Of a DNA stretch of 64,000 bases, positions 1 through 64,000 are shown one piece after another (the stretch's first letter is position 1; every line of letters starts with the position of its first letter). The position numbers and the translations under genes were made by a program. The notes below the pieces were generated by a model. That model made no database searches. It saw nothing but the letters and a program-made list of their open reading frames with translations, and was not told where the DNA came from. The stretch is taken from the NCBI RefSeq assembly GCF_002982115.1, contig NZ_CP019980.1, positions 814,001 through 878,000 of the forward strand. Direction: 5' to 3'. Source of the DNA: Lysinibacillus sphaericus. GTDB lineage: Bacteria > Bacillota > Bacilli > Bacillales_A > Planococcaceae.

Positions 1-1
1 G

Positions 2-283
2 CGTGACACCGTACATGTATTAGTGAATGAAGGTGGCAAGGAAGAAGAAATTACAAAGGCTATTGAAGAGATTGTGAGCGCTGTACAACAATATGTACCG
101 GGTTATCGCATGACGAGTGCGCCTATTTTTGATGGTCAACAAATATCAGTTTTTCTGGAAGTTGAGGGGGCGGGAGACTTTTTCCCACCGTATTCAGGAA
201 ATCTCGATATTATGACGGCGGCAGCAGTGCAAGTCGGAAATCAAATGGCTAAGTTGCAACATGGAACAGTCAAGTCGAACTAA
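2..283 (+). CDS. dmpF: Acetaldehyde dehydrogenase (acetylating), C-terminal fragment
   Basis: This is the last 93 codons of a gene that starts before the window; the frame is open from base 2 to the TAA at 281-283. The residues match the end of acylating acetaldehyde dehydrogenases of the meta-cleavage pathway (DmpF/MhpF), with an RDTVHVLV segment and a closing alpha-helix ending KLQHGTVKSN. The enzyme oxidises acetaldehyde to acetyl-CoA with NAD and CoA, and normally forms a channelling complex with the aldolase encoded 15 bases downstream. The NAD-binding domain and catalytic Cys are outside the window. Identification rests on this tail plus its neighbours. Confidence 0.85.
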   Translation, partial: RDTVHVLVNEGGKEEEITKAIEEIVSAVQQYVPGYRMTSAPIFDGQQISVFLEVEGAGDFFPPYSGNLDIMTAAAVQVGNQMAKLQHGTVKSN

Positions 284-298
284 TTGGAGGTGAGGATG

Positions 299-1312
299 AT
301 GACAAAACAACTAACCATTTTAGATGTGACATTGAGGGATGGTAGTCATTCAATGCGTCATGCATTTACGGAGCAGCAAGTGCGAGATGTTGCAAGAGGT
401 TTAGGAGAAGCAAAAGTGAAATACTTTGAGGTTTCCCATGGGGATGGATTAGGTGGTTCCTCTTTGCAATACGGTTTTTCGAAAGTGGATGAACTGAAGT
501 TAATAGCTGCGGCAAAAGAAGAATGTGGTGATGCTTCGATTTCAGTTTTAATATTACCTGGAATTGGTCTAAAGGAAGATTTGAAAAATGCTGTGAAGGC
601 GGGCGCTACTATGGCGCGAGTTGCAACGCATGTTACCGAGGCCAATGTTGCTAGTCAACATATTTATTTAAGTCGAGAATTAGGATTGAAAACAGTCGGC
701 TTTTTAATGATGGCACATATGGCTCCGACGTCAGTAATAGTGGAGCAGGCGAAATTATTTGAAAGTTATGGAGCTGAAATTATCTATGTGACAGATTCAG
801 CAGGTGCCATGCTTCCCCATGAGGTGAAAGAGCGGGTAGCTGCGCTAAAATCGCATGTTTCTTGTGAAATTGGCTTCCATGCCCATAATAATTTATCACT
901 CGCTATGGCAAATACGATGGCTGCAGTCGAAGCAGGTGCTACGTATGTGGATGGTAGTTTACGCTGTTTAGGTGCCGGTAGTGGAAATGCTCAAACAGAA
1001 GTGATGGTAGCGGTTTTCAATCGTTTAGGCTATGAAACAGGCATTGATTTATATCGAACAATCGACGTTGCCAATGAAGTAGTAGTACCATTTATGCCAC
1101 GATCACAGGAAATAACAGGGTCTAGCTTAATGATGGGCTATGCAGGCGTTTACTCAAGCTTTTTACTCTTCACTCAAGAAGCAGCGAAAAAATATAACGT
1201 AGATGAACGCGAAATTTTAGTAGAACTTGGCAAAATGAAAGCAGTAGGTGGTCAGGAAGATTTAATAGCAGAGATTGCACGTAACTTAGCAGTTGTTAAG
1301 CAGTCAGTATAA
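299..1312 (+). CDS. dmpG: 4-hydroxy-2-oxovalerate aldolase
   Basis: Splits 4-hydroxy-2-oxovalerate to pyruvate and acetaldehyde, the last carbon-splitting step of catechol meta-cleavage. The 337-residue product has the usual family length. It opens with ILDVTLRDGSHSMRH, the DRE-TIM metallolyase signature carrying the catalytic Arg and metal-binding Asp, and has the metal-binding FHAHNNL motif near residue 200. The C-terminal helical part matches the region that contacts the dehydrogenase partner. GGAGG at 286-290 fits ATG 299 with 8 bases of spacing; ATG 296 is a possible alternative. The gene directly follows the dehydrogenase, as expected for a co-translated pair. Confidence 0.93.
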   Translation: MTKQLTILDVTLRDGSHSMRHAFTEQQVRDVARGLGEAKVKYFEVSHGDGLGGSSLQYGFSKVDELKLIAAAKEECGDASISVLILPGIGLKEDLKNAVKAGATMARVATHVTEANVASQHIYLSRELGLKTVGFLMMAHMAPTSVIVEQAKLFESYGAEIIYVTDSAGAMLPHEVKERVAALKSHVSCEIGFHAHNNLSLAMANTMAAVEAGATYVDGSLRCLGAGSGNAQTEVMVAVFNRLGYETGIDLYRTIDVANEVVVPFMPRSQEITGSSLMMGYAGVYSSFLLFTQEAAKKYNVDEREILVELGKMKAVGGQEDLIAEIARNLAVVKQSV

Positions 1313-1332
1313 AGGGAATGGAGGAACGAGCG

Positions 1333-2124
1333 ATGATGAAAACCGATACGCTAGATCAAATTGCATATGCGTTGTTTTTAGCAGAGCGGGATGTGTATGA
1401 AGTTACGAAGTTTGCCGAGCGCTATCCAGAATTAACCGTTGAAACAGCTTATGATATTCAAGACAAACTTATTGAACTAAAGTGCAAACATGAGCAAACA
1501 TCCATCTCGGGACTTAAGCTCGGTTTAACAAGCAAAGCTAAACAGCAAATGATGGGAGTGCATGAGCCTACTTATGGCGTGTTATTAGCGAATATGGCGG
1601 TCAATGCCCAACATCCAATAACATTAAAATCACTTATTCACCCCAAAATTGAGCCAGAGATTGCCTTCGTGTTTAAGCAAGATTTAGTCGGCCCAGTAGT
1701 GACTGTCGCGCACGTACTGACAGCAACTGCGTATGTTGCACCTGCCATGGAAATAATTGATAGTCGCTATTTAAACTTCCATTTTACATTACCGGATGTA
1801 ATCGCTGATAATTCCTCTTCCTCTCGCTACATAGTGGGTTCTCAAAAATATGCAGTGAATGAAGTGGATCTGGTTAATATGGGCTGTATTTTTACACAAA
1901 ATGATGAAATGATTGCGACGAGTACAGCAGGTTCCGTTATGGGGCATCCAGCAAGAGCCATTGCATGGATGGCGAATAAATTAATTGCCCGTGGTCAGCA
2001 TATTCGAGCAGGGGATATTGTACTTAGTGGCGCACTAACTGGTTCTGCTACAATGCATGCAGGAGATAGCTTTACTGTCAGTTTTGATGGAATGGAATCA
2101 TTATCTGTTCAAGTGGAGCGATAG
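1333..2124 (+). CDS. dmpH: 4-oxalocrotonate decarboxylase (2-oxo-3-hexenedioate decarboxylase)
   Basis: A 263-residue member of the 2-keto-4-pentenoate hydratase / 4-oxalocrotonate decarboxylase family, with the KLGLTSKAKQQMMGV and acidic metal-site PEIAFVF segments. The family contains both the hydratase (DmpE) and the decarboxylase (DmpH), which are hard to separate by motif. The position between aldolase and tautomerase copies the dmpF-G-H-I order, so decarboxylase is preferred and a hydratase gene is expected just upstream of the window. GGAGG at 1320-1324 sets the start at ATG 1333, 8 bases away, rather than the upstream ATG at 1318 which overlaps the ribosome site. Confidence 0.8.
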   Translation: MMKTDTLDQIAYALFLAERDVYEVTKFAERYPELTVETAYDIQDKLIELKCKHEQTSISGLKLGLTSKAKQQMMGVHEPTYGVLLANMAVNAQHPITLKSLIHPKIEPEIAFVFKQDLVGPVVTVAHVLTATAYVAPAMEIIDSRYLNFHFTLPDVIADNSSSSRYIVGSQKYAVNEVDLVNMGCIFTQNDEMIATSTAGSVMGHPARAIAWMANKLIARGQHIRAGDIVLSGALTGSATMHAGDSFTVSFDGMESLSVQVER

Positions 2125-2140
2125 ATAAGGAGGAGTCGAG

Positions 2141-2338
2141 ATGCCATTTATTCAAGTAACGTTTATTGAGGGGCGAACGAAAGAACAGAAGGAACTATTA
2201 ATAGAAGAACTAAGTAAAACCGTTTCTTCGGTACTCGAGGCACCACTGGAAACGGTTCGTGTATGTTTAAATGAAATCCCAAGTTCTCATTGGGGGATTG
2301 CAGGAAAGTCCATCCAACGTCGACAAAATGAAGAGTAA
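2141..2338 (+). CDS. dmpI: 4-oxalocrotonate tautomerase
   Basis: A 65-residue protein of the small tautomerase family. It converts the enol 2-hydroxymuconate to the 2-oxo form in the oxalocrotonate branch of meta-cleavage. After removal of the start Met the catalytic Pro is residue 1, and the substrate-binding Arg11 and Arg39 and the aromatic residue 50 (here Trp) all fall at the canonical numbers. The enzyme acts as a hexamer of such small chains. AAGGAGGAG at 2128-2135 is a strong ribosome site. It sits between the decarboxylase and the semialdehyde dehydrogenase, consistent with the oxidative branch. Confidence 0.93.
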   Translation: MPFIQVTFIEGRTKEQKELLIEELSKTVSSVLEAPLETVRVCLNEIPSSHWGIAGKSIQRRQNEE

Positions 2339-2351
2339 GGAGTGGTCTATC

Positions 2352-3827
2352 ATGGCAAATACACAAACGAAATTGAAGGAAGTTAAACTATTCATAAATG
2401 GAGAATATGTAGAATCTTCTTCTCAAACATTGTTCGAGGTGAAAAATCCAGCGACTCAGGAAATTATTGCAAAAGTTCACGAAGCTAGTTTTGAAGATGT
2501 GGATCGTGCTTGTGAAGCTGCACGTCAAGCTTTTGAAGAAGGTCCTTGGCGAACGATGCCACTATCGGAACGTTGTGCAAAAATTCGACGGATGGCAGAA
2601 ATCATCATCGAACGCAAAGAAGAGTTAGCACGCTTAGAAGCATTAGACGTAGGGAAGCCTTACCAAGTAGCATTAGAGCGTGAAATCCCACGGGCAGCAG
2701 AAAATTTAAAGTTTTTTGCGGATTTTATGGAACAGCAAGGTGGTGAGGTATATCCAATGGATGATGCGTATTTAAATTATACGCGTTATGAGCCAGTTGG
2801 AGTGGCTGCATTAATTACACCATGGAATTTACCATTTATGCTGACAACATGGAAGCTTGGGCCATGTTTAGCTTCAGGGAATACGGCAGTTATTAAACCA
2901 GCAGAAATTACTCCACTAACCGTATCGTTACTTGGGGAGATAGCACAACAGGCTGGCATTCCAGATGGGGTCGTTAATGTCGTGCATGGTTTTGGTGTTC
3001 AGTCGGCAGGAGAATTTATGACGACACATCCTGAAGTTGATTTAATTTCTTTTACGGGGGAAACAACAACAGGGAAAGCTATAATGAAAAATGGTGCAGA
3101 TTCATTAAAAAAGGTATCGTTTGAATTAGGTGGAAAGGCAGCTAATATTATTTTTGAAGATGCCAATTTAGATAAGGCCATTCCTGTCTCCATTCAGGCA
3201 GCATTTATGAATTCGGGTCAAGTATGCTTAGCAGGATCACGTATTTTAGTGCAGCGTACTATTTTAGATGAATTCCTCACACGCTTTAAAGAAGCGGCTG
3301 CAGCATTAGTTGTTGGCGATCCGCAAGATGTTAAAACAAATATGGGACCAGTCGTAAGTCAAGCCCATTACAACAAAGTAACTAGCTATTTAAGCATCGC
3401 TGAATATGAAAACTCTACGCTTATTTATGGTGGCAAACGTCCTGAATTACCAGCACATTTAAGTACTGGATATTACCTACAACCGACTATATATTTGCAG
3501 GAAAATGCTCAAGCACGTATTTGCCAAGAGGAAATTTTCGGGCCAATCGTGACGATTATTCCATTTGACACAGAAGCGGAAGCATTAGCGATTGCAAATG
3601 GCACAGAATATGGATTGAATGCAGTGGTCTGGACGGAAAATTTACAGCGTGCACATCGTATTTCACATGATGTGCGGGCGGGAACAATTTGGGTCAATTG
3701 CTGGTTTGTACGCGACTTACGTGCCCCGTTTGGCGGCTTTAAAAAGAGCGGCGTAGGGCGTGAAGGTGGTCACCATAGTCTAGAATTTTTCACCGAAGCA
3801 AAAAATATTTGTATTGCGTTAAAATAA
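2352..3827 (+). CDS. 2-hydroxymuconic semialdehyde dehydrogenase
   Basis: A 491-residue NAD-dependent aldehyde dehydrogenase. The catalytic Glu is residue 258 in FELGGKAAN and the nucleophile Cys292 in NSGQVCLAG; the NAD-binding TPWNLP and FTGETTTG segments are also present. The operon context with decarboxylase and tautomerase points to oxidation of 2-hydroxymuconic semialdehyde to 4-oxalocrotonate, the branch used when the ring carries no methyl group. The start is ATG 2352, preceded at 9 bases by AAGGAG that overlaps the end of the tautomerase gene; a longer in-frame extension upstream overlaps that gene and is unlikely. This is the last gene of the operon, followed by a terminator. Confidence 0.88.
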   Translation: MANTQTKLKEVKLFINGEYVESSSQTLFEVKNPATQEIIAKVHEASFEDVDRACEAARQAFEEGPWRTMPLSERCAKIRRMAEIIIERKEELARLEALDVGKPYQVALEREIPRAAENLKFFADFMEQQGGEVYPMDDAYLNYTRYEPVGVAALITPWNLPFMLTTWKLGPCLASGNTAVIKPAEITPLTVSLLGEIAQQAGIPDGVVNVVHGFGVQSAGEFMTTHPEVDLISFTGETTTGKAIMKNGADSLKKVSFELGGKAANIIFEDANLDKAIPVSIQAAFMNSGQVCLAGSRILVQRTILDEFLTRFKEAAAALVVGDPQDVKTNMGPVVSQAHYNKVTSYLSIAEYENSTLIYGGKRPELPAHLSTGYYLQPTIYLQENAQARICQEEIFGPIVTIIPFDTEAEALAIANGTEYGLNAVVWTENLQRAHRISHDVRAGTIWVNCWFVRDLRAPFGGFKKSGVGREGGHHSLEFFTEAKNICIALK

Positions 3828-3867
3828 CACCCAAACAAAAAGTAGGGCAGACAACAACGGCATAGCC

Positions 3868-3902
3868 AAAAGTGTTAGATTATCTAACACTTTTTCTTTT
3901 TG
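3868..3902 (+). terminator. Rho-independent terminator of the meta-cleavage operon
   Basis: AAAGTGTTAGAT pairs perfectly with ATCTAACACTTT around a 2-base loop (3868-3893), followed by a T-rich run. The same stem word recurs in terminators at 49907 and 54523. Confidence 0.85.
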
Positions 3903-3985
3903 TCCCAACTTGTTAAAATAAACTCCATTTTTCATGAATAAGAAAAAGCAGAGAGTAATCACTCTCTGCTTGCGTATGTTAATGA

Positions 3986-5593
3986 TTAAAGGTCAATTGC
4001 TTTTACTTCGTCGATGTTTTCAAGTTGTGCAACGAATTTTAAATCTTCTTCTGTCACTACATTATCGATCGTTAGCATCATAACAGCTGTTCCGCCAACT
4101 TCAGCGCGTCCCACTTGCATCGTAGCGATGTTGATGTCTTTTTCAGCTAGTTTCGTTGCCACACGTCCAATTGCACCTGGTTTATCTGTGTTTTTAATGT
4201 AAAGAAGGTGTCCTTCTGGTACAACGTCTACTACATAGTTTTCTACTTTTACAATACGTGCGCCAAGGCCATTTAGTAATGTACCAGCTACTGTATGTGT
4301 TTCATTTGCTGTTTTTACTTCAATCGTAATTAAGCTTGTAAATCCTTTAGCAGTAGTTGTTTTATGTTCGTTAATTTTCATGCCGATACGTTCAGATAAG
4401 TAGCGAGCATTAACGTCATTGACATGGTTGCCGTGGTTTTTAGCTAGTAATCCTTTTAATGCATTAGAAGTTAAAGGACGTACGTCGTAATTTGCTACTT
4501 CACCAGCATAAGATAAGTTAATCTCTTTTACAGGCTCTACTGTAACTTGTGATAAGAATGAACCAAGTTTTTCAGCTAATTCAAAGAAAGGTTCTACTTG
4601 TGCAAGAAGTTCTTTTGGAATTGAAGGCATATTAACTGGGTTTGTTACTGTACCTGTTTTGTAGAATTTAATAATGTCATTAGAAACGTCAACTGCTACA
4701 GATTCTTGCGCCTCAATTGTAGATGCACCTAAGTGAGGTGTTGCAATCACTTGTGGTAAAGTTAGTAATTTATGATCAGTCGCTGGTTCAGAAACGAATA
4801 CGTCTAGTGCTGCACCTGCTACTTTGCCTTCTACAATCGCATCATATAAATCGTCTTCATTGATGATACCACCACGTGCACAGTTAATGATACGTACGCC
4901 ATCTTTCATCATAGCGAATTTTTCTTTGTTAATAAGGTTACGTGTTTCAGGAAGTAATGGTGTGTGTACTGTAATGAAATCAGCAGCAGCACAAATTTCT
5001 TCTACAGTAGATTTTGTTACACCTAATTCATTTGCACGTTCATCAGTTAAGAATGGATCGTACGCCATAATATTCATACGTTGCCCTTTTGCACGGTAAG
5101 CTACTTCTACACCGATACGACCGAAGCCAACAACACCTAATGTTTTATTTTTAAGCTCAACCCCAACATATGATTTACGGTCCCATTTACCGTTTTTCAG
5201 TGTGTTGAAAGCTTGTGGAATGTGACGAGCAAGAGAAGTCATCATGGCGATTGTATGTTCAGCTGCAGAGTTTGTGTTACCATCTGGAGCATTGACTACG
5301 ATAATACCATGCTCTGTTGCAGCAGCTAGGTCAATGTTGTCAACACCTACACCAGCACGTCCAATTAATTTTAAATTTTTTGCAGCTTCGATTACTTCAC
5401 GTGTCACAGTAGTTTGAGAACGCACAAGTAATACGTCAATATCAGCGATTTTTGCAATTAACTCCTCTGGTGCTAGCCCAGTATCAATAATAACGTTTAA
5501 GTTTAAATCTTTTTCTTGGCGTAGTGGGAAAATACCATCTTCACTTAGTGGGTCAGCGATAAATACGTTAATAGTTTTTGTTGCAGTTGTCAT
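3986..5593 (-). CDS. serA: D-3-phosphoglycerate dehydrogenase
   Basis: First committed step of serine synthesis: oxidises 3-phosphoglycerate with NAD. The 535-residue length is that of the long SerA form with three parts: an N-terminal substrate and NAD-binding domain (VVGFGRIG near residue 155, ARGGIINE near 240, catalytic HLGAST near 290), an intervening domain, and a C-terminal ACT domain from about residue 460 ([16 protein letters not shown]) that senses serine. AAGGAG lies 9-10 bases before the ATG at 5593. The gene is monocistronic here and is controlled by the serine T-box leader just upstream. Confidence 0.96.
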
Positions 5594-5704
5594 TTGTAAT
5601 TAGCTCCTTTTAAATAAAATTATTAGTGGTGTCTCTATGTGACAGTCCGGATTTTGTAATATTGCGGCATCTTACAGCATGCAAACAATCTCCTTTCTTT
5701 ATTC

Positions 5705-6000
5705 GAAACAATATAAAAGCCCTCCACGCCTTACAAACACAGGTATTGTGTCGTAAGGGGCGAAAGGCTGAATAAATATAGGTTCGCGGTACCACCCTTA
5801 ATCACTGAACGAAAGGATTTCGTTGCAGTCTTAGCTATATGCGTAACGTGCATGTGACGGATAGGCTTACTTTGACAGTTTCGGCTTATCTATTCGGGAG
5901 TGGAACTATATCGTAGAAATCACTGATTTACACCAACCATCAGCTCTCTTTGGATTTTCTTTCGACTAGCGTGTCTCCGTCGTTATATTTTTGTGTGATT
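5705..6000 (-). promoter_or_regulatory. Serine-specific T-box riboswitch leader of serA
   Basis: On the minus strand a Stem I start (AGAGAGCTGATGGTTGGTG, about 5950-5930) is followed by a specifier loop and then by the highly conserved antiterminator T-box word AGGGTGGTACCGCG at 5785-5799. The specifier is read as TCC (Ser) at 5904-5902, because it is followed by ACTC, as GGC is in glyQS leaders. A terminator hairpin pairing CCTTACGACACA with TGTGTTTGTAAGG and ending in TTTTATATTGTTT lies at about 5765-5707. Uncharged tRNA-Ser (GGA anticodon) would stabilise the antiterminator and allow serA transcription. The T-box is certain; the specifier assignment is good but manual. Confidence 0.93.
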
Positions 6001-6012
6001 AAATTTGATAAC

Positions 6013-6042
6013 ATCATAATCCTTATTGTTCACCTTTGTCAA
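6013..6042 (-). promoter_or_regulatory. SigA-type promoter of the serA leader
   Basis: Minus-strand TTGACA (6042-6037) and TATGAT (6018-6013) are separated by 18 bases, placing the start a few bases before the T-box leader. Confidence 0.75.
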
Positions 6043-6154
6043 CAATAAATCGAAAAAAGATTAAAATTCCTCACTTCAAAAGTCTGAAAAATACCTAAAA
6101 ACGAACTATATTAACTTTTTAATTTAATAATGTTCGTCTTTTTGTAGAGGACAA

Positions 6155-6168
6155 TGTAAGCGCTAACG
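6155..6168. promoter_or_regulatory. Candidate cre site (CcpA)
   Basis: TGTAAGCGCTAACG matches the cre consensus TGWAANCGNTNWCA at 13 of 14 positions. It lies between the divergent serA leader and the FAD dehydrogenase gene, about 240 bases before the latter and about 110 bases upstream of the serA promoter. No clear promoter was located beside it. Confidence 0.5.
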
Positions 6169-6405
6169 AATCTGTCAAGACAGGTGACATGGGGATTTCT
6201 AGAGAATGAAATGATAAAAAAACAATAAATAATTATTGGAATATAATAGATTATTTCCAATAAACTTTCTTTATTTTGATGCGGAAGGCGAACAATTTTG
6301 TGCTGAAACATTTTTGGCAAAGTAATAATAAGTTAGAAGGTAAAGCAACAACAAGAGAAGAATGTATGTAAAGAAAGCTGGATTTAGATTTTAGGGGGTG
6401 TGGGT

Positions 6406-8070
6406 ATGAAATACGATGTAGCGATTGTTGGTGCTGGACTGGCTGGACTTGTTGCCGCCTGTGAATTAATAGATGCGAAGAAGCGTGTACTGTTAGTGGA
6501 TCAGGAGCCTGAAAATTCGATGGGGGGACAGGCATTTTGGTCTTTTGGTGGCATCTTTTTAGTAAATTCACCAGAGCAAAAGAGGCTTGGCATTAAGGAT
6601 AGTAAAGAGCTTGCATGGCAGGATTGGCTAGGGACTGCTGGTTTTGACCGATTGCAAGATGAGGATGCATGGGCTTACAAATGGGCACGAGCGTATGTAG
6701 ATTTTGCTGCCGGAGAAAAATACGCTTGGCTTAAATCGTTCGGAATAAAGTTTTTCCCTGTTGTTGGTTGGGCTGAACGTGGGGGCTCATTAGCAGGTGG
6801 TCACGGTAATTCAGTTCCGCGTTTTCATATTGTCTGGGGAACAGGCCCAGGGATTGTAAAGCCATTTGCCGATAAAGTGAAAAAAGCGATTAAGGAAGGC
6901 TTGGTAGATTTTAAGCCGAGGCACCGTGTCGATGAATTTATACAAAAAGACGACAAAATTGCAGGAATAAGTGGCACAATTTTAGCAGAAAGCTTTGCCC
7001 AACGTGGAGAGCAAAGCTCACGTCTTGGCATTGGTGCATTTTCCTATGAAGCAGATGCGGTTATTGTAGCAAGTGGTGGTATTGGTGCCAATATTGACTT
7101 AGTGCGCAAAAATTGGCCAGCTCGACTTGGGGCACCACCAAAAAATATGGTATGTGGTGTACCAGCGTATGTAGACGGCCGAATGCTAGAAATTACTGAA
7201 CATGTAGGTGGCCGTATCGTTAATCGTGATCGTATGTGGCATTATACAGAGGGATTGAAAAATTGGGATCCAATTTGGCCCAATCACGGTATTCGTATTT
7301 TACCAGGCCCTTCCTCCTTGTGGTTTGATGCCGAGGGAAATCGCTTTGGGACACCCAACTTTCCAGGGTTTGATACATTAAGTACATTAGAGGCTATTCA
7401 AAAAACAGGTTATGATTATTCATGGTTTATTTTAACGGAGAAAATTATTGAAAAGGAGTTTGCTTTATCGGGTTCAGAGCAAAATCCAGATTTAACAAAT
7501 AGAAGCATCCCGCAGTTGCTGAAACGTATATTGCCTGGTCCACCTGCGCCGATTCAAGCATTCAAAAATCATGGTGAGGATTTTGTTATAGCGAACGATT
7601 TAAAGCAACTCGTCGATGGTATGAATAAGCTTGCAGGTAATGACTTGCTTGATTTTATAAAAATTAAGGAACAAATTCTAGCACGAGATCGCGAAATGGA
7701 TAATAAATTTACGAAGGATGTCCAAGTGAATGCCATTTACGGAGCGAGAAATTATATTGGTGATAAGGTCGTGCGCGTTGCAAAGCCTCATAAAATGTTG
7801 GATACAAAAAATTGGCCATTAATTGCGGTGCGCTTAAATATTTTAACCCGTAAAACATTAGGGGGATTACAAACCAATTTAGATGGGGCTGTAATTGGTA
7901 TGGACGGTCAACCAATGCCAGGGTTATTTGCAGCTGGAGAAGTGAGTGGTTTCGGTGGCGGTGGGGTACACGGATACCGCGCGTTGGAAGGCACATTTGT
8001 TGGAGGATGTTTATTCACTGGACGGCAAGTAGGACGATATTTAGCCCGTGCCAGTCACTCACACAATTAG
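6406..8070 (+). CDS. FAD-binding dehydrogenase (KsdD/fumarate reductase flavoprotein type)
   Basis: A 554-residue flavoprotein with an N-terminal dinucleotide fold (GAGLAGLVAACE, residues 10-21), the GGQAFWSFGGIF active-site neighbourhood near residue 45, and a C-terminal FAD-contact segment GEVSGFGGGGVHGYRALEG. It belongs to the large, poorly characterised FAD-binding dehydrogenase group related to 3-ketosteroid dehydrogenases; the substrate is unknown. The start is ATG 6406 after AGGGGGTG at 6393-6400. The gene stands alone. Its last codons (RASHSHN) are formed by a copy of the dispersed 21-bp repeat, so the present stop may have been supplied by that element. Confidence 0.82.
   Translation: MKYDVAIVGAGLAGLVAACELIDAKKRVLLVDQEPENSMGGQAFWSFGGIFLVNSPEQKRLGIKDSKELAWQDWLGTAGFDRLQDEDAWAYKWARAYVDFAAGEKYAWLKSFGIKFFPVVGWAERGGSLAGGHGNSVPRFHIVWGTGPGIVKPFADKVKKAIKEGLVDFKPRHRVDEFIQKDDKIAGISGTILAESFAQRGEQSSRLGIGAFSYEADAVIVASGGIGANIDLVRKNWPARLGAPPKNMVCGVPAYVDGRMLEITEHVGGRIVNRDRMWHYTEGLKNWDPIWPNHGIRILPGPSSLWFDAEGNRFGTPNFPGFDTLSTLEAIQKTGYDYSWFILTEKIIEKEFALSGSEQNPDLTNRSIPQLLKRILPGPPAPIQAFKNHGEDFVIANDLKQLVDGMNKLAGNDLLDFIKIKEQILARDREMDNKFTKDVQVNAIYGARNYIGDKVVRVAKPHKMLDTKNWPLIAVRLNILTRKTLGGLQTNLDGAVIGMDGQPMPGLFAAGEVSGFGGGGVHGYRALEGTFVGGCLFTGRQVGRYLARASHSHN
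8048..8068 (+). repeat. Dispersed 21-bp repeat, copy 1
   Basis: One mismatch from the five-copy consensus GTGCCAGTCACTCAAACAAT plus T. It overlaps the 3' end of the FAD dehydrogenase gene, and its final bases lead directly into that stop codon. Confidence 0.85.
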
Positions 8071-8076
8071 GGTATC

Positions 8077-8125
8077 TGCGGGAAGCACGAAATGTAAGCC
8101 GCTTGCGGCTTACAACGTGCCCGCA
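8077..8125. repeat. Hairpin element between convergent genes
   Basis: TGCGGG pairs with CCCGCA outside, CACG with CGTG in the middle, and GTAAGCCGC with GCGGCTTAC (8094-8113) around a 2-base loop. It lies exactly between two direct copies of the 21-bp repeat. It could act as a bidirectional transcription stop, but there is no T run, so a repeat-element origin is preferred. Confidence 0.7.
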
Positions 8126-8146
8126 GTGCCAGTCACTCAAACAATT
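8126..8146 (+). repeat. Dispersed 21-bp repeat, copy 2
   Basis: Exact consensus copy. It covers the stop codon and last codons of trhO, which is on the opposite strand. Confidence 0.85.
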
Positions 8147-9108
8147 TGACGTTGAACTTGTGCAATTTTTGCGATTTGTTCTTCCACTTGCTCTTTTGTC
8201 CAGCCATTTTCTTCAACAAAGAAATTACGTTTTGCGCGTCGGCAATCATCTGAACAGCTGCGCATATAAAATGCCTCATGCTTTTCCTCGCATAGCATTA
8301 ATTTATGACATTCCGGATTCGCGCAATTTGTATAACGCTCTGTTGGCTCTCCTGTAAAATAGTCTTTGCCAACAATCACATGCTCTACTTGATTAATCGG
8401 CACACTGCGACGGCGGTCAAAAACAAACATCTGTCCATCCCATAATTGTCCCTGAACTTCAGGGTCTTTAGCATACGTGGCAATGCCGCCATGTAATTGA
8501 CCGACACTTTCACCGTAGCCCTCACGCTTTAACCAACCAGAGAACTTTTCGCAGCGAATGCCGCCTGTGCAATAAGTTAAAATATCTTTACCAGCAAAAT
8601 CCTCTTTATGTTCCTCCATCCAAGCAGGAAGATCACGGAAATTTTCAATATCTGGACGCACAGCATGACGGAAATGTCCTAAATCATATTCATAATCATT
8701 TCGGGCATCGATAATAACGGTATTATCTGCCTGCATACGCGTCATAAATTCCTTAGGTGTTAAATAATCGCCCGTTATTTCTAATGGGTTAATATCCTGT
8801 TCTAGCCCTAGGTGGACAATCTCTTTACGAGGACGTACATGCATTTTTTTAAAGGTATGTCCTTCTGCTTCATCGATTTTCCACATAATATCTTTAAAAC
8901 GAGGATCTGCCTTCATATGATTCATATAGCGTTCAGTTTGCTCAACCGTACCAGATACTGTCCCGTTAATGCCCTCTAATCCTACTAAAATACGACCGAG
9001 TAAACCAAGTTCTTTACAGAATGCTAAATGCTCTGCTGCAAATGCTACAGGATCCTCGATAGCAACATATTTATAATAAAGTAATACACGAAAGTCCTTT
9101 TGTGTCAC
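8137..9108 (-). CDS. trhO: tRNA uridine(34) hydroxylase (rhodanese-fold)
   Basis: A 323-residue member of the YceA/YbfQ/TrhO family, which hydroxylates U34 of several tRNAs on the way to 5-methoxyuridine. An N-terminal acylphosphatase-like domain ([15 protein letters not shown]) is followed by a rhodanese domain with catalytic Cys180 in [10 protein letters not shown] and a C-terminal Cys-rich zinc-like segment ([22 protein letters not shown]). The GTG at 9108 is chosen because AAAGGTGGG lies 7 bases before it and the resulting length fits the family; an upstream ATG at 9132 has no ribosome site. The final codons lie within the 21-bp repeat copy. Confidence 0.9.
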
Positions 9109-9215
9109 AAAAATACCCACCTTTAATTTCATTATTCGACATTAAATATAGCATAACAACAGCTATTTTGCGTAGAACAGAAGGAGTTTTCCAAAAAAAG
9201 ACGAATAGTACATAG

Positions 9216-9230
9216 TGAATGACTATTCAT
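9216..9230. promoter_or_regulatory. Candidate FadR operator
   Basis: TGAATGACTATTCAT matches the B. subtilis FadR consensus TGAATGAMTARTCATTCA over its first 14 or so positions, with one mismatch at the R. It lies 18 bases before an enoyl-CoA hydratase gene, an expected FadR target. Confidence 0.6.
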
Positions 9231-9247
9231 ATTTGGGGGTGTGGGAC

Positions 9248-10030
9248 ATGGAATTTTCAACAATTACATTAGAAAAATTAGAGCGTCGTGCAACATTAAC
9301 ACTCAATCGACCACAAGCTATGAATGCAATGGATGATGTGATGATGCGTGAATTAGCGGAGTGCTTTGAAGCATTGCAGCAAGAACAGGAAATACAGGTA
9401 TTAGTTATTCGCGGGGAAGGTAAAGTTTTTTCTGCGGGTGGGGATATTAAAGCAATGCTTGATCCTAATAAGCCGTTAAATATTGATGAGGCAATGGGCT
9501 ATTTAACTCGTATTGTTAAGGCTTATTACCAACTACCAATGATTGTAATAGCAGCAGTTCATGGTGCTTCAGCGGGGTTAGGATTTAGTTTAACACTTGG
9601 TGCAGATATTATCGTCGCTTGTGAAAATAGCAAGCTGGCAATGAACTTTATCGGGATTGGCTTAATACCAGATGGTGGGGGTCATTTCTTTATGAAGGAA
9701 AGAATTGGTACCGTAAAGGCAAAACAAATGATTTGGGAAGGAAAAGTGCTAACAGCCGAGGAAGCACATAGCGTAGGCTTAATTGATTATGTTGCACCTG
9801 AAGGGTCGGTTTTTGCAGTGGCTGATCAGTTAGTAGGAAAGATGCTTGCTTCACCAATTGCGTCAATGATTATGACAAAAAGAATTTTGCATAGTCAGAA
9901 TATGCCTCAATTAGAGAGCATTTTAGCGATGGAAGCTCAAGGGCAATCAGCTATGCGAAAAACGGCAGATCATTTAGAAGGCATTCATGCATTTGTTGAA
10001 AAAAGAACACCTGTCTTTGTAGGACAATAA
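9248..10030 (+). CDS. Enoyl-CoA hydratase/isomerase family protein
   Basis: A 260-residue crotonase-fold enzyme. The oxyanion-hole segments GKVFSAGGDIKAM (around residue 65) and HGASAGLGFSLTLGADI (around 110) are clear, and IGLIPDGGG follows. One Glu expected in hydratases is replaced by the IPDGGG context, so hydratase versus isomerase cannot be fixed from sequence. It probably acts in fatty acid beta-oxidation or aromatic acid degradation. The start is ATG 9248 after GGGGGTGTGGG; an in-frame extension to 9215 would run through the FadR-like box and is unlikely. Monocistronic. Confidence 0.87.
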   Translation: MEFSTITLEKLERRATLTLNRPQAMNAMDDVMMRELAECFEALQQEQEIQVLVIRGEGKVFSAGGDIKAMLDPNKPLNIDEAMGYLTRIVKAYYQLPMIVIAAVHGASAGLGFSLTLGADIIVACENSKLAMNFIGIGLIPDGGGHFFMKERIGTVKAKQMIWEGKVLTAEEAHSVGLIDYVAPEGSVFAVADQLVGKMLASPIASMIMTKRILHSQNMPQLESILAMEAQGQSAMRKTADHLEGIHAFVEKRTPVFVGQ

Positions 10031-10124
10031 GGCATTCCTGTAATTGAGGTATAGGTCACAGCTTAGCAAAGAACAGGCTGGATAAAAGTACGATTGATGT
10101 TTTGATAACAATAGACTATACAAC

Positions 10125-10236
10125 GTAAGCCCCGCCACGAACATTTCTGTAGCGAGACAACGAGATTCCGTTGCATGCATGATGCAAAAGAGAATGCTCG
10201 ATGCTCGACCACAAAAAGCGAAGTGGCGGGGCTTAC
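10125..10236. repeat. 112-bp hairpin-closed intergenic element
   Basis: A perfect 14-bp inverted pair, GTAAGCCCCGCCAC (10125-10138) and GTGGCGGGGCTTAC (10223-10236), encloses about 84 bases with further internal pairing (TTGCATGCATGATGCAA). On the minus strand it shares the word CCACTTCGCTTTT with the element at 38711. It has no coding capacity and may be a MITE-like element or a structured RNA. Nothing else is seen in 10031-10282. Confidence 0.65.
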
Positions 10237-10282
10237 CTATTTTCAAAGATATAGCTAATTACAATGTGACATGCGTCATCAT

Positions 10283-10468
10283 TTAAACATGGAATAATAT
10301 TAATTTTCCAGAAGAGTTAACAAGGCGATGTGTTTTTTCCGCAACTCCCTTTTCTTCGATTTGCTGTTGACCGTTTACTTTTGCAGCTTCATCGTTTTCA
10401 AATGTCCAAGTTTCATCATACAAAGTTTCACCAGTTTTCTCAAAAGCTGTAAAACGATAATTATTCAT
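10283..10468 (-). CDS. YhzD-like small protein
   Basis: A 61-residue acidic protein that resembles the YhzD-like family of Bacillus: an N-terminal beta strand YRFTAFEKTGE, a central helix, and the characteristic KTHRLVNSSGKLILFHV end. Function unknown. The start is ATG 10468, with GGGTGGGG 7 bases upstream; an apparent TTG start two codons earlier is less likely. It is divergent from the yhaO-yhaN-yhaM operon. Confidence 0.75.
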   Translation of the reverse strand: MNNYRFTAFEKTGETLYDETWTFENDEAAKVNGQQQIEEKGVAEKTHRLVNSSGKLILFHV

Positions 10469-10757
10469 ACACAAACCCCACCCTTTACTAAATTATATCT
10501 CTATTATACATAGAAGAAATATAAACTTCACGGTATATCTAGCGAATATTTCGATAATTTACGAAAATTGTGGAAAATTTAGTACAACCTTAAGAAGAGC
10601 TGTTACATGAATTCGTTTCTCATATTGTAGGAAGTATGATAAAATAGAACAAATATTCGCTTTTGATTCATCCTTTCTGTAGATAGGCACAAATCTACAA
10701 AAAAAATTAAAATCTAGACTTAATGATGAGATTCAATTTATTTATAGAGGTGATTAG

Positions 10758-11972
10758 ATGTCCGCAATTCGTTTTTTCCATATGGCAGATTTACATTTAG
10801 ATAGTCCTTTTAAAGGCTTATTTGGATTACCTGACAATAATCTTAAGAAAATTAGAGCAAGTACCTTTGAAGCATTTGATAAAATTATTCATAGGGCAAT
10901 CGAAGAAAGACCAGATTTCTTGCTGATTGTTGGGGATATTTATGATGGAGAAAATCGTAGCTTACAGGCACAAAGACGTTTTCAAACAGCAATGGAAACA
11001 CTTTTTGAGCATAACATCCCCGTTATTGTCAGCTATGGCAATCACGATCATTTACATGGTTCTTGGACACGCTTTGCCTTGCCAAGCAATGTCTACGAGT
11101 TACCAGCAGATACGAGTGTTGTGCAATTAAAAATTCGTGGTCAGCAGGTCAATATTTATGGCTTCAGCTATGGTCAGCGTCATGTAAAAGAAGCGATGAT
11201 CCATCATTATCCAGTGGCGCAGGATCAGCATGCAATCCATATAGGTATGTTGCATGGCAGTGAAGCCAGTGATTCAACGCACGCGGTTTATGCACCATTT
11301 AAAAAAGAACAACTTCTTGCAAAAGGATATCATTATTGGGCGCTTGGCCATATTCATAAACGACAGTTATTACACAAAGAACCACCTATTGTTTATCCAG
11401 GTAATATTCAAAGCCGCCATCGTAATGAACAAGGTGTAAAAGGATTTTACGATGTAACCTTGTCACAAACCACTGCTAATTTAACATTTGTACCAACTTC
11501 TGCTGTTGTTTATAACGTCGTGGAAGTGGATTGTACAAATGTAATGCATGCTAACGAGTTACTGCAAAAATGCGAGGAGGCTATCGCCAACAATCGCATG
11601 GAATATGGTGCATCAGTTATTGACTTGCACTTACACCATATAGATGATGAAGCTGAAACATTATTTGAACATGCCACGATAGATGAATGGCTAGAAACTA
11701 TTCGGGAAGCAGAGGATGGCATTGAACCGATGGGGTGGGTGCAAAAACTATTTATCCACAAAAGTATAGCTTCTTCTGAATCGACAGCTATAACACAATC
11801 GGTCATAAGCGTTATGGATCAATGGGACATTACGGAGTGGAAGGATATTTTAAAGGATTTGTACCAACATGCGAGTGGTGCGAGATTTGTTGAACCTTTA
11901 ACGGAAAGAGAAATTGAGCATTTGAAGCTTGAGGCGCAGGCGTTATTAGCGGATGAAATTCAAAGGGTGTGA
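10758..11972 (+). CDS. yhaO: YhaO-like metallophosphoesterase (SbcD-type nuclease)
   Basis: A 404-residue protein with the full calcineurin-like phosphoesterase motif set: MADLHLDSP (residues 9-17), GDIYDGENR, YGNHDHLHG, MLHGSEAS and ALGHIHKRQ, giving the two-metal active site of Mre11/SbcD nucleases. A C-terminal part of about 120 residues is variable. It is the first gene of a three-gene operon with the SMC-like YhaN and the exonuclease YhaM, and is presumed to form an SbcCD-like DNA repair nuclease with YhaN. It starts at ATG 10758 after GAGGTGA. The family role is known only in outline. Confidence 0.9.
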   Translation: MSAIRFFHMADLHLDSPFKGLFGLPDNNLKKIRASTFEAFDKIIHRAIEERPDFLLIVGDIYDGENRSLQAQRRFQTAMETLFEHNIPVIVSYGNHDHLHGSWTRFALPSNVYELPADTSVVQLKIRGQQVNIYGFSYGQRHVKEAMIHHYPVAQDQHAIHIGMLHGSEASDSTHAVYAPFKKEQLLAKGYHYWALGHIHKRQLLHKEPPIVYPGNIQSRHRNEQGVKGFYDVTLSQTTANLTFVPTSAVVYNVVEVDCTNVMHANELLQKCEEAIANNRMEYGASVIDLHLHHIDDEAETLFEHATIDEWLETIREAEDGIEPMGWVQKLFIHKSIASSESTAITQSVISVMDQWDITEWKDILKDLYQHASGARFVEPLTEREIEHLKLEAQALLADEIQRV

Positions 11973-11977
11973 GAACT

Positions 11978-14869
11978 TTGTTGACGATACAGAAAATCCA
12001 CATTTACGGCTTTGGTAAACATGAAAATATCACCATTTCTCTCCAAGATGGTGTGACCATTTTTTACGGTATGAATGAAGCTGGGAAAACGACAATCCAA
12101 CAATTTATATTGCAGATGCTTTTTGGTTTTCCAACAAAGCAGCAAAGCCAGCGGAAATATGAGCCGAAGACATCACCGAAATTTGGCGGTCAGTTGACCA
12201 TTCAACACCCAATATATGGTCAGTGTACAATTGAACGTGTAAAAGGAAAGGCAACGGGCGATGTCACAGTTTATACAGGAGATGGTACAAAGGGGCATGA
12301 GGAACTGTTAGCGAAGCTTTTGTATGGCTATTCACGCGCATCATTCGAAGCTATTTTTTCATTTTCCATTCATGAACTACAAGGCATCGAAAAAATGTCG
12401 GAGGATGAACTGACGCATTTATTGCTCGCATCGGGAACGACCGGTATTCACCAACTATCTGCACTTGAAAAGAAATTAGACAAAGATGCTGGCGAACTTT
12501 TTAAAAAATCTGGGAAGCTACCACTTATTAATCAAAAGATTGAACATTTAAAGCAGCTTGAAAAGACGATTAAAAAAGAACAGGCGACCATTCAGACCTT
12601 TGAAGCTAAGTCGCTCAAATTACAGCATCTCGAACACCAGTTAAAGGAATTATACAACCAGCAAAAAACATTGCAACATGAATGGCAACAACTTACTATC
12701 ATGAAACAAGCGCTGCCACTTATTGAACAGCAAGATAAGCTACAGCAGTCACTGAATAGCAATGCACCTGTTCAATTCCCTCCAGAAGGGATTAGACGCT
12801 ATGAACAGTTAAAAGATCAATTAACGCATGAAACGTTGCAACTGACGCAACTAGAGGACCAATATCAAGCTCTACAAAGTAAGCTACAATTGACTGCGGA
12901 TGAACAGACCATTGAAGAAATGACAAGGCTGATGCATAAAGAAGCAACGTGGAATCAGCTTGTTGTTAAAGAACAGAACTTAAAGGACGAGCTATTTGTC
13001 TTACAGCAAGACATCGAAGCCCAGTTTCGTTTATTAGGTGTGCAAGAAAATGAAGCGCAAGCAATACTTCTGGAGGGAACTGTATCTTTACAACAAGAGG
13101 AACAATTTCAACGACACTTGACCGTATTAAGTACAACAGAAGAAGAGTTAAAGTTTTATTTACAATCATTGGAGCAAATACATGAGGAATTAGATAGCAT
13201 TACTAGACAGAAAAAGCAGCTTCAACAGGAGGCATTAACTGCTGAGGAAGAACATATTTTAGCACAGTGGCCCCAGAAAAAAAGGCGCTTGGAACAATTA
13301 CGACATGTTCCGTTACAACGCTCGAAACCAAAGCAACCGATACTTTTTATCTATCTCGTGTTAGCTTTAAGTATTGTGGCAGTTGTTTATGGTGTTGTTG
13401 AAAAGAATTGGGCGGTCATTGTGATTGGAGCCATCTTAGGGTTATTATTCTTATTGTTTTTAAAACATGTTAAACAAGTGGAAGAAGAGCCGCTGGAGCG
13501 TAATAGCCACTTACTAAAGGAACTAGAGCAAGAAGAACACTTAGTTCAACAGTTGCTTGCGAAAAAACAGCGTCTTGAAGATCGGTGGATAGTAGCTAAT
13601 GAACAACAGCGCGACAAAGAACGCCAATATGCACAGCTCGAACATAAAATTCAACAAGCTGAACAAACAAGCGCTGAAGCAAATCAAATGCTGGAAAACT
13701 TTTTGCGGCGTTTTCGTTTAGAAGGAAATGTGCCAAGGACTTTATTGCCGGAGTTGTTTATGCGCATTCGCACTGTACAGGAAATGGACGTAAAGCAAAG
13801 GAGCACATTCAAGCTTTTGCATACGATACAAAATGAAAAAAACGAGCTTTATGAAGCGGTACAGCAAGTTTTAAAAAATGAATATAGTGAGCAGGAAATT
13901 TTTATGCATCTGCGTGCAAGCTATTTAGCGATTCAGCAGGCACAACAACAAATGTTGCAAACAACAGAACAAGTTGCCCAGCTACTATCAAAAAAGCAAG
14001 AGGTACAATCACTTTTGCAAAACTATGAATCACAAATCGCACAGTTATTTACTAGCGCAAACGTCAATTCAGAACACGCTTTTTATGAGATGTTTGAGCA
14101 CTTTCAGCAGCAACAAAAACTACAGGCACAATTACAAACAATTCAAAATCAGTTGGCTTCTTTAGAAATACAGCAGCAAGAGCGTTTGCTAAATGGGGCA
14201 CAACTTTACGAAAAAATACACGCATTAGAGGAAGAGCGTAATGCCCTTCAAGTAACAATTGATCAATGTCTAGAAGAACGAGCTACATTGCAGATTGAAA
14301 AAGAACAATTGCTCAATGATGAAAAATATGGACTATTGCTGCAACAATTTGAGCAAGAAAAAGCACTATTGCAACAACTGATAGAACAATGGGCTAGTAA
14401 AAAAATGTTGGCAACCGCAATTCATGAAACATTATTCCGCCTACGTGAGGAGAAATTGCCACATGTCCTTACGCAAGTAAATGCTATTTTCCACTCCTTA
14501 ACAGCTGGTCGTTACGATAAGCTCTTTATTCATGAAGAAGGCTATTTCGAAGCACAAGCTGTTTCTGGATTACGCTATCATGTGGCAGAATTATCACAAG
14601 CCACAAAGGAGCAAGCTTATATTTCTCTGCGAATGGCACTTGCGAAAACCCTTGCAACTTCAGCACCATTCCCGTTTATTATGGATGATCCTTTTGTCCA
14701 TTTTGATCGAAACCGTACAAACAAAATGGTACAATTGATGAAAGAAGTAGGATATGAACGTCAAATTTTATATTTTACTTGCCATGAAGGGATGCTCGAA
14801 CTTTGGCAAAAAGAACAAATTGTCGATCTAGGAGCACTAGCAAATGAAAGGGGAGTGACGTCCACATGA
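11978..14869 (+). CDS. yhaN: YhaN-like SMC-type ATPase
   Basis: About 963 residues. The N-terminal Walker A is GMNEAGKTT near residue 33; two long Gln-rich coiled coils flank a pair of predicted membrane spans around residues 450-495 ([18 protein letters not shown], then [15 protein letters not shown]); the C-terminal Walker B is [13 protein letters not shown]. This arrangement is usual for YhaN and suggests an SbcC/Rad50-like protein tethered to the membrane. It probably partners YhaO. The start is uncertain: TTG 11978 fits the AAAGGGTG at 11962-11969, while GTG 11969 and TTG 11981 are alternatives. Its end overlaps yhaM by 4 bases. Confidence 0.88.
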
Positions 14870-15804
14870 AAGGTATTACGACGCTCCAAGTAGGAGAATC
14901 AGTTGATCAATTTTTATTAATTAAACAGTCGACAAAAGGGGTTACCACTGTAGGTAAGCCATTTATGTCACTATTATTACAAGATAAAAGTGGAGATATT
15001 GAGGCGAAACTATGGGACACAAACGAAGAGCATGAAAAAATGTATCATGCAGAGGCGATTGTCCATGTAGGTGGAGAAATTCACGACTATCGCGGGAAAA
15101 ATCAATTACGTATTAAAACGATTCGTGTGGCAAAACCAGAGGAGGGAATTGCAGTAAATGATTTAGTTCCTTCTGCAGCTACTCCAAAAGAACAGCTTTA
15201 CGAAGAATTAACACAATTTTTCTTCGATATTAAAAATCCGAATATTTCTCGTATTACACGTGCAGCTATTAAAAAGCACCAGGATGCTATTTTAGTATAT
15301 CCAGCAGCAACAAAAAACCATCATGATTATGCTTCTGGCTTGCTGGATCATATGGTATCGATGCTGAGACTAGGAAGAGCAATTGCTGATTTGTATCCAA
15401 CGTTAAATCGTGATTTGTTATACGCGGGCATTATTTTACACGATATAGGTAAAGTTGTTGAATTATCTGGACCTGTGGCAACAATGTACACAGTGGAAGG
15501 GAATTTACTTGGTCATATTACCATTATGGTCAATGAAATAGCTAAAATCGCAAGTGAGCTTGAAATCGAAGGCGAAGAAGTGATGCTTTTACAACATTTA
15601 GTACTTTCACATCACGGGAAAGAAGAATGGGGCAGTCCGAAAAAACCGATGATTCAAGAAGCGGAAATCTTACATTATATTGATAACATTGATGCAAAAA
15701 TGAATATGCTTACGCGAGCATTGGGTAAAACGGCTCCTGGAGAATTTACAGAGCGACTATTCCCACTCGATAATCGTTCGTTTTACAAGCCAAGTATTCA
15801 GTAA
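14866..15804 (+). CDS. yhaM: 3'-5' exoribonuclease YhaM
   Basis: A 312-residue protein, close to the 314 residues of B. subtilis YhaM. The first 90 residues form an OB-fold nucleic-acid binding domain ([26 protein letters not shown]). The rest is an HD domain with metal ligands in [22 protein letters not shown] and [10 protein letters not shown]. The enzyme is a manganese-dependent 3'-5' nuclease active on RNA and single-stranded DNA. Its ATG overlaps the yhaN stop (ATGA), indicating translational coupling in the operon. Confidence 0.95.
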
Positions 15805-15817
15805 ACAAAAAGGAAAT

Positions 15818-15853
15818 AAAAAGGGTTACGCTTTATCAGCGTAACCCTTTTTT
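15818..15853. terminator. Bidirectional terminator between yhaM and prsA
   Basis: AAAAAGGGTTACGCT pairs with AGCGTAACCCTTTTT around a 5-base loop. A-rich and T-rich flanks serve both converging genes. Confidence 0.92.
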
Positions 15854-15870
15854 CTATCGACAAGCCACGA

Positions 15871-16827
15871 TTATTTAGATTCTTTATCTGTAGATTCGTC
15901 TTTGCTTTTTTCTTCAGCTTTTTTAGCTGCTTCTTCAGCCGCTTTTGCTTGTTCTTCAGATGTTGTTGTAAATGATTGTAATGCATCTTTTAATTCTTTA
16001 TCAGAAGTTTTAAAGTCTGCATCTTTTGCCATTTTTGCAACAATGTCTTTTAGCAATGTTTGGTCTTCACCAGTTTGTGTTAATTTGTTAATCATTGTTG
16101 TACGAATTTTATCTTCTTCGTCTTTAAATGAGCCAACACCTTTTACATCGCGTTTTTCCGTAATTTCAATTACGTGATAGCCGTAGCTTGTTTTAACTGG
16201 TTCACTTAATGTATTTAATGGAAGTGCATAAGCAGCATCGTTGAACTCATCTACCATAGAGCCAACAGTAAACCAACCTAGTTCGCCGCCTTTAGCTGCA
16301 GAACCTGTATCAGTTGAGTATTCTTTTGCAACATCAGCAAAAGATGCGCCACCTTTAATTTTCTCAATAGCTTCTTTCGCAGTTTTTTCATCTGCTACAA
16401 GAATATGACGACCATTTAATTCTGTTTTCATTTGTTCGTAATATTTTTTTACGTCTTCTTCTTTAATCGCTTTGTCCTTTAAAGCTTTTTTTTGAAGCAG
16501 TTGTACACGTAAAGAATCTTTAAAGCCTTGTTCCGTTAAGCCGTTCTCAGCAAGCGCTTGTGCAAAGCCATCACCAAATTGTGATGCCGTTGCGTCGTAT
16601 TGTTCTTTAATTTCTTTATCAGTCACTTCATATTTGTCGGCTAATACTTTTTCTGTCACCATCTGTTGTAATACATAAGAGCCTGTCAAAGTCTTTGCTT
16701 TGTCGTTAAAATCAGATACTGAAATATCGCCTACTTTAGATGTAACTAACGCTTTATCAGCTCCACTACAAGCACCAAGAGCTAAAATTGAGGCTGCTAA
16801 TGTTAAAGATAATACAGTCTTTTTCAT
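15871..16827 (-). CDS. prsA: Foldase lipoprotein PrsA (peptidylprolyl isomerase)
   Basis: A 318-residue extracytoplasmic folding factor. The signal peptide ends in lipobox LGAC with lipidated Cys20; a parvulin domain (residues about 137-230, LNGRHILV...GGELGWF...SYGYHVIEI) sits between chaperone-like N and C segments, and the tail is highly charged (KAEEKSKDESTDKESK). It is anchored on the outer face of the membrane and helps secreted enzymes fold. GGAGAG lies just before the ATG at 16827. In B. subtilis it neighbours the same yhaM and scoC genes, and expression is reduced by ScoC, whose gene lies nearby. Confidence 0.95.
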   Translation of the reverse strand: MKKTVLSLTLAASILALGACSGADKALVTSKVGDISVSDFNDKAKTLTGSYVLQQMVTEKVLADKYEVTDKEIKEQYDATASQFGDGFAQALAENGLTEQGFKDSLRVQLLQKKALKDKAIKEEDVKKYYEQMKTELNGRHILVADEKTAKEAIEKIKGGASFADVAKEYSTDTGSAAKGGELGWFTVGSMVDEFNDAAYALPLNTLSEPVKTSYGYHVIEITEKRDVKGVGSFKDEEDKIRTTMINKLTQTGEDQTLLKDIVAKMAKDADFKTSDKELKDALQSFTTTSEEQAKAAEEAAKKAEEKSKDESTDKESK

Positions 16828-16970
16828 ATGGATATTCTCTCCTTACTTTCGTTTCGTCCATTTTTTACTATAACATAAACGTTTTAAAAACAAAATGGTT
16901 CCCCCTTGAGTATAGCCTAAATTTCAAATTTCAAAGCGCATAGGATATAGAAAAGAAAGGGGGTGAAGTT

Positions 16971-17078
16971 ATGAGCAACGGAGGATACGGTGGTGGCGGT
17001 GGCTACGGCTCAGGCTTTGCTTTATTAGTTGTGTTATTTATTTTATTAATTATTGTTGGTGCAGCGTTCCTATACTAA
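16971..17078 (+). CDS. YjcZ/SscA-family spore peptide
   Basis: A 35-residue peptide: a Gly/Tyr-rich head ([16 protein letters not shown]) and one hydrophobic span (about 18 residues) ending in AAFLY. This is the YjcZ-family pattern, which includes B. subtilis SscA, a small spore-assembly protein encoded near prsA. AAAGGGGGTGA lies 4-5 bases before the ATG. It is divergent from prsA and has its own terminator. Sporulation timing is expected from the family, but no sigma-factor promoter was confirmed. Confidence 0.88.
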
Positions 17079-17091
17079 TTAATAAAAAGCC

Positions 17092-17129
17092 GAAAAGCTA
17101 AGGATATGTTTTTCCTTAGCTTTTCTTAG
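17092..17129 (+). terminator. Terminator of the YjcZ-family gene
   Basis: GAAAAGCTAAGGA pairs with TCCTTAGCTTTTC around a short T-rich loop, 14 bases after the stop codon. Confidence 0.8.
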
Positions 17130-17148
17130 CAATATCTAGGCATTCGCA

Positions 17149-17238
17149 CCGCACGCTTGGGTCGAGGCCAAAAGAATTTTGGCATCACTTAAAACCAATA
17201 GCTGTTTCAATGTTTTAAAAATAAAGACCCGCGTGCGG
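17149..17238. repeat. GC-rich hairpin-closed intergenic element
   Basis: CCGCACGC (17149-17156) pairs with GCGTGCGG (17231-17238), and inside these GGGTC pairs with GACCC. A separate internal hairpin GCCAAAA-GAA-TTTTGGC lies at 17167-17183. It is clearly richer in GC than its surroundings, has no coding capacity, and resembles the other hairpin-closed elements of the window in layout rather than sequence. Confidence 0.55.
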
Positions 17239-17259
17239 ACGGGCGCGGATGCGGCTTCA

Positions 17260-17445
17260 TTAGACTGCAAATAAAATTTCAACATAAAATGATACAAGTA
17301 AAATTGTAATAAGTATATTGATAGTTCGGAATATCTTTGGTTGGTTTTCTTCGGGAATTTCACGTCGCATGCACAATGCGTATGTCATGCGGTTAATTTG
17401 AAATAAATAGAATACCGAGAATAGAACTACAATCATTAATAGCAA
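17260..17445 (-). CDS. Small two-span membrane protein, unknown
   Basis: A 61-residue hydrophobic protein with two predicted membrane spans (residues 2-17 and 40-60) joined by a basic and polar loop RMTYALCMRREIPEENQPK. I do not recognise a family. The TTG at 17445 is supported by GAGGGGAGGA about 6 bases upstream; the ATG three codons later is an alternative. It follows a YhaJ-position membrane protein on the same strand. Confidence 0.6.
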   Translation of the reverse strand: MLLMIVVLFSVFYLFQINRMTYALCMRREIPEENQPKIFRTINILITILLVSFYVEILFAV

Positions 17446-17515
17446 GTCTATTCCTCCCCTCTTTCAGTATTATTAGCATATCAAAAAACTTCAATAAAAC
17501 ACAAGTACAAGCGAA

Positions 17516-18079
17516 TCAATGAATCGTAGGTGGTACTAAAATTTCATAGCCCTTCGGTGTTTCTTCGATTTGGGCATCTTTAGGTGAATTTAATAAATAT
17601 TTCACGTAAAGAATATCAATTAAACATAAACTGCAATGATACGCTAAAAGTAATGTTCCGTAATGTGTATAGGCAGGTAATAGCCATGTACCGATAACGA
17701 TACTTGTATTTAACACAATAAAGGGTGCAAGCAATGCAAAAATATATCTAGTTTTTGATAAGGGCTCTCGAATACGCATGTGTAGTACAGGAATAACATA
17801 AAATTGGGTACGGATCCGTAATTTGAGATGCTGGCGTAAGTCAAATAATGCGAGAAAGTGAATATATTTATGGATAGGGTAAAGAGCAAGTACAGCAACC
17901 ACGAATAGCCAGAATAAATGGTCAGTATAGTACTCATCATTGAATAAATTAAATGTCACATAGGACACTGAAAAGACAGATAGAAAGACGATTACAGCCA
18001 TCATGATGATACGTGTCGTGCCATAATGATGTTCGAGGTTTAAAATTTTCCAGCAATGCATGTTTAATATCAACTCCAT
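17516..18079 (-). CDS. DUF3267-like membrane protein
   Basis: A 187-residue protein with about four predicted membrane spans. The segment YPIHKYIHFLAL near residue 70 resembles the metal-site helix of the DUF3267 family, whose members have been viewed as possible integral membrane metalloproteases. Here the usual HExxH is HKYIH, without the catalytic Glu, so activity is doubtful. It lies between scoC and the small membrane protein. The start is uncertain (ATG 18079 or 18061), as neither has a strong ribosome site at good spacing. Function unknown. Confidence 0.6.
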   Translation of the reverse strand: MELILNMHCWKILNLEHHYGTTRIIMMAVIVFLSVFSVSYVTFNLFNDEYYTDHLFWLFVVAVLALYPIHKYIHFLALFDLRQHLKLRIRTQFYVIPVLHMRIREPLSKTRYIFALLAPFIVLNTSIVIGTWLLPAYTHYGTLLLAYHCSLCLIDILYVKYLLNSPKDAQIEETPKGYEILVPPTIH

Positions 18080-18131
18080 AATAGGGAAGGGTCCTATTTA
18101 ATGTAAATTGATTTCTAACAGAATGCAAGAG

Positions 18132-18175
18132 AAAGGAGGTATTTCAGAAATGTTTCTGAAACGCCTCCTTTTTAA
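18132..18175 (-). terminator. Terminator of scoC
   Basis: AAAGGAGG pairs with CCTCCTTT and TTTCAGAAA with TTTCTGAA in one long hairpin, just after the scoC stop. Confidence 0.8.
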
Positions 18176-18182
18176 CATACAT

Positions 18183-18743
18183 TTATCCTTTTACAGTTGA
18201 ACGTTCTTCTAACGTGTCAAAGGAATCACGGAAGTGTTGAAATGAGCGTTCAAAAATATCGATAAAGTCTTCACCATAAATATTACGAATAACAGCCATC
18301 ACATCTAAAAATTCCGGGAAGCGACCATATAAGTCTTTTAACGCTAACGAGCCCTCAAGTACAGAATGATATGTGTTATGATAATTGCTATTCATTTCAA
18401 TAATAAGGTCTGTCCCTGTTTCAGTGAGCTCTACATAAGTATTACGTTTGTCATCATCACGTTTCGAAAACTTTAGTAATCCACGTTCTTCTAGTTTTTT
18501 AGAGAAGTTAAAAGCGGTTGAAACGTGCATTACGCCAAATTTTGCTACATCTGAAATGGAAGCCCCTTTTAAATGATAGGAAATCCACAGTATATGGTGC
18601 TCGTTAATGTTTAGATCATAAGGTTTAATCCACTGTTGCCAATCTTTTTCAACTGCTTTCCATAAGGCCTTTGATAACTGTGCAATTCTTTGACTGTAAA
18701 GCATCGCTTCTTTTTGCGTGTATAATTCCTCTGACAAAGCCAT
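18183..18743 (-). CDS. hpr: Transition-state regulator ScoC (Hpr), MarR family
   Basis: A 186-residue winged-helix regulator. The segments [26 protein letters not shown] and [15 protein letters not shown], and the recognition region [20 protein letters not shown], are nearly those of B. subtilis ScoC, which represses extracellular protease, sporulation and peptide transport genes during the transition to stationary phase. The C-terminal portion carries the [14 protein letters not shown] dimer segment. ATG 18743 is used; a GTG directly before it is possible. Monocistronic, with its own terminator. Confidence 0.94.
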
Positions 18744-18899
18744 CACCTGCTGCTTTCTTTAACGTTTTAAAATTATTATAGCAATAAAGAAAAAAAGTTT
18801 AAAGTTAGAAAAATTAAAAAATTGAAAAGTGGTTAAAAAATAATATTTTGATGATTATTTTTGGTAAAAAAACGTGATTTTATTTCGGTTTATGAAACT

Positions 18900-19295
18900 T
18901 TATGCCTGTACTTTTTCTTGTGGTTTTTTCTTTTTGTCAGTAAATTGTGCAATGTTTTTCTCGATTTCGTTAATTGAATTCTGTAATGCTTCTATTTCTT
19001 GTTGTAAATTATTCTTTGTCGGTTCGATTTCTTGTGAGAAAGTAGTAATCGACTGTTTTAAATCATTTATTATTTGTGGTATATTATTTTTCGCTTCATT
19101 TGTTAATGTGCTAACGGATTGTTTCACGTTGTTAACTTGATATTTTACATCTTGAAGCTTTTCTTTTGCACTATCTGTGTTGGACAGTAAAGTAGTGCGT
19201 AATTGTTGGCCTGATTGAGGTGTTGAAAAAAGGACCGCAATTGCCCCACCAATAATGCCTGTTGTTAATCCGAGTAAAAATGGTCTTGCTTTCAT
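18900..19295 (-). CDS. YtxH-domain protein (YhaH-like)
   Basis: A 131-residue protein with a single N-terminal membrane span rich in Gly (FLLGLTTGIIGGAIAVLFSTPQSG), the YtxH-domain hallmark, followed by a long amphipathic helical region with repeated Asn, Gln and Lys and a KKKKPQEKVQA tail. Members are linked to general stress, but their molecular role is unknown. B. subtilis has yhaH in the same place beside scoC and trpP. No terminator was clear. Confidence 0.8.
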   Translation of the reverse strand: MKARPFLLGLTTGIIGGAIAVLFSTPQSGQQLRTTLLSNTDSAKEKLQDVKYQVNNVKQSVSTLTNEAKNNIPQIINDLKQSITTFSQEIEPTKNNLQQEIEALQNSINEIEKNIAQFTDKKKKPQEKVQA

Positions 19296-19371
19296 AATTA
19301 AGTACCCTCATTTCTATATTTGTTATCTTTCCCTCTATTAAACCATGAAATCTATAGAATCAAAAAGAAAA

Positions 19372-19413
19372 AAGAAGCTAAACGAGTGATTTTGCTTCAC
19401 AGTTTAGCTTCTT
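19372..19413 (-). terminator. Terminator downstream of trpP
   Basis: AAGAAGCTAAAC (19372-19383) pairs with GTTTAGCTTCTT (19402-19413). On the minus strand it is followed by TTTTTTCTTTTTG, downstream of trpP. Confidence 0.75.
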
Positions 19414-19502
19414 CCCTTATATTTAGGCTTAAAACGTCTTACGTTCGGACCTGTCTTCATTGTTCGTTTAAAAAGTGTAGCAACAAGAACTATCTGCCGC
19501 TG

Positions 19503-20039
19503 TTATAGAGCTTGTGAAATTGCCGTGTTGAATTTAGAGCGTTTCACTAATTTTGCAACGATTGGATAGATAATCACAAAGGCTACAACGTTAAATGCAA
19601 CAGCTGGTATGACAACACCAACAAATAACATTGTGAATGTTGCGCCAACGTTTGCGTTAAACACAAAGAGGGCAACGGATAAAAAGACTGTACCTGATAA
19701 AATGGTACCTAACCCAACTAAAATAGCTGATACAGCAAAATGACTCACGACTTTTTTCAGCACGACCAGTATTGCTAAAAACGCAAATCCAGTAACTGCT
19801 TTATCAATAATATTTGGGATAAAGCCTGCTGGGAAAGTTGTAAACAAACCGGATAGTACCCCTGTTGACAAGGAAAGTAAAAACGTTTCTTTTATTGTAG
19901 GGAACAATAAAATACCGATAAACATCATTGTTAACATGAAGTCAGGTTTCATGCCATTAACCATACCTGGTGTGACCACATAAAGGGCAGCACCGACACC
20001 AACTAAGAGTGCCATTAACACTAAATTTTTTGTATTCAT
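19503..20039 (-). CDS. trpP: Tryptophan transporter TrpP
   Basis: A 178-residue integral membrane protein with about five or six spans, matching the TrpP (YhaG) family in length and in the motifs VTPGMVNGMKPDFMLTMMFIGILLFPT and TFPAGFIPNIIDKAVTGF. It takes up tryptophan. The genomic place between yhaH and hit is the same as in B. subtilis. The ribosome site GAGGAGAG is embedded in a string of NAG triplets that reads as a TRAP binding site, pointing to translational repression when tryptophan is plentiful. Confidence 0.93.
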   Translation of the reverse strand: MNTKNLVLMALLVGVGAALYVVTPGMVNGMKPDFMLTMMFIGILLFPTIKETFLLSLSTGVLSGLFTTFPAGFIPNIIDKAVTGFAFLAILVVLKKVVSHFAVSAILVGLGTILSGTVFLSVALFVFNANVGATFTMLFVGVVIPAVAFNVVAFVIIYPIVAKLVKRSKFNTAISQAL

Positions 20040-20041
20040 TT

Positions 20042-20069
20042 CTAATCTCTCCTCAACTATGCTAATCTA
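20042..20069 (-). promoter_or_regulatory. TRAP binding site overlapping the trpP ribosome site
   Basis: Reading toward the start codon on the minus strand, six triplets (UAG, UAG, UAG, GAG, GAG, UAG) are each separated by exactly two bases, and the last ends two bases before the ATG. Two more UAG/GAG triplets lie farther upstream at wider spacing (20078-20080, 20088-20090). The Shine-Dalgarno lies inside the array. In B. subtilis TRAP represses trpP translation by covering such an array; the presence of mtrB in this genome is inferred. Confidence 0.8.
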
Positions 20070-20218
20070 GTTGTTTCCTAACGTGTCCTCTTGACCGTTA
20101 GCGAAACTTATTAGTGATTGTACGCTAAAATTGTTCGTTTGACAATAGCGTTCCATGTCCAATTGTAACCAGCATTCATGTATGCAAATTGTTTGCGTGC
20201 CTGGCACCAAAGAATGCA

Positions 20219-20632
20219 CTAAAGATTCGCTTTAATGCTGTCGGCTACTTCTGTCAATTGCTCTGGCGTATATTTTTGTGTTTGCCAAATTAAGCCTAAG
20301 CCTTCTTTTTCGTCATAACGCGGAATAAAATGTAAGTGGTAGTGGAAAACAGTTTGTCCAGCTGCTGCACCATTGTTATTAATAGTATTCATGCCAATTG
20401 GGTTAAATGCTGCTTTAATGGCATTGGCTAGCTTAGGTGCGACCGCATATAAATTACGCGCTACATCTTCAGGCATTTCAAATAGGTCTTGGCAGTGCTG
20501 TTTAGGTATTAATAAAGTATGACCTTTTGCAACAGGTGCAATGTCCGTGAATGCATAGACATGTTCATCTTCATATACTTTTGTGCTTGGAATTGTTCCA
20601 TCAATGATTTTGCAAAATAGGCAATCGCTCAT
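20219..20632 (-). CDS. hit: HIT-family nucleotide hydrolase
   Basis: A 137-residue histidine-triad protein. CLFCKIIDG at the N-terminus carries the paired Cys of the zinc-binding HinT subgroup, and the catalytic triad is in HYHLHFIPR near residue 97. Such enzymes hydrolyse adenosine phosphoramidates. Divergent from ecsA, as in B. subtilis. A GGGGGAT-type site lies before the ATG at 20632. A fragment GTGCCTGGCACC lies just past its 3' end in 20189-20207, in a gap (20090-20218) that otherwise shows nothing. Confidence 0.93.
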   Translation of the reverse strand: MSDCLFCKIIDGTIPSTKVYEDEHVYAFTDIAPVAKGHTLLIPKQHCQDLFEMPEDVARNLYAVAPKLANAIKAAFNPIGMNTINNNGAAAGQTVFHYHLHFIPRYDEKEGLGLIWQTQKYTPEQLTEVADSIKANL

Positions 20633-20736
20633 TCGTAAAATCCCCCTTATTTAACATGTAAGTTTATTCTATCATACTCATAACTGAATCATTTGCTAAT
20701 TTTTGATAAAATAATAACTAGAAGAGGAGTGAGGGT

Positions 20737-21486
20737 ATGTCGGTATTAGAAGTGCAACATGTGACAGGTGGTTATACGAAAAAGCCTGTGATTAGAGATT
20801 TGTCATTTACAATAGGTAAAGGAGAACTTGTCGGGCTAATAGGTTTAAATGGTGCAGGTAAAAGTACGACCATTAAACATATCATAGGTACAATGCTCCC
20901 AAAGGAAGGCGACATTCGTCTAAATGGCGTAACGTTAAAAGAAAACACGGACAAGTATCGAACAGCATTTTCATATATTCCTGAAACACCAGTTTTATAT
21001 GATGAGTTAACATTGCGTGAACATTTGGCATTAACCGCGATGGCCTATGGTTTAGATGAGGCTACACTCGCGGCCCGTTCTGAACTATTGTTAAAAGAAT
21101 TTCGAATGGAAAAGCGTTTAAACTGGTTTCCATCGCATTTCTCTAAAGGGATGCGACAAAAAGTAATGATTATGTGTGCGTTTTTAGTTAATCCAAGCCT
21201 CTATATTATAGATGAGCCGTTTGTTGGGCTCGACCCGCTTGGTATTCAATCATTGCTAGATCAAATGGATACAAAGAAAAAAGAGGGGGCATCGATTTTA
21301 ATGTCCACGCACATTTTATCGACGGCCGAAAAACATTGTGACCGCATTATCTTATTGCATGAAGGAAGAGTGCGAGCGCAAGGAACGATGGCTGATTTAC
21401 GTAAAGCATTTGCAATGCCTCATGCAACGTTAGATGACCTCTATATTGCTATGACGAAGGAGCGGGACCATGAAGAACATGCGTGA
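20737..21486 (+). CDS. ecsA: ABC transporter ATP-binding protein EcsA
   Basis: A 249-residue ATPase with Walker A LNGAGKSTT near residue 39, the signature FSKGMRQK, Walker B YIIDEPFVGLDP and the switch His in STHIL. EcsA works with EcsB; in B. subtilis the pair is needed for normal protein secretion, regulated intramembrane proteolysis and competence. GAAGAGGAGTGAG precedes the ATG. It overlaps ecsB by 17 bases. Position next to hit matches B. subtilis. No ecsC gene follows in this window. Confidence 0.95.
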   Translation: MSVLEVQHVTGGYTKKPVIRDLSFTIGKGELVGLIGLNGAGKSTTIKHIIGTMLPKEGDIRLNGVTLKENTDKYRTAFSYIPETPVLYDELTLREHLALTAMAYGLDEATLAARSELLLKEFRMEKRLNWFPSHFSKGMRQKVMIMCAFLVNPSLYIIDEPFVGLDPLGIQSLLDQMDTKKKEGASILMSTHILSTAEKHCDRIILLHEGRVRAQGTMADLRKAFAMPHATLDDLYIAMTKERDHEEHA

Positions 21487-22654
21487 TGTATGGTCCTCGC
21501 GCTTCATGCACTATATCAGTGAAGTACAAAAATATATGCAGTTTATTTTCACTGGACATATAGCGATTGTACTTGTATTTCTTGTTGGCGCTGGGGGCTA
21601 TCAATATAGTGAATGGTTGAAAATCGTTGAAACAGATTTTCCGGCGGAAGGGCTCATTGCTTTAATAATCGGTATACTATTAGCATTTAGCCGCCCAACA
21701 ACATTATTGCGCGAGCCTGACCAAGTATATTTATTGCCATTAGAATCAAAAATGTCACAGTATTTTAAAAAGGCGCTAGCGTGGACATTTTGGTCACAAG
21801 TTTGGATTGTGGCAATTGTTTATATCATTAGTATTCCGTTAATAAAAGCTGTCACAGAATTAACAACCTTTAATATTTGGTCAATATTTTTCATTGTCAT
21901 CGCCTTGAAATTTGTAAGTGTGCAGGGAGAATTTAGTTATCGTTATAGTGAACGTGGTCACTACATATGGGTCGATCGATTAGTACGCGCTATCGTATGT
22001 GGTGTAACCGTCTATATGGGGCTTCAAATGCAGCTTCTTTTAGCACTCCTTGTGGCGGTCATCGGATATGTCTATGTATGGGTGTTTCGTAAAAAATGTG
22101 CGAATGAGCCTGTACCATATGAACATTTTGTAAAACTAGAACAAAATCGCATGATGAGTTTCTACCGTTTTGCAAATTATTTCACAGATGTACCCCATCT
22201 GCATGGAAGTATTCGACGGAGAGCGTGGCTTGACTGGTTTTATAATTTTATTCCCTACCAAAAGGGCAATGCTCAAAAGTATTTAGTGTTCCGTACGTTT
22301 ATTCGTACAGACGATCATTTTTATTTATGGCTTCGCTTAACGGTTATCTCAGCCGTAATTGCAGCCTTTGTCAATATCCCAGTGGTAACATGGATTGTGG
22401 CGGGTGCACTTAGCTTTGCTACGACGGTTCAGCTAAAGCAAGCTTTAATAGCTAGCGGAGAATTCCGTATGGACATGCTGTATCCATTGCCAGAAAATGC
22501 ACGTAAAGTTGCCGTTCAGCAACTAGTGCGCCTAACTATGATTGCCCAAGCTGTCATTGTTGGTCTTTGTGGCGTGACACAGCCGATGTTTTATGTGACA
22601 CCAATCATTATCTTTGTAATAAGTGAATTGACTGCCAAGATGTCTAAGTCTTAA
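21470..22654 (+). CDS. ecsB: ABC transporter permease EcsB
   Basis: A 394-residue multi-span membrane protein of the EcsB family, beginning in the cytoplasm (RFMHYISEVQKYMQFIFTGH) and continuing with paired hydrophobic segments, including LIALIIGILLAFSRP and the C-terminal AQAVIVGLCGVT region. It forms the membrane part of the Ecs exporter. The start ATG lies inside the end of ecsA, with GGAGCGGG upstream, indicating coupled translation. What Ecs transports is still not settled in the family. Confidence 0.93.
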   Translation: MKNMRDVWSSRFMHYISEVQKYMQFIFTGHIAIVLVFLVGAGGYQYSEWLKIVETDFPAEGLIALIIGILLAFSRPTTLLREPDQVYLLPLESKMSQYFKKALAWTFWSQVWIVAIVYIISIPLIKAVTELTTFNIWSIFFIVIALKFVSVQGEFSYRYSERGHYIWVDRLVRAIVCGVTVYMGLQMQLLLALLVAVIGYVYVWVFRKKCANEPVPYEHFVKLEQNRMMSFYRFANYFTDVPHLHGSIRRRAWLDWFYNFIPYQKGNAQKYLVFRTFIRTDDHFYLWLRLTVISAVIAAFVNIPVVTWIVAGALSFATTVQLKQALIASGEFRMDMLYPLPENARKVAVQQLVRLTMIAQAVIVGLCGVTQPMFYVTPIIIFVISELTAKMSKS

Positions 22655-22681
22655 AAAAGGATGTTTGTTTGTGGCAATGTT

Positions 22682-22727
22682 AAAAAGCTCATTTTCCCTA
22701 TTTTTCGTAGGTAAAATGAGCTTTTTG
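22682..22727. terminator. Bidirectional terminator between ecsB and the M20 gene
   Basis: AAAAAGCTCATTTTCCCTA pairs with TAGGTAAAATGAGCTTTTT with a T-rich loop, placed between converging genes. Confidence 0.88.
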
Positions 22728-22728
22728 T

Positions 22729-23889
22729 TTATTTTACATATTGATATTCGAGCGCAGCGTTTAACATAACTTTTGCTGCGACAAGCATACCTTTTTCATC
22801 AATATCAAATTTTGGATGATGATGTGGTGCATATTCAGTAGGAGCCGCTCCTGTGAAGAAAAATGTCCCTGGCTTTTCCTCTAAGTAGTAAGCGAAATCT
22901 TCACCGCCCATTGTAGCTGGTATTTCAACAACATCGCAAATATCTTGCGCGATATCTCGAACAAAATATGTTTCTTTTTCATGATTGACAATTGCTGGAT
23001 AGCCTCGACGGTAATCAAGTTCTATCGTGCAATCTTGAGCAATTTCAGTGCCATGTACAACCCGTTTAAATTCACGTTCCATCGTTTCACGTACCTCTTT
23101 GTCAAAAGTACGGATTGTTCCATTTAAATAGGCTGTATCTGCAATAATGTTATCAGCATTCGAAGCAACGAATGAGCCAACTGTAAGAACTGCTGACTCA
23201 GTTGGCGCTACACGGCGTGCCACAAGTTGTTGCAAGTTCATAACAAGTTGGGAGCCAATCACAATAGCGTCTTTTGTTTGATGAGGGTGTGCGCCATGGC
23301 CACCTTTACCTTGAATTTTCAGTTCAAAACTATCAACTGCCGCCATTAATGGACCAACCCGGTAGCCAATCATACCTGTTGGATGATTGGATGATAGGTG
23401 TGTTCCAAATATAGCATCAACCCCGTTCAGTGCACCTGCTTGTACCATACCGATAGCACCACCTGGATCGGCTTCTTCAGCATGTTGATGAATCAGCACA
23501 TATTCTCCTGCTAAGTCATCGCGCATTTCCCATAAAAGTTTTCCTATGATTAATAATGTAGCGGTATGCCCATCATGACCACAAGCATGCATAACACCAG
23601 CTACTGTCGACTTGTAAGGGACGTCCTTTTCATCTTGGATAGGAAGTGCATCAAAATCTGCACGTAAGGCAATTCTTTTACCAGGTTTGTTCCCTTTAAT
23701 GCGCGCGATAAGTCCGTAGCCGCTAACATTTGGTTCAACAGGGACACCAAGCTTTTGATAATATTGCATAATATAATTGGCTGTTTCTTGTTCTTGGAAG
23801 CTTAGCTCTGGATGCATATGTAGATGGCGGCGAATCGCCACCATTTCTTCAAAATGAGCATCAATTTTTTCAAGTAATTGTTGATTCAT
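22729..23889 (-). CDS. M20 family amidohydrolase (YhaA-like)
   Basis: A 386-residue metal-dependent amidohydrolase of the IAA-amino acid hydrolase/hippurate hydrolase group. The N-terminal IRRHLHMHPELSFQE, ALRADFDALPI, the metal site MHACGHDGHTA and MGGEDFAYYLEEKPGTFFFTG are all present, with a central dimerisation domain. It cleaves an amide bond of an N-acyl amino acid; the natural substrate is unknown. B. subtilis carries yhaA in the same neighbourhood. GGAGCA lies before the ATG at 23889. It is downstream of hmoB on the same strand with a 22-base gap, so the two are probably co-transcribed. Confidence 0.9.
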   Translation of the reverse strand: MNQQLLEKIDAHFEEMVAIRRHLHMHPELSFQEQETANYIMQYYQKLGVPVEPNVSGYGLIARIKGNKPGKRIALRADFDALPIQDEKDVPYKSTVAGVMHACGHDGHTATLLIIGKLLWEMRDDLAGEYVLIHQHAEEADPGGAIGMVQAGALNGVDAIFGTHLSSNHPTGMIGYRVGPLMAAVDSFELKIQGKGGHGAHPHQTKDAIVIGSQLVMNLQQLVARRVAPTESAVLTVGSFVASNADNIIADTAYLNGTIRTFDKEVRETMEREFKRVVHGTEIAQDCTIELDYRRGYPAIVNHEKETYFVRDIAQDICDVVEIPATMGGEDFAYYLEEKPGTFFFTGAAPTEYAPHHHPKFDIDEKGMLVAAKVMLNAALEYQYVK

Positions 23890-23911
23890 AAATAAGTGCT
23901 CCTTTTAAAAA

Positions 23912-24427
23912 TTAAGCCTCTTCTTCTTGAGGGGCAACGCTATATGTTGAAACATAGGAAGCGGCAGAAAAAATATTTTGTTGTCGCACGCCAGTCGGCT
24001 CTTCACGTTGGGCGTGAGCTGTTTTATAGGCTTGTGAGCTTTTCCATGCTTCAAATGAGTGTGGTCCATTCCATTGTGTCATGACAATATACGTGTCACC
24101 ATTCAATGGACGTAGTAGTCGGAACGCCACAAAACCAGGCTCGTCCTCAATTGCACGTGCGCGATTTAAAAAACGATGTTCAAATACAGGACGACCTTCA
24201 TCAGTAACGGGAATATTGTTGAAGACAAAGAAGCCGCGTTCTTCTAATTCGTTTACAGAATCCAATACTTCGAATTTACGTGGGGTTGCAAAAACAGATT
24301 TTCCTTCCGTTTCATGTATAAGCACAGAATTTCCTTCTCCATGCAATAAAATCATATGCTCATCAGGGTACTTATTTTTCACCTGTTCCATAAATTCTCC
24401 TGTGCCAGAAGTTAAATAAATATACAT
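23912..24427 (-). CDS. hmoB: Heme-degrading monooxygenase HmoB-like
   Basis: A 171-residue protein. The C-terminal half is an ABM ferredoxin-like domain (FNNIPVTDEGRPVFEHRFLNRA, ...YIVMTQWNGPHSFEAWKSSQAYKTAH) as in B. subtilis HmoB (YhgC), which opens the heme ring to release iron. The N-terminal half is a strand-helix extension typical of HmoB. ATG 24427 is chosen because GGAGGGC lies 7-8 bases upstream; the open frame continues farther but without a signal. It is divergent from hemE, linking heme turnover and synthesis in one locus as in B. subtilis. Confidence 0.88.
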   Translation of the reverse strand: MYIYLTSGTGEFMEQVKNKYPDEHMILLHGEGNSVLIHETEGKSVFATPRKFEVLDSVNELEERGFFVFNNIPVTDEGRPVFEHRFLNRARAIEDEPGFVAFRLLRPLNGDTYIVMTQWNGPHSFEAWKSSQAYKTAHAQREEPTGVRQQNIFSAASYVSTYSVAPQEEEA

Positions 24428-24660
24428 TATTTTGCCCTCCTTATGAATAGCTAAAATTGCGTGATTAACTCCATTTAAGTGCAAGTCGAACGCTTTGTCA
24501 AAAAAGAAGGCGCGTAGAAAGAACAATTTTATGACATTTCATGAGGAAAACTATACAATAGCAGAGGAAGCGTTTACTATTGAAAACGGATATCAATAAT
24601 AATGGAATAAACAAGTGATTTTTTAAGATTTGAATTTCATCGAGGGGAAGGAAATAATCA

Positions 24661-25713
24661 ATGACAACACTTTTTAATGATACACTTCTACGTGCTGCAC
24701 GAGGAGAAAGGACTGAACATACACCAGTCTGGTATATGCGACAGGCAGGTCGTTCTCAGCCAGAATATCGTGCAATTAAAGAAAAATATTCATTAGAGGA
24801 AATTACACATCAACCTGAGCTTTGTGCGTATGTAACACGTTTACCGGTAGAAAACTACAATGTGGACGCTGCAATTTTATATAAAGATATCGTAACGCCA
24901 CTACCAGGTATCGGGATAGATGTGAAAATTAAAGCGGGTGTAGGCCCAGTTATTTCTAATCCAATTCGCTCAGTAGCAGATGTAGAAAAATTAGGTGAGT
25001 TCAATGCAAAGGAACATACACCTTTCGTATTAGAGACAATAAAATTACTAACAGAAGAACAGCTTAATGTACCATTAATTGGATTTGCAGGAGCGCCATT
25101 TACATTAGCGAGCTATATGATTGAAGGTGGACCTTCTAAAAACTATAATAAAACAAAATCATTTATGGTTTCAGAACCACAAGCATGGTTTGCGTTAATG
25201 GATAAATTAGCAGATATGATTATTGCGGACGTTTCTGCACAAGTAGAAGCAGGTGCTAAAGCGATTCAAGTATTTGACTCATGGGTAGGTGCTTTAAGTG
25301 TTGAAGATTATCGTGTCTTTATTAAACCAGTTATGACACGTATTTTCGGCGAGTTAAAAAAAGAAAATGTACCACTTATTCAATTCGGTGTAGGTGCAAG
25401 CCATTTAGTAAAAGAGTGGAATGATTTACCAATCGACGTAGTAGGCTTAGATTGGCGCTTACCGATTAAAGAAGCGCGTGCAAAAGGTATAACAAAACCA
25501 GTACAAGGAAACTTAGATCCTTCATTATTACTTGCTGATTGGTCAGTAATTGAAAAACGTACAAAAGATATTATCGATCAAGGCTTAGAGGTGCCAGGTC
25601 ATATCTTTAATTTAGGCCATGGAGTATTCCCAGAGGTTGATCCAGCCGTATTAAAACGTTTAACAACACTTATTCATGAATATAGTGCCCAACAAATTCA
25701 AGCACGTTCATAA
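24661..25713 (+). CDS. hemE: Uroporphyrinogen decarboxylase
   Basis: A 350-residue enzyme that removes four acetate carboxyls of uroporphyrinogen III to give coproporphyrinogen III. The hallmark [17 protein letters not shown] near residue 21 carries the substrate Arg residues, and [17 protein letters not shown] around residue 140 is also classic. GAGGGGAAGG precedes the ATG. First gene of hemE-hemH-hemY, whose products finish heme by the coproporphyrin route of Gram-positive bacteria. A 127-base gap to hemH contains a hairpin without a T run. Confidence 0.97.
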
Positions 25714-25840
25714 ATATCAACAGTGAAAAAGAGCACATTTTAAATCACACAATTACACTTTATTATGGTGTAGTTTGTGCTAGCGTATAGAAATCAGACA
25801 AAAAATATAGTTTAACTATTATTTAGAGGTGAAAAGGACT

Positions 25841-26761
25841 ATGAAAAAAGTTAAAGGTTTATTAGTGATGGCATATGGTACACCCTATAAAGAAGAAGAT
25901 ATTGAACCGTACTACACACATATTCGTCATGGACGTAAACCATCTGACGAGCATTTAGAAGATTTACGCAGTCGCTATGAGGCAATTGGTGGTTTATCAC
26001 CACTGGCTGCTGCAACAGAAGCACAGGCTGAAGCTTTGTGTGCACGTTTAAATGAAGTGCAAGATGAAGTAGAATACAAGTTATTTATTGGTTTAAAGCA
26101 TATTCATCCATTTATTGAGGATGCAGTGGAGGAAATGGTCGCTGCGGGCATTAAAGAAGCCGTATCAATCGTCTTAGCACCACATTTTTCAACATTCTCT
26201 ATTAAATCATACAATGGCCGCGCAGCGGAAACAGCAGGTGACCGTCTGACAATTACATCTGTAGAGTCTTGGTATGATGAACCTAAGTTTATTGAATATT
26301 GGAAGGGGAAAGTGAACGAAACATTCGATGCTATGTCTGCTGAAGAACGCGAGAAGGCTTGCTTAATCGTATCAGCGCATTCACTTCCAGTAAAAATTAA
26401 AGAACTAGGCGATCCTTACGAAGACCAATTAATTGAAACAGCTCGCCTAATTCAAGAAGCGACGGGTGTGAAAAATGTAGAAGTCGGCTGGCAATCAGCA
26501 GGACAAACACCAGAGCCATGGTTTGGTCCAGATGTGCAAGATTTAACACGTGATCTTTATGAGCAAAAGGGGTACCGTTCATTTGTTTACACACCAGTAG
26601 GATTTGTAACAGAACATTTAGAGGTACTTTATGATAACGATTATGAATGTAAAGTGGTTTGCGATGAGTTAGGTGCTAACTATTATCGTCCTGCAATGCC
26701 AAATACACATCCATTATTTATTGATGCGATGGTAGATGCCATTCATAAAAAATTAAGCTAA
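25841..26761 (+). CDS. hemH: Coproporphyrin/protoporphyrin ferrochelatase
   Basis: A 306-residue ferrochelatase (CpfC/HemH) inserting iron into coproporphyrin III. Iron-site His in IVSAHSLP and Glu in [12 protein letters not shown] are present, and the start [19 protein letters not shown] is typical of Bacillus enzymes of this length. ATG 25841 follows GAGGTGAAAAGG; an in-frame GTG 12 bases upstream is not favoured. Followed after 11 bases by the oxidase gene. Confidence 0.96.
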
Positions 26762-26775
26762 GCGAAAAGAAAGTG

Positions 26776-28200
26776 ATGATGTTGGTGACTCAAAAAAGAC
26801 GAAAGGTAGTTGTTGTTGGCGGTGGTATTACAGGCCTTACAGCTGCGTTCTATATGCAAAAACAAGCGCGTACAAAAGAATTGCCGGTAGATATCGTACT
26901 TGTCGAGTCGTCATTACGTCTTGGCGGAAAAATCCAAACGCTTAGAAAAGACGGCTTTATTATCGAGCGTGGACCAGAATCCTTTTTCGATCGTGAAAAT
27001 CATGTACAAGCACTGGCAAAAGAGCTTAGTATTGAACATGAGATGATTACCGGAGATTCAGGACCGACTTATGTAGCTGTAGGAAGTAAATTGTACCCTA
27101 TTCCGAGCAGTCTGATGTCAGGAGCAACGCCACATATCTCGTCATTCATTACATCTGGTTTGTTTTCACTTAGTGGGAAAATTCGTGCAGCGGGAGATTT
27201 TATTCTCCCGCGTTCTGCACGGGATGACGACCAGCCATTAGGTGAATTTTTTCGAAGAAGATTTGGCGCAGAGGTTGTAGAAAACCTAGTGGAACCTTTA
27301 CTTGCAGGAACATTTGCAGGGGATATTGAACAGCTAAGTATGCGCTCTATTTTTCCACAGCTTTACGAATTGGAGCAAAAATATCGTAGTTTGCTTTTCG
27401 GTATGAAGAAATCAGGGACAAATTTTCTAAGTTACAATCAGATAACGAAGGATAAGGGAATTTTTCAAACCTTTGAAAATGGGCTTGAGACACTTATCGA
27501 AAAGTTAGAAGAATCTCTACTTCCAGGGACAGTCATGAAAGGTGCGAAAGTAGAACAAATTGATCATGGTAAAGATGGTGCTGTGCAAGTCGTACTAAAT
27601 AATTTTTCACATATAACAGCAGATGCAATTATTATCGCAACGCCATTTAATATGGCACAAAAAATGTTTAGTAAGCATCAGCTTTTGACAGAGTTAAATA
27701 CGATGAAAGCCGCAACTATTGCTACAGTGACGATGGCATTTAAAAAAGAGCAACTTGGAGACTTAGATGCACTTTCGTTTTTTGTCTCTAGAAATAGTGA
27801 TTTTTCAATAACATCTTGTACGTGGATTAATCGAAAATGGCCGAATACTACCCCTGAAGGCTATGTATTATTACGTAGTTATATTGGTCGTGTCGGTGAT
27901 GAAACAATAGTTGCCTTATCTGATTCAGAGATTGAAAAGACAGTATTACAAGATTTAAAGAATACAATAGGGCTAGACGGTGAACCCGTGACAACCGTTG
28001 TCTCTCGTTGGAAAAACGCTATGCCACAATATACTGTTGGACATGAAGCGAAAATTGCTCGTGTAAAGGAAGAACTTTATCAACACTTTCCAACAGTAAA
28101 ACTTGCAGGTAGCTCTTTTGAGGGGATTTCAATTCCAGAGTGTGTAGAGCAAGGCTGTAAAGTGGCAAATGAAGTTTTAAGTGATATGTTTAAACAGTAA
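26776..28200 (+). CDS. hemY: Coproporphyrinogen III oxidase (HemY/CgoX)
   Basis: A 474-residue FAD enzyme oxidising coproporphyrinogen III (or protoporphyrinogen IX) with oxygen. It has an N-terminal VVVVGGGITGLTAAFYMQ dinucleotide site, GGKIQTLRKDGFIIERGPESF, and a C-terminal FAD contact KLAGSSFEGISIPECVEQG. In Gram-positive bacteria this enzyme precedes iron insertion, which fits the gene set here. The start region has consecutive GTG-ATG-ATG with only a weak AAAGAAAG signal, so the first residue is uncertain by a few codons. Confidence 0.95.
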   Translation: MMLVTQKRRKVVVVGGGITGLTAAFYMQKQARTKELPVDIVLVESSLRLGGKIQTLRKDGFIIERGPESFFDRENHVQALAKELSIEHEMITGDSGPTYVAVGSKLYPIPSSLMSGATPHISSFITSGLFSLSGKIRAAGDFILPRSARDDDQPLGEFFRRRFGAEVVENLVEPLLAGTFAGDIEQLSMRSIFPQLYELEQKYRSLLFGMKKSGTNFLSYNQITKDKGIFQTFENGLETLIEKLEESLLPGTVMKGAKVEQIDHGKDGAVQVVLNNFSHITADAIIIATPFNMAQKMFSKHQLLTELNTMKAATIATVTMAFKKEQLGDLDALSFFVSRNSDFSITSCTWINRKWPNTTPEGYVLLRSYIGRVGDETIVALSDSEIEKTVLQDLKNTIGLDGEPVTTVVSRWKNAMPQYTVGHEAKIARVKEELYQHFPTVKLAGSSFEGISIPECVEQGCKVANEVLSDMFKQ

Positions 28201-28202
28201 AG

Positions 28203-28238
28203 AGTAGTGCAAATTTACATTTGTACTACTTTTTTTGA
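28203..28238 (+). terminator. Terminator of the hem operon
   Basis: AGTAGTGCAAAT pairs with ATTTGTACTACT around TTAC (one mismatch), followed by seven T. Confidence 0.85.
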
Positions 28239-28344
28239 TAGGATTTTTTTAAGTATTTGTTTAAGTAATGAATAGTAGCAATCATTGAAAGCACTTTTTT
28301 GTTCTTCACAGTGTTGGATTACTTAAATGTTGAAATAAAGAAAG

Positions 28345-28380
28345 GGCGCTTTAAAATTAGCATGGCAATTTTAAGGCGCC
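28345..28380 (-). terminator. Terminator of the collagen-like gene
   Basis: GGCGCTTTAAAATT pairs with AATTTTAAGGCGCC around an 8-base loop. The T-rich side is on the minus strand, about 130 bases after the collagen-like gene. The rest of 28239-28508 shows nothing recognisable. Confidence 0.65.
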
Positions 28381-28508
28381 AAATAATTAGTATTTATTGA
28401 AAAGAAACTGCAATGTTAATCAGGATGGGAGCACAATGGATTAGTAGATTTCCATCTTTCTTAAAAGTAATAGGAGTTGTTGAACATAGAATAGACTATG
28501 TCTAGCGA

Positions 28509-30617
28509 TTAAGAAATTCTGTGGCATGACCAAACAATACCACCGGAGTTAGCGCCCCCTAAGGTCAATGCAATGCTTAAGCCATTTGCATCATAAAATA
28601 AATCAATCAAATCGCCTGCATTCAAATTGACTTCTCCTGCTAATGTTACAGTACCATTACCGAGAACTGCTCTAATAGTTAATAGGGTAACAGCTAAATT
28701 TAATACTGGGAATAAACCGTTTATTAAATTAGTTGTAGTATTTCTACGAATTGTAAATGAGGGGTTAACACCTGCACCAATGCCAAGACTGATGGCAGCT
28801 ACTGTTGAGTAGTTGATAGTTGCTTCAAAGCAATATCTTCCAGTTGTTGGGACTGTGAATATACCAGTTGTTGGGTTAAATGCTGGTGTTGTGAAATAAG
28901 GTGAAGCTACACTCCAGTTAGTTAAAGTAGTAGAGTTACTAACCGCTAGAGTATTTAAAAATGCAGAGAAGCCTTCTGTAAAAGCTGGCCCAGTAGGTCC
29001 TGTTGGCCCTGTTGCACCAGTAGGTCCCGTCGGTCCGATAGCACCTGTCGCGCCGGTTGCACCAGTAGGTCCTGTTGGTCCAATAGCACCTGTCGCGCCG
29101 GTTGCACCAGTAGGTCCTGTTGGTCCAATAGCGCCGGTAGCGCCAGTGATACCCGTCGCACCAGTAGGACCGGTAGCTCCACGGTCTCCTTCTTCACCAG
29201 TAGGTCCGGTCGGTCCACGAGCCCCAGTGATGCCCGTCGCGCCCGTAGGTCCTGTTGGTCCGATAGCGCCCGTGATGCCCGTCGCACCCGTAGGTCCGAT
29301 TGGCCCAATATCGCCTGTAGCGCCCGTGATGCCCGTCGCACCCGTAGGTCCGATTGGCCCAATATCGCCTGTAGCGCCCGTGATGCCCGTCGCACCCGTA
29401 GGTCCGATTGGCCCAATATCGCCTGTAGCGCCCGTGATGCCCGTCGCACCCGTAGGTCCGATTGGCCCAATATCGCCTGTAGCGCCCGTGATGCCCGTCG
29501 CACCCGTAGGTCCGATTGGCCCAATATCGCCTGTAGCGCCCGTGATGCCCGTCGCACCCGTAGGTCCGATTGGCCCAATATCGCCTGTAGCGCCCGTGAT
29601 GCCCGTCGCACCCGTAGGTCCGATTGGCCCAATATCGCCTGTAGCGCCCGTGATGCCCGTCGCACCCGTAGGTCCGATTGGCCCAATATCGCCTGTAGCG
29701 CCCGTGATGCCCGTCGCACCCGTAGGTCCGGTCGGCCCGATATCGCCTGTAGCACCAGTGATGCCCGTTGCGCCAGTCGCGCCAGTGATGCCCGTCGCGC
29801 CCGTAGGCCCGGTCGGCCCGATGTCGCCTGTAGCGCCCGTGATGCCCGTTGCGCCCGTAGGTCCGATTGGCCCAATATCGCCAGTCGCGCCCGTGATGCC
29901 CGTCGCACCAGTAGGTCCGGTCGGCCCGATGTCGCCAGTCGCGCCCGTGATGCCCGTCGCACCCGTAGGTCCGGTCGGCCCGATGTCGCCTGTAGCGCCA
30001 GTGATGCCCGTCGCACCAGTAGGTCCGATTGGCCCAATATCGCCGGTAACGCCAGTGATGCCCGTCGCACCCGTAGGTCCGGTCGGCCCGATGTCGCCAG
30101 TCGCGCCCGTGATGCCCGTCACGCCCGTAGGTCCGATTGGCCCAATATCGCCTGTAGCACCAGTGATGCCCGTCGCGCCCGTAGGTCCGGTCGGCCCGAT
30201 ATCGCCTGTAGCGCCCGTGATGCCCGTTGCGCCCGTAGGTCCGGTTGGCCCGATGTCGCCTGTAGCACCAGTGATGCCCGTCACGCCCGTAGGTCCGATT
30301 GGCCCAATATCGCCTGTAGCACCAGTGATGCCCGTCGCGCCAGTGGCCCCAGCAGGTCCGATAGCGCCAGTGATGCCCGTCGCACCCGTAGGTCCGGTCG
30401 GCCCAATGTCACCGGTAGCACCTCTAACTCCAGTCGCGCCAGTAGCCCCAGTAGCCCCCGTTGCGCCCGTAGGTCCGGTTGGTCCAGTAGTCCCTGTTGT
30501 ACCAGTAGGTTTAACAGGCCAAATAGAACAGTTTTGCTCTGGTCTATTAATGCAACGGCATGGATAACTATTACATCTCTTGCAAATATTATTTAAAATA
30601 AAGTCGTGGAAATTCAT
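28509..30617 (-). CDS. BclA-like collagen-repeat exosporium protein
   Basis: A 702-residue protein in three parts: a 38-residue N-terminus with six Cys ([16 protein letters not shown], then C30); about 168 uninterrupted collagen Gly-X-Y triplets (residues 39-544) dominated by GPT, GAT, GIT and GDI; and a C-terminal beta-rich domain of about 158 residues resembling the trimerising C1q/TNF-like head of BclA. Such proteins make the hairy nap of the exosporium, with Thr residues carrying sugars. The usual BclA anchoring N-terminus (a Pro-rich LIGPTLPPIPP-like motif) is absent; the Cys-rich N-terminus may replace it. AGGAGGTGA precedes the ATG. The gene is far richer in GC than its neighbours. A glycosyltransferase gene lies 200 bases upstream on the same strand. 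Confidence 0.88.
29293..29724. repeat. Eight identical 54-bp tandem repeats inside the collagen region
   Basis: Eight units of 54 bp beginning GGTCCGATTGGCCCAATATC are identical; each encodes 18 residues of Gly-X-Y ([18 protein letters not shown]). Flanking units are degenerate. The identity points to recent expansion, so unit number may vary between strains or be mis-assembled from short reads. Confidence 0.95.
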
Positions 30618-30818
30618 TTATTCACCTCCTCTCTCAAATATCCTATTCATAAAAATGATAGAGGAAGTGGACGGTTAACTACTTTGCTTATTCATATAAG
30701 CATTATAAATTGTGTACTAGCTAATCACTATGATCTTATAGGGGAAGAAGCTTAGGAGAGAAAGAAGACTTTCTTATAAGAATTGCATTTCCTGATTTTC
30801 ATAAAGTTTAATAGTAAT

Positions 30819-31904
30819 CTAAGCGTTGTCATTCATCTTTTTTAACAATTGCTCAAAGTAAGTTTTGTTGTGTAAGATTTTTTCATCGTTCGGTAAGTAG
30901 CCTCGTGCCAATTCATTATGGGTATTGGCTAATTCGTATTGTTGTAAACGGTCATAGAGGACGCAAAGTTGTATATGAGGTAACCACGTGGTAAAAGTTG
31001 TATTTAGAAATGGAGCGTTTGGTTTTGTTTTTATTGTCAATGCTTGTTCATACCAAAAGATTGCCTCCTGATTTTTCCCTTGCTCCATAAAATGATGGCC
31101 AAGCCTACAGCATGCCTCCGGACGTGGGATGTCATATTCAAAGCTTCTTAAAATAGAACTTACATTATTTTCTTTATCATTTAAAGTCGAGTAACAATCT
31201 GCTAGTTTAAAACAGGATTGAATATTATCTTCTACCCAACCACGTTTTGATGTTAAAAAAAGTTCATAGTAAAAGATTGCATCTTCAATTTCATTATGAT
31301 CTAGTAATTCATTGGCATAATAAAATGTGTCACGTGGAGTTAATGCTTCACCTGATTGAAGGAGTTTTCTATAAATGGTAATATTCCGCTGGTGGTCATG
31401 ATGAAGTGGTAAGTGGCTAATAGCGACATCACTTTCGTAAAGATGTCCACTAACCTCTAAATATTCATGAACTGCACCAATCCATTGAAATTGCTTATCT
31501 CTTTTAACTAATCGATATCTTCTTAAAAGAGAGTTCACTTTTCCTTCAGCATCAAAGCTTAAATAGTAATTCATCGAGACAGCATCAATTTCAGGGGCTA
31601 AAGATTCCTTTAAGGCTTTAAATTTCTCCTGATCTTCCGCCAATAACACATCATCAGCGTCTAACCAAAGAATATAGTCCTGTGTAGCTTGTTGGAATGA
31701 AAAATTTCGCGCTTGGGCAAAATGATGCACCCACTCAAATTCAAAAATACGATCAGTAAACTGTTTTACAATTTTCTTTGTATTGTCGCTGGAGCCAGTA
31801 TCAACTATATTTATTTCATCCACTAAATCTTTTACTGATTCAAGACATCTGGCAATGACATCTTCTTCATTTTTCACAATCATACATAAACTAATGGTTA
31901 CCAT
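30819..31904 (-). CDS. Family 2 glycosyltransferase with TPR region
   Basis: A 361-residue cytoplasmic protein. An N-terminal GT2 domain (ISLCMIVKNEEDVIARCLESV, NIVDTGSSDNT, and the metal-binding WLDADD at about residue 85) is followed by a helical TPR-type half (YYANELLDHNEIEDAIFYYELF, RLGHHFMEQGKNQEAIFWYEQAL). This plan matches SunS-type and exosporium-linked protein glycosyltransferases. ATG 31904 has AAGGAGG 9 bases upstream; longer in-frame starts lack a signal. Its place just upstream of the collagen-like gene suggests that it glycosylates collagen Thr residues, which is an inference. Confidence 0.85.
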   Translation of the reverse strand: MVTISLCMIVKNEEDVIARCLESVKDLVDEINIVDTGSSDNTKKIVKQFTDRIFEFEWVHHFAQARNFSFQQATQDYILWLDADDVLLAEDQEKFKALKESLAPEIDAVSMNYYLSFDAEGKVNSLLRRYRLVKRDKQFQWIGAVHEYLEVSGHLYESDVAISHLPLHHDHQRNITIYRKLLQSGEALTPRDTFYYANELLDHNEIEDAIFYYELFLTSKRGWVEDNIQSCFKLADCYSTLNDKENNVSSILRSFEYDIPRPEACCRLGHHFMEQGKNQEAIFWYEQALTIKTKPNAPFLNTTFTTWLPHIQLCVLYDRLQQYELANTHNELARGYLPNDEKILHNKTYFEQLLKKMNDNA

Positions 31905-32032
31905 AATGTGATTCCTCCTTACGATAATCTTTGTAGTATATGTGTTAATAGGCATTTTTGCGATGCTTAAGTCTTTTGCTATTGATAGTAAAGACGCGCT
32001 GTTATCGGCTGGGAATGTGTCATAAATTTACC

Positions 32033-32066
32033 TTTCAAGTTTCACGCAGATTTCACAAATGTGAAG
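32033..32066 (+). promoter_or_regulatory. Candidate response-regulator site before the two-lipoprotein operon
   Basis: TTTCA words recur at 32033, 32040 and 32051; the last two (TTTCAC) are 11 bases apart, one helical turn, and TTCAC-AAAT-GTGAA forms an inverted pair at 32052-32065. A TATAGT at 32067 may be the -10. Direct repeats of this kind are usual for OmpR-type regulators such as the one encoded downstream. Confidence 0.45.
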
Positions 32067-32087
32067 TATAGTTAGAGGGCAGAGGTG

Positions 32088-33056
32088 ATGATTTTGAAAA
32101 AATGGGCATTCTTCATTTTTTCTTTTATACAAATTATTTGGTTAGCAGGGTGTACAGAGAAATCTTTTGAGCCAATTGAACGTAATCAGAATTTTATAGC
32201 GTCTCTCAATATTCAAGAACCATCGCTTGATTTTATTGATGATCAGGGTGGAGTTTTTGCATCTTGGACATTTGACAAAGCGTATACAGGCGCAATACTC
32301 CTCGATAAGGACCAAATTTTACTATATGGTCATCAATTAGATGAGATAGATGTTTTTGCACTTTCGACAGGTAAAAAGCTCTATTCAAAAAAAGTAGAAA
32401 TTGGCACGACCAATGTGTATTATGCGCCGAAGTTCAAACAATTTTTTGTTACGAATAGTAAGATGAATACAGTGACAAGCTTTGATGTGGAAGGCAATGA
32501 ACTTGCTTCACAGCGGCTTGGCAATTATCCGATGTCGATGGCAACGTATAAAGATAAGCTTTATGTGGTGAACTATAAAGACACGAAACTATCAGTGTTA
32601 TCCATTAAAGATTTAACGATAGAACAACAGTGGCCAATAGAAAAATCGTCACATGGGATTGTCATCATTGAAGAGACAAATGAGTTATGGATTGGTGGAC
32701 ACGGTGAAGGAAGCAAACCGAATAGTTCGGTGAAACGTTATGATCTTACAACAGGTGCTGTTCATGGTGAAATAGAAATGCCTTTAATGCCAGTAGGTTT
32801 AACAAAGACGAAAGATAATGTGTTAGTGGTCAGCCATGGTCATAATGAATTATATGTCGTTGATTTTAATGGTACAGTGAAATGGCATAAAGAGGTAGGG
32901 GCCAACCCATTTGTTGTAAATCAGTTTAAGAATAATATTGTTGTAGCTGGCTATGACGACCACACATTATATTTTATAAAAGACGGTCAGGTACAAAAAA
33001 CAGTTGATGTTGGTAAAGGTGCATTTCAACTGTTAGTAAGGGAGGAAGAAAAGTGA
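32088..33056 (+). CDS. Lipoprotein with YncE-like beta-propeller
   Basis: A 322-residue predicted lipoprotein: signal peptide with lipobox WLAGC (Cys near residue 22), then about six repeats of 40-45 residues with beta-strand patterning (for example FFVTNSKMNTVTSFD, LYVVNYKDTKLSVLS, LWIGGHGEGSKPNSSVKRYD, VLVVSHGHNELYVVD), typical of YncE/NHL-type propellers. It would face outward from the membrane. ATG 32088 is used; TTG 32094 with GAGGTG upstream is equally plausible. It overlaps the response regulator gene by 4 bases, so it is the lead gene of a four-gene operon and may bind the signal or a partner of the kinase. Confidence 0.75.
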   Translation: MILKKWAFFIFSFIQIIWLAGCTEKSFEPIERNQNFIASLNIQEPSLDFIDDQGGVFASWTFDKAYTGAILLDKDQILLYGHQLDEIDVFALSTGKKLYSKKVEIGTTNVYYAPKFKQFFVTNSKMNTVTSFDVEGNELASQRLGNYPMSMATYKDKLYVVNYKDTKLSVLSIKDLTIEQQWPIEKSSHGIVIIEETNELWIGGHGEGSKPNSSVKRYDLTTGAVHGEIEMPLMPVGLTKTKDNVLVVSHGHNELYVVDFNGTVKWHKEVGANPFVVNQFKNNIVVAGYDDHTLYFIKDGQVQKTVDVGKGAFQLLVREEEK

Positions 33057-33736
33057 CAACAGTATTAATTGTTGATGATGAGCAAGATATGCGTAATTTA
33101 ATCGAGATGATGCTCAATAATTCCAAGTTCGAGACCTTTACAGCTGCAAATGGAACGGAGGCGTACGATATTATTGTGCGGGAAAAAATCGACTTAGTTC
33201 TATTAGATGTAATGATGCCACATGAAGATGGTTTTACAGTTTGTCAAAGTATTCGTGCGATGTCGAATGTTCCTGTAATTTTTTTAACGGCACGAGATGC
33301 GAATGAGGATAAAGTAAAGGGGCTGACACTCGGTGGAGATGATTATATCGTAAAGCCGTTTACAAATGATGAACTAGTGGCACGAATGCATGCTGTATTA
33401 AGAAGAAGCGGTTCTAATATAACCGATTTGCAGCAAAAAATTGTTGTCTTTGGGTCCATTAAATTAGATGAGATTTCTCGGAAAGTTTCAGTTGAAGGGA
33501 AAGTAATCCCGTTAACTTTAAAGGAATTTGAATTATTACATTTATTTATGAAAAATCCAGGCAATGCCTATTCACGTGAACAATTGTTAGAGCGTATTTG
33601 GGATATAGATTATTTAGGGGGAACAAGAACGGTTGATACCCATATAAAAACATTACGCTTGAAGCTTGGAAAGGAAGCGGCAGGGTATATTCAAACCGTT
33701 TGGGGAGTCGGCTACCGCTTTGACCCTGGCGAATGA
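33053..33736 (+). CDS. OmpR-family response regulator
   Basis: A 227-residue regulator: receiver domain with acidic pocket VDDE, phospho-acceptor Asp52 in LLLDVMMPHEDG, switch Thr in FLTARD and Lys in VKPF; then an OmpR winged helix ending ETVDTHIKTLRLKLG and VWGVGYRFDPGE. It starts with GTG overlapping the previous stop (GTGA), and overlaps the kinase gene by 4 bases. It probably activates this operon through the TTTCAC repeats upstream. Confidence 0.93.
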   Translation: MTTVLIVDDEQDMRNLIEMMLNNSKFETFTAANGTEAYDIIVREKIDLVLLDVMMPHEDGFTVCQSIRAMSNVPVIFLTARDANEDKVKGLTLGGDDYIVKPFTNDELVARMHAVLRRSGSNITDLQQKIVVFGSIKLDEISRKVSVEGKVIPLTLKEFELLHLFMKNPGNAYSREQLLERIWDIDYLGGTRTVDTHIKTLRLKLGKEAAGYIQTVWGVGYRFDPGE

Positions 33737-35121
33737 AAAAGATTTCCACACGTATTTGGCTACTAATATTTGCATTTTTGATTATTACAGTTGTTTTTAT
33801 GTACGTACTGACTGATTTTTTATATGAACAGCTTTATGTGGAAGATACAGAAAGCATGATGATCGAGGTCGGTACAAAGTTACAAACAATGTATACGAGT
33901 GGCAAAGTGACAGATGAATTTATTGCTGATATTGAACATTATAATAATTATTCTAATTTAAATATTTTTGCTGTTAGAAATCCACGTGAGCTTAGTGCAT
34001 GTGTTCCGTTTGATATTGATTATGAAACATTGATAGGTGCAGAAGAACGAGAACAATTGCTAGAAGGTAATTATGTGCAAAAGATTGGCTATGAGCCTCG
34101 GTTCGATCGACAACTTATTTCAGTTGTACTGCCTTTAGTAGATCAAAACAGGTTAGAGGGCATTATTTATATTTACTTCCCATTAGCAAAAATCAGTGAG
34201 TTAGCAAGTCAAGAAGTCATTTTCTTATTTTTGAGCGCATTTGTCTTTTTGATTGTGATGAGCTTCTTTGTATATAAAGGTATTCAACGTATTATGCGTC
34301 CATTAAATAACTTACAAATAGCGGTGGAGCAAATGTCGTATGGTCATTATGAAACACGAGTGCCGGTTAAATCTAGTGATGAAATAGGTAAACTATCCAG
34401 CACTTTTAACGGTATGGCGGAGGCTATACAACGTGAAGATGAAGTACAAAAAACATTTTTAGCAACTGTTTCTCATGAATTACGAACACCTATTAGCTAT
34501 GTAAAAGGGTATAGTGAAGCAATGCAAAATGGTATTATTGCAGAAGAGCAAAAACAAGAGACTATTCAGTTGATCGTGCGAGAAGCAAATCGTATGGAAC
34601 GTTTAACAAATGAGCTTCTTCAACTTGCTCGGATGGAAAACGAACAGAAGGATATTGCCCTTTATCCGATTCCACTTGCAGAAACATTACGAGAAGTACG
34701 AAAAATTTTAATGCATCAAGCTCAAAAAAAGAATATTACGTTGCATCTTAATGTAGATGATGAACTAATTGTCAAAGCGGATGAAGTGAAGCTTAAGCAA
34801 ATATTTATTAACATTATCGAAAATGCTATTAATTACTCTTATGAACAGTCAAAAGTGGACATTGTGGCAGTCGAAAATAATGGAAATGCACTTATTACGA
34901 TAAAGGATGATGGCATCGGTATACCGCTGGAAGATTTATCGCATGTGACAGAGCGTTTCTATCGTGTTAATAAAGCGCGTAGTCGTGCAGATGGTGGCAG
35001 TGGCTTAGGTCTATCTATAGTGGAACAATTATTAAAGCAGTTACATGGTAAAATTGAAATTGAAAGTGAATTAGATAAAGGTACAAAAGTAAAGATTACG
35101 ATGCCGTTAATGGAGGAATAG
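33733..35121 (+). CDS. Membrane sensor histidine kinase with HAMP domain
   Basis: A 462-residue kinase: membrane span 6-28, an extracytoplasmic sensor region of about 130 residues, second span 162-181, HAMP (residues about 182-235), phospho-acceptor His248 in TVSHELRTPISYVKGY, N box IIENAINYS, G1 IKDDGIGIP and G2 GGSGLGLSIV. It pairs with the upstream regulator. The sensor region shows no named domain, so the signal is unknown; the two flanking lipoprotein genes suggest an envelope or redox signal. Confidence 0.93.
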   Translation: MKKISTRIWLLIFAFLIITVVFMYVLTDFLYEQLYVEDTESMMIEVGTKLQTMYTSGKVTDEFIADIEHYNNYSNLNIFAVRNPRELSACVPFDIDYETLIGAEEREQLLEGNYVQKIGYEPRFDRQLISVVLPLVDQNRLEGIIYIYFPLAKISELASQEVIFLFLSAFVFLIVMSFFVYKGIQRIMRPLNNLQIAVEQMSYGHYETRVPVKSSDEIGKLSSTFNGMAEAIQREDEVQKTFLATVSHELRTPISYVKGYSEAMQNGIIAEEQKQETIQLIVREANRMERLTNELLQLARMENEQKDIALYPIPLAETLREVRKILMHQAQKKNITLHLNVDDELIVKADEVKLKQIFINIIENAINYSYEQSKVDIVAVENNGNALITIKDDGIGIPLEDLSHVTERFYRVNKARSRADGGSGLGLSIVEQLLKQLHGKIEIESELDKGTKVKITMPLMEE

Positions 35122-35124
35122 AAC

Positions 35125-35634
35125 ATGAAGAAATGGATTTTGACATTGTTAGCTGTACCCGCATTATTAGTTGGGTGTGGGGAAAAGAAAGAACCGGCTA
35201 CAACTTCCACATTAGAGGAGCCTCAAATGTTGGAAGTAGAAATTTTAACGTCAAAAGAAGTAGCAATAAATGCTCCGATAGAGCTAGCTGCTCACGTTAC
35301 CCAAGGTAAAGAAAATATTGATGATGCAATCGTAGAATTCGAAGTGTGGGAATCAGGTAAACGCGATGAAGGTCAAATGTTAGAAGGTAAATTAGAGAAA
35401 GATGGCGTCTATAAAGCTCAGACAACATTCGATCATGACGGCGTATATTATATGTTTGCTCATACTACAGCTAATGGCATTCATAATATGCCGAAACAGC
35501 AAATTACTGCTGGTACACCTGATATGACAAAAGTAATTCAAGAAGATGAAAAAGCCAATATGAGCATGCCAAATCAGGGTACAGATTCATCAGAGGACAC
35601 AGAGCAACAAGAAAATGAAAAAAATCATCATTAA
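35125..35634 (+). CDS. FixH/YtkA-like lipoprotein
   Basis: A 169-residue lipoprotein with lipobox LLVGC (Cys19). After a linker, residues about 38-125 form a YtkA/FixH-type immunoglobulin-like domain (PIELAAHVTQGKENIDDAIVEF, then a DHDGVYYMFAHTTA strand pair). The tail is rich in Met, His and acidic residues (NMPKQQI, MSMPNQG, final KNHH), which might bind metal such as copper. GGAGG is 8 bases before the ATG, 3 bases after the kinase stop. YtkA-like domains are associated with metal handling and respiratory assembly in other bacteria. Confidence 0.78.
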   Translation: MKKWILTLLAVPALLVGCGEKKEPATTSTLEEPQMLEVEILTSKEVAINAPIELAAHVTQGKENIDDAIVEFEVWESGKRDEGQMLEGKLEKDGVYKAQTTFDHDGVYYMFAHTTANGIHNMPKQQITAGTPDMTKVIQEDEKANMSMPNQGTDSSEDTEQQENEKNHH

Positions 35635-35667
35635 AAGCTTGCATTATTTTTAAAATAGGAATATTAT

Positions 35668-35702
35668 AATGACCAGATGACCGAAATGGTTTTCTGGTCA
35701 TT
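35668..35702. promoter_or_regulatory. TetR operator and -10 region of the TetR gene
   Basis: AATGACCAG (35668-35676) and CTGGTCATT (35694-35702) are a perfect inverted pair, and TGACC-N13-GGTCA occurs at 35678-35700. TATAAT at 35665-35670 abuts it. The pair may also serve as a terminator for the preceding operon, since TTATTTAATTT follows. The same TGACC-N13-GGTCA arrangement is found before the YhgE gene at 36383. Confidence 0.65.
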
Positions 35703-35757
35703 ATTTAATTTCAGTGTACAAAAGGTGTACATAACTTAACAGGAAAGGATGTCACAA

Positions 35758-36327
35758 ATGGATCGTAGGCAGGAAATTATTGAAGCAGCTGCAAAATCAT
35801 TTACGTTGTTTGGCTACAAGGCAACGACGATGGAACAAGTGGCGAAAATTGCGAATGTCGGTAAAGGAACGATTTATACATTCTTTGCAAATAAAGAAAT
35901 TTTATTTCAAGAGATTGCGATGTCACTTGTACGTGAGATGAAGGCGGAAGCGGATGCAGTGTTGGATGTATCAGCAAGCTTTATGGATAATGCGCATCAT
36001 GCTTTGATGAAAATGCTACAGTTCCGTGAGAAGCATCTTTTATTTGCGAAGTTAATAGAAGAAGAAAAAGAATTACGTACGCCAGCGGTCAAACAAGTTC
36101 TAATTCGCATTGAGTCTGAAATATTATCTTATATGGCAACATTAATTCAACGACGAATTGATAAAGGTGAAATTCGAGATTGTGATGCGGAGTTAGTAAG
36201 CTACCTGTTATTAAAAGCGTATTTAGCGTTCGTAGTAGATTGGCATGAGCTACATGGCGACATGATTCCAGAAGAGAAGATACTAAATCTTTTTAAGGAG
36301 ACAATCTTTCGAGGGCTCGTTCTTTAA
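35758..36327 (+). CDS. TetR-family regulator (YhgD-like)
   Basis: A 189-residue regulator with N-terminal helix-turn-helix (RRQEIIEAAAKSFTLFGYKATTMEQVAKIANVGKGTIYTFFANKE split over residues 3-47) and a ligand domain rich in Leu. Adjacent to a YhgE-type gene, as yhgD-yhgE in B. subtilis. AGGAAAGG at 35741-35748 fits ATG 35758 better than ATG 35749. It probably represses itself and the downstream gene through the shared operators. Two TGTACA words (35715-35720, 35726-35731) 11 bp apart lie just before the ribosome site. Confidence 0.88.
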   Translation: MDRRQEIIEAAAKSFTLFGYKATTMEQVAKIANVGKGTIYTFFANKEILFQEIAMSLVREMKAEADAVLDVSASFMDNAHHALMKMLQFREKHLLFAKLIEEEKELRTPAVKQVLIRIESEILSYMATLIQRRIDKGEIRDCDAELVSYLLLKAYLAFVVDWHELHGDMIPEEKILNLFKETIFRGLVL

Positions 36328-36382
36328 GAAAAAATCTACAAATTTTACACATGATGAAGTTTGCGATTTTTTTGCAGTAAAA

Positions 36383-36405
36383 TGACCAAATGACGTTTTC
36401 GGTCA
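36383..36405. promoter_or_regulatory. TetR operator before the YhgE/Pip gene
   Basis: TGACC-N13-GGTCA, preceded by TAAAAT (36378-36383) as a likely -10 that overlaps the first base. The first stretch, TGACCAAATGACG, repeats the TGACC-N3-TGAC spacing found at 35670. A bound repressor would cover the start of transcription. Confidence 0.65.
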
Positions 36406-36429
36406 ATTAGTATAGGAGTGAGAAAAAAT

Positions 36430-38616
36430 ATGATTAAAGCTGAATGGCTGAAAATCCTTAAAACAAGAAAAATGCTTGTTTCAATAATCGCTGTTCTATT
36501 TATTCCGGTCATGTATGCAGGCATGTTTTTATGGGCGTTTTGGGATCCATATGCAGGCATGTCTAATTTACCGGTAGCGATTGTTAATGATGATAAGGGT
36601 GCAGAAATGGATGGAGTGAAGTTGGACTTAGGAGATACCTTAGTCGATAAACTCGTCGATAGTAAGCAATTTGACTTTATAGAAGTGTCAAAAGAAGAAG
36701 CGGAAAAAGGATTAAATGGTCGAGACTATTACATGATTTTAGAAATCCCAACAAATTTCTCAGAGCATGCTACGACTTTACTTGATGACAAACCTTCTAA
36801 ATTAGTCATGAATTATATTCCGAATGAAGGCTTGAACTTCTTAGGAGCACAAATTGGCGAAACAGCAATGGATCGCATTCGTGCGGAAGTAAATACGCAA
36901 GTTTCTGCTACATATGCAGAGAAATTATTTGATTCTATTGCCACATTAGGAGATGGCTTTACAGAAGCAGCTGATGGTTCTGTTAAGTTAGACGAAGGCG
37001 CTAAAAAAGTAGCAAATGGAGCGAAAGATTTAAAAGGATATTTAGAACAGTTAGCTTCTAGCACAATTGAACTTTCTGATGGTACAGATAAAATTACCAA
37101 AGGTGCAGCGCAAGCAGCTAATGGTGCTAACGACTTATCAACGGGTCTTGTGAAATTAGAAAATGGTACAGTGCAGTTACAGCAAGGTGCACAGCAGGCA
37201 GCTGCAGGTGCAACAAGTCTTCAACAAGGTCTATCTCAATACACACAAGGTGTAGCGAAAGTAGAAGCAGGCCTTACAACAATAACTGAAAAACAACAGC
37301 AAATTATTGCTGGTGCAACATCTGTTGCTGAAAATGCTGGTAAGCTAAACAGTTCAGCAAATCAGTTATCTAATGGTTCTGCACAAGTAGAAGCGGGTAT
37401 TGCGGCTCTAACAGCACAGTTAAAAAGTACAATTGATGCAATGCCAGCAGAGCAAGCCGCTGCTTTAAAGCAAACGTTAGCTGAGCTACAAGCTGGTAGT
37501 ACCAATGTGCACAATGGTTTAAATGCATTAGCAGCAGGTACTGAAAAATTACAAGCTGGTGCTAACCAAGTTAGCGGTGGTGCATCACAAATTGCTGCAG
37601 GTCAAAAAGATGTTTTAGCTGGTGCAAATGCATTAGCAGCAAAAAGCAATGAACTAGTTCAAGGTGCACAAAGCCTTCAAGCTGGTAACGCCACTCTTGC
37701 TAGTAAACTAGGTGAATTACATGCAGGTGTAAACACAGCTGTTGCTGGTTCACAAACATTAGCTTCAGGATTAAATGACTTAGCGAGTGGTACAACAACA
37801 TTGAATAAAGGTACTTCAACACTTGCTTCAAAATCTGGCGAGTTAGCACAAGGCTCTGCAACACTTGCTGATGGGTCAACTGAACTTGCCGATGGTACAG
37901 CGACACTATCTAGCAAATTAGGTGAAGCTAGTGAAAAAGCAAACGAAGTACATGCAAATAATGACACATATGATATGGTCGGTAGTCCGGTTGAAGTAGA
38001 AAAAGAATCAATCAACCATGTTCCAAACTATGGTACAGGTTTCGCACCTTACTTTATTTCACTTGGATTATTTGTTGGAGCACTGCTAATTTCAATCGTA
38101 TTCCCACTTGTAGAACCTGCAATTCGTCCGAAAAATGGCGCATCATGGTTTACAAGTAAAGTGACAGTCCTTGCATTCGTAGGTTTAGTGCAAACATTAT
38201 TAACAGTAGCCATTGTAAAATGGGGCTTAGGTCTTGAAGTACAAAATTTAGGTTACTTTGTACTAACGGCGTTACTAACAAGTTATGTGTTCCTAGCTTT
38301 AATTCAAATGTTAGTTTCTATTTTCGGTGATCCAGGTCGTTTCATTGCCATTGTTGTACTGATTTTACAACTTACAACAAGCGCGGGTACATTCCCACTT
38401 GAACTGATTCCGTCACCATTGCAAGTATTTAATAAATTATTGCCAATGACATATACTGTTCAAGCATTTAAAGCAAGCATCTCAACAGGCGATATGACGT
38501 ATTTATGGCAAAACTATGGTATGTTATTTGGCTACCTAATTGTGTTCTTAGTCATTACTTTTGGTTATTTCATGTTATTACACACAAAACGTTACTCAAA
38601 AGTAGCGGAAGATTAA
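36430..38616 (+). CDS. YhgE/Pip domain membrane protein
   Basis: A 728-residue protein of the YhgE/phage-infection-protein family. One N-terminal span (residues 15-37) is followed by a large extracytoplasmic part, in which residues about 180-510 are a Gln/Ala/Gly-rich heptad-like series with recurring LxxGxxxLxxG words, suggesting an extended helical stalk. Five C-terminal spans (from about residue 540) resemble ABC-2 type permeases. Family members include the lactococcal phage receptor Pip and ESX/type VII-linked EsaA; the molecular job here is unknown. AGGAGTGAG is 7 bases before ATG 36430. Regulated by the preceding TetR protein by inference. Confidence 0.9.
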   Translation: MIKAEWLKILKTRKMLVSIIAVLFIPVMYAGMFLWAFWDPYAGMSNLPVAIVNDDKGAEMDGVKLDLGDTLVDKLVDSKQFDFIEVSKEEAEKGLNGRDYYMILEIPTNFSEHATTLLDDKPSKLVMNYIPNEGLNFLGAQIGETAMDRIRAEVNTQVSATYAEKLFDSIATLGDGFTEAADGSVKLDEGAKKVANGAKDLKGYLEQLASSTIELSDGTDKITKGAAQAANGANDLSTGLVKLENGTVQLQQGAQQAAAGATSLQQGLSQYTQGVAKVEAGLTTITEKQQQIIAGATSVAENAGKLNSSANQLSNGSAQVEAGIAALTAQLKSTIDAMPAEQAAALKQTLAELQAGSTNVHNGLNALAAGTEKLQAGANQVSGGASQIAAGQKDVLAGANALAAKSNELVQGAQSLQAGNATLASKLGELHAGVNTAVAGSQTLASGLNDLASGTTTLNKGTSTLASKSGELAQGSATLADGSTELADGTATLSSKLGEASEKANEVHANNDTYDMVGSPVEVEKESINHVPNYGTGFAPYFISLGLFVGALLISIVFPLVEPAIRPKNGASWFTSKVTVLAFVGLVQTLLTVAIVKWGLGLEVQNLGYFVLTALLTSYVFLALIQMLVSIFGDPGRFIAIVVLILQLTTSAGTFPLELIPSPLQVFNKLLPMTYTVQAFKASISTGDMTYLWQNYGMLFGYLIVFLVITFGYFMLLHTKRYSKVAED

Positions 38617-38627
38617 AAACACTTTGC

Positions 38628-38656
38628 ACCCATCATTTACTTGGTGGGTGTTTTTT
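38628..38656 (+). terminator. Terminator of the YhgE/Pip gene
   Basis: GCACCCA pairs with TGGGTG around a T-containing loop, followed by six T. A copy of the 21-bp repeat starts right after the T run. Confidence 0.75.
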
Positions 38657-38657
38657 A

Positions 38658-38678
38658 GTGCCTGTCACTCAAACAATT
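38658..38678 (+). repeat. Dispersed 21-bp repeat, copy 3
   Basis: One mismatch (CCTGTC for CCAGTC). It directly follows the terminator T run of the YhgE/Pip gene. Confidence 0.8.
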
Positions 38679-38710
38679 TAGTACCTAGCATAATATAGGC
38701 TCCTAAATCG

Positions 38711-38824
38711 TAAAAATCCACTTCGCTTTTCGCGGGCACAGTGTAAGCCACAACCCTCGCTGTCGCGCGGTTTGTTGCGTCTTACAACTTGCGCTGTTCC
38801 CGCAGGAGTCTACGTGGATTTTTA
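38711..38824. repeat. 114-bp hairpin-closed intergenic element
   Basis: Perfect 11-bp arms TAAAAATCCAC (38711-38721) and GTGGATTTTTA (38814-38824) enclose a core with GCGGG/CCCGC, CACAG, GTAAGCC, ACCCTCGC, CTTAC and GCAGGAGTC. The core words recur at 54600-54677, where the arms have a different but again complementary sequence. No coding capacity; MITE-like or structured RNA. Confidence 0.75.
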
Positions 38825-38911
38825 CTTAGTAAGCTATAAAATGTACAGCTAGCATGGAAATTGTATTAGTGTCTGTACCCGCCCTAATGTCATGGCTGGC
38901 GCATATGCAAA

Positions 38912-38932
38912 GTGCCAGTCACTCAAACAATT
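38912..38932 (+). repeat. Dispersed 21-bp repeat, copy 4
   Basis: Exact consensus copy, placed between the 114-bp element and the terminator of the YhfH-like gene. The rest of 38825-38945 shows nothing. Confidence 0.85.
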
Positions 38933-38945
38933 TCATTTTAAATGT

Positions 38946-38985
38946 AAAACAGCAGCTGATATGAGCGTATCAGCTGCTGTTTTGT
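38946..38985 (-). terminator. Terminator downstream of the YhfH-like gene
   Basis: AAAACAGCAGCTGAT (38946-38960) pairs perfectly with ATCAGCTGCTGTTTT (38969-38983). Confidence 0.8.
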
Positions 38986-39090
38986 GTAAGTGTAAGAGAT
39001 TTAATTAATGGTTCATCATAAATGTATGATGAGTGGTGTCATTATTAGTTCGTGTGGGGCACGAAATGACGTTACAGCATAGGCAAATGC

Positions 39091-39216
39091 TTATAGGCAG
39101 TTACATTTTTCACAAGTGTTGCTGTAGCATTCGCTTTGTTCTTCGATCTTTTCACCGCATTCTGTGCATTGTTTTGCAGGTAAGTTCTTGAAAAATTCAA
39201 CTACGTTTTCTAACAT
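39091..39216 (-). CDS. YhfH-family zinc-ribbon-like small protein
   Basis: A 41-residue protein. An N-terminal helix MLENVVEFFKNLPAK is followed by two Cys pairs (CTECGEKIEEQ, then CYSNTCEKCNCL), as expected for a small zinc ribbon. Family YhfH also sits beside lplJ in B. subtilis. AAAGGAGGAG is 6-7 bases before the ATG. Function unknown. It is divergent from lplJ. Confidence 0.85.
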   Translation of the reverse strand: MLENVVEFFKNLPAKQCTECGEKIEEQSECYSNTCEKCNCL

Positions 39217-39358
39217 TGTGGACTCCTCCTTTAAGTTCATCTGTACTATTACTGTTTTATTATTTTATAGTGTATTATAACAGATGCGTTTCGTCAACAC
39301 AAAATGCCTAATTTACGTTAAAATAAAATATGGATATTTTGTGAAGGAGGAAACGACT

Positions 39359-40351
39359 ATGATTTTCGTTGATAATAAAGGGATTCATGATCCACGCATT
39401 AACCTTGCCATTGAGGAGTATTTACTAAAGACAATGGATGTAGAGAAGGAACCGGTGCTGTTATTTTACATAAATCAGCCATCTATTATTATTGGGAAGA
39501 ACCAAAATACGATTGAAGAGATTAATACAGATTATGTTGAAGATAATGGTATCATTGTTGTGCGCCGCCTTTCTGGTGGGGGTGCGGTGTATCATGACCT
39601 TGGAAACTTGAACTTTAGCTTTATTACGAAGGACGATGGCGATAGCTTTATGAATTATAAAAAATTCACACAGCCAGTTGTCGACGCGCTTGCAAAAATG
39701 GGCGTAAATGCGGAGTTATCGGGTCGTAATGATATTTTAGCTGAAGGGCGTAAAGTATCTGGTAACGCGCAGTTTTCTACTAAAGGTCGCATGTTTAGTC
39801 ATGGGACATTACTGTTTGATACAGAAATAGATGCAGTTGTATCTGCATTGAAAGTAAAGAAAGATAAAATTGAATCAAAGGGTATTAAATCCATTCGTTC
39901 ACGTGTAGCAAATATTTCTGAGTTTTTAAAGGATAAAATGACCGTTGAAGCATTCCGCTTAGAAATTTTAAAATCTATTTTCGGTGGAGAAGAAAACATT
40001 CGCTATCATGAGCTTTCAGAAGAAGACTGGGCAAATATACATCAATTATCTGCTGAACGCTATCAAACTTGGGAATGGAACTACGGGAAATCTCCTCGCT
40101 TTAATATTCAAAAAACACATCGTTTCCCTTCAGGCGGGATTGACATTCGCTTAGAAGTGAATCATGGTGTGATTGAAGAAGCACATATATTCGGTGATTT
40201 CTTCGGTGTAGGCGATATTGCAGATGTTGAGCAACGCTTAGTTGGTACAAACTATGATCGTGCTGCGATTGCGATGTCATTAGCGGATATCAATATCCCA
40301 ACATACTTTGGCGGCATTTCTACAGAAGAGTTTTTACAATTAATTTATTAA
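39359..40351 (+). CDS. lplJ: Lipoate-protein ligase
   Basis: A 330-residue ligase that attaches free lipoate to lipoyl domains through lipoyl-AMP. The N-terminal catalytic part has NLAIEEYLL, GKNQNTIEEI, VRRLSGGGAVYHDLGNLNFSF (the RRxSGGGxVYHD signature), and KVSGNAQF with the reactive Lys. A C-terminal domain follows (GIDIRLEVNHGVIEEAHIFGDFF). AAGGAGGAAA precedes ATG 39359; upstream in-frame starts lack a site. Same place as in B. subtilis (yhfH-yhfI-lplJ), but without yhfI. Confidence 0.95.
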   Translation: MIFVDNKGIHDPRINLAIEEYLLKTMDVEKEPVLLFYINQPSIIIGKNQNTIEEINTDYVEDNGIIVVRRLSGGGAVYHDLGNLNFSFITKDDGDSFMNYKKFTQPVVDALAKMGVNAELSGRNDILAEGRKVSGNAQFSTKGRMFSHGTLLFDTEIDAVVSALKVKKDKIESKGIKSIRSRVANISEFLKDKMTVEAFRLEILKSIFGGEENIRYHELSEEDWANIHQLSAERYQTWEWNYGKSPRFNIQKTHRFPSGGIDIRLEVNHGVIEEAHIFGDFFGVGDIADVEQRLVGTNYDRAAIAMSLADINIPTYFGGISTEEFLQLIY

Positions 40352-40507
40352 CAGTAGACAAAAAATAGTTGGCTAATGCCTTTTCCTAAAAAAGATATTT
40401 TAGCCTAACTTGGCGTATAATGTAGGCGGTTATGCTGTGGAAAAATTAAAGTCTAAACATGATGGAACCGTTGAACTTGAAGTTACCAATATATTCACAA
40501 TAAATAG

Positions 40508-40540
40508 GGCACGCGCAATTAGGGCGCGTAGCCTTTTTTT
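40508..40540 (+). terminator. Terminator between lplJ and the bce operon
   Basis: GGCACGCGC pairs with GCGCGTAGCC around AATTAGG, followed by seven T. It stops lplJ transcription; being 32 bases before the regulator gene it could also act as an attenuator for that operon. Confidence 0.7.
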
Positions 40541-40571
40541 GGTACAATATATGATAGAAAGGAGTGTCATT

Positions 40572-41276
40572 ATGGAGAAGCATCGAATATTTATTGTCGA
40601 GGATGATGTGAAAATTGCATCATTGCTTGCAGAAACACTGAGAAAATATCAATACGAAGTGGAAACGATTCAAGAATTTGAACACTTAATAGAAGAATTT
40701 ACAGCCTTTAATCCACATATGGTATTGCTTGATATAAATTTACCTGCGTATGACGGCTATTACTGGTGTCGTCAGCTACGTCAACATACAACATGTCCTA
40801 TCATTTTCATTTCAGCGCGCTCTGGCGAAATGGATCAAATTTTTGCGCTTGAAAATGGGGGTGACGATTTTATTACAAAGCCATTTAATTACGAAATCGT
40901 TCTCGCTAAAATCCGTAGTCACTTGCGTCGTACATATGGAGAATATGCCGCTAGACAAGAAGAACGGACGATTAAACAAGGACAGCTTGTACTGCATTTA
41001 GAGCGTATGGAGCTGCACAAAAATGATTTAGAAATTCCATTACAGAAAAAAGAATGTATTATTTTAGAATTGTTAATGGGCCATGCACCCAAAGTAGTAA
41101 CACGTGAGCAACTGCTAGAGGAGCTATGGGACGATCAAGCATTTGTCGATGAAAATACGTTAAATGTGAACATGACACGTGTTCGCAAGAAGCTAGCCGA
41201 TTATCATATTGCCTCAACAATTGAGACGGTTCGTGGAGCAGGCTATCGTTTTATATTAAGTGCGGGTGAGTTGTAA
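40572..41276 (+). CDS. BceR-like response regulator
   Basis: A 234-residue OmpR-family regulator of the BceR group: acidic pocket VEDD, phospho-Asp54 in LLDINLPAYDGYYWC, FISARS, TKPF, and a winged helix with NVNMTRVRKKLADY and ETVRGAGYRF. The receiver is typical of Bce systems that sense peptide antibiotics. GAAAGGAG is 8-9 bases before ATG 40572, and the open frame farther upstream runs through the terminator. Its stop overlaps the kinase start (TAATG). Confidence 0.92.
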   Translation: MEKHRIFIVEDDVKIASLLAETLRKYQYEVETIQEFEHLIEEFTAFNPHMVLLDINLPAYDGYYWCRQLRQHTTCPIIFISARSGEMDQIFALENGGDDFITKPFNYEIVLAKIRSHLRRTYGEYAARQEERTIKQGQLVLHLERMELHKNDLEIPLQKKECIILELLMGHAPKVVTREQLLEELWDDQAFVDENTLNVNMTRVRKKLADYHIASTIETVRGAGYRFILSAGEL

Positions 41277-42259
41277 TGGGCTGGAAATTATTTTTACGTG
41301 ATTATGCAACATTTTTTATTTTTCAACTGATTTTAGTCGGTTTTATTATGGTGTTGTACTGGCTCGATGGCTTTCGTAACGTCGATACGGCTATTTATTC
41401 TGTAAGTATTAGCTTAGTATTACTATGCTCTTTTTTACTTATTCGTTATTTAATGCGCCAAAGTTATTTGGGTAAAATATTACATCTTCCAAAATCAATG
41501 GAAGATGTGTTACAAAAAAATGCCAAAACACCAGAAGCGGTGCAAGTAGAAAAATATATGCATGAACTGTACCGACTGTATCAGCATGAGCTTCATTCCT
41601 TGTATGCTAGCCAAAAGCGCCACGATCAATTTATGAATCAATGGGTACATCAAATGAAAACGCCTATTTCTGTCATTGAGATGCTATTGCAGGATGAACG
41701 CCCTCTTGATAAAAAGAATGTGCAAGAAGAAATAGATCGTTTACGTAGAGGATTGGATATGGTGCTTGTTAACGCACGTCTTGAAAACTTTGAAGAGGAT
41801 ATGCAAGTCGAACAAATTCCGTTAAAAACAATTGTTACTGCAACTGTTAATGAAAATAAACGTTTATTTATTACGAATCGTGTTTTTCCAGAAATCCATA
41901 TTGAGGACGATATTATCGTAGCAAGTGATTCAAAGTGGCTTCGATTTATCATCGGGCAATTTGTAACAAACGCAGTTAAATATACATTTGAAGAGAATAA
42001 AAAGATCGTGATGTCTGCTATTAAACAAGATGATCATATTCAGTTAGCGATTTGTGATGAAGGAATTGGTATTCCCGCTTCTGACCTTTCACGTGTGACC
42101 AAAGCCTTTTTTACGGGTGAAAATGGGCGTAAAACTGGAGAATCCACAGGTATGGGCTTGTATTTAGCAAAGGAAATCTGCGGAAAACTAGGGCATCAAT
42201 TGGACATTACATCAGAAGTAGGCAAAGGGACGATTGTCACCGTGACATTTACAAATTAG
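41276..42259 (+). CDS. BceS-like intramembrane-sensing histidine kinase
   Basis: A 327-residue kinase with two close membrane spans (residues 12-30 and 41-58) separated by about ten residues, so no extracellular sensor: the hallmark of BceS-type kinases, which read flux through the partner ABC transporter. Phospho-acceptor His125 is in QWVHQMKTPISV; GIGIP and TGMGLYLAK form the ATP site. It is co-translated with the regulator. Confidence 0.92.
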   Translation: MGWKLFLRDYATFFIFQLILVGFIMVLYWLDGFRNVDTAIYSVSISLVLLCSFLLIRYLMRQSYLGKILHLPKSMEDVLQKNAKTPEAVQVEKYMHELYRLYQHELHSLYASQKRHDQFMNQWVHQMKTPISVIEMLLQDERPLDKKNVQEEIDRLRRGLDMVLVNARLENFEEDMQVEQIPLKTIVTATVNENKRLFITNRVFPEIHIEDDIIVASDSKWLRFIIGQFVTNAVKYTFEENKKIVMSAIKQDDHIQLAICDEGIGIPASDLSRVTKAFFTGENGRKTGESTGMGLYLAKEICGKLGHQLDITSEVGKGTIVTVTFTN

Positions 42260-42270
42260 GGGGAGCAGAA

Positions 42271-42702
42271 ATGGGAGAAGTACGGATTGAAGACTGGGTA
42301 TTAAATATTGAATTAGATAAAACGAAGGAGTTGTACGCGTCACACACAGAACTATGTGATTGTTTGTTTTGTGAAAATTTCCGTCAGGCAAGCTTATTCC
42401 TACAAGATGAAGTTGTGCATTTTTGTGATGCACTTGGGCTAAACTTACATAAACCAAGTCTCCTAAATGCTTTCCCAGTTGAAGGCGAGCAAGTGATGTA
42501 TAGTGGGCACTATGCAGTTTATGGTGAAATAATTGAAGGTGAGTTAGATGCATGGGATGTCGTAGTTGGAGAGCATTGCTTTAGTCTAGTGCAAGAAGAA
42601 GCGAAGAATGCTTCAGCCGAAATAGAACCGCACTTTCAAATTGGCTTTGAGGTGGTATTCAATTGGCTTTTACCAAAATCTATGGAATTAATCGAGAAAT
42701 AA
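42271..42702 (+). CDS. Unknown cytoplasmic protein inside the bce operon
   Basis: A 143-residue acidic protein with no signal peptide or span. It opens with RIEDWVLNIELDKTKELYASHTE, has a CDCLFCENF cluster (three Cys at residues about 29-34), then a predicted alpha/beta body and QIGFEVVFNWLLP near the end. It resembles small uncharacterised Bacillales proteins whose CxCxxC-type cluster follows a similar lead; I assign no function. AGGGGGAG precedes ATG 42271, 11 bases after the kinase stop and 12 bases before the transporter ATPase gene, so it is firmly in the operon. It is not a normal component of Bce modules. Confidence 0.75.
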   Translation: MGEVRIEDWVLNIELDKTKELYASHTELCDCLFCENFRQASLFLQDEVVHFCDALGLNLHKPSLLNAFPVEGEQVMYSGHYAVYGEIIEGELDAWDVVVGEHCFSLVQEEAKNASAEIEPHFQIGFEVVFNWLLPKSMELIEK

Positions 42703-42714
42703 GGTGAACAAAGT

Positions 42715-43491
42715 ATGCCTATTTTAGAAATAAAGGATGTTACGAAAGTATATGAGGGCAAGGTGACGCATCGTGCACTCAATCAATTAAGCTTTGAGGT
42801 TGAACAAGGCGAGTTTTTAGCAGTAATGGGTCCATCAGGAAGCGGCAAGACGACGTTATTAAATATTATTTCTACGATTGATGAACCAACGAGTGGGGAA
42901 ATCATTTTAGATGGCATGAACCCGCATAAGCTAAATGCTACTGAACTTGCTTATTTTAGAAGAAGACAACTCGGCTTTGTATTTCAGGATTTTAATTTAT
43001 TGCATATGCTTACGGTTGAAGAAAATATTGTATTGCCGTTAACGCTCGATCAGCAGCCGTTAGAAGTAATGGAGGAGCGTCTTGCAGGTATTGTAGAAAA
43101 GCTTGATTTAACGTCCTTTTTGCATAAACGTCCCAATGAAATTTCAGGTGGACAAGCACAGAGAACCGCCATTGGACGGGCGCTGATTCACAATCCGAGC
43201 CTTATTTTAGCTGATGAACCAACAGGGAATTTAGATTCGAATTCCTCGCGTGATGTCCTTGAACTATTAACAAAAATTAATAAAGAAAAACAAACGACAA
43301 TCGTGATGGTGACACATGATCCAATCGCCGCAAGTTATTGTGATCGTGTGCTCTTTATTAAGGATGGGGAATTTTTCAATGAGATTTATCGTGATGATCG
43401 ACGTCAAATGTTTTTCCAACGAATTTTAAATGTATTGAGCTTACTAGGAGGAGGGCAAGTAGGTGACCTTTCGACAATTCGCTTACCGTAA
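42715..43491 (+). CDS. BceA-like ABC transporter ATP-binding protein
   Basis: A 258-residue ATPase: Walker A GPSGSGKTT near residue 41, Q-loop VFQDFNLLHMLTVEENI, signature ISGGQAQRTAIGRAL, Walker B LILADEPTGNLD, switch MVTHDP. This is the MacB/BceA (export of antimicrobial peptide, or target protection) subgroup. AAGGTGAA precedes the ATG. Its end overlaps the permease gene by 29 bases. Confidence 0.93.
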   Translation: MPILEIKDVTKVYEGKVTHRALNQLSFEVEQGEFLAVMGPSGSGKTTLLNIISTIDEPTSGEIILDGMNPHKLNATELAYFRRRQLGFVFQDFNLLHMLTVEENIVLPLTLDQQPLEVMEERLAGIVEKLDLTSFLHKRPNEISGGQAQRTAIGRALIHNPSLILADEPTGNLDSNSSRDVLELLTKINKEKQTTIVMVTHDPIAASYCDRVLFIKDGEFFNEIYRDDRRQMFFQRILNVLSLLGGGQVGDLSTIRLP

Positions 43492-45403
43492 TGTCGTACG
43501 GAACAGCCGTATTTACGGTGCCTTTTTTATGGCAAGCTTTTTTTCTGTGGCTGTATTTTTTATCTATTCAATGCTGATGTTTCATCCAGATATTGAACGA
43601 GGTATTTTAGGAGAAGTATCGTTAGTCGGCATGATTGGTGCAGAAATCGTACTTGTCCTCTTTACTTTGTTCTTTTTATATTATTCCATGAGTGCCTTTT
43701 TAGAGGCGAGATCCCATGAGTTCGCTATATTATTGCATCTGGGGATGGAAAAGCGCCAAATGAACAAACTTGTCTTTTTAGAAACGATGATTATTGGCTC
43801 TGGTTCGATTATTGTGGGCATTATTTTTGGCTTCTCATTTTCAAAGTTTTTCTTTATGATTGTTCGAGAAATTTTACATTTAGAAAATTTGCCGCTCTAT
43901 GTATCTTGGCAACCTTTTTTACTTACGATAGGCGTCTTCACAAGTGCTTTTGTGGTTATTTCGTTTATTAGCGTATATTTTACACGTGAGAGAAAATTGC
44001 GAGATTTAATCAAAGGGAATGATTATTTAACTAGTGTGGCTAGTTATTCAAAGATTCGCGCAACATATGGTGTTATTTTGATTTTAGCAACGTATGCATT
44101 GGCAGTTATTGTTTCTCATACGACGATGATAGGTTTAACTTTATTGATTCCTTTCTCGGCAACATTTGGAACGTATTATTTTTTTAGTGATTCAGTACCA
44201 TTCTTTTTAGAAATTGCTCGTGGGAAGCGTAAATTTCATTGGCGACGTTATCGCTTATTATCTTTAGCCGAGCAGACACATATTATGATGGATAATGTGA
44301 AAATGTTTTTCGTTGTTACAATGGTTTCGACACTGGCGTTTTTATCAGTCGGTGTTTTAGCTACAATGTCTTCTTATACGACGCAATATGACCGATTAAA
44401 TCCATTAGGGCTTATTTATAAAGGAGATATTAATAATCCGTTTGAGGCTGAGCATATCAATTCTTTGCGTATGCAGTTAGAAGACAAGGGTTTATCCTAT
44501 CATTTATCCCGTTTTCTTGTTGTCAAGCAAACATCCTCCTTTACACACAATGAGGTGGAAGTATTCCGCGAATCTGATATGAATGTTTTGTTGTCTTCTT
44601 TTAACTATCCGTTAATTGATTTGGCGTCTGGTGAAGCAGTGTTTATACCATATTCCGAAGAGTCTTTGAAGAAACTTAAAAATATAGTAGTCCATACAAT
44701 TTTAGAAGAAAACGAAATTCCAATTACCATTGATAGTGTATATCCTAAAATCGTATTCCCAGGTTCCATTGTTAGTGTAAACTCGATTGTGATCAGTGAT
44801 GAAGACTTTGGGAAGCTTGTAAAGCCGATTACTAGTAAGGACGCTTTGCAACCCGTCTATCATTTATTTACATTCGATATTCCACAGTGGATGGAGACGA
44901 AGGAAATTGGCAAGGACATAGTGGACGATGCCTCAACGGAATATTTTTATAGTATAAAAAAGGGCAAGCATAGCCCATTTTATTTTGAAAATGCAGGATT
45001 AAATTATTCTTATATATTAGCTACCTACTCATTATTTACATTAGTTGGTGTTTTAGTGGCCACTGTATTTTTACTAGCTGCTGGTAGTTTTATTTACTTT
45101 AAATTGCATACCTCACTTGAACGAGAAAAGCGGAAATTTGATGTGTTAAAACGCATGGGCTTAACAGATATTGAGTTGAAAAAGCTAGTCAACCGTCATT
45201 TATTCCCACAATTTTTCTTACCGTGGGGCGTTGCTATGATGCACAGTGGCTTTGCTTTCTTTATGGTACAAGGCATTTTAAAGGACATTGCTAATATTTC
45301 AATTGTTAAAGAAGTGTTCTTTGCATTTGGCTTTTTTGTCCTAATACAGGTTATCTATTTTTACTTAATTCGTTGGCGTTACATCTCCCATATCCGTTCT
45401 TAA
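43463..45403 (+). CDS. BceB-like ABC transporter permease (FtsX type)
   Basis: A 646-residue permease with about ten spans: FtsX-like elements near the N-terminus (TFRQFAYRNVVRNSRIYGAFFMASFF, then YYSMSAFLEARSHEFAILLHLGM) and a large extracytoplasmic loop of about 200 residues between spans 7 and 8 (residues about 310-510), the BceB hallmark that binds peptide-lipid complexes and talks to the kinase. The GTG at 43463 has GGAGGAGGG upstream. Last gene of the bce operon; no hairpin terminator was found. Confidence 0.92.
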   Translation: MTFRQFAYRNVVRNSRIYGAFFMASFFSVAVFFIYSMLMFHPDIERGILGEVSLVGMIGAEIVLVLFTLFFLYYSMSAFLEARSHEFAILLHLGMEKRQMNKLVFLETMIIGSGSIIVGIIFGFSFSKFFFMIVREILHLENLPLYVSWQPFLLTIGVFTSAFVVISFISVYFTRERKLRDLIKGNDYLTSVASYSKIRATYGVILILATYALAVIVSHTTMIGLTLLIPFSATFGTYYFFSDSVPFFLEIARGKRKFHWRRYRLLSLAEQTHIMMDNVKMFFVVTMVSTLAFLSVGVLATMSSYTTQYDRLNPLGLIYKGDINNPFEAEHINSLRMQLEDKGLSYHLSRFLVVKQTSSFTHNEVEVFRESDMNVLLSSFNYPLIDLASGEAVFIPYSEESLKKLKNIVVHTILEENEIPITIDSVYPKIVFPGSIVSVNSIVISDEDFGKLVKPITSKDALQPVYHLFTFDIPQWMETKEIGKDIVDDASTEYFYSIKKGKHSPFYFENAGLNYSYILATYSLFTLVGVLVATVFLLAAGSFIYFKLHTSLEREKRKFDVLKRMGLTDIELKKLVNRHLFPQFFLPWGVAMMHSGFAFFMVQGILKDIANISIVKEVFFAFGFFVLIQVIYFYLIRWRYISHIRS

Positions 45404-45470
45404 AAATACGTACAAAAGAGAAAAAAGTGAATTTTTTAAAGGTAATATTGACACGAAATAAAAAGTTTCA

Positions 45471-45499
45471 TTGTTTTTTAGATATATTTCTTATATAAT
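45471..45499 (+). promoter_or_regulatory. SigA-type promoter of lcfB
   Basis: TTGTTT (45471-45476) and TATAAT (45494-45499) with 17 bases between. Confidence 0.65.
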
Positions 45500-45504
45500 A
45501 TTAC

Positions 45505-45518
45505 TGAATAACGATTCA
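45505..45518. promoter_or_regulatory. Candidate FadR operator at lcfB
   Basis: TGAATAACGATTCA is a palindrome with TGAAT/ATTCA arms, the outer arms of the FadR consensus. It sits at about the transcription start just past the TATAAT box. In B. subtilis lcfB is a FadR target. Confidence 0.5.
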
Positions 45519-45544
45519 TTTTATACGATAAGGGGATGGTGTAA

Positions 45545-47092
45545 TTGAATTTAGTTTCATGTGTTCGTCAACAAGCAGCAGAGCAGCCGGAAAAAATTGC
45601 GTATCATTTTATGGGGAAAGATACTTCATATGGGGAATTTGAGCACACAGTTGGCCGCTTTGCACAGGGGTTACAAGATTTAGGGGTACAAAAAGGGGAC
45701 CATGTGGCGTTTTTACTCGGCAACACGCCACATTATTTAATCGCATTATATGCAACGATGCGTCTAGGAGCAACAGCAATTCCTGTGAATCCAATCTATA
45801 CGCCCGATGAGATATCTTATATTTTACGAAATGGTGATGTTAAGGCGGTTATTGCACTTGATGCATTGCTTCCATTAGTAGAAGTAGGTGTACAGGCATT
45901 CCCAGAAGTAGTGACATTTGTCGTTTGTGAAACAACAGCAGATGTAGCTGAAAAAATAGCGGCTTTATCGGAAGAGGCAAAAGCGAAAACACATTTATTT
46001 TCGCATATTGTTGCAAGTGCCACTGGATCGTTAGAACCGGTAGACATCGCACAAGATGATACGGCTATTATATTATACACTTCGGGAACAACAGGCAATC
46101 CAAAAGGTGCCATGCTGACACACGGAAATGTTTATTCAAATGCACGTGATGTCTCAACGTATTTAGGGTATCGAGCAAATGATCGTATTATTGCAACATT
46201 ACCAGTTTTCCACGTGTTTGCATTAACAGTCGTAGTCAATGCACCATTGATTAGTGGAGCAACCGTTTTACTTACACCTCGCTTTAGCCCAAGTGAAATT
46301 TTCACATTGGCGAGAGAGCAACAGGCGACTGTCTTTGCGGGTGTGCCTACGATGTATAACTTTTTGTATTTATTACCAGAAGGCAAACCGGAAGATTTTT
46401 CAACAATTCGTTTAGCCATTTCAGGGGGCGCATCATTACCTGTTGCACTATTACATAATTTCGAGAAGAAATTTAATGTACGTGTATCAGAGGGCTATGG
46501 TTTATCAGAAGCTTCACCGGTAACATGTTTCAATCCATTAGACCGTGAGCGAAAAGCTGGCTCTATCGGTACATCGATTAATAACGTTGAAAATAGAGTG
46601 GTCGATGTTAATGGTATAGATGTTCCTGTCGGTGAAGTTGGTGAGTTAGTTGTTCGTGGTCCAAATGTCATGAAAGGCTATTATAAAATGCCTGAAGAAA
46701 CGGCGATGGCCATTCGTGATGGTTGGCTTTACACAGGGGATCTTGCAAAAGTTGATGACGAAGGTTATTTCTATATCGTCGATCGCAAAAAGGATATGAT
46801 TATTGTTGGCGGTTATAATGTTTATCCGAGAGAAGTAGAGGAAGTTCTATTTGCTCATGATAATATCGTAGAGGCGGCAGTTGTTGGCTACCCAGACCCT
46901 AATTTTGGTGAAGCAGTACATGCATATATCGTACTCAAGGAAGTAGCGGCTACGACAACAGATGATATTTTGGCATATTGTGCAAAGCATATGGTGAAAT
47001 ATAAAGTGCCAAAAGTTGTGGAAATATTAGATGAGCTTCCAAAAAATACAACAGGTAAAATTTTGCGTCGTACTTTAAAAGAAAAAGTATAA
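45545..47092 (+). CDS. lcfB: Long-chain acyl-CoA synthetase
   Basis: A 515-residue AMP-forming ligase: P-loop ILYTSGTTGNPKGAML near residue 175, VSEGYGLSEASPV, WLYTGDLAKVDDEGYFYIVDRKKDMIIVGG and the C-terminal Lys in LPKNTTGKILRR. It activates fatty acids to acyl-CoA for beta-oxidation. The start is TTG 45545 with AAGGGGATGG upstream. In B. subtilis lcfB (yhfL) is a near neighbour of lplJ. The FadR-like box upstream links it to the enoyl-CoA hydratase at 9248. Confidence 0.93.
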   Translation: MNLVSCVRQQAAEQPEKIAYHFMGKDTSYGEFEHTVGRFAQGLQDLGVQKGDHVAFLLGNTPHYLIALYATMRLGATAIPVNPIYTPDEISYILRNGDVKAVIALDALLPLVEVGVQAFPEVVTFVVCETTADVAEKIAALSEEAKAKTHLFSHIVASATGSLEPVDIAQDDTAIILYTSGTTGNPKGAMLTHGNVYSNARDVSTYLGYRANDRIIATLPVFHVFALTVVVNAPLISGATVLLTPRFSPSEIFTLAREQQATVFAGVPTMYNFLYLLPEGKPEDFSTIRLAISGGASLPVALLHNFEKKFNVRVSEGYGLSEASPVTCFNPLDRERKAGSIGTSINNVENRVVDVNGIDVPVGEVGELVVRGPNVMKGYYKMPEETAMAIRDGWLYTGDLAKVDDEGYFYIVDRKKDMIIVGGYNVYPREVEEVLFAHDNIVEAAVVGYPDPNFGEAVHAYIVLKEVAATTTDDILAYCAKHMVKYKVPKVVEILDELPKNTTGKILRRTLKEKV

Positions 47093-47109
47093 ACGAATTA
47101 ATAAGTCAG

Positions 47110-47143
47110 GCCCACCACAAAAAAATTGTGGTGGGCTTGTTGT
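47110..47143 (+). terminator. Terminator of lcfB
   Basis: GCCCACCACAA pairs with TTGTGGTGGGC around five A, then TTGTTGTTTT. The gap 47144-47395 holds only a repeat-like fragment GTGTCTGGCACTT near 47182. Confidence 0.88.
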
Positions 47144-47395
47144 TTTGGAACAGCTACCTTTTAAATTATCAGAATTGTTTGGGTGTCTGGCACTTACGGT
47201 GAAATAAGTTGAGTGCATAGAGCTGGAGTGATAAAATCAGTCATGTGTAATCCTTCTACATACTTTAAAAGGGCTTGTCATATAGTAGGGGAGTAGTAAC
47301 TTGTATACTTTGTTGTATTGTTTTGGAACCCTTTTGTGCGCAACAACGTCCAAGCTATTAAGAAAAATTAAATTGAAAGAGAGCATACAAAACCA

Positions 47396-48046
47396 ATGAT
47401 AGGACTCATCCAAGAGTTAATAAGTTTTATAATGCATATTGATGTGCATTTGGAAGAAATCATTCGTGATTTTGGTAATTGGAGTTATCTTATTCTATTT
47501 GCCATTGTCTTTGTTGAAACAGGTGTCGTGATTTTCCCATTTTTACCAGGTGACTCATTACTTTTCGCAAGTGGTACATTAACAGCTGCAATGGGCGCCT
47601 TTGACTTATGGATACTAATTCCTGTATTTTTGGCAGCAGCAATTTTAGGGGATACAATGAATTACCATATCGGTCATAAAGTTGGGACATCGATTCCTCC
47701 GAAAAGTTTTTTAGGTCGGATTGTTAAAAAAGAACGTATGGAAGCAGCGGAGAAATTTTTTAACACGCATGGTGGCAAAACAATTGTAATTGCTCGTTTC
47801 ATGCCTTTCATTCGTACGTTTATTCCGTTTGTTGCAGGGGCAAGTAAGATGCATTATAGCTACTTTTTACTGTACAACATCGTAGGCGCTGTTTTATGGG
47901 TATTCAGCTGTACACTCCTTGGATATTTCTTTGGTAATATTCCAATTATTAAAGATAACTTCTCAGTAGTGCTTATTTTAATCATAGTTATCTCAGTTAT
48001 TCCGGCTGTTATTGGCGCTTTTAAATCTAAATTTGGTGGGAAATAA
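47396..48046 (+). CDS. DedA family membrane protein
   Basis: A 216-residue protein with four to five spans and the DedA/VTT signature: FVETGVVIFPFLPGDSLLFASG near residue 42, GDTMNYHIGHKVG, and FMPFIRTFIPFVAGASKMHY carrying the conserved Arg. DedA proteins support lipid (undecaprenyl phosphate or phosphatidylethanolamine) turnover across the membrane, and loss affects envelope and peptide antibiotic tolerance in several bacteria. The ribosome site is weak (GAAAGAGAG about 15 bases away), so a slightly different start is possible. Confidence 0.88.
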   Translation: MIGLIQELISFIMHIDVHLEEIIRDFGNWSYLILFAIVFVETGVVIFPFLPGDSLLFASGTLTAAMGAFDLWILIPVFLAAAILGDTMNYHIGHKVGTSIPPKSFLGRIVKKERMEAAEKFFNTHGGKTIVIARFMPFIRTFIPFVAGASKMHYSYFLLYNIVGAVLWVFSCTLLGYFFGNIPIIKDNFSVVLILIIVISVIPAVIGAFKSKFGGK

Positions 48047-48117
48047 AAAGATGCCTCAGATAACATTTGCAGGCTGACACTAAAAGAAAATTATGTTAAG
48101 CATCATTTACACAGGCT

Positions 48118-48152
48118 AGCCCTACCACTATTTTTGGTGGTAGGGCTTTTTG
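48118..48152 (+). terminator. Terminator of the DedA gene
   Basis: AGCCCTACCAC pairs with GTGGTAGGGCT around an ATTTTT-containing loop, followed by TTTTGTT. Confidence 0.88.
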
Positions 48153-48178
48153 TTATTTCCATGGTAGGAGGAAAATCT

Positions 48179-48232
48179 ATGTTAACTTTAAAAAATCTCA
48201 ACTATAGTGTCCGGCATCAATATGAAATATAA
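48179..48232 (+). pseudogene. Possible 5' remnant of an ABC-transporter ATPase gene
   Basis: GTAGGAGGA lies 6-7 bases before an ATG whose frame gives MLTLKNLNYSVRHQYEI and stops. The opening strand MLTLKNLNYSV is a common start of ABC ATPases, and a strong ribosome site before a 17-codon frame suggests a decayed or deleted gene. No Walker A follows in any frame. The rest of 48233-48540 is AT-rich with nothing recognised. A real micropeptide cannot be excluded. Confidence 0.35.
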
Positions 48233-48544
48233 AATCTTAAAAATTTACTATCACAATGCAAAACTGTAGGATGCTATTGTCCAACCTGTTACTTTTGAAA
48301 AATCAGTATAACACCCTTTTTAGTAAATGTTGCGCAAGGTAAGCAAGTAAAAAGTAAAAGCAAATTTTTAATATAGATGCATAAAGTAGTAATGCTTTAT
48401 CTTTTTTAGTCATAAAATGTAAATTATATAGGTAAATGCTAGTTTCTCAATAAGAAAAATTTATTATAGTGTTGAAAAAATAAGCGTAAGGTAATGAAAA
48501 GTGCTATAATAATTACTAGAAAATGGTGAATTGGAGGCAACGAA

Positions 48545-49774
48545 ATGGAAGTATTCATCGGAAGACAGCCAATCTTTAATCTTCATGAACAGGTCGTTGC
48601 ATATGAGTTGTTATATCGAAACAAAAATGTAAATTCATTTCCTGATGTCGATTCAGATGCTGCAACAGTGGATGTGTTAGTGAACTCATTTTTATCAATT
48701 GGTATTGAAGAGGTAACGAAAGGTAAGCCTTGTTTTGTTAATTTTACGGAAAACTTGCTTATGAGTTCAATCGATGAATTTTTAGATCCTTCGCAAGTAG
48801 TAATCGAGATTTTAGAAGATGTACCACTAACACCAAATCTAGTTAAGCGTGTCATTGAGCTGAAGTCGCATGGGTTTAAAATAGCGTTAGATGATTTTAT
48901 TTTAAAAGGAAATGTACCAATATATGATACGCTTTTCCCGCATATTGATTTAATTAAAGTGGATTTCTTAATATCTTCTTTAGTTGAAAGAATGGAAATA
49001 GAAAATATGGTAAAGGAAAATTTCCCTCATATTAAATTGCTTGCGGAAAAAGTGGAAACACAAGAGCAATATAGAGTCGCCAAGCATTCAGGCTATGAGT
49101 TTTTTCAAGGTTACTTTTTTGAGCAACCTCAAATCATTAAAGCGATGGATATTCCCGCAAATGCCATCCAATATTTTCATATAATTTCGCTCTTAAAGGA
49201 AGAAGAACCGAACGTTCATCTGTTAGCAGAAAATATTGAACGGGACATATCGTTGACGTATAAATTATTACAAATGATTAATAATTCTAGTAAACGTTCA
49301 AAATCGAAAATACGCTCCATTAAGCAAGCCATTTTATTACTTGGCTTAGCAAATCTTCGCAAGTGGATTTATTTACTAGCTCTGCGTGAATTCGATGGTA
49401 GGGCAGATACAGATCTTTTTCAAGAGTTGATGCAAACATCTTTGTTCAGAGCAAAGGTTTGTGAAAAATTAGCCAAACGCAATTATAAGCAAAACTTTTC
49501 TGAATACTTTTTAGTTGGGATGTTTTCGTTAATTGATGCGATCTTACAAAGACCGATGAATGTTATTTTGCAACAATTACCTTTTTCAGAGGCGATTACA
49601 GAAACAATATTAGGTGGTCAAACAGAGATGACACCTTATCTTGAATTTAGTATTGCGCTTGGAAAATTAGATTGGCAACGATTAGAAGAATTAGCACCAC
49701 AAATTAATATTGAAATGGCAAGTATTGATCTTTTATATAATGAAGCACTAGAATGGGCAGAAACATCATTATAA
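48545..49774 (+). CDS. EAL-HDOD signalling protein (YuxH-like)
   Basis: A 409-residue protein. Residues 1-195 are an EAL domain opening FIGRQPIFNLHEQVVAYELLYR, in which EAL is ELL and DDFG is DDFI, although the Glu in IEILE, the DD pair and the Lys of IKVDF remain; cyclic-di-GMP hydrolysis is therefore doubtful. Residues about 200-390 are an HDOD domain (DISLTYKLLQMINNSS, SIKQAILLLGLANLRKWIYLLALRE). This is the YuxH layout of Bacillus. It starts after GGAGGCAACG. Monocistronic. Confidence 0.9.
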   Translation: MEVFIGRQPIFNLHEQVVAYELLYRNKNVNSFPDVDSDAATVDVLVNSFLSIGIEEVTKGKPCFVNFTENLLMSSIDEFLDPSQVVIEILEDVPLTPNLVKRVIELKSHGFKIALDDFILKGNVPIYDTLFPHIDLIKVDFLISSLVERMEIENMVKENFPHIKLLAEKVETQEQYRVAKHSGYEFFQGYFFEQPQIIKAMDIPANAIQYFHIISLLKEEEPNVHLLAENIERDISLTYKLLQMINNSSKRSKSKIRSIKQAILLLGLANLRKWIYLLALREFDGRADTDLFQELMQTSLFRAKVCEKLAKRNYKQNFSEYFLVGMFSLIDAILQRPMNVILQQLPFSEAITETILGGQTEMTPYLEFSIALGKLDWQRLEELAPQINIEMASIDLLYNEALEWAETSL

Positions 49775-49832
49775 TTAGGGAAAACGACAGTTATAGGAGT
49801 TGTAGCAAGAGGCGACTTCTAGCGAAAGGTAT

Positions 49833-49872
49833 TCCGCACGCAAAAAAGAGGGATGTGTCCTTACGGTGCGGA
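49833..49872. repeat. Small hairpin element before a terminator
   Basis: TCCGCAC (49833-49839) pairs with GTGCGGA (49866-49872) around 26 bases. It sits in a GC-richer patch (49798-49905) without coding capacity, between the EAL-HDOD stop and the terminator; likely a degenerate member of the hairpin element family. Confidence 0.4.
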
Positions 49873-49906
49873 GCTGAAAGTGCACCTGTAGCGGACATCA
49901 ACGGCT

Positions 49907-49955
49907 GAGAAAAAGTGTTAGATTGATTGGGATCAATCTAGCACTTTTTCTCATT
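49907..49955 (+). terminator. Strong terminator with shared stem word
   Basis: A 21-bp stem with one mismatch (arms 49907-49927 and 49932-49952, built on GAGAAAAAGTGTTAGATT) around a 4-base loop. It shares AAAGTGTTAGATT with the terminators at 3868 and 54523. Confidence 0.9.
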
Positions 49956-50066
49956 TATTCCAACTACTTTCTCTTTATCAAGATGAAGTTCTCAACGTGA
50001 AAACTATTTGCTATAATCATGTCGTCATCTTTAGAAAAATCTGATAGTTGAAGTGGGCGTGAGGAA

Positions 50067-50915
50067 ATGAATCAAACACAAGATGTAAGGGCAAGTATTG
50101 TGGAATATGTTTATGTGATTATTGGTGCCGCAGTTGTGGCAATAGGTTTTAATGTCTTTTTACTACCAAATCAAGTAGCGTCAGGTGGAGTTAGTGGCAT
50201 AAGTACCATTTTACATGGTTTATTTGGCTGGAATCCTGGCCTTGTACAATATGCATTTAATATCCCATTGTTTCTAGCAGGAGTAATAATACTTGGTAAA
50301 AAGTTTGGCGTCAAATCTTTTATTGGGACAATAACATTACCGTTGATTGTGTTATTGACAAATCACTGGGAGCCGTGGACAGATAATCCTTTACTTGGTG
50401 CGCTTTTTGGGGGAATTGTTGTAGGCTTAGGAATAGGACTTGTCTTTAAGGGGAATGCTTCTACTGGTGGCACTGATTTACTAGCCCAAATTATTACAAA
50501 GTATACCGGATTATCGCTTGGTACAAGTGTACTATTAATTGATGGAATTATCGCAATTAGTGCGGCAATTGTTTTTGACTTAGAAAAAGGGCTCTATGCG
50601 TTAATTGGACTGTACGTCACAACGAAAACGATTGATATTATCCAGTTAGGTTTTAGTCAATCAAAAATGGTTTATATTATTACGTTAAAACAAGATGAAG
50701 TGCGTGATGCGATATATGCTGAAATTGATCGTGGTGTGACAAAGTTACCTGCAATTGGCGGTTATACAGGAGAAGCACGACCCGTTTTAATGGTCGTTGT
50801 CTATCAAACAGAGTTCACAAAGCTGAAACAACTCATTAAAAACGTTGATCCATCAGCGTTTGTCATCGTTTCTGATGCTTATGAGGTGTTAGGTGAAGGT
50901 TTCAAACGTGCATAA
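50067..50915 (+). CDS. YitT-family membrane protein (YvjA-like)
   Basis: A 282-residue protein with about five spans: a YitT (DUF161) membrane part (FNVFLLPNQVASGGVSGIST, GGIVVGLGIGLVFKGNASTGGTDLLAQ) and a C-terminal DUF2179 cytoplasmic domain (MVYIITLKQDEVRDAIYAEIDRG split by GVTKLPAIGGYTGE). Function unknown. Its place upstream of cccB matches yvjA in B. subtilis. GTGAGGAA precedes the ATG. Confidence 0.88.
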   Translation: MNQTQDVRASIVEYVYVIIGAAVVAIGFNVFLLPNQVASGGVSGISTILHGLFGWNPGLVQYAFNIPLFLAGVIILGKKFGVKSFIGTITLPLIVLLTNHWEPWTDNPLLGALFGGIVVGLGIGLVFKGNASTGGTDLLAQIITKYTGLSLGTSVLLIDGIIAISAAIVFDLEKGLYALIGLYVTTKTIDIIQLGFSQSKMVYIITLKQDEVRDAIYAEIDRGVTKLPAIGGYTGEARPVLMVVVYQTEFTKLKQLIKNVDPSAFVIVSDAYEVLGEGFKRA

Positions 50916-50965
50916 TTTTGGTATAATAGCTTGGAAAGATATTCATTTACTTAGGAGGGGTACTA

Positions 50966-51292
50966 ATGAAAAAAGCAATGTTAACATTAGTGTTCGGTTC
51001 AGCGATTTTCTTAGCAGCATGTGGTGGTGGCGGAGATAAAGCAGCTACAGATAACAAAGATACTGCTGCTGAACCAGACGGTAAAGCAATCGCAATGAAA
51101 TCATGTGTTTCTTGTCACGGTGGCGAGCTACAAGGTATGGGGAATACACCTGCACTAAACAATGTAGGTTCTCGTTTATCTGAGCAAGAAATTTTAGACG
51201 TAATTAACAATGGTCGTGGGGCTATGCCAGCTGGACTTATTAAAGGTGCAGATGCTGAAGCCGTTGCAAAATGGTTGGCTACACAAAAATAA
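50966..51292 (+). CDS. cccB: Cytochrome c551, membrane-anchored lipoprotein
   Basis: A 108-residue cytochrome: lipobox LAAC (Cys19) with a Gly/Ala-rich linker, then a class I c-type domain with heme motif CVSCH (Cys47, Cys50, His51) and an axial Met in NNGRGAMPAGL. It carries electrons outside the membrane to the terminal oxidase. AGGAGGGG is about 6 bases before the ATG. The gene after the YvjA-like gene, as in B. subtilis. Confidence 0.93.
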   Translation: MKKAMLTLVFGSAIFLAACGGGGDKAATDNKDTAAEPDGKAIAMKSCVSCHGGELQGMGNTPALNNVGSRLSEQEILDVINNGRGAMPAGLIKGADAEAVAKWLATQK

Positions 51293-51302
51293 TACAATGA
51301 AA

Positions 51303-51338
51303 AAAACTAGCGGTTCTGGAGACCGCTAGTTTTTCTAT
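51303..51338 (+). terminator. Terminator of cccB
   Basis: AAAACTAGCGGT pairs with ACCGCTAGTTTT around a short loop and is followed by T. Confidence 0.9.
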
Positions 51339-51518
51339 TTTTATCATGTGCATAAGCTTTCTGAGATAGTTTTACATTTGTTATGTACAACCTTTAACTA
51401 GAAGTAAGTATAATAGTGTTACTAATCATCATGCACACAAGTGTAAATTCATTTCTTTTATACATAGGCATGCTAAAATAAAACAATATTCAATTCGTTT
51501 GAATGGAGGCTGCAAATA

Positions 51519-52454
51519 TTGGTCGTAGTATTGACAAGAGATGTAATGGAAAAATTTAAGCTAGAGTTATTAGGCGGCGAGGAAGGTATAGGAAGAACAA
51601 TTACCACAAGTGATATTTCTAGACCGGGGCTTGAAATGGCTGGTTATTTTACGCATTATCCTGCTAATCGAGTACAGCTACTAGGGAAAACAGAGCTTTC
51701 CTTTTTTGAAATGTTACCAGCGAATGTTAAACTTGAGCGTATGCGATTGCTATGTTCACAGGATACGCCTGCTATTATTATTTCGCGTGATTTAGAAGTA
51801 CCAGATGAGCTTATTCAAGCTTCAAACGAAAAGCATGTACCTGTATTTAAAACTCACATGACAACAACGAAATTTTCGAGTAGGTTAACCAATTATTTAG
51901 AGGGACGTTTAGCACCTATGACAGCGGCACATGGTGTGTTAGTCGATGTATATGGCATCGGTGTGCTTATTATCGGAAAAAGCGGGGTTGGGAAAAGTGA
52001 AACAGCTCTTGAACTAGTAAAAAAAGGGCATCGATTAGTTGCAGATGATTGTGTGGAGATCCGTCAAGAGTCGGAGAACTTTTTAATAGGGAGTCCGCCA
52101 CCGCTGTTAGAGCATTTATTGGAAATACGAGGTATTGGTATTATCGATATCATGACACTGTTTGGGGCAAGTGCTGTACGACCATATAAACGTATTACCT
52201 TAATTATTGAGCTAGAAATATGGGATCCAGACAAGGTTTATGATCGTTTAGGTTTAGAAGAAGAAAAAATGAAAATCATTGATACGGAACTAACAAAACT
52301 CACAATTCCAGTACGACCTGGACGAAATGTATCTGTAATCATCGAAGTAGCGGCGATGAATTACCGTTTGAAGAAAATGGGTGTCAATGCAGCGGAAGAG
52401 TTTTCAAGACGCTTAGATGAAGTCATTGCTTCATCAGATGAGTTAGATGATTAA
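51519..52454 (+). CDS. hprK: HPr kinase/phosphorylase
   Basis: A 311-residue bifunctional enzyme that phosphorylates and dephosphorylates Ser46 of HPr, setting carbon catabolite control with CcpA. An N-terminal domain of about 130 residues is followed by the kinase core with P-loop GKSGVGKSE near residue 154, the [11 protein letters not shown] loop and the signature [19 protein letters not shown]. The start is TTG 51519, 10 bases after GGAGG; length agrees with the B. subtilis protein. It heads hprK-lgt-ppaX-yvoF. Confidence 0.96.
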
Positions 52455-52491
52455 TGGAAAACGGATTGTAACATATTGAGAGGAGCATAAG

Positions 52492-53313
52492 ATGGATTTA
52501 TTACTATTAGACATTAACCCGGTCGCCTTTCATTTAGGGCCAATTCCTGTTCGATGGTACGGACTTTTAATTGTGTCGGGGATAATATTAGCATATTTTG
52601 TTGGACAACGAGAGGCGGTAAAACGCGGATTACCTGAGGATTTTCTAGCTGACTTATTATTATGGGCAGTACCGATTTCCATCGTTTGTGCGCGCATCTA
52701 TTATGTTTCTATGCGTTGGGATTATTATAGTGAAAATCCAGGCAATATTATTGAAATTTGGAATGGTGGTATTGCGATTCATGGTGCGTTATTAGGTGCA
52801 TTTGCGACGGCTTACATATTTACGCGGATAAAAGGGGTAAGCTTTTTACGAGTAGCTGATATTGCAGCACCAAGTATTTTGATTGGTCAAATTATTGGTC
52901 GTTGGGGCAACTTTATGAATCAAGAAGCATTTGGTGGCCCAGTGTCACGTTCATTTTTAGAAAGCCTGATGCTACCGGATTGGATTATTAATCAAATGTA
53001 CATTGAAGAACTAGGCACATACGTCCATCCTACATTTTTATATGAGTCTGTTTGGAACTTCATCGGTTTATTAATATTACTGGCATTACGTAAAGTGAAT
53101 CTAAATCGCGGTGAAATTTTCTTTAGCTATTTAATATGGTATTCAATTGGTCGCTTCTATATAGAAGGTTTACGTACGGATAGTCTTTATTTAGTAGGAG
53201 ACTTGCGTTCGGCTCAGGTTGTTTCCATTATCGGCATTGTGATAGGTCTTGCGGCAATTATTTACCGCAGATTGAAGGTAAAACCTGCTGTGAAATATTT
53301 GGACAATAAGTAA
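52492..53313 (+). CDS. lgt: Prolipoprotein diacylglyceryl transferase
   Basis: A 273-residue membrane enzyme with about seven spans that transfers diacylglycerol to the lipobox Cys of prolipoproteins (for example the PrsA, CccB and YtkA-like precursors encoded here). [12 protein letters not shown] and the invariant [14 protein letters not shown] contain the key His, Arg and Asn. GAGAGGAGC precedes the ATG. It follows hprK after 37 bases. Confidence 0.96.
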
Positions 53314-53325
53314 GGAGTGGAAAGT

Positions 53326-53967
53326 ATGGCTGTAAAGGCATTGCTTTTTGATTTTGATGGTACACTATTAAATACAAATGACTTAATCATACAATCATTT
53401 ATGCACGTGTTAGAAGAGAGATTTCCCGGGCAATATTCGCCAAAAGATTGCTTGAAATTCATGGGTCCGTCATTAAAACAGACATTTAGTGTTTTAACGC
53501 CAGGAGAAGAAGATGAAATGATAGCAAAATACCGCGCTTGGAATGAACCGCATCATGATGAGGTTGTCACAGAGTTTCCTGATGTTGTGTCAACTTTAGA
53601 GCAATTAAAGTCAATGGGGATTAAATTAGCCATCGTCTCAACAAAGCGCAATGCGATGATTGACCGAGGGTTGAAGATCCTAGGTGCTAGTCATCTATTT
53701 GAGGTGATCGTGGGAACTGATGATGTCCAACATGTGAAGCCTGATCCAGAGCCAGTTTTACTTGCTCTTACACGTCTTGGTGTCGCAAAGGAAGATGCCA
53801 TTATGATTGGTGATAATTCACATGATATTGAAGCTGGACACAATGCGGGGGTAAGAGCTGCGGGTGTCGCATGGTCAATTAAAGGGGAGCAATATTTACA
53901 GCAGTTTAATCCAGAATATCTATTGCACCATATGAAAGATTTACTTGCTATTGTGAAAGAGGGGTAA
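53326..53967 (+). CDS. ppaX: Pyrophosphatase PpaX (HAD family)
   Basis: A 213-residue HAD hydrolase: motif I LLFDFDGTLLNT with catalytic Asp pair, motif II VSTKR, motif III around KPDPEPV and motif IV MIGDNSHDIEAG. In B. subtilis PpaX hydrolyses the pyrophosphate released by the phosphorylase activity of HprK, which explains its place in this operon. AAGGAGTGG precedes ATG 53326; a GTG 9 bases earlier overlaps that site. Confidence 0.93.
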   Translation: MAVKALLFDFDGTLLNTNDLIIQSFMHVLEERFPGQYSPKDCLKFMGPSLKQTFSVLTPGEEDEMIAKYRAWNEPHHDEVVTEFPDVVSTLEQLKSMGIKLAIVSTKRNAMIDRGLKILGASHLFEVIVGTDDVQHVKPDPEPVLLALTRLGVAKEDAIMIGDNSHDIEAGHNAGVRAAGVAWSIKGEQYLQQFNPEYLLHHMKDLLAIVKEG

Positions 53968-53971
53968 AGGC

Positions 53972-54514
53972 ATGGCGCGTAAAACGGAAAGATATCGTGT
54001 CGAAGGAGCAAATTCGCTATGGAATGTATATGATACGGTGTCCTTTTGGAAGGTGATGAAGTGCTTCATTGTCATTCAAATTGGACGCTTCACACCTTTT
54101 TTACGCGTGAAGAACTGGCTGTATCGCACTTTTTTAAAAATGAAGATTGGTGACCAAACGTCTTTCGCTTTAATGGTCATGCCAGATACGATGTTCCCAG
54201 AACGTATTCATGTCGGCAATAATACAGTGATTGGCTTTAATACGACAATTTTAGCGCATGAATATTTAATTGAAGAGTATCGTTTAGGAGATGTCCATAT
54301 TGGCAATGAAGTAATGGTTGGTGCCAATTCAACCATTTTACCAGGAGTGACAATAGGGGACGGTGCTATTGTGTCTGCGGCAACACTCGTACATAAGGAT
54401 GTACCAGCAGGTTGTCTAGCAGGTGGCAATCCGATGCAAATTATTTACACTGCGGAACAGATGGCGGAGCGTAAACGAAGTGAAGTTGTCCAATGGTGCA
54501 CGCCGAAAAAGTAA
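53972..54514 (+). CDS. yvoF: Hexapeptide acyltransferase (YvoF-like)
   Basis: A 180-residue left-handed beta-helix acetyltransferase of the maltose/galactoside acetyltransferase type: hexapeptide turns IHVGNNTVIGFNTTIL, VHIGNEVMVGANSTILPGVTIGDGAIVSAATLV, and catalytic His near HEYLIEEY. The N-terminal 60 residues form a helical leader. The acceptor is unknown. In B. subtilis yvoF has the same position between ppaX and hisZ. Last gene before the terminator at 54523. Confidence 0.88.
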   Translation: MARKTERYRVEGANSLWNVYDTVSFWKVMKCFIVIQIGRFTPFLRVKNWLYRTFLKMKIGDQTSFALMVMPDTMFPERIHVGNNTVIGFNTTILAHEYLIEEYRLGDVHIGNEVMVGANSTILPGVTIGDGAIVSAATLVHKDVPAGCLAGGNPMQIIYTAEQMAERKRSEVVQWCTPKK

Positions 54515-54522
54515 AGAAGATG

Positions 54523-54563
54523 AAAAGTGTTAGATTGACTGCAAATCAATCTAACACTTTTTT
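54523..54563 (+). terminator. Terminator of the hprK operon
   Basis: AAAAGTGTTAGATTG (54523-54537) pairs with CAATCTAACACTTTT, followed by TTT. It shares its stem word with the terminators at 3868 and 49907. Confidence 0.9.
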
Positions 54564-54684
54564 GCTATGGCGTTATTGTACGCTACGGCGGTGCTTTCCG
54601 CTCAGCACAGTAAGCCGCAACCCTCGCTAACGCGCAGAATGCCAGCGTCTTACGTTGTGCGCGTTCTATGCAGGAGTCACCGCC
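54558..54684. repeat. Hairpin-closed intergenic element, first copy of a direct pair
   Basis: GGCGGTG (54587-54593) pairs with CACCGCC (54678-54684). Between them CAGCACAGTAAGCC, CAACCCTCGCT, CGTCTTAC and GCAGGAGTC match the core of the element at 38711, though the arms differ. Its left part from 54558, starting TTTTTTTGCTATGG, is repeated at 54814. Confidence 0.7.
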
Positions 54685-54813
54685 TTCGCTACCAACAACT
54701 AGTGAACACTTCTAATTTATTGCAAAAGCAAGAATAGCTAAGTTCTCCATATAGCGAAAATTTATGAACACCTTTCCTCTGTTCTTTAAATTTTTTAGTA
54801 ATGTCCCAACCTC

Positions 54814-54884
54814 TTTTTTTGCTATGCCGTTATTGTACGCTTCAGCGGTCCTTTCTACTCAGTACAGTAAGGCTGCAACCTTCA
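54814..54884 (+). repeat. Truncated second copy of the 54558 element
   Basis: About 70 bases align with 54558-54630 (GCTATGCCGTTATTGTACGC against GCTATGGCGTTATTGTACGC, then a diverged copy of the arm and CAGTACAGTAAG). The right half is missing. The rest of 54685-55060 is AT-rich with no gene seen. Confidence 0.65.
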
Positions 54885-55066
54885 ACTCATTTCGCTTGCA
54901 ATTATTATATTTTTAAAGCAAGAACAGCTAAATTTAAAGTAATGTCCACATTTTGATGTCTCCTACATAAGTGAGGCAATAGTCTCGATAAACATTTCAC
55001 TTTGTGTAAATAGGTGTATAATTAACAGAAGTATTGAAATTATTTGTGAATTTAATGTGTAAAACA

Positions 55067-55095
55067 TTGACTGAACAGAAGGAATGAGTTAAAAT
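55067..55095 (+). promoter_or_regulatory. Candidate SigA promoter of the his operon
   Basis: TTGACT (55067-55072) and TAAAAT (55090-55095) with 17 bases between, about 60 bases before hisZ. No T-box leader is seen, so control of this operon is by another route. Confidence 0.6.
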
Positions 55096-55158
55096 ACTTT
55101 CATATTCTAATTCTCTAATACTCTAGTGAATTAAAGTGAAACGTAAGGAAGTGTCCAC

Positions 55159-56331
55159 ATGTCGTCGATTAAAATGTTCGAAAAGCCACTTGGTATGCGT
55201 GATAAATTTCCGCAAATTTATGAAAAAGTAGAAGCTGTAAGACATACAGGTCGAAATTTTTTACGCTCAAGAGGCTATGAATTTATCAAAACGCCTACAG
55301 TAGAGTATTTCGATACGGTAGGGAAAGCATCTGCAATTTCCGATGCGCATTTATTTAAGCTTGTAGATAGTCAGGGCAACACGCTCGTTCTACGTCCTGA
55401 TATGACAACACCGATTGCTCGAGTAGCCACTTCAAAATTATTGAAAGAAATGATACCGCTGCGCTTAGCTTACTTTGCAAGTGTATTCCGTGCACAGGAA
55501 ACAGAAGGTGGACGTCCCGCAGAATTTGAGCAAATGGGTATTGAGTTAATTGGTGATCATTCCGTGTTTGCGGATGCAGAAGTAATTGTTACAGCAATGG
55601 AGTTATTAAAACAATTTGGATTAGAAAATTTCAAAGTCACAATAGGACATGCAGGTGTCTTGAATTGTATTTTACAGGACTATACAGAAAGCATCGAACA
55701 AGAAGATGTCCTGCGTACACTGCTTGTACAACGTAATTATGTAGGCTTTGAGGAGGCAGTTGCATCATTTGATTTACCAAAAACAAAATCAGATGCATTG
55801 TTACAGTTTATTGAAGAGGCAATGACCTTAAAGGAAATTCGTGATATTGAAAAATATGTGCGTAAAAATGACGCATTAGAATATATGCAACAACTTGCAA
55901 AATTATTAGAAGTCGCTGATCTTGCACAGTATGTCGCGTTTGATTTTACTCTTTCAAGCCATATGAGCTATTACACAGGTATGTTATTTGAAGTATTTGC
56001 TTCAGGCAGTGGTTTCCCATTAGGAAATGGTGGCCGTTACGATGGTTTGCTTGAAGTATTTGGATCAAAGGTCGGTGCTACAGGCTTTAGCATTCGTGTA
56101 GATAGATTATTAGAAACGATTACTGCACAAGCTTCGGACAAGGAAGAAGCCATTGTGGTGCTATTCGAGGAAGAAAATTTTGAAGAGGCTCTAGAAAAAA
56201 TAGAGGCTTTAAGAGCAGCAGGTAAACAAGCGACTTTACAGTTGAGAAGTAGTTTAGTTGATGAAGCAGCCTTTTTAACGCATTTTACAAAGGTAGTTGT
56301 TGTTGGACAGGAGGAAATTCGCGGTGAATGA
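55159..56331 (+). CDS. hisZ: ATP phosphoribosyltransferase regulatory subunit
   Basis: A 390-residue relative of histidyl-tRNA synthetase without tRNA-charging activity. Class II motifs are recognisable: [12 protein letters not shown], a [23 protein letters not shown] motif 2 (split here over residues about 110-135) and [12 protein letters not shown] motif. It binds HisG to form the hetero-octamer and mediates histidine feedback. The short HisG encoded next requires it. AAGGAAG precedes the ATG. It overlaps hisG by 8 bases. Confidence 0.95.
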
Positions 56332-56947
56332 ATTAACCATTGCTATGCCGAAAGGGCGCATTTTTGAAGAGGCATACCAAATGCTTATTGAAGCGGGCTT
56401 TAATTTACCAGAAGAGGTTGAAATGTCGCGTAAATTAATGATCGAAATCCCAGAAGAAAAAATTCGTTTTATTCTAGCGAAACCTATGGATGTGCCTGTT
56501 TATGTTGAGCACGGTGTAGCCGATATTGGAATTGCTGGAAAAGATGTTTTACTGGAGCAACAGCGCGTGGTACATGAGCTTCTTGATTTGAAAATAAGTA
56601 CTTGCTATATTGCTTCAGCTGGCTTACCGAATACGACGATGAACGAACTTGCACCACGCATTGCGACGAAGTATCCGAACATTGCCATGAAGTATTATAA
56701 AGGGATTGGCGAACAAGTAGAAATTATTGAATTAAACGGGTCGATTGAGCTTGCGCCAATGATTGGTTTAGCGGACCGCATTGTGGATATCGTATCGACT
56801 GGACGTACGTTAAAAGAAAATGGCTTAGTTGAGTATGAGTATATTACAGAAGTTTCATCACGTTTAATTGCCAATCCCGTAAGTTACCGCATGAAAGGTG
56901 ACCGCATAATCGATTTGGTGAAACGTTTAAAGAAGTGTGTCGACTAA
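56324..56947 (+). CDS. hisG: ATP phosphoribosyltransferase, short form
   Basis: A 207-residue HisG_S enzyme joining ATP and PRPP in the first step of histidine synthesis. [12 protein letters not shown] at the N-terminus, [11 protein letters not shown] and the PRPP-binding [14 protein letters not shown] are clear. It lacks the C-terminal regulatory domain of long HisG, as expected with hisZ present. The start is GTG 56324, with GGAGGA 8-9 bases upstream inside hisZ. Confidence 0.95.
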
Positions 56948-57036
56948 TGAATGTTGTTTCATCGTAATAATTGCAAAGACGCAAGTTGCGAAAAGGAACT
57001 GCACGAATAGCTAGAAATTTAAAGGAGACTTTTTCC

Positions 57037-58311
57037 ATGAAAATCACAAAGTTAGCAAAAGGTATTTCCTTGAAACGACCACTTGAAGGTGGCAACGAAG
57101 AACAATTAAAAATTGTACGACAAGTATTGGCAGATGTGCGAGCACAAGGTGACAGCGCAATACGTACATATACAGAAAAATGGGATGGCTTTGCTCCAGA
57201 CAATTTACGTGTTACAAAGGCAGAGATTAAAGAGGGAGTAGAGGCAATCGACGCGCAATTATTTGCAGATTTAACAGAAGCTGCCCACAATATTCGCGTT
57301 TATCATGAGCAACAAAAACGTTCTGGCTATCGTTTGGAATTAGCAGATGGCTCTTGGCTTGGGCAACGGATTACCGCACTCGATGCAGTAGGTCTTTACG
57401 TTCCTGGAGGAACAGCGGCCTATCCTTCTTCCGTGTTGATGAACGTTATTCCTGCTCAAGTAGCGGGTGTTGAGCGAATTGTTATCACATCACCTGCGGG
57501 GCGTGACGGGAAATTACCTGCTGGTGTACTTGCCGCCGCTCATATATTAGGTGTGGAAGAAGTATATAAAATTGGTGGGGCACAGGCAATTGCAGCACTT
57601 GCCTATGGAACGGAAACAATTCAAGCCGTCGATAAAATAACTGGTCCAGGTAATATTTACGTTGCACTTGCTAAACGCGAAGTATTTGGTGAGGTCGCGA
57701 TTGATATGATTGCTGGACCAAGTGAAATTGCCGTAATCGCAGATGATACAGCTTTTGCAGATGAGGTAGCTGCAGACCTATTATCACAGGCAGAACACGA
57801 TAAGATGGCCTGTGCTATTTTAGTGACAACGTCTGAGCAACTTGCTCACAATGTGGCGCTGGAAGTAGAAAAACAATTAGCGACTTTACCACGTGAAGAA
57901 GTAGCACGTGCCTCAATCGAAAATTTTGGCGCGATTTATATTGCTGAAACGATGTCAGATGCAGTGGAGGCAATTAATTCATTAGCCCCTGAGCATTTAG
58001 AAATCGTGACCAAAAATGCCGAAGCGGTGGCAGAGCAAGTGCGCCATGCAGGTGGTATTTTCATCGGTCGATATAGCTCCGAGCCTGTTGGAGATTATTT
58101 TGCTGGCACAAACCATGTGCTACCAACAAACAGCACAGCGCGTTTTGCAAGTGGCTTAAATGTGGATGACTTCGTAAAAAAATCGAGTATCGTTTATTAT
58201 ACTGAAAAAACTTGGGCAACGAACGCCCCGAAAATTGCACGCTTAGCTCGGATGGAAGGCTTAGAGGGCCATGCTCGTGCTGTAGAATCTCGTGGATGGG
58301 AAAAGGAGTAA
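57037..58311 (+). CDS. hisD: Histidinol dehydrogenase
   Basis: A 424-residue zinc enzyme carrying out the last two oxidations, L-histidinol to L-histidine. VGLYVPGGTAAYPSSVLMN, the substrate GPSEIAVIADD, LLSQAEHDKMA with the metal ligands, and LPTNSTARFASGL are present. AAAGGAG precedes ATG 57037; the region 56948-57036 is a short gap after hisG with no feature seen. Confidence 0.96.
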   Translation: MKITKLAKGISLKRPLEGGNEEQLKIVRQVLADVRAQGDSAIRTYTEKWDGFAPDNLRVTKAEIKEGVEAIDAQLFADLTEAAHNIRVYHEQQKRSGYRLELADGSWLGQRITALDAVGLYVPGGTAAYPSSVLMNVIPAQVAGVERIVITSPAGRDGKLPAGVLAAAHILGVEEVYKIGGAQAIAALAYGTETIQAVDKITGPGNIYVALAKREVFGEVAIDMIAGPSEIAVIADDTAFADEVAADLLSQAEHDKMACAILVTTSEQLAHNVALEVEKQLATLPREEVARASIENFGAIYIAETMSDAVEAINSLAPEHLEIVTKNAEAVAEQVRHAGGIFIGRYSSEPVGDYFAGTNHVLPTNSTARFASGLNVDDFVKKSSIVYYTEKTWATNAPKIARLARMEGLEGHARAVESRGWEKE

Positions 58312-58315
58312 TACG

Positions 58316-58915
58316 ATGACAGAACAGAAACGCTACGCAAAGGTAGAACGCAAAACAAATGAAACACAAATTTCAGTTGCCATTGAGTTAGATGGCGAGG
58401 GCAAGGCGGATATCCAAACAGGTGTTGGCTTTATGGATCACATGCTGGATTTATTTATTAAACATGGCCTATTTAATGGCACAATTCAAGCGAATGGTGA
58501 TACGCATATTGACGACCACCATACAACGGAAGACCTTGGCATTGTATTAGGACAAGCCATTCGTCAAGCGCTCGGCGATAAGAAAGGTATTAAACGTTAT
58601 GGTAATGCCTTTGTACCAATGGATGATGCACTGGCACAAGTTGTTGTCGATTGTTCAAATCGTCCACATTTAGAGTATCGTGTGCCTGAACTAAAAGAGA
58701 AAGTAGGAACTTTTGATACGGAGTTAGTGCATGAGTTTTTATGGAAATTTGCGCTTGAAGCAAGAATGAATGTCCACGTTATCGTACCGTATGGTCATAA
58801 TACACACCACATTATCGAAGCTATTTTTAAAGCATTAGCTCGTGCCATTGATGCGGCAGTTGAAATTGATCCTCGCGTTAAGGGTGTACCTTCCACAAAG
58901 GGGCTGTTAACGTGA
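58316..58915 (+). CDS. hisB: Imidazoleglycerol-phosphate dehydratase
   Basis: A 199-residue monofunctional HisB (dehydratase only). The two metal-site repeats show FMDHMLDLFIKHG and HIDDHHTTEDLGI, then FALEARMNVHV and GHNTHHIIEAIFKALARA. AAAAGGAG precedes ATG 58316. The histidinol-phosphatase needed for the next step is not in this window. Overlaps hisH by 4 bases. Confidence 0.96.
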   Translation: MTEQKRYAKVERKTNETQISVAIELDGEGKADIQTGVGFMDHMLDLFIKHGLFNGTIQANGDTHIDDHHTTEDLGIVLGQAIRQALGDKKGIKRYGNAFVPMDDALAQVVVDCSNRPHLEYRVPELKEKVGTFDTELVHEFLWKFALEARMNVHVIVPYGHNTHHIIEAIFKALARAIDAAVEIDPRVKGVPSTKGLLT

Positions 58916-59544
58916 AAATAGGTGTGATTGACTATGGGATGGGTAATTTATTTAGTGTTGAACAAGCACTAAAACGACTTGGCTGTGAAGTCATTGTAAC
59001 AGCACAAGAACAGGAACTAGATGAAGCTGATGCCCTGTTACTGCCAGGTGTGGGCGCTTTTCCCGATGCTATGAAACGTTTAGCTGAAACAAAATTAGAT
59101 TGCTATTTACAAAAGGTACAAGCGGAAAATCGACCATTGCTCGGTATTTGTTTAGGCATGCAGTTATTATTTGAGGAAAGCGTAGAGGTGACACCAACGA
59201 AGGGACTAGGTTTCTTCAAAGGCAGCATTCAACGTTTTAGCGGCATTCAAGGGGAGCAGTTTTATCGAGTACCTCATATGGGGTGGAATGAATTAATTGT
59301 GATGAATCGACCAGCATGGCTCAAAGGCGAGACACCTGCCGAGCACGTTTATTTTGTCCATTCTTTTTATGCGACGAATATTGAACCGACAGAACTAGTG
59401 GCCTATGCTGACTACCATGGCATTGAAGTCCCAGGGATTGTTGCCAAAGGCTCGATCACAGGTATGCAATTCCATCCTGAAAAATCAGGTGAGTTAGGCG
59501 TGTACTTATTAGAACAATGGTTAAAAGGGGTGGCGGCGTGCTAA
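58912..59544 (+). CDS. hisH: Imidazole glycerol phosphate synthase, glutaminase subunit
   Basis: A 210-residue class I glutamine amidotransferase. Catalytic Cys in [11 protein letters not shown] (about residue 83), His and Glu in QFHPEKSG near the C-terminus. It supplies ammonia to HisF. GTG start overlapping the hisB stop. It is followed directly by hisF, overlapping by 7 bases, with no hisA between as in B. subtilis. Confidence 0.95.
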
Positions 59545-60299
59545 CGAAACGTATTATTCCATGTCTTGATGTGAAGGAAGGACGAGTTGTTAAAGGTGTA
59601 CAGTTCGTATCATTACGTGATGCAGGAGATCCGGTAGAGCTTGCAAAGTTTTATGATGAACAAGGTGCAGATGAGCTTGTTTTCCTAGATATCTCAGCAT
59701 CGCATGAAGGCCGTGACACAATGGTCGATGTAGTGCGCCAAACTGCGGCGACACTAGCCATTCCATTTACTGTTGGTGGCGGTATTCGCTCGTTAGAGGA
59801 TATGAAGCGTATTTTACGCGCAGGTGCTGACAAAGTATCTGTTAATACTTCTGCCTTAGAACGCCCAGCGCTGATTAAAGAAGGTTCTGACTATTTCGGA
59901 GCACAATGTATTGTTGTTGCAATTGATGCGCGCTATAGTGAAGAAGACGGCACGTGGATGGTTTATACACACGGTGGTCGCAACAAAACATCTTGGCAAG
60001 TAATAGAGTGGGCAAAAGAAGCTGTCCGCTTAGGTGCTGGCGAGATTTTATTAACAAGTATGAATCAAGACGGTGAAAAATCTGGCTTTGATTTAGCTTT
60101 AACGAAGGCTGTACGACAGGCCGTGACAGTCCCAGTCATTGCAAGTGGTGGTGCAGGGAATGCCGAACATTTTTACGAAGTATTAGCGGACGATGTAGAT
60201 GCAGATGCAGCACTTGCAGCATCCATTTTCCATTACAAAGAAACGAGTGTAGCGCAAGTAAAACAATACTTACGTGAAAAAGGAGTGGCAGTAAGATGA
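59538..60299 (+). CDS. hisF: Imidazole glycerol phosphate synthase, cyclase subunit
   Basis: A 253-residue TIM barrel joining PRFAR and ammonia to give imidazole glycerol phosphate and [21 protein letters not shown] has the catalytic Asp11-type position, with [10 protein letters not shown] and [11 protein letters not shown] phosphate sites and the second catalytic Asp in [14 protein letters not shown]. This is HisF rather than HisA by the CLDV start and NQDG motif. GTG 59538 follows AAAAGGGGTGG. Confidence 0.95.
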
Positions 60300-60913
60300 T
60301 AGAGAACATTAAATTTGACGATAAAGGTCTTGTTACAGCAGTTGTGCAAGATGCCAATACAAAAGAAGTATTAACTGTAGCTTATATGAATAAAGAATCA
60401 TTAGAAAAAACATTAGAATCAGGCGAAACTTGGTTTTACTCACGTTCTCGTGAAGCGCTTTGGCATAAAGGAGCGACGAGTGGTAACGTACAAAAAGTAG
60501 TGTCCATTAAAGCCGACTGTGATGGCGATGCATTAGTTGTAGAAGTACTTCCTGCTGGTCCCGCATGCCACAATGGCACAACATCTTGCTTTACGACAGT
60601 ACTGCAAGAAAAAGCAAAAGTTGGTTCGGTTAGTATTATCCCTGAGCTAGTCAAAGTCATTGAAAAGCGTGAGCAAGATATGCCTGAGGGTGCATATACT
60701 ACATATTTATTCGATAAAGGCATCGATAAAATTTGTAAAAAAGTTGGGGAAGAAGCAACAGAGGTAGTTATCGGTGCAAAAAATCGTGATGCAGAAGAAG
60801 TAAAATGGGAAGCGGCTGATTTAATTTACCACTTACTAGTTTTACTGCAAGAACAAAAAGTAAATGTTTTTGACGTATTACATGTGTTGGAAAAACGTCA
60901 CGAGGAGAAATAA
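60296..60913 (+). CDS. hisI: Bifunctional phosphoribosyl-AMP cyclohydrolase / phosphoribosyl-ATP pyrophosphatase
   Basis: A 205-residue fusion (HisIE): cyclohydrolase residues 1-115 with metal ligands in [13 protein letters not shown] and [11 protein letters not shown], then a MazG-like pyrophosphohydrolase (residues about 118-205: [29 protein letters not shown]). It carries out steps 2 and 3 of histidine synthesis. ATG overlaps the hisF stop (ATGA). Last gene of the his operon. Confidence 0.95.
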
Positions 60914-60956
60914 CAGCATATCGCTTATTGTATGGTATAATATGAGTTACTGTAAA

Positions 60957-60979
60957 AAGGAACGTATAATGCGTTCCTT
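60957..60979 (+). terminator. Terminator of the his operon
   Basis: AAGGAACG pairs with CGTTCCTT around TATAATG, then TATTTCTTGTTT. It lies directly before the TPR gene, so it may also attenuate readthrough into that gene. Confidence 0.6.
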
Positions 60980-61003
60980 ATTTCTTGTTTCGGAGGAAAT
61001 ATT

Positions 61004-62521
61004 TTGGAAAAGAAACGTCAAAAAGAGAAGCAAACGAATGTCGTATCGTTCATTCCAACAGGCGACTATTATTATAAAAAATCAATTCAAGCGATGAATA
61101 GTGGTCAAATGGATAAAGCCTATAAATACTTACAACGTGCTGTAGATTTAAGTCCAGATGATCCTATGATTTTATTGCAATTAGCGATTGTAGAGTTAGA
61201 AGGTCAAGGTTTTGAGGAAGCCTATGATCTGCTTCGTCGTGCCTATCAATTAGACCCAAATGAGCCAGAAATTATTTTTTATATGGCTGAGGTATCAGGA
61301 TGTGTCGGCATTATTCAAGATGCCAAACGCTTTGCAGAGCAATACTTAGAAATGGAACCTGAGGGTGCATATGCGGATGAAGCGGCAGAAATATTAGACT
61401 TTGTTGCTTTTGAGCACAATGAATATGAAGAGCTGGAAGGCAGTGGCGAGGATTTATATCGGCAGGAGCAAGCACGTCGTTGCATGGAAAAGGGTGACTT
61501 TCCAGAAGCAATCAATATTTTAGAACAATTAGTAGAAGATAGACCGGAATTTTGGTCAGCATACAATAATTTAGCTTTAGCTTATTTTTATGTAGGTGAA
61601 GCGGAACAGGCTAAAGCGATTTTGAACACGGTTTTGCGTGAGAATAAAGGGAATCTCCATGCATTGTGTAATCTAACGGTTATTGCCTACTATGAGAAAA
61701 ATGATGAGGAATTAAATGCTCTTTTAGAAGTATTGGTGAAAATTCAACCTTATGCTTGGGATCATCGTTACAAATTGGGCGCAACGCTTGCACTGATTGG
61801 TCAATATGAAACTGCATTTAAATGGCTACGAAGCATGCAGAAGCGTGGTTATTTAGGAGATCCAGGGTTTTACTTTTGGTTATCTCATGCGGCCTACTTT
61901 TCTGGTTACGATGATATTGCCAAAAATGCTTGGGAGCAGTTGCTTGAGTTAGATCCAGATAAAGAAGGTTTTGAACCTTGGCGTCAGCAGGAAAATACAT
62001 ATGAGCTTGACGCATTAGAGCATGATCGTGACTTCATTGTAGCGAAGCTTGAAAGTGAGTATATAAGTGATCGTTTATTTGGCTTATTTTTATTACGAGG
62101 AACAGCGCATAAGCAGGAAATCATTGCGCATCCTAAATGGATAGATGTAGAGCAATTTGGTGCTTTTGAAAAGCTTTTTTTAGCTTATGCACTCGGCCAT
62201 CAGTTTGATGAGAAAAACAAAGTAGAGGCAAGTTTTTTAAGAGCCGTACGTGTACCCGAGATTTTGTTGGAGCACTATGGAAAGTTGACGACAATCGTCG
62301 CACCAATGTTCCAAATGTGGTTCGTGCTTTGTGAACAAGCACTTAGTCAAAATTATCGCTTTACAAATCCGGCTGCTATTGCAGGTGCAAATGACTTTTT
62401 ATTCCGCTCATCTCGCATGTTGAAGGTGACGAAAAAAGAAATCGCAGAGCAATATGGCATATCTGTAGCAACATTATCGAAATATATAGATGAAATATTA
62501 ATGTACTTACCAACGAGTTAA
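61004..62521 (+). CDS. TPR-repeat protein (YvcD-like)
   Basis: A 505-residue cytoplasmic protein with at least five tetratricopeptide units (residues about 20-90 and 155-260, such as DKAYKYLQRAVDLSPDDP and AYNNLALAYFYVGEAEQAKAILN) and a helix-turn-helix-like C-terminal tail (VTKKEIAEQYGISVATLSKYIDEIL). The same gene (yvcD) lies between hisI and trxB in B. subtilis; function unknown. The start is TTG 61004, after CGGAGGAAA. Confidence 0.88.
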   Translation: MEKKRQKEKQTNVVSFIPTGDYYYKKSIQAMNSGQMDKAYKYLQRAVDLSPDDPMILLQLAIVELEGQGFEEAYDLLRRAYQLDPNEPEIIFYMAEVSGCVGIIQDAKRFAEQYLEMEPEGAYADEAAEILDFVAFEHNEYEELEGSGEDLYRQEQARRCMEKGDFPEAINILEQLVEDRPEFWSAYNNLALAYFYVGEAEQAKAILNTVLRENKGNLHALCNLTVIAYYEKNDEELNALLEVLVKIQPYAWDHRYKLGATLALIGQYETAFKWLRSMQKRGYLGDPGFYFWLSHAAYFSGYDDIAKNAWEQLLELDPDKEGFEPWRQQENTYELDALEHDRDFIVAKLESEYISDRLFGLFLLRGTAHKQEIIAHPKWIDVEQFGAFEKLFLAYALGHQFDEKNKVEASFLRAVRVPEILLEHYGKLTTIVAPMFQMWFVLCEQALSQNYRFTNPAAIAGANDFLFRSSRMLKVTKKEIAEQYGISVATLSKYIDEILMYLPTS

Positions 62522-62614
62522 ATTGAAGTTGTGAGCAACTTAGTTGAATAACTTCATGCTTTCACATACGATGAACATACTGAACGTTATTATAAAAAAG
62601 TATTACGAGTTTAG

Positions 62615-63571
<957 letters not shown>

Positions 63572-63745
63572 TAAGCGTTATACCGAGTGATGGTCTCAAA
63601 AATCTTAGAAGTGCATTGCAATTGGCCGTTATTACCGGAAAAAAATACAAATTTTTAATACGGTTTTAATATTGCTGTAACTTGAATGACATATAAAAGG
63701 TGTAATATAAAGACTGTAATTAGCAATCCCCCTTTTATTTTTTTA

Positions 63746-63788
63746 GTAGGTTGTTTCCGCCTAAATTAGGTGGGAGCAACCTATTTTT
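63746..63788 (+). terminator. Terminator downstream of trxB
   Basis: TAGGTTG pairs with CAACCTA with further inner pairing (CCTAAATTAGG), followed by five T. Confidence 0.85.
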
Positions 63789-63789
63789 A

Positions 63790-63810
63790 GTGCCAGTCAC
63801 TCAAACAATT
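63790..63810 (+). repeat. Dispersed 21-bp repeat, copy 5
   Basis: Exact consensus copy, directly after the trxB terminator T run, the same arrangement as at 38658. No gene is seen in the remaining 190 bases of the window. Confidence 0.85.
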
Positions 63811-64000
63811 CTGAATTTTTAAAGCGTTGCAAGTAGCTTATTTTACGTAATAGTAAGCCTAATGCTAATTATTTTGGATATGTCATGTCTTACAGTAGAA
63901 AACTGTATACTATATGTAGAGGGAATAGTGTAAAATAATGGTTATTGAAAGATGCGTTGACCTTTTCTGCATGCATTTGAAACCTTTGGGATAAGTTGAT

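Follow-up and report, generated by a model that had tools for sequence, protein, structure and literature searches.

A (G/U)AG triplet array over the trpP ribosome site and a conserved 5' hairpin: a putative two-part TRAP target in Lysinibacillus sphaericus and its relatives

The leader of trpP, the tryptophan transporter gene of Lysinibacillus sphaericus, carries six (G/U)AG triplets at exact two-nucleotide spacing over its Shine-Dalgarno sequence, preceded by a hairpin that is conserved among relatives, and we propose that the two form one target of the RNA-binding protein TRAP. The window, the whole stretch of 64,000 nucleotides of DNA that was analysed, was compared with trpP leaders from the same family (Planococcaceae), from Bacillus and related genera, and from outside the class. 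The array by itself is of a known type, as in B. subtilis trpP, and alone would add one more species to textbook biology. The hairpin is important for its single unpaired bases, conserved on the model target of TRAP translation control, and because it sits on that target its role is directly testable in B. subtilis. A further feature, the presence of arrays beside Trp T-boxes in a genome where anti-TRAP was not found, suggests another way of joining the sensing of free tryptophan to that of charged tRNA. We give about even odds to the reading as a whole, namely that trpP mRNAs of Bacillus, related genera and the window's family, the B. subtilis group included, carry a second TRAP element, a hairpin whose loop shows (G/U)AG, whose bulged A is nearly invariant and which would nucleate or complete the TRAP ring on a short array, and that the family stacks TRAP arrays and T-boxes on trp mRNAs, replacing the anti-TRAP relay in the window's genome.

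The array RNA reads, 5' to 3', UAG AU UAG CA UAG UU GAG GA GAG AU UAG, and the minus-strand DNA from 20069 to 20037 reads TAG-AT-TAG-CA-TAG-TT-GAG-GA-GAG-AT-TAG-AA-ATG (Table 1). A preliminary description of this DNA had reported six exactly spaced triplets covering the Shine-Dalgarno and ending two bases before the ATG, and its coordinates are borne out on the minus strand. It had also noted two further triplets upstream; both are real, but they are parts of the hairpin and not of the array, one sitting in its loop and the other in the 3' strand of its stem, which leaves six triplets in strict phase at trpP. The array covers the Shine-Dalgarno of a tryptophan-related gene, and its spacing falls in the 2-3 nt range between (G/U)AG triplets of TRAP targets that block ribosome-binding sites. 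When all 72 nt of the leader are folded together, part of the array pairs weakly in another, short hairpin. The promoter-like site is weak alone, since one was found where 0.5 such sites are expected in shuffles; relatives show -10-like boxes at the same place, as judged by eye, and the transcript is predicted to start from this site a few nucleotides 5' of the hairpin, which itself begins 10 nt past where the -10-like box stops, with 3 nt separating its own last base from the first triplet. Downstream of trpP, past a YtxH-like ORF, lies an ORF for a MarR-type regulator of the Hpr type (18183-18746, minus strand; NCBIfam equivalog Hpr, 310.5 bits, cut-off 153).

Table 1. Features of the trpP locus, in window coordinates.
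Feature	Position	Strand	Basis
trpP, tryptophan transporter, 178 aa	19503..20039	minus	PF17099, E 9.1e-40, 136.6 bits, cut-off 27.2
trpP start codon ATG, 2 nt past the last triplet	20037..20039	minus	sequence
Putative TRAP array, six (G/U)AG triplets with exact 2-nt spacers (20067-69, 20062-64, 20057-59, 20052-54, 20047-49, 20042-44)	20042..20069	minus	sequence, shuffles, in-phase conservation
Shine-Dalgarno-like GAGGAGAG, array triplets 4 and 5	20047..20054	minus	sequence
5' hairpin, P1/P2/P3	20073..20107	minus	fold, covariation, RNAalifold, template fits
GAG in the hairpin loop, proposed extra TRAP contact	20088..20090	minus	loop-end conservation
Bulged A between P3 and P2, 3' side, nearly invariant	20084	minus	A in 110/111 family leaders
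TAG triplet in the 3' stem strand of the hairpin	20078-80	minus	sequence
Promoter-like TTGTCA-17-TACAAT, upstream of the hairpin	20117..20145	minus	10/12 consensus matches

Conservation of the array was followed in 111 family leaders, those of 110 relatives and the window's own, drawn from the 176 genomes of the family in which TrpP was matched. All leaders are samples, partly picked by best TrpP score, and the counts run over related sequences and are inflated by kinship. Chains of at least three exactly spaced triplets are present in 99/111 family leaders, against 3.6% of shuffles, and the longest chain has 2, 3, 4, 5 or 6 triplets in 12, 36, 14, 33 and 16 of them, respectively. When triplets upstream of the Shine-Dalgarno were counted in the 99 distinct family stretches, 182 stood in phase with the Shine-Dalgarno triplet, and the four remaining phases held 45, 50, 16 and 14 (mononucleotide-shuffled mean 22.4, SD 4.4). 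The set from Bacillus and related genera held 80 loci, of which L351 was incomplete and B. subtilis itself was absent; among the 79 counted, a chain of at least three was found in 78 (shuffles 4.7%) and of at least four in 67 (shuffles 0.4%). The triplet spacing, whose comparison across related trpP leaders had been suggested as a check, is kept in both groups. Neither outcome named beforehand as refuting the TRAP reading, a genome lacking mtrB or triplets lost in close relatives, is seen. The outside-class control comprised 25 trpP leaders, from best matches only. A T-box lies upstream of trpP in 8/25, its position judged from coordinates, and chains there do not exceed two triplets; the other 17 include 13 with chains of 3 to 8 triplets and four (L364, L368, L373, L381) with neither element. 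A T-box and a chain of at least three triplets never occur together in these 25 leaders (L364-L388).

The array implied an mtrB gene elsewhere, and the genome (4.68 Mb, one contig) does encode TRAP, as a single match above cut-off (PF02081, E 2.2e-38) that is also an NCBIfam MtrB equivalog (138 bits, cut-off 117) and, by our reading, stands directly downstream of a folE-like ORF. When aligned with a solved MtrB chain its HHSEKLD and KIRG stretches, which we take to carry the RNA-binding Lys/Arg residues of TRAP, are unchanged. Within the family, TRAP is present in all 200 sampled genomes, and for this reason presence and absence are uninformative there; 176/200 have a TrpP match, 169 of them above cut-off. 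In a class-wide sample of 200 genomes, TRAP occurs in 146 and TrpP in 27, one of these by a match below cut-off, and 27/27 also have TRAP (Fisher p 1.2e-4), a comparison of genomes that are not independent because the window's family supplies 15 of the 27. The search that had been proposed for mtrB and anti-TRAP together recovered only the first: anti-TRAP (rtpA; PF15777) gave 0 matches at E <= 0.001 in the window's genome, and the same search was positive in 4/14 control genomes, B. subtilis included. A second, weak TrpP match in the genome (C1:708022) was rejected as ThiT (TIGR02357, 160.7 bits), and an array is absent there.

The hairpin is built from P1 (GUUUC/GAAAC), a bulged G at 20102, P2 (CUAACG/CGUUAG), the bulged A, P3 (GUC/GAC) and the loop AAGAG at 20088-20092, and its predicted folding energy is -16.1 kcal/mol (z -5.4). 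We aligned 95 of the 99 distinct family segments with MAFFT and no structure input (alignment A1). Four were left out as poorly placed in early scans, L026, which appears well placed after rescanning, and L095, L114 and L116, which fit worse. In A1, 94.3% of cells are paired against a shuffled mean of 76.4, a percentage slightly flattered because the three worse-fitting segments were left out, and one for which the structure itself was read from the same sequences. Two-sided changes occur in 13/15 pairs and total 252 cells, where shuffling gives 78.5 on average; pairing falls to 39-48% if the partner column is shifted by one to three positions. Of the 15 pairs the outermost is weak, being unformed in 46/95 sequences; RNAalifold, given the same alignment, returns the same hairpin with 14 pairs. 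Covariation supports the hairpin, and a conserved hairpin at the predicted 5' end of the transcript, just before the array, is what is expected of a TRAP 5' stem-loop. The loop finishes with the triplet GAG or UAG in 101/111 family leaders. We found no description of a trpP 5' hairpin in the titles, abstract openings and passages of the open-licence literature available to us.

Outside the family, 9 of 11 TrpP leaders score at least 13/14 on a hairpin template, with 0/200 shuffles as good for each; the exceptions are L182, which scores 11 (6/200 shuffles), and L183, which fails. Two additional family leaders divide, with L201 scoring 14 and L200 failing. The 79 leaders from Bacillus and related genera, which may share species with these 11, score at least 12/14 in 74 cases and 14/14 in 58, scores reached by 0.46% and 0% of 1975 shuffles, and 66 of the 74 fitting hairpins have (G/U)AG within the loop. 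Carriers include B. spizizenii (L289, of the B. subtilis group), B. tequilensis, B. halotolerans and B. velezensis, as well as Priestia, Metabacillus, Cytobacillus and Rossellomorea. Below 12/14 are two Parageobacillus leaders (L340 and L345), Thermolongibacillus L341, Anoxybacillus rupiensis L343 and B. atrophaeus L291, the last of which has the hairpin and scores 11 owing to a P1 mismatch. The thermophile-type leaders L340, L341, L343 and L345 keep the triplets and lack a good hairpin, and Anoxybacillus L336 and L342 have one; Parageobacillus thermantarcticus L345 has an exact chain of eight triplets, which perhaps compensates for the missing hairpin. None of the 25 outside-class leaders reaches 12/14 (best 11).

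A search with a hairpin model, R1, matched trpP alone at E <= 10 in the window's genome, where 150/867 candidates were scored, and gave no match at the other array loci. A filtered R1 search of 17 genomes matched the trpP leader in 6, and an unfiltered search or the template finds more: run unfiltered over 15 loci, R1 recovered the site in 6 at E <= 0.05 and in another 4 at E 0.09-0.65; L179, L180 and L183 were missed. Alignment A2, which contains one false match, enters none of the counts. No Rfam family reached gathering score in the trpP leader L062 or in 15 further trpP leaders (L284, L289, L305, L317, L333, L340, L345, L066, L094, L131, L007, L030, L102, L176 and L181).

The hairpin probably belongs to the same TRAP target as the array, and we read it as a trpP version of the TRAP 5' stem-loop whose loop triplet would touch TRAP, a contact to which we give somewhat better than even odds. 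Interaction of TRAP with the 5' stem-loop is required for attenuation of the B. subtilis trp operon (title of Du et al. 2000, cited in PMC3913778). Leaders of the trp operon offer a parallel within the present data. In the family they carry a separate covarying 5' hairpin, seen in an alignment (A3) of 42 of 46 distinct segments (L174, L175, L248 and L252 being out as misplaced or unclear), in which pairing is complete (100% of cells) across the 7 pairs of the upper stem, 6 of them with two-sided changes, and reaches 79.4% of cells in the 3-pair lower stem. The loop of this hairpin reads GGAG in 38/49 scanned leaders, and a further 6 have GAG or UAG as its last bases. Among B. subtilis-like trp leaders, the 5' hairpin loops of L220 (AGGAGU) and L251 (AAGAGU) hold GAG, by eye; that of L221 is ACAG, which is not (G/U)AG. 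On the strength of these loop sequences, trpP and trp operon leaders both show a hairpin-loop triplet near the array.

Two other functions for the hairpin need to be weighed. The stronger of them, which we nevertheless consider unlikely, is that it has no relation to TRAP and serves at the 5' end either to shield the mRNA against RNases or to hold the leader accessible to ribosomes. Hairpins at 5' ends that stabilise mRNAs do occur in B. subtilis, and the hairpin here is stable, stands at the predicted 5' end, and is matched by R1 in the window's genome at trpP only. Its unpaired letters are nonetheless conserved, both the bulged A and the GAG or UAG at the loop end, while the stems covary, and a plain protective stem has no need of conserved bulge and loop letters. 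That the hairpin controls trpP separately by binding something else, as a small riboswitch would or as a site for CsrA or a different protein, appears decidedly improbable. Conservation of the bulge and loop would suit such a site, and some loops read A-N-G-A-G-G-A, close to the CsrA/RsmE consensus as given in the portion of PMC4347634 available to us; against this, the GGA part is not conserved, many alignment rows reading ANGAGUGC, and the scanned trpP leaders are without Rfam matches at gathering score. CsrA or another RNA-binding protein at the hairpin was rejected on account of the non-conserved GGA.

Returning to the array, its placement and conserved phase together with the TRAP gene lead us to assign a probability of roughly 0.85 to its being a TRAP site that blocks ribosome loading, with binding and repression carried over from B. 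subtilis. With tryptophan plentiful, the 11-subunit TRAP ring would wrap the trpP leader by way of the six triplets; TRAP lying over the Shine-Dalgarno would keep ribosomes from loading, and less tryptophan transporter would be made. When tryptophan drops, TRAP would release the leader and trpP would be translated. The strict array at trpP, at six triplets, is shorter than usual TRAP sites, for which 9-11 repeats are quoted (PMC4347634, as available in part), and the hairpin could help TRAP to land on it. Termination or pausing of transcription, in place of ribosome blocking, is a very unlikely way for TRAP to act on trpP: TRAP-caused termination without an attenuator is possible in B. subtilis trp leaders, according to the accessible text of PMC3913778, but a scan found no terminator-like site between the promoter-like site and the ATG, and the array sits on the Shine-Dalgarno itself.

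A six-triplet chain arose in 0/20,000 dinucleotide shuffles of the 60-nt leader (the longest chain, of five, appeared in 3 shuffles), in agreement with the earlier judgement that chance was unlikely, and chains of five or six were absent from 300 Markov-1 copies of the 64-kb minus strand. Chance, in the form of a purine-rich Shine-Dalgarno region resembling an array, has a negligible probability: GAGGAG is itself Shine-Dalgarno-like and yields two triplets free of cost, but the phase count restricted to triplets upstream of it gives 182 against 22.4 expected, and exact 5-triplet arrays occur at just two places in the genome, trpP and the trp operon leader, both Trp loci, with none for the reversed pattern. 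At four triplets the exact scan gave 11 matches at 7 places and the reversed-pattern control 5 matches. Four of the seven are Trp loci, namely trpP, the trpEDCFBA leader, trpE-trpG and trpB. The remaining three were discarded as TRAP targets, being at chance level and within the reversed control; L273 lies inside an ORF, and L277 and L279 fall outside the listed same-strand open frames. The prediction that this organism uses TRAP to control tryptophan uptake thus gains support from mtrB, from the conserved phase and from the concentration of arrays at Trp loci.

Three of these loci, trpEDCFBA, trpE-trpG and the second trpB, have Trp T-boxes (RF00230) beside their triplet arrays, and in all three T-boxes UGG occupies the specifier position, as located by comparison with the Rfam consensus. 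In the trpEDCFBA leader the genome's second 5-triplet array stands directly before the T-box; at trpE-trpG the T-box (151.7 bits) is followed by a 4-triplet chain ending just upstream of the Shine-Dalgarno; and at the second trpB the T-box (116.7 bits) is followed by a 4-triplet chain over the Shine-Dalgarno. The pairing recurs in the family, where trpE-type T-box leaders have a chain of at least three in 48/49 and of at least four in 41/49 (shuffles 4.7% and 0.3%); 49 of 56 such leaders were counted, seven being set aside because the T-box core was not found by pattern or was incomplete, and 27 of the 49 come from the window's genus. Leaders L237, L239, L249, L267 and L218 have triplet chains at the trpE Shine-Dalgarno downstream of the T-box, besides or replacing the 5' array.

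Since anti-TRAP was not found, it is probably the T-boxes that sense uncharged tRNA in the window's genome, reading it in cis. The three biosynthetic loci would then read free tryptophan through TRAP and uncharged tRNA-Trp through the T-box, both in cis and without anti-TRAP. TRAP on the 5' array could also add a stop of its own ahead of the T-box, because attenuator-free termination by TRAP is possible in B. subtilis (PMC3913778, in the part available). The stacking of a TRAP array and a T-box was not found described in titles, abstract openings and available passages of the open-licence literature.

Several details of these loci stand apart from the regulatory argument. The product of the first trp operon gene (L282:668-2032, G000:C1) is TrpE-like but divergent: it scores 252.9 bits, below the cut-off of 517.7, and by eye its C-terminal motif is altered. 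The gene for a canonical TrpE (579.5 bits) lies at another locus, together with trpG. The second trpB (L280:1268-2699, G000:C1 near 4185301) has its own Trp T-box and its 4-triplet chain on the Shine-Dalgarno, and upstream of it a PreQ1 riboswitch (L280:598-642, 55.6 bits) precedes an ORF for a small membrane-protein-like product.

The system most like the one proposed here is trpP (yhaG) of B. subtilis, where TRAP blocks translation (Sarsero 2000; Yakhnin 2004, via the available parts of PMC11255114 and PMC4347634) from a site in the translation initiation region (PMC11255114, same part). Gene, protein and a triplet array in the translation initiation region are the same in both; the window has six exact triplets, and a 5' hairpin is absent from the published trpP descriptions in the portions available, yet species of the B. 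subtilis group, such as B. spizizenii (L289), have array and 5' hairpin as in the window. The stem-loop of the B. subtilis trp operon has a larger asymmetric internal loop between its lower and upper stems. The trpP hairpin resembles that of trpEDCFBA in standing at the 5' end upstream of triplets, and differs from it in belonging to a translation-control target and in replacing the larger asymmetric internal loop with single bulged G and A bases and a tip stem of 3 bp. For T-boxes, tandem copies on trpE have been described (PMC4342826, available in part), and the legend of Figure 5 in PMC2494555, the part consulted, marks the presence of TRAP beside T-box control; compared with described Trp T-box leaders, the T-boxes here adjoin triplet arrays.
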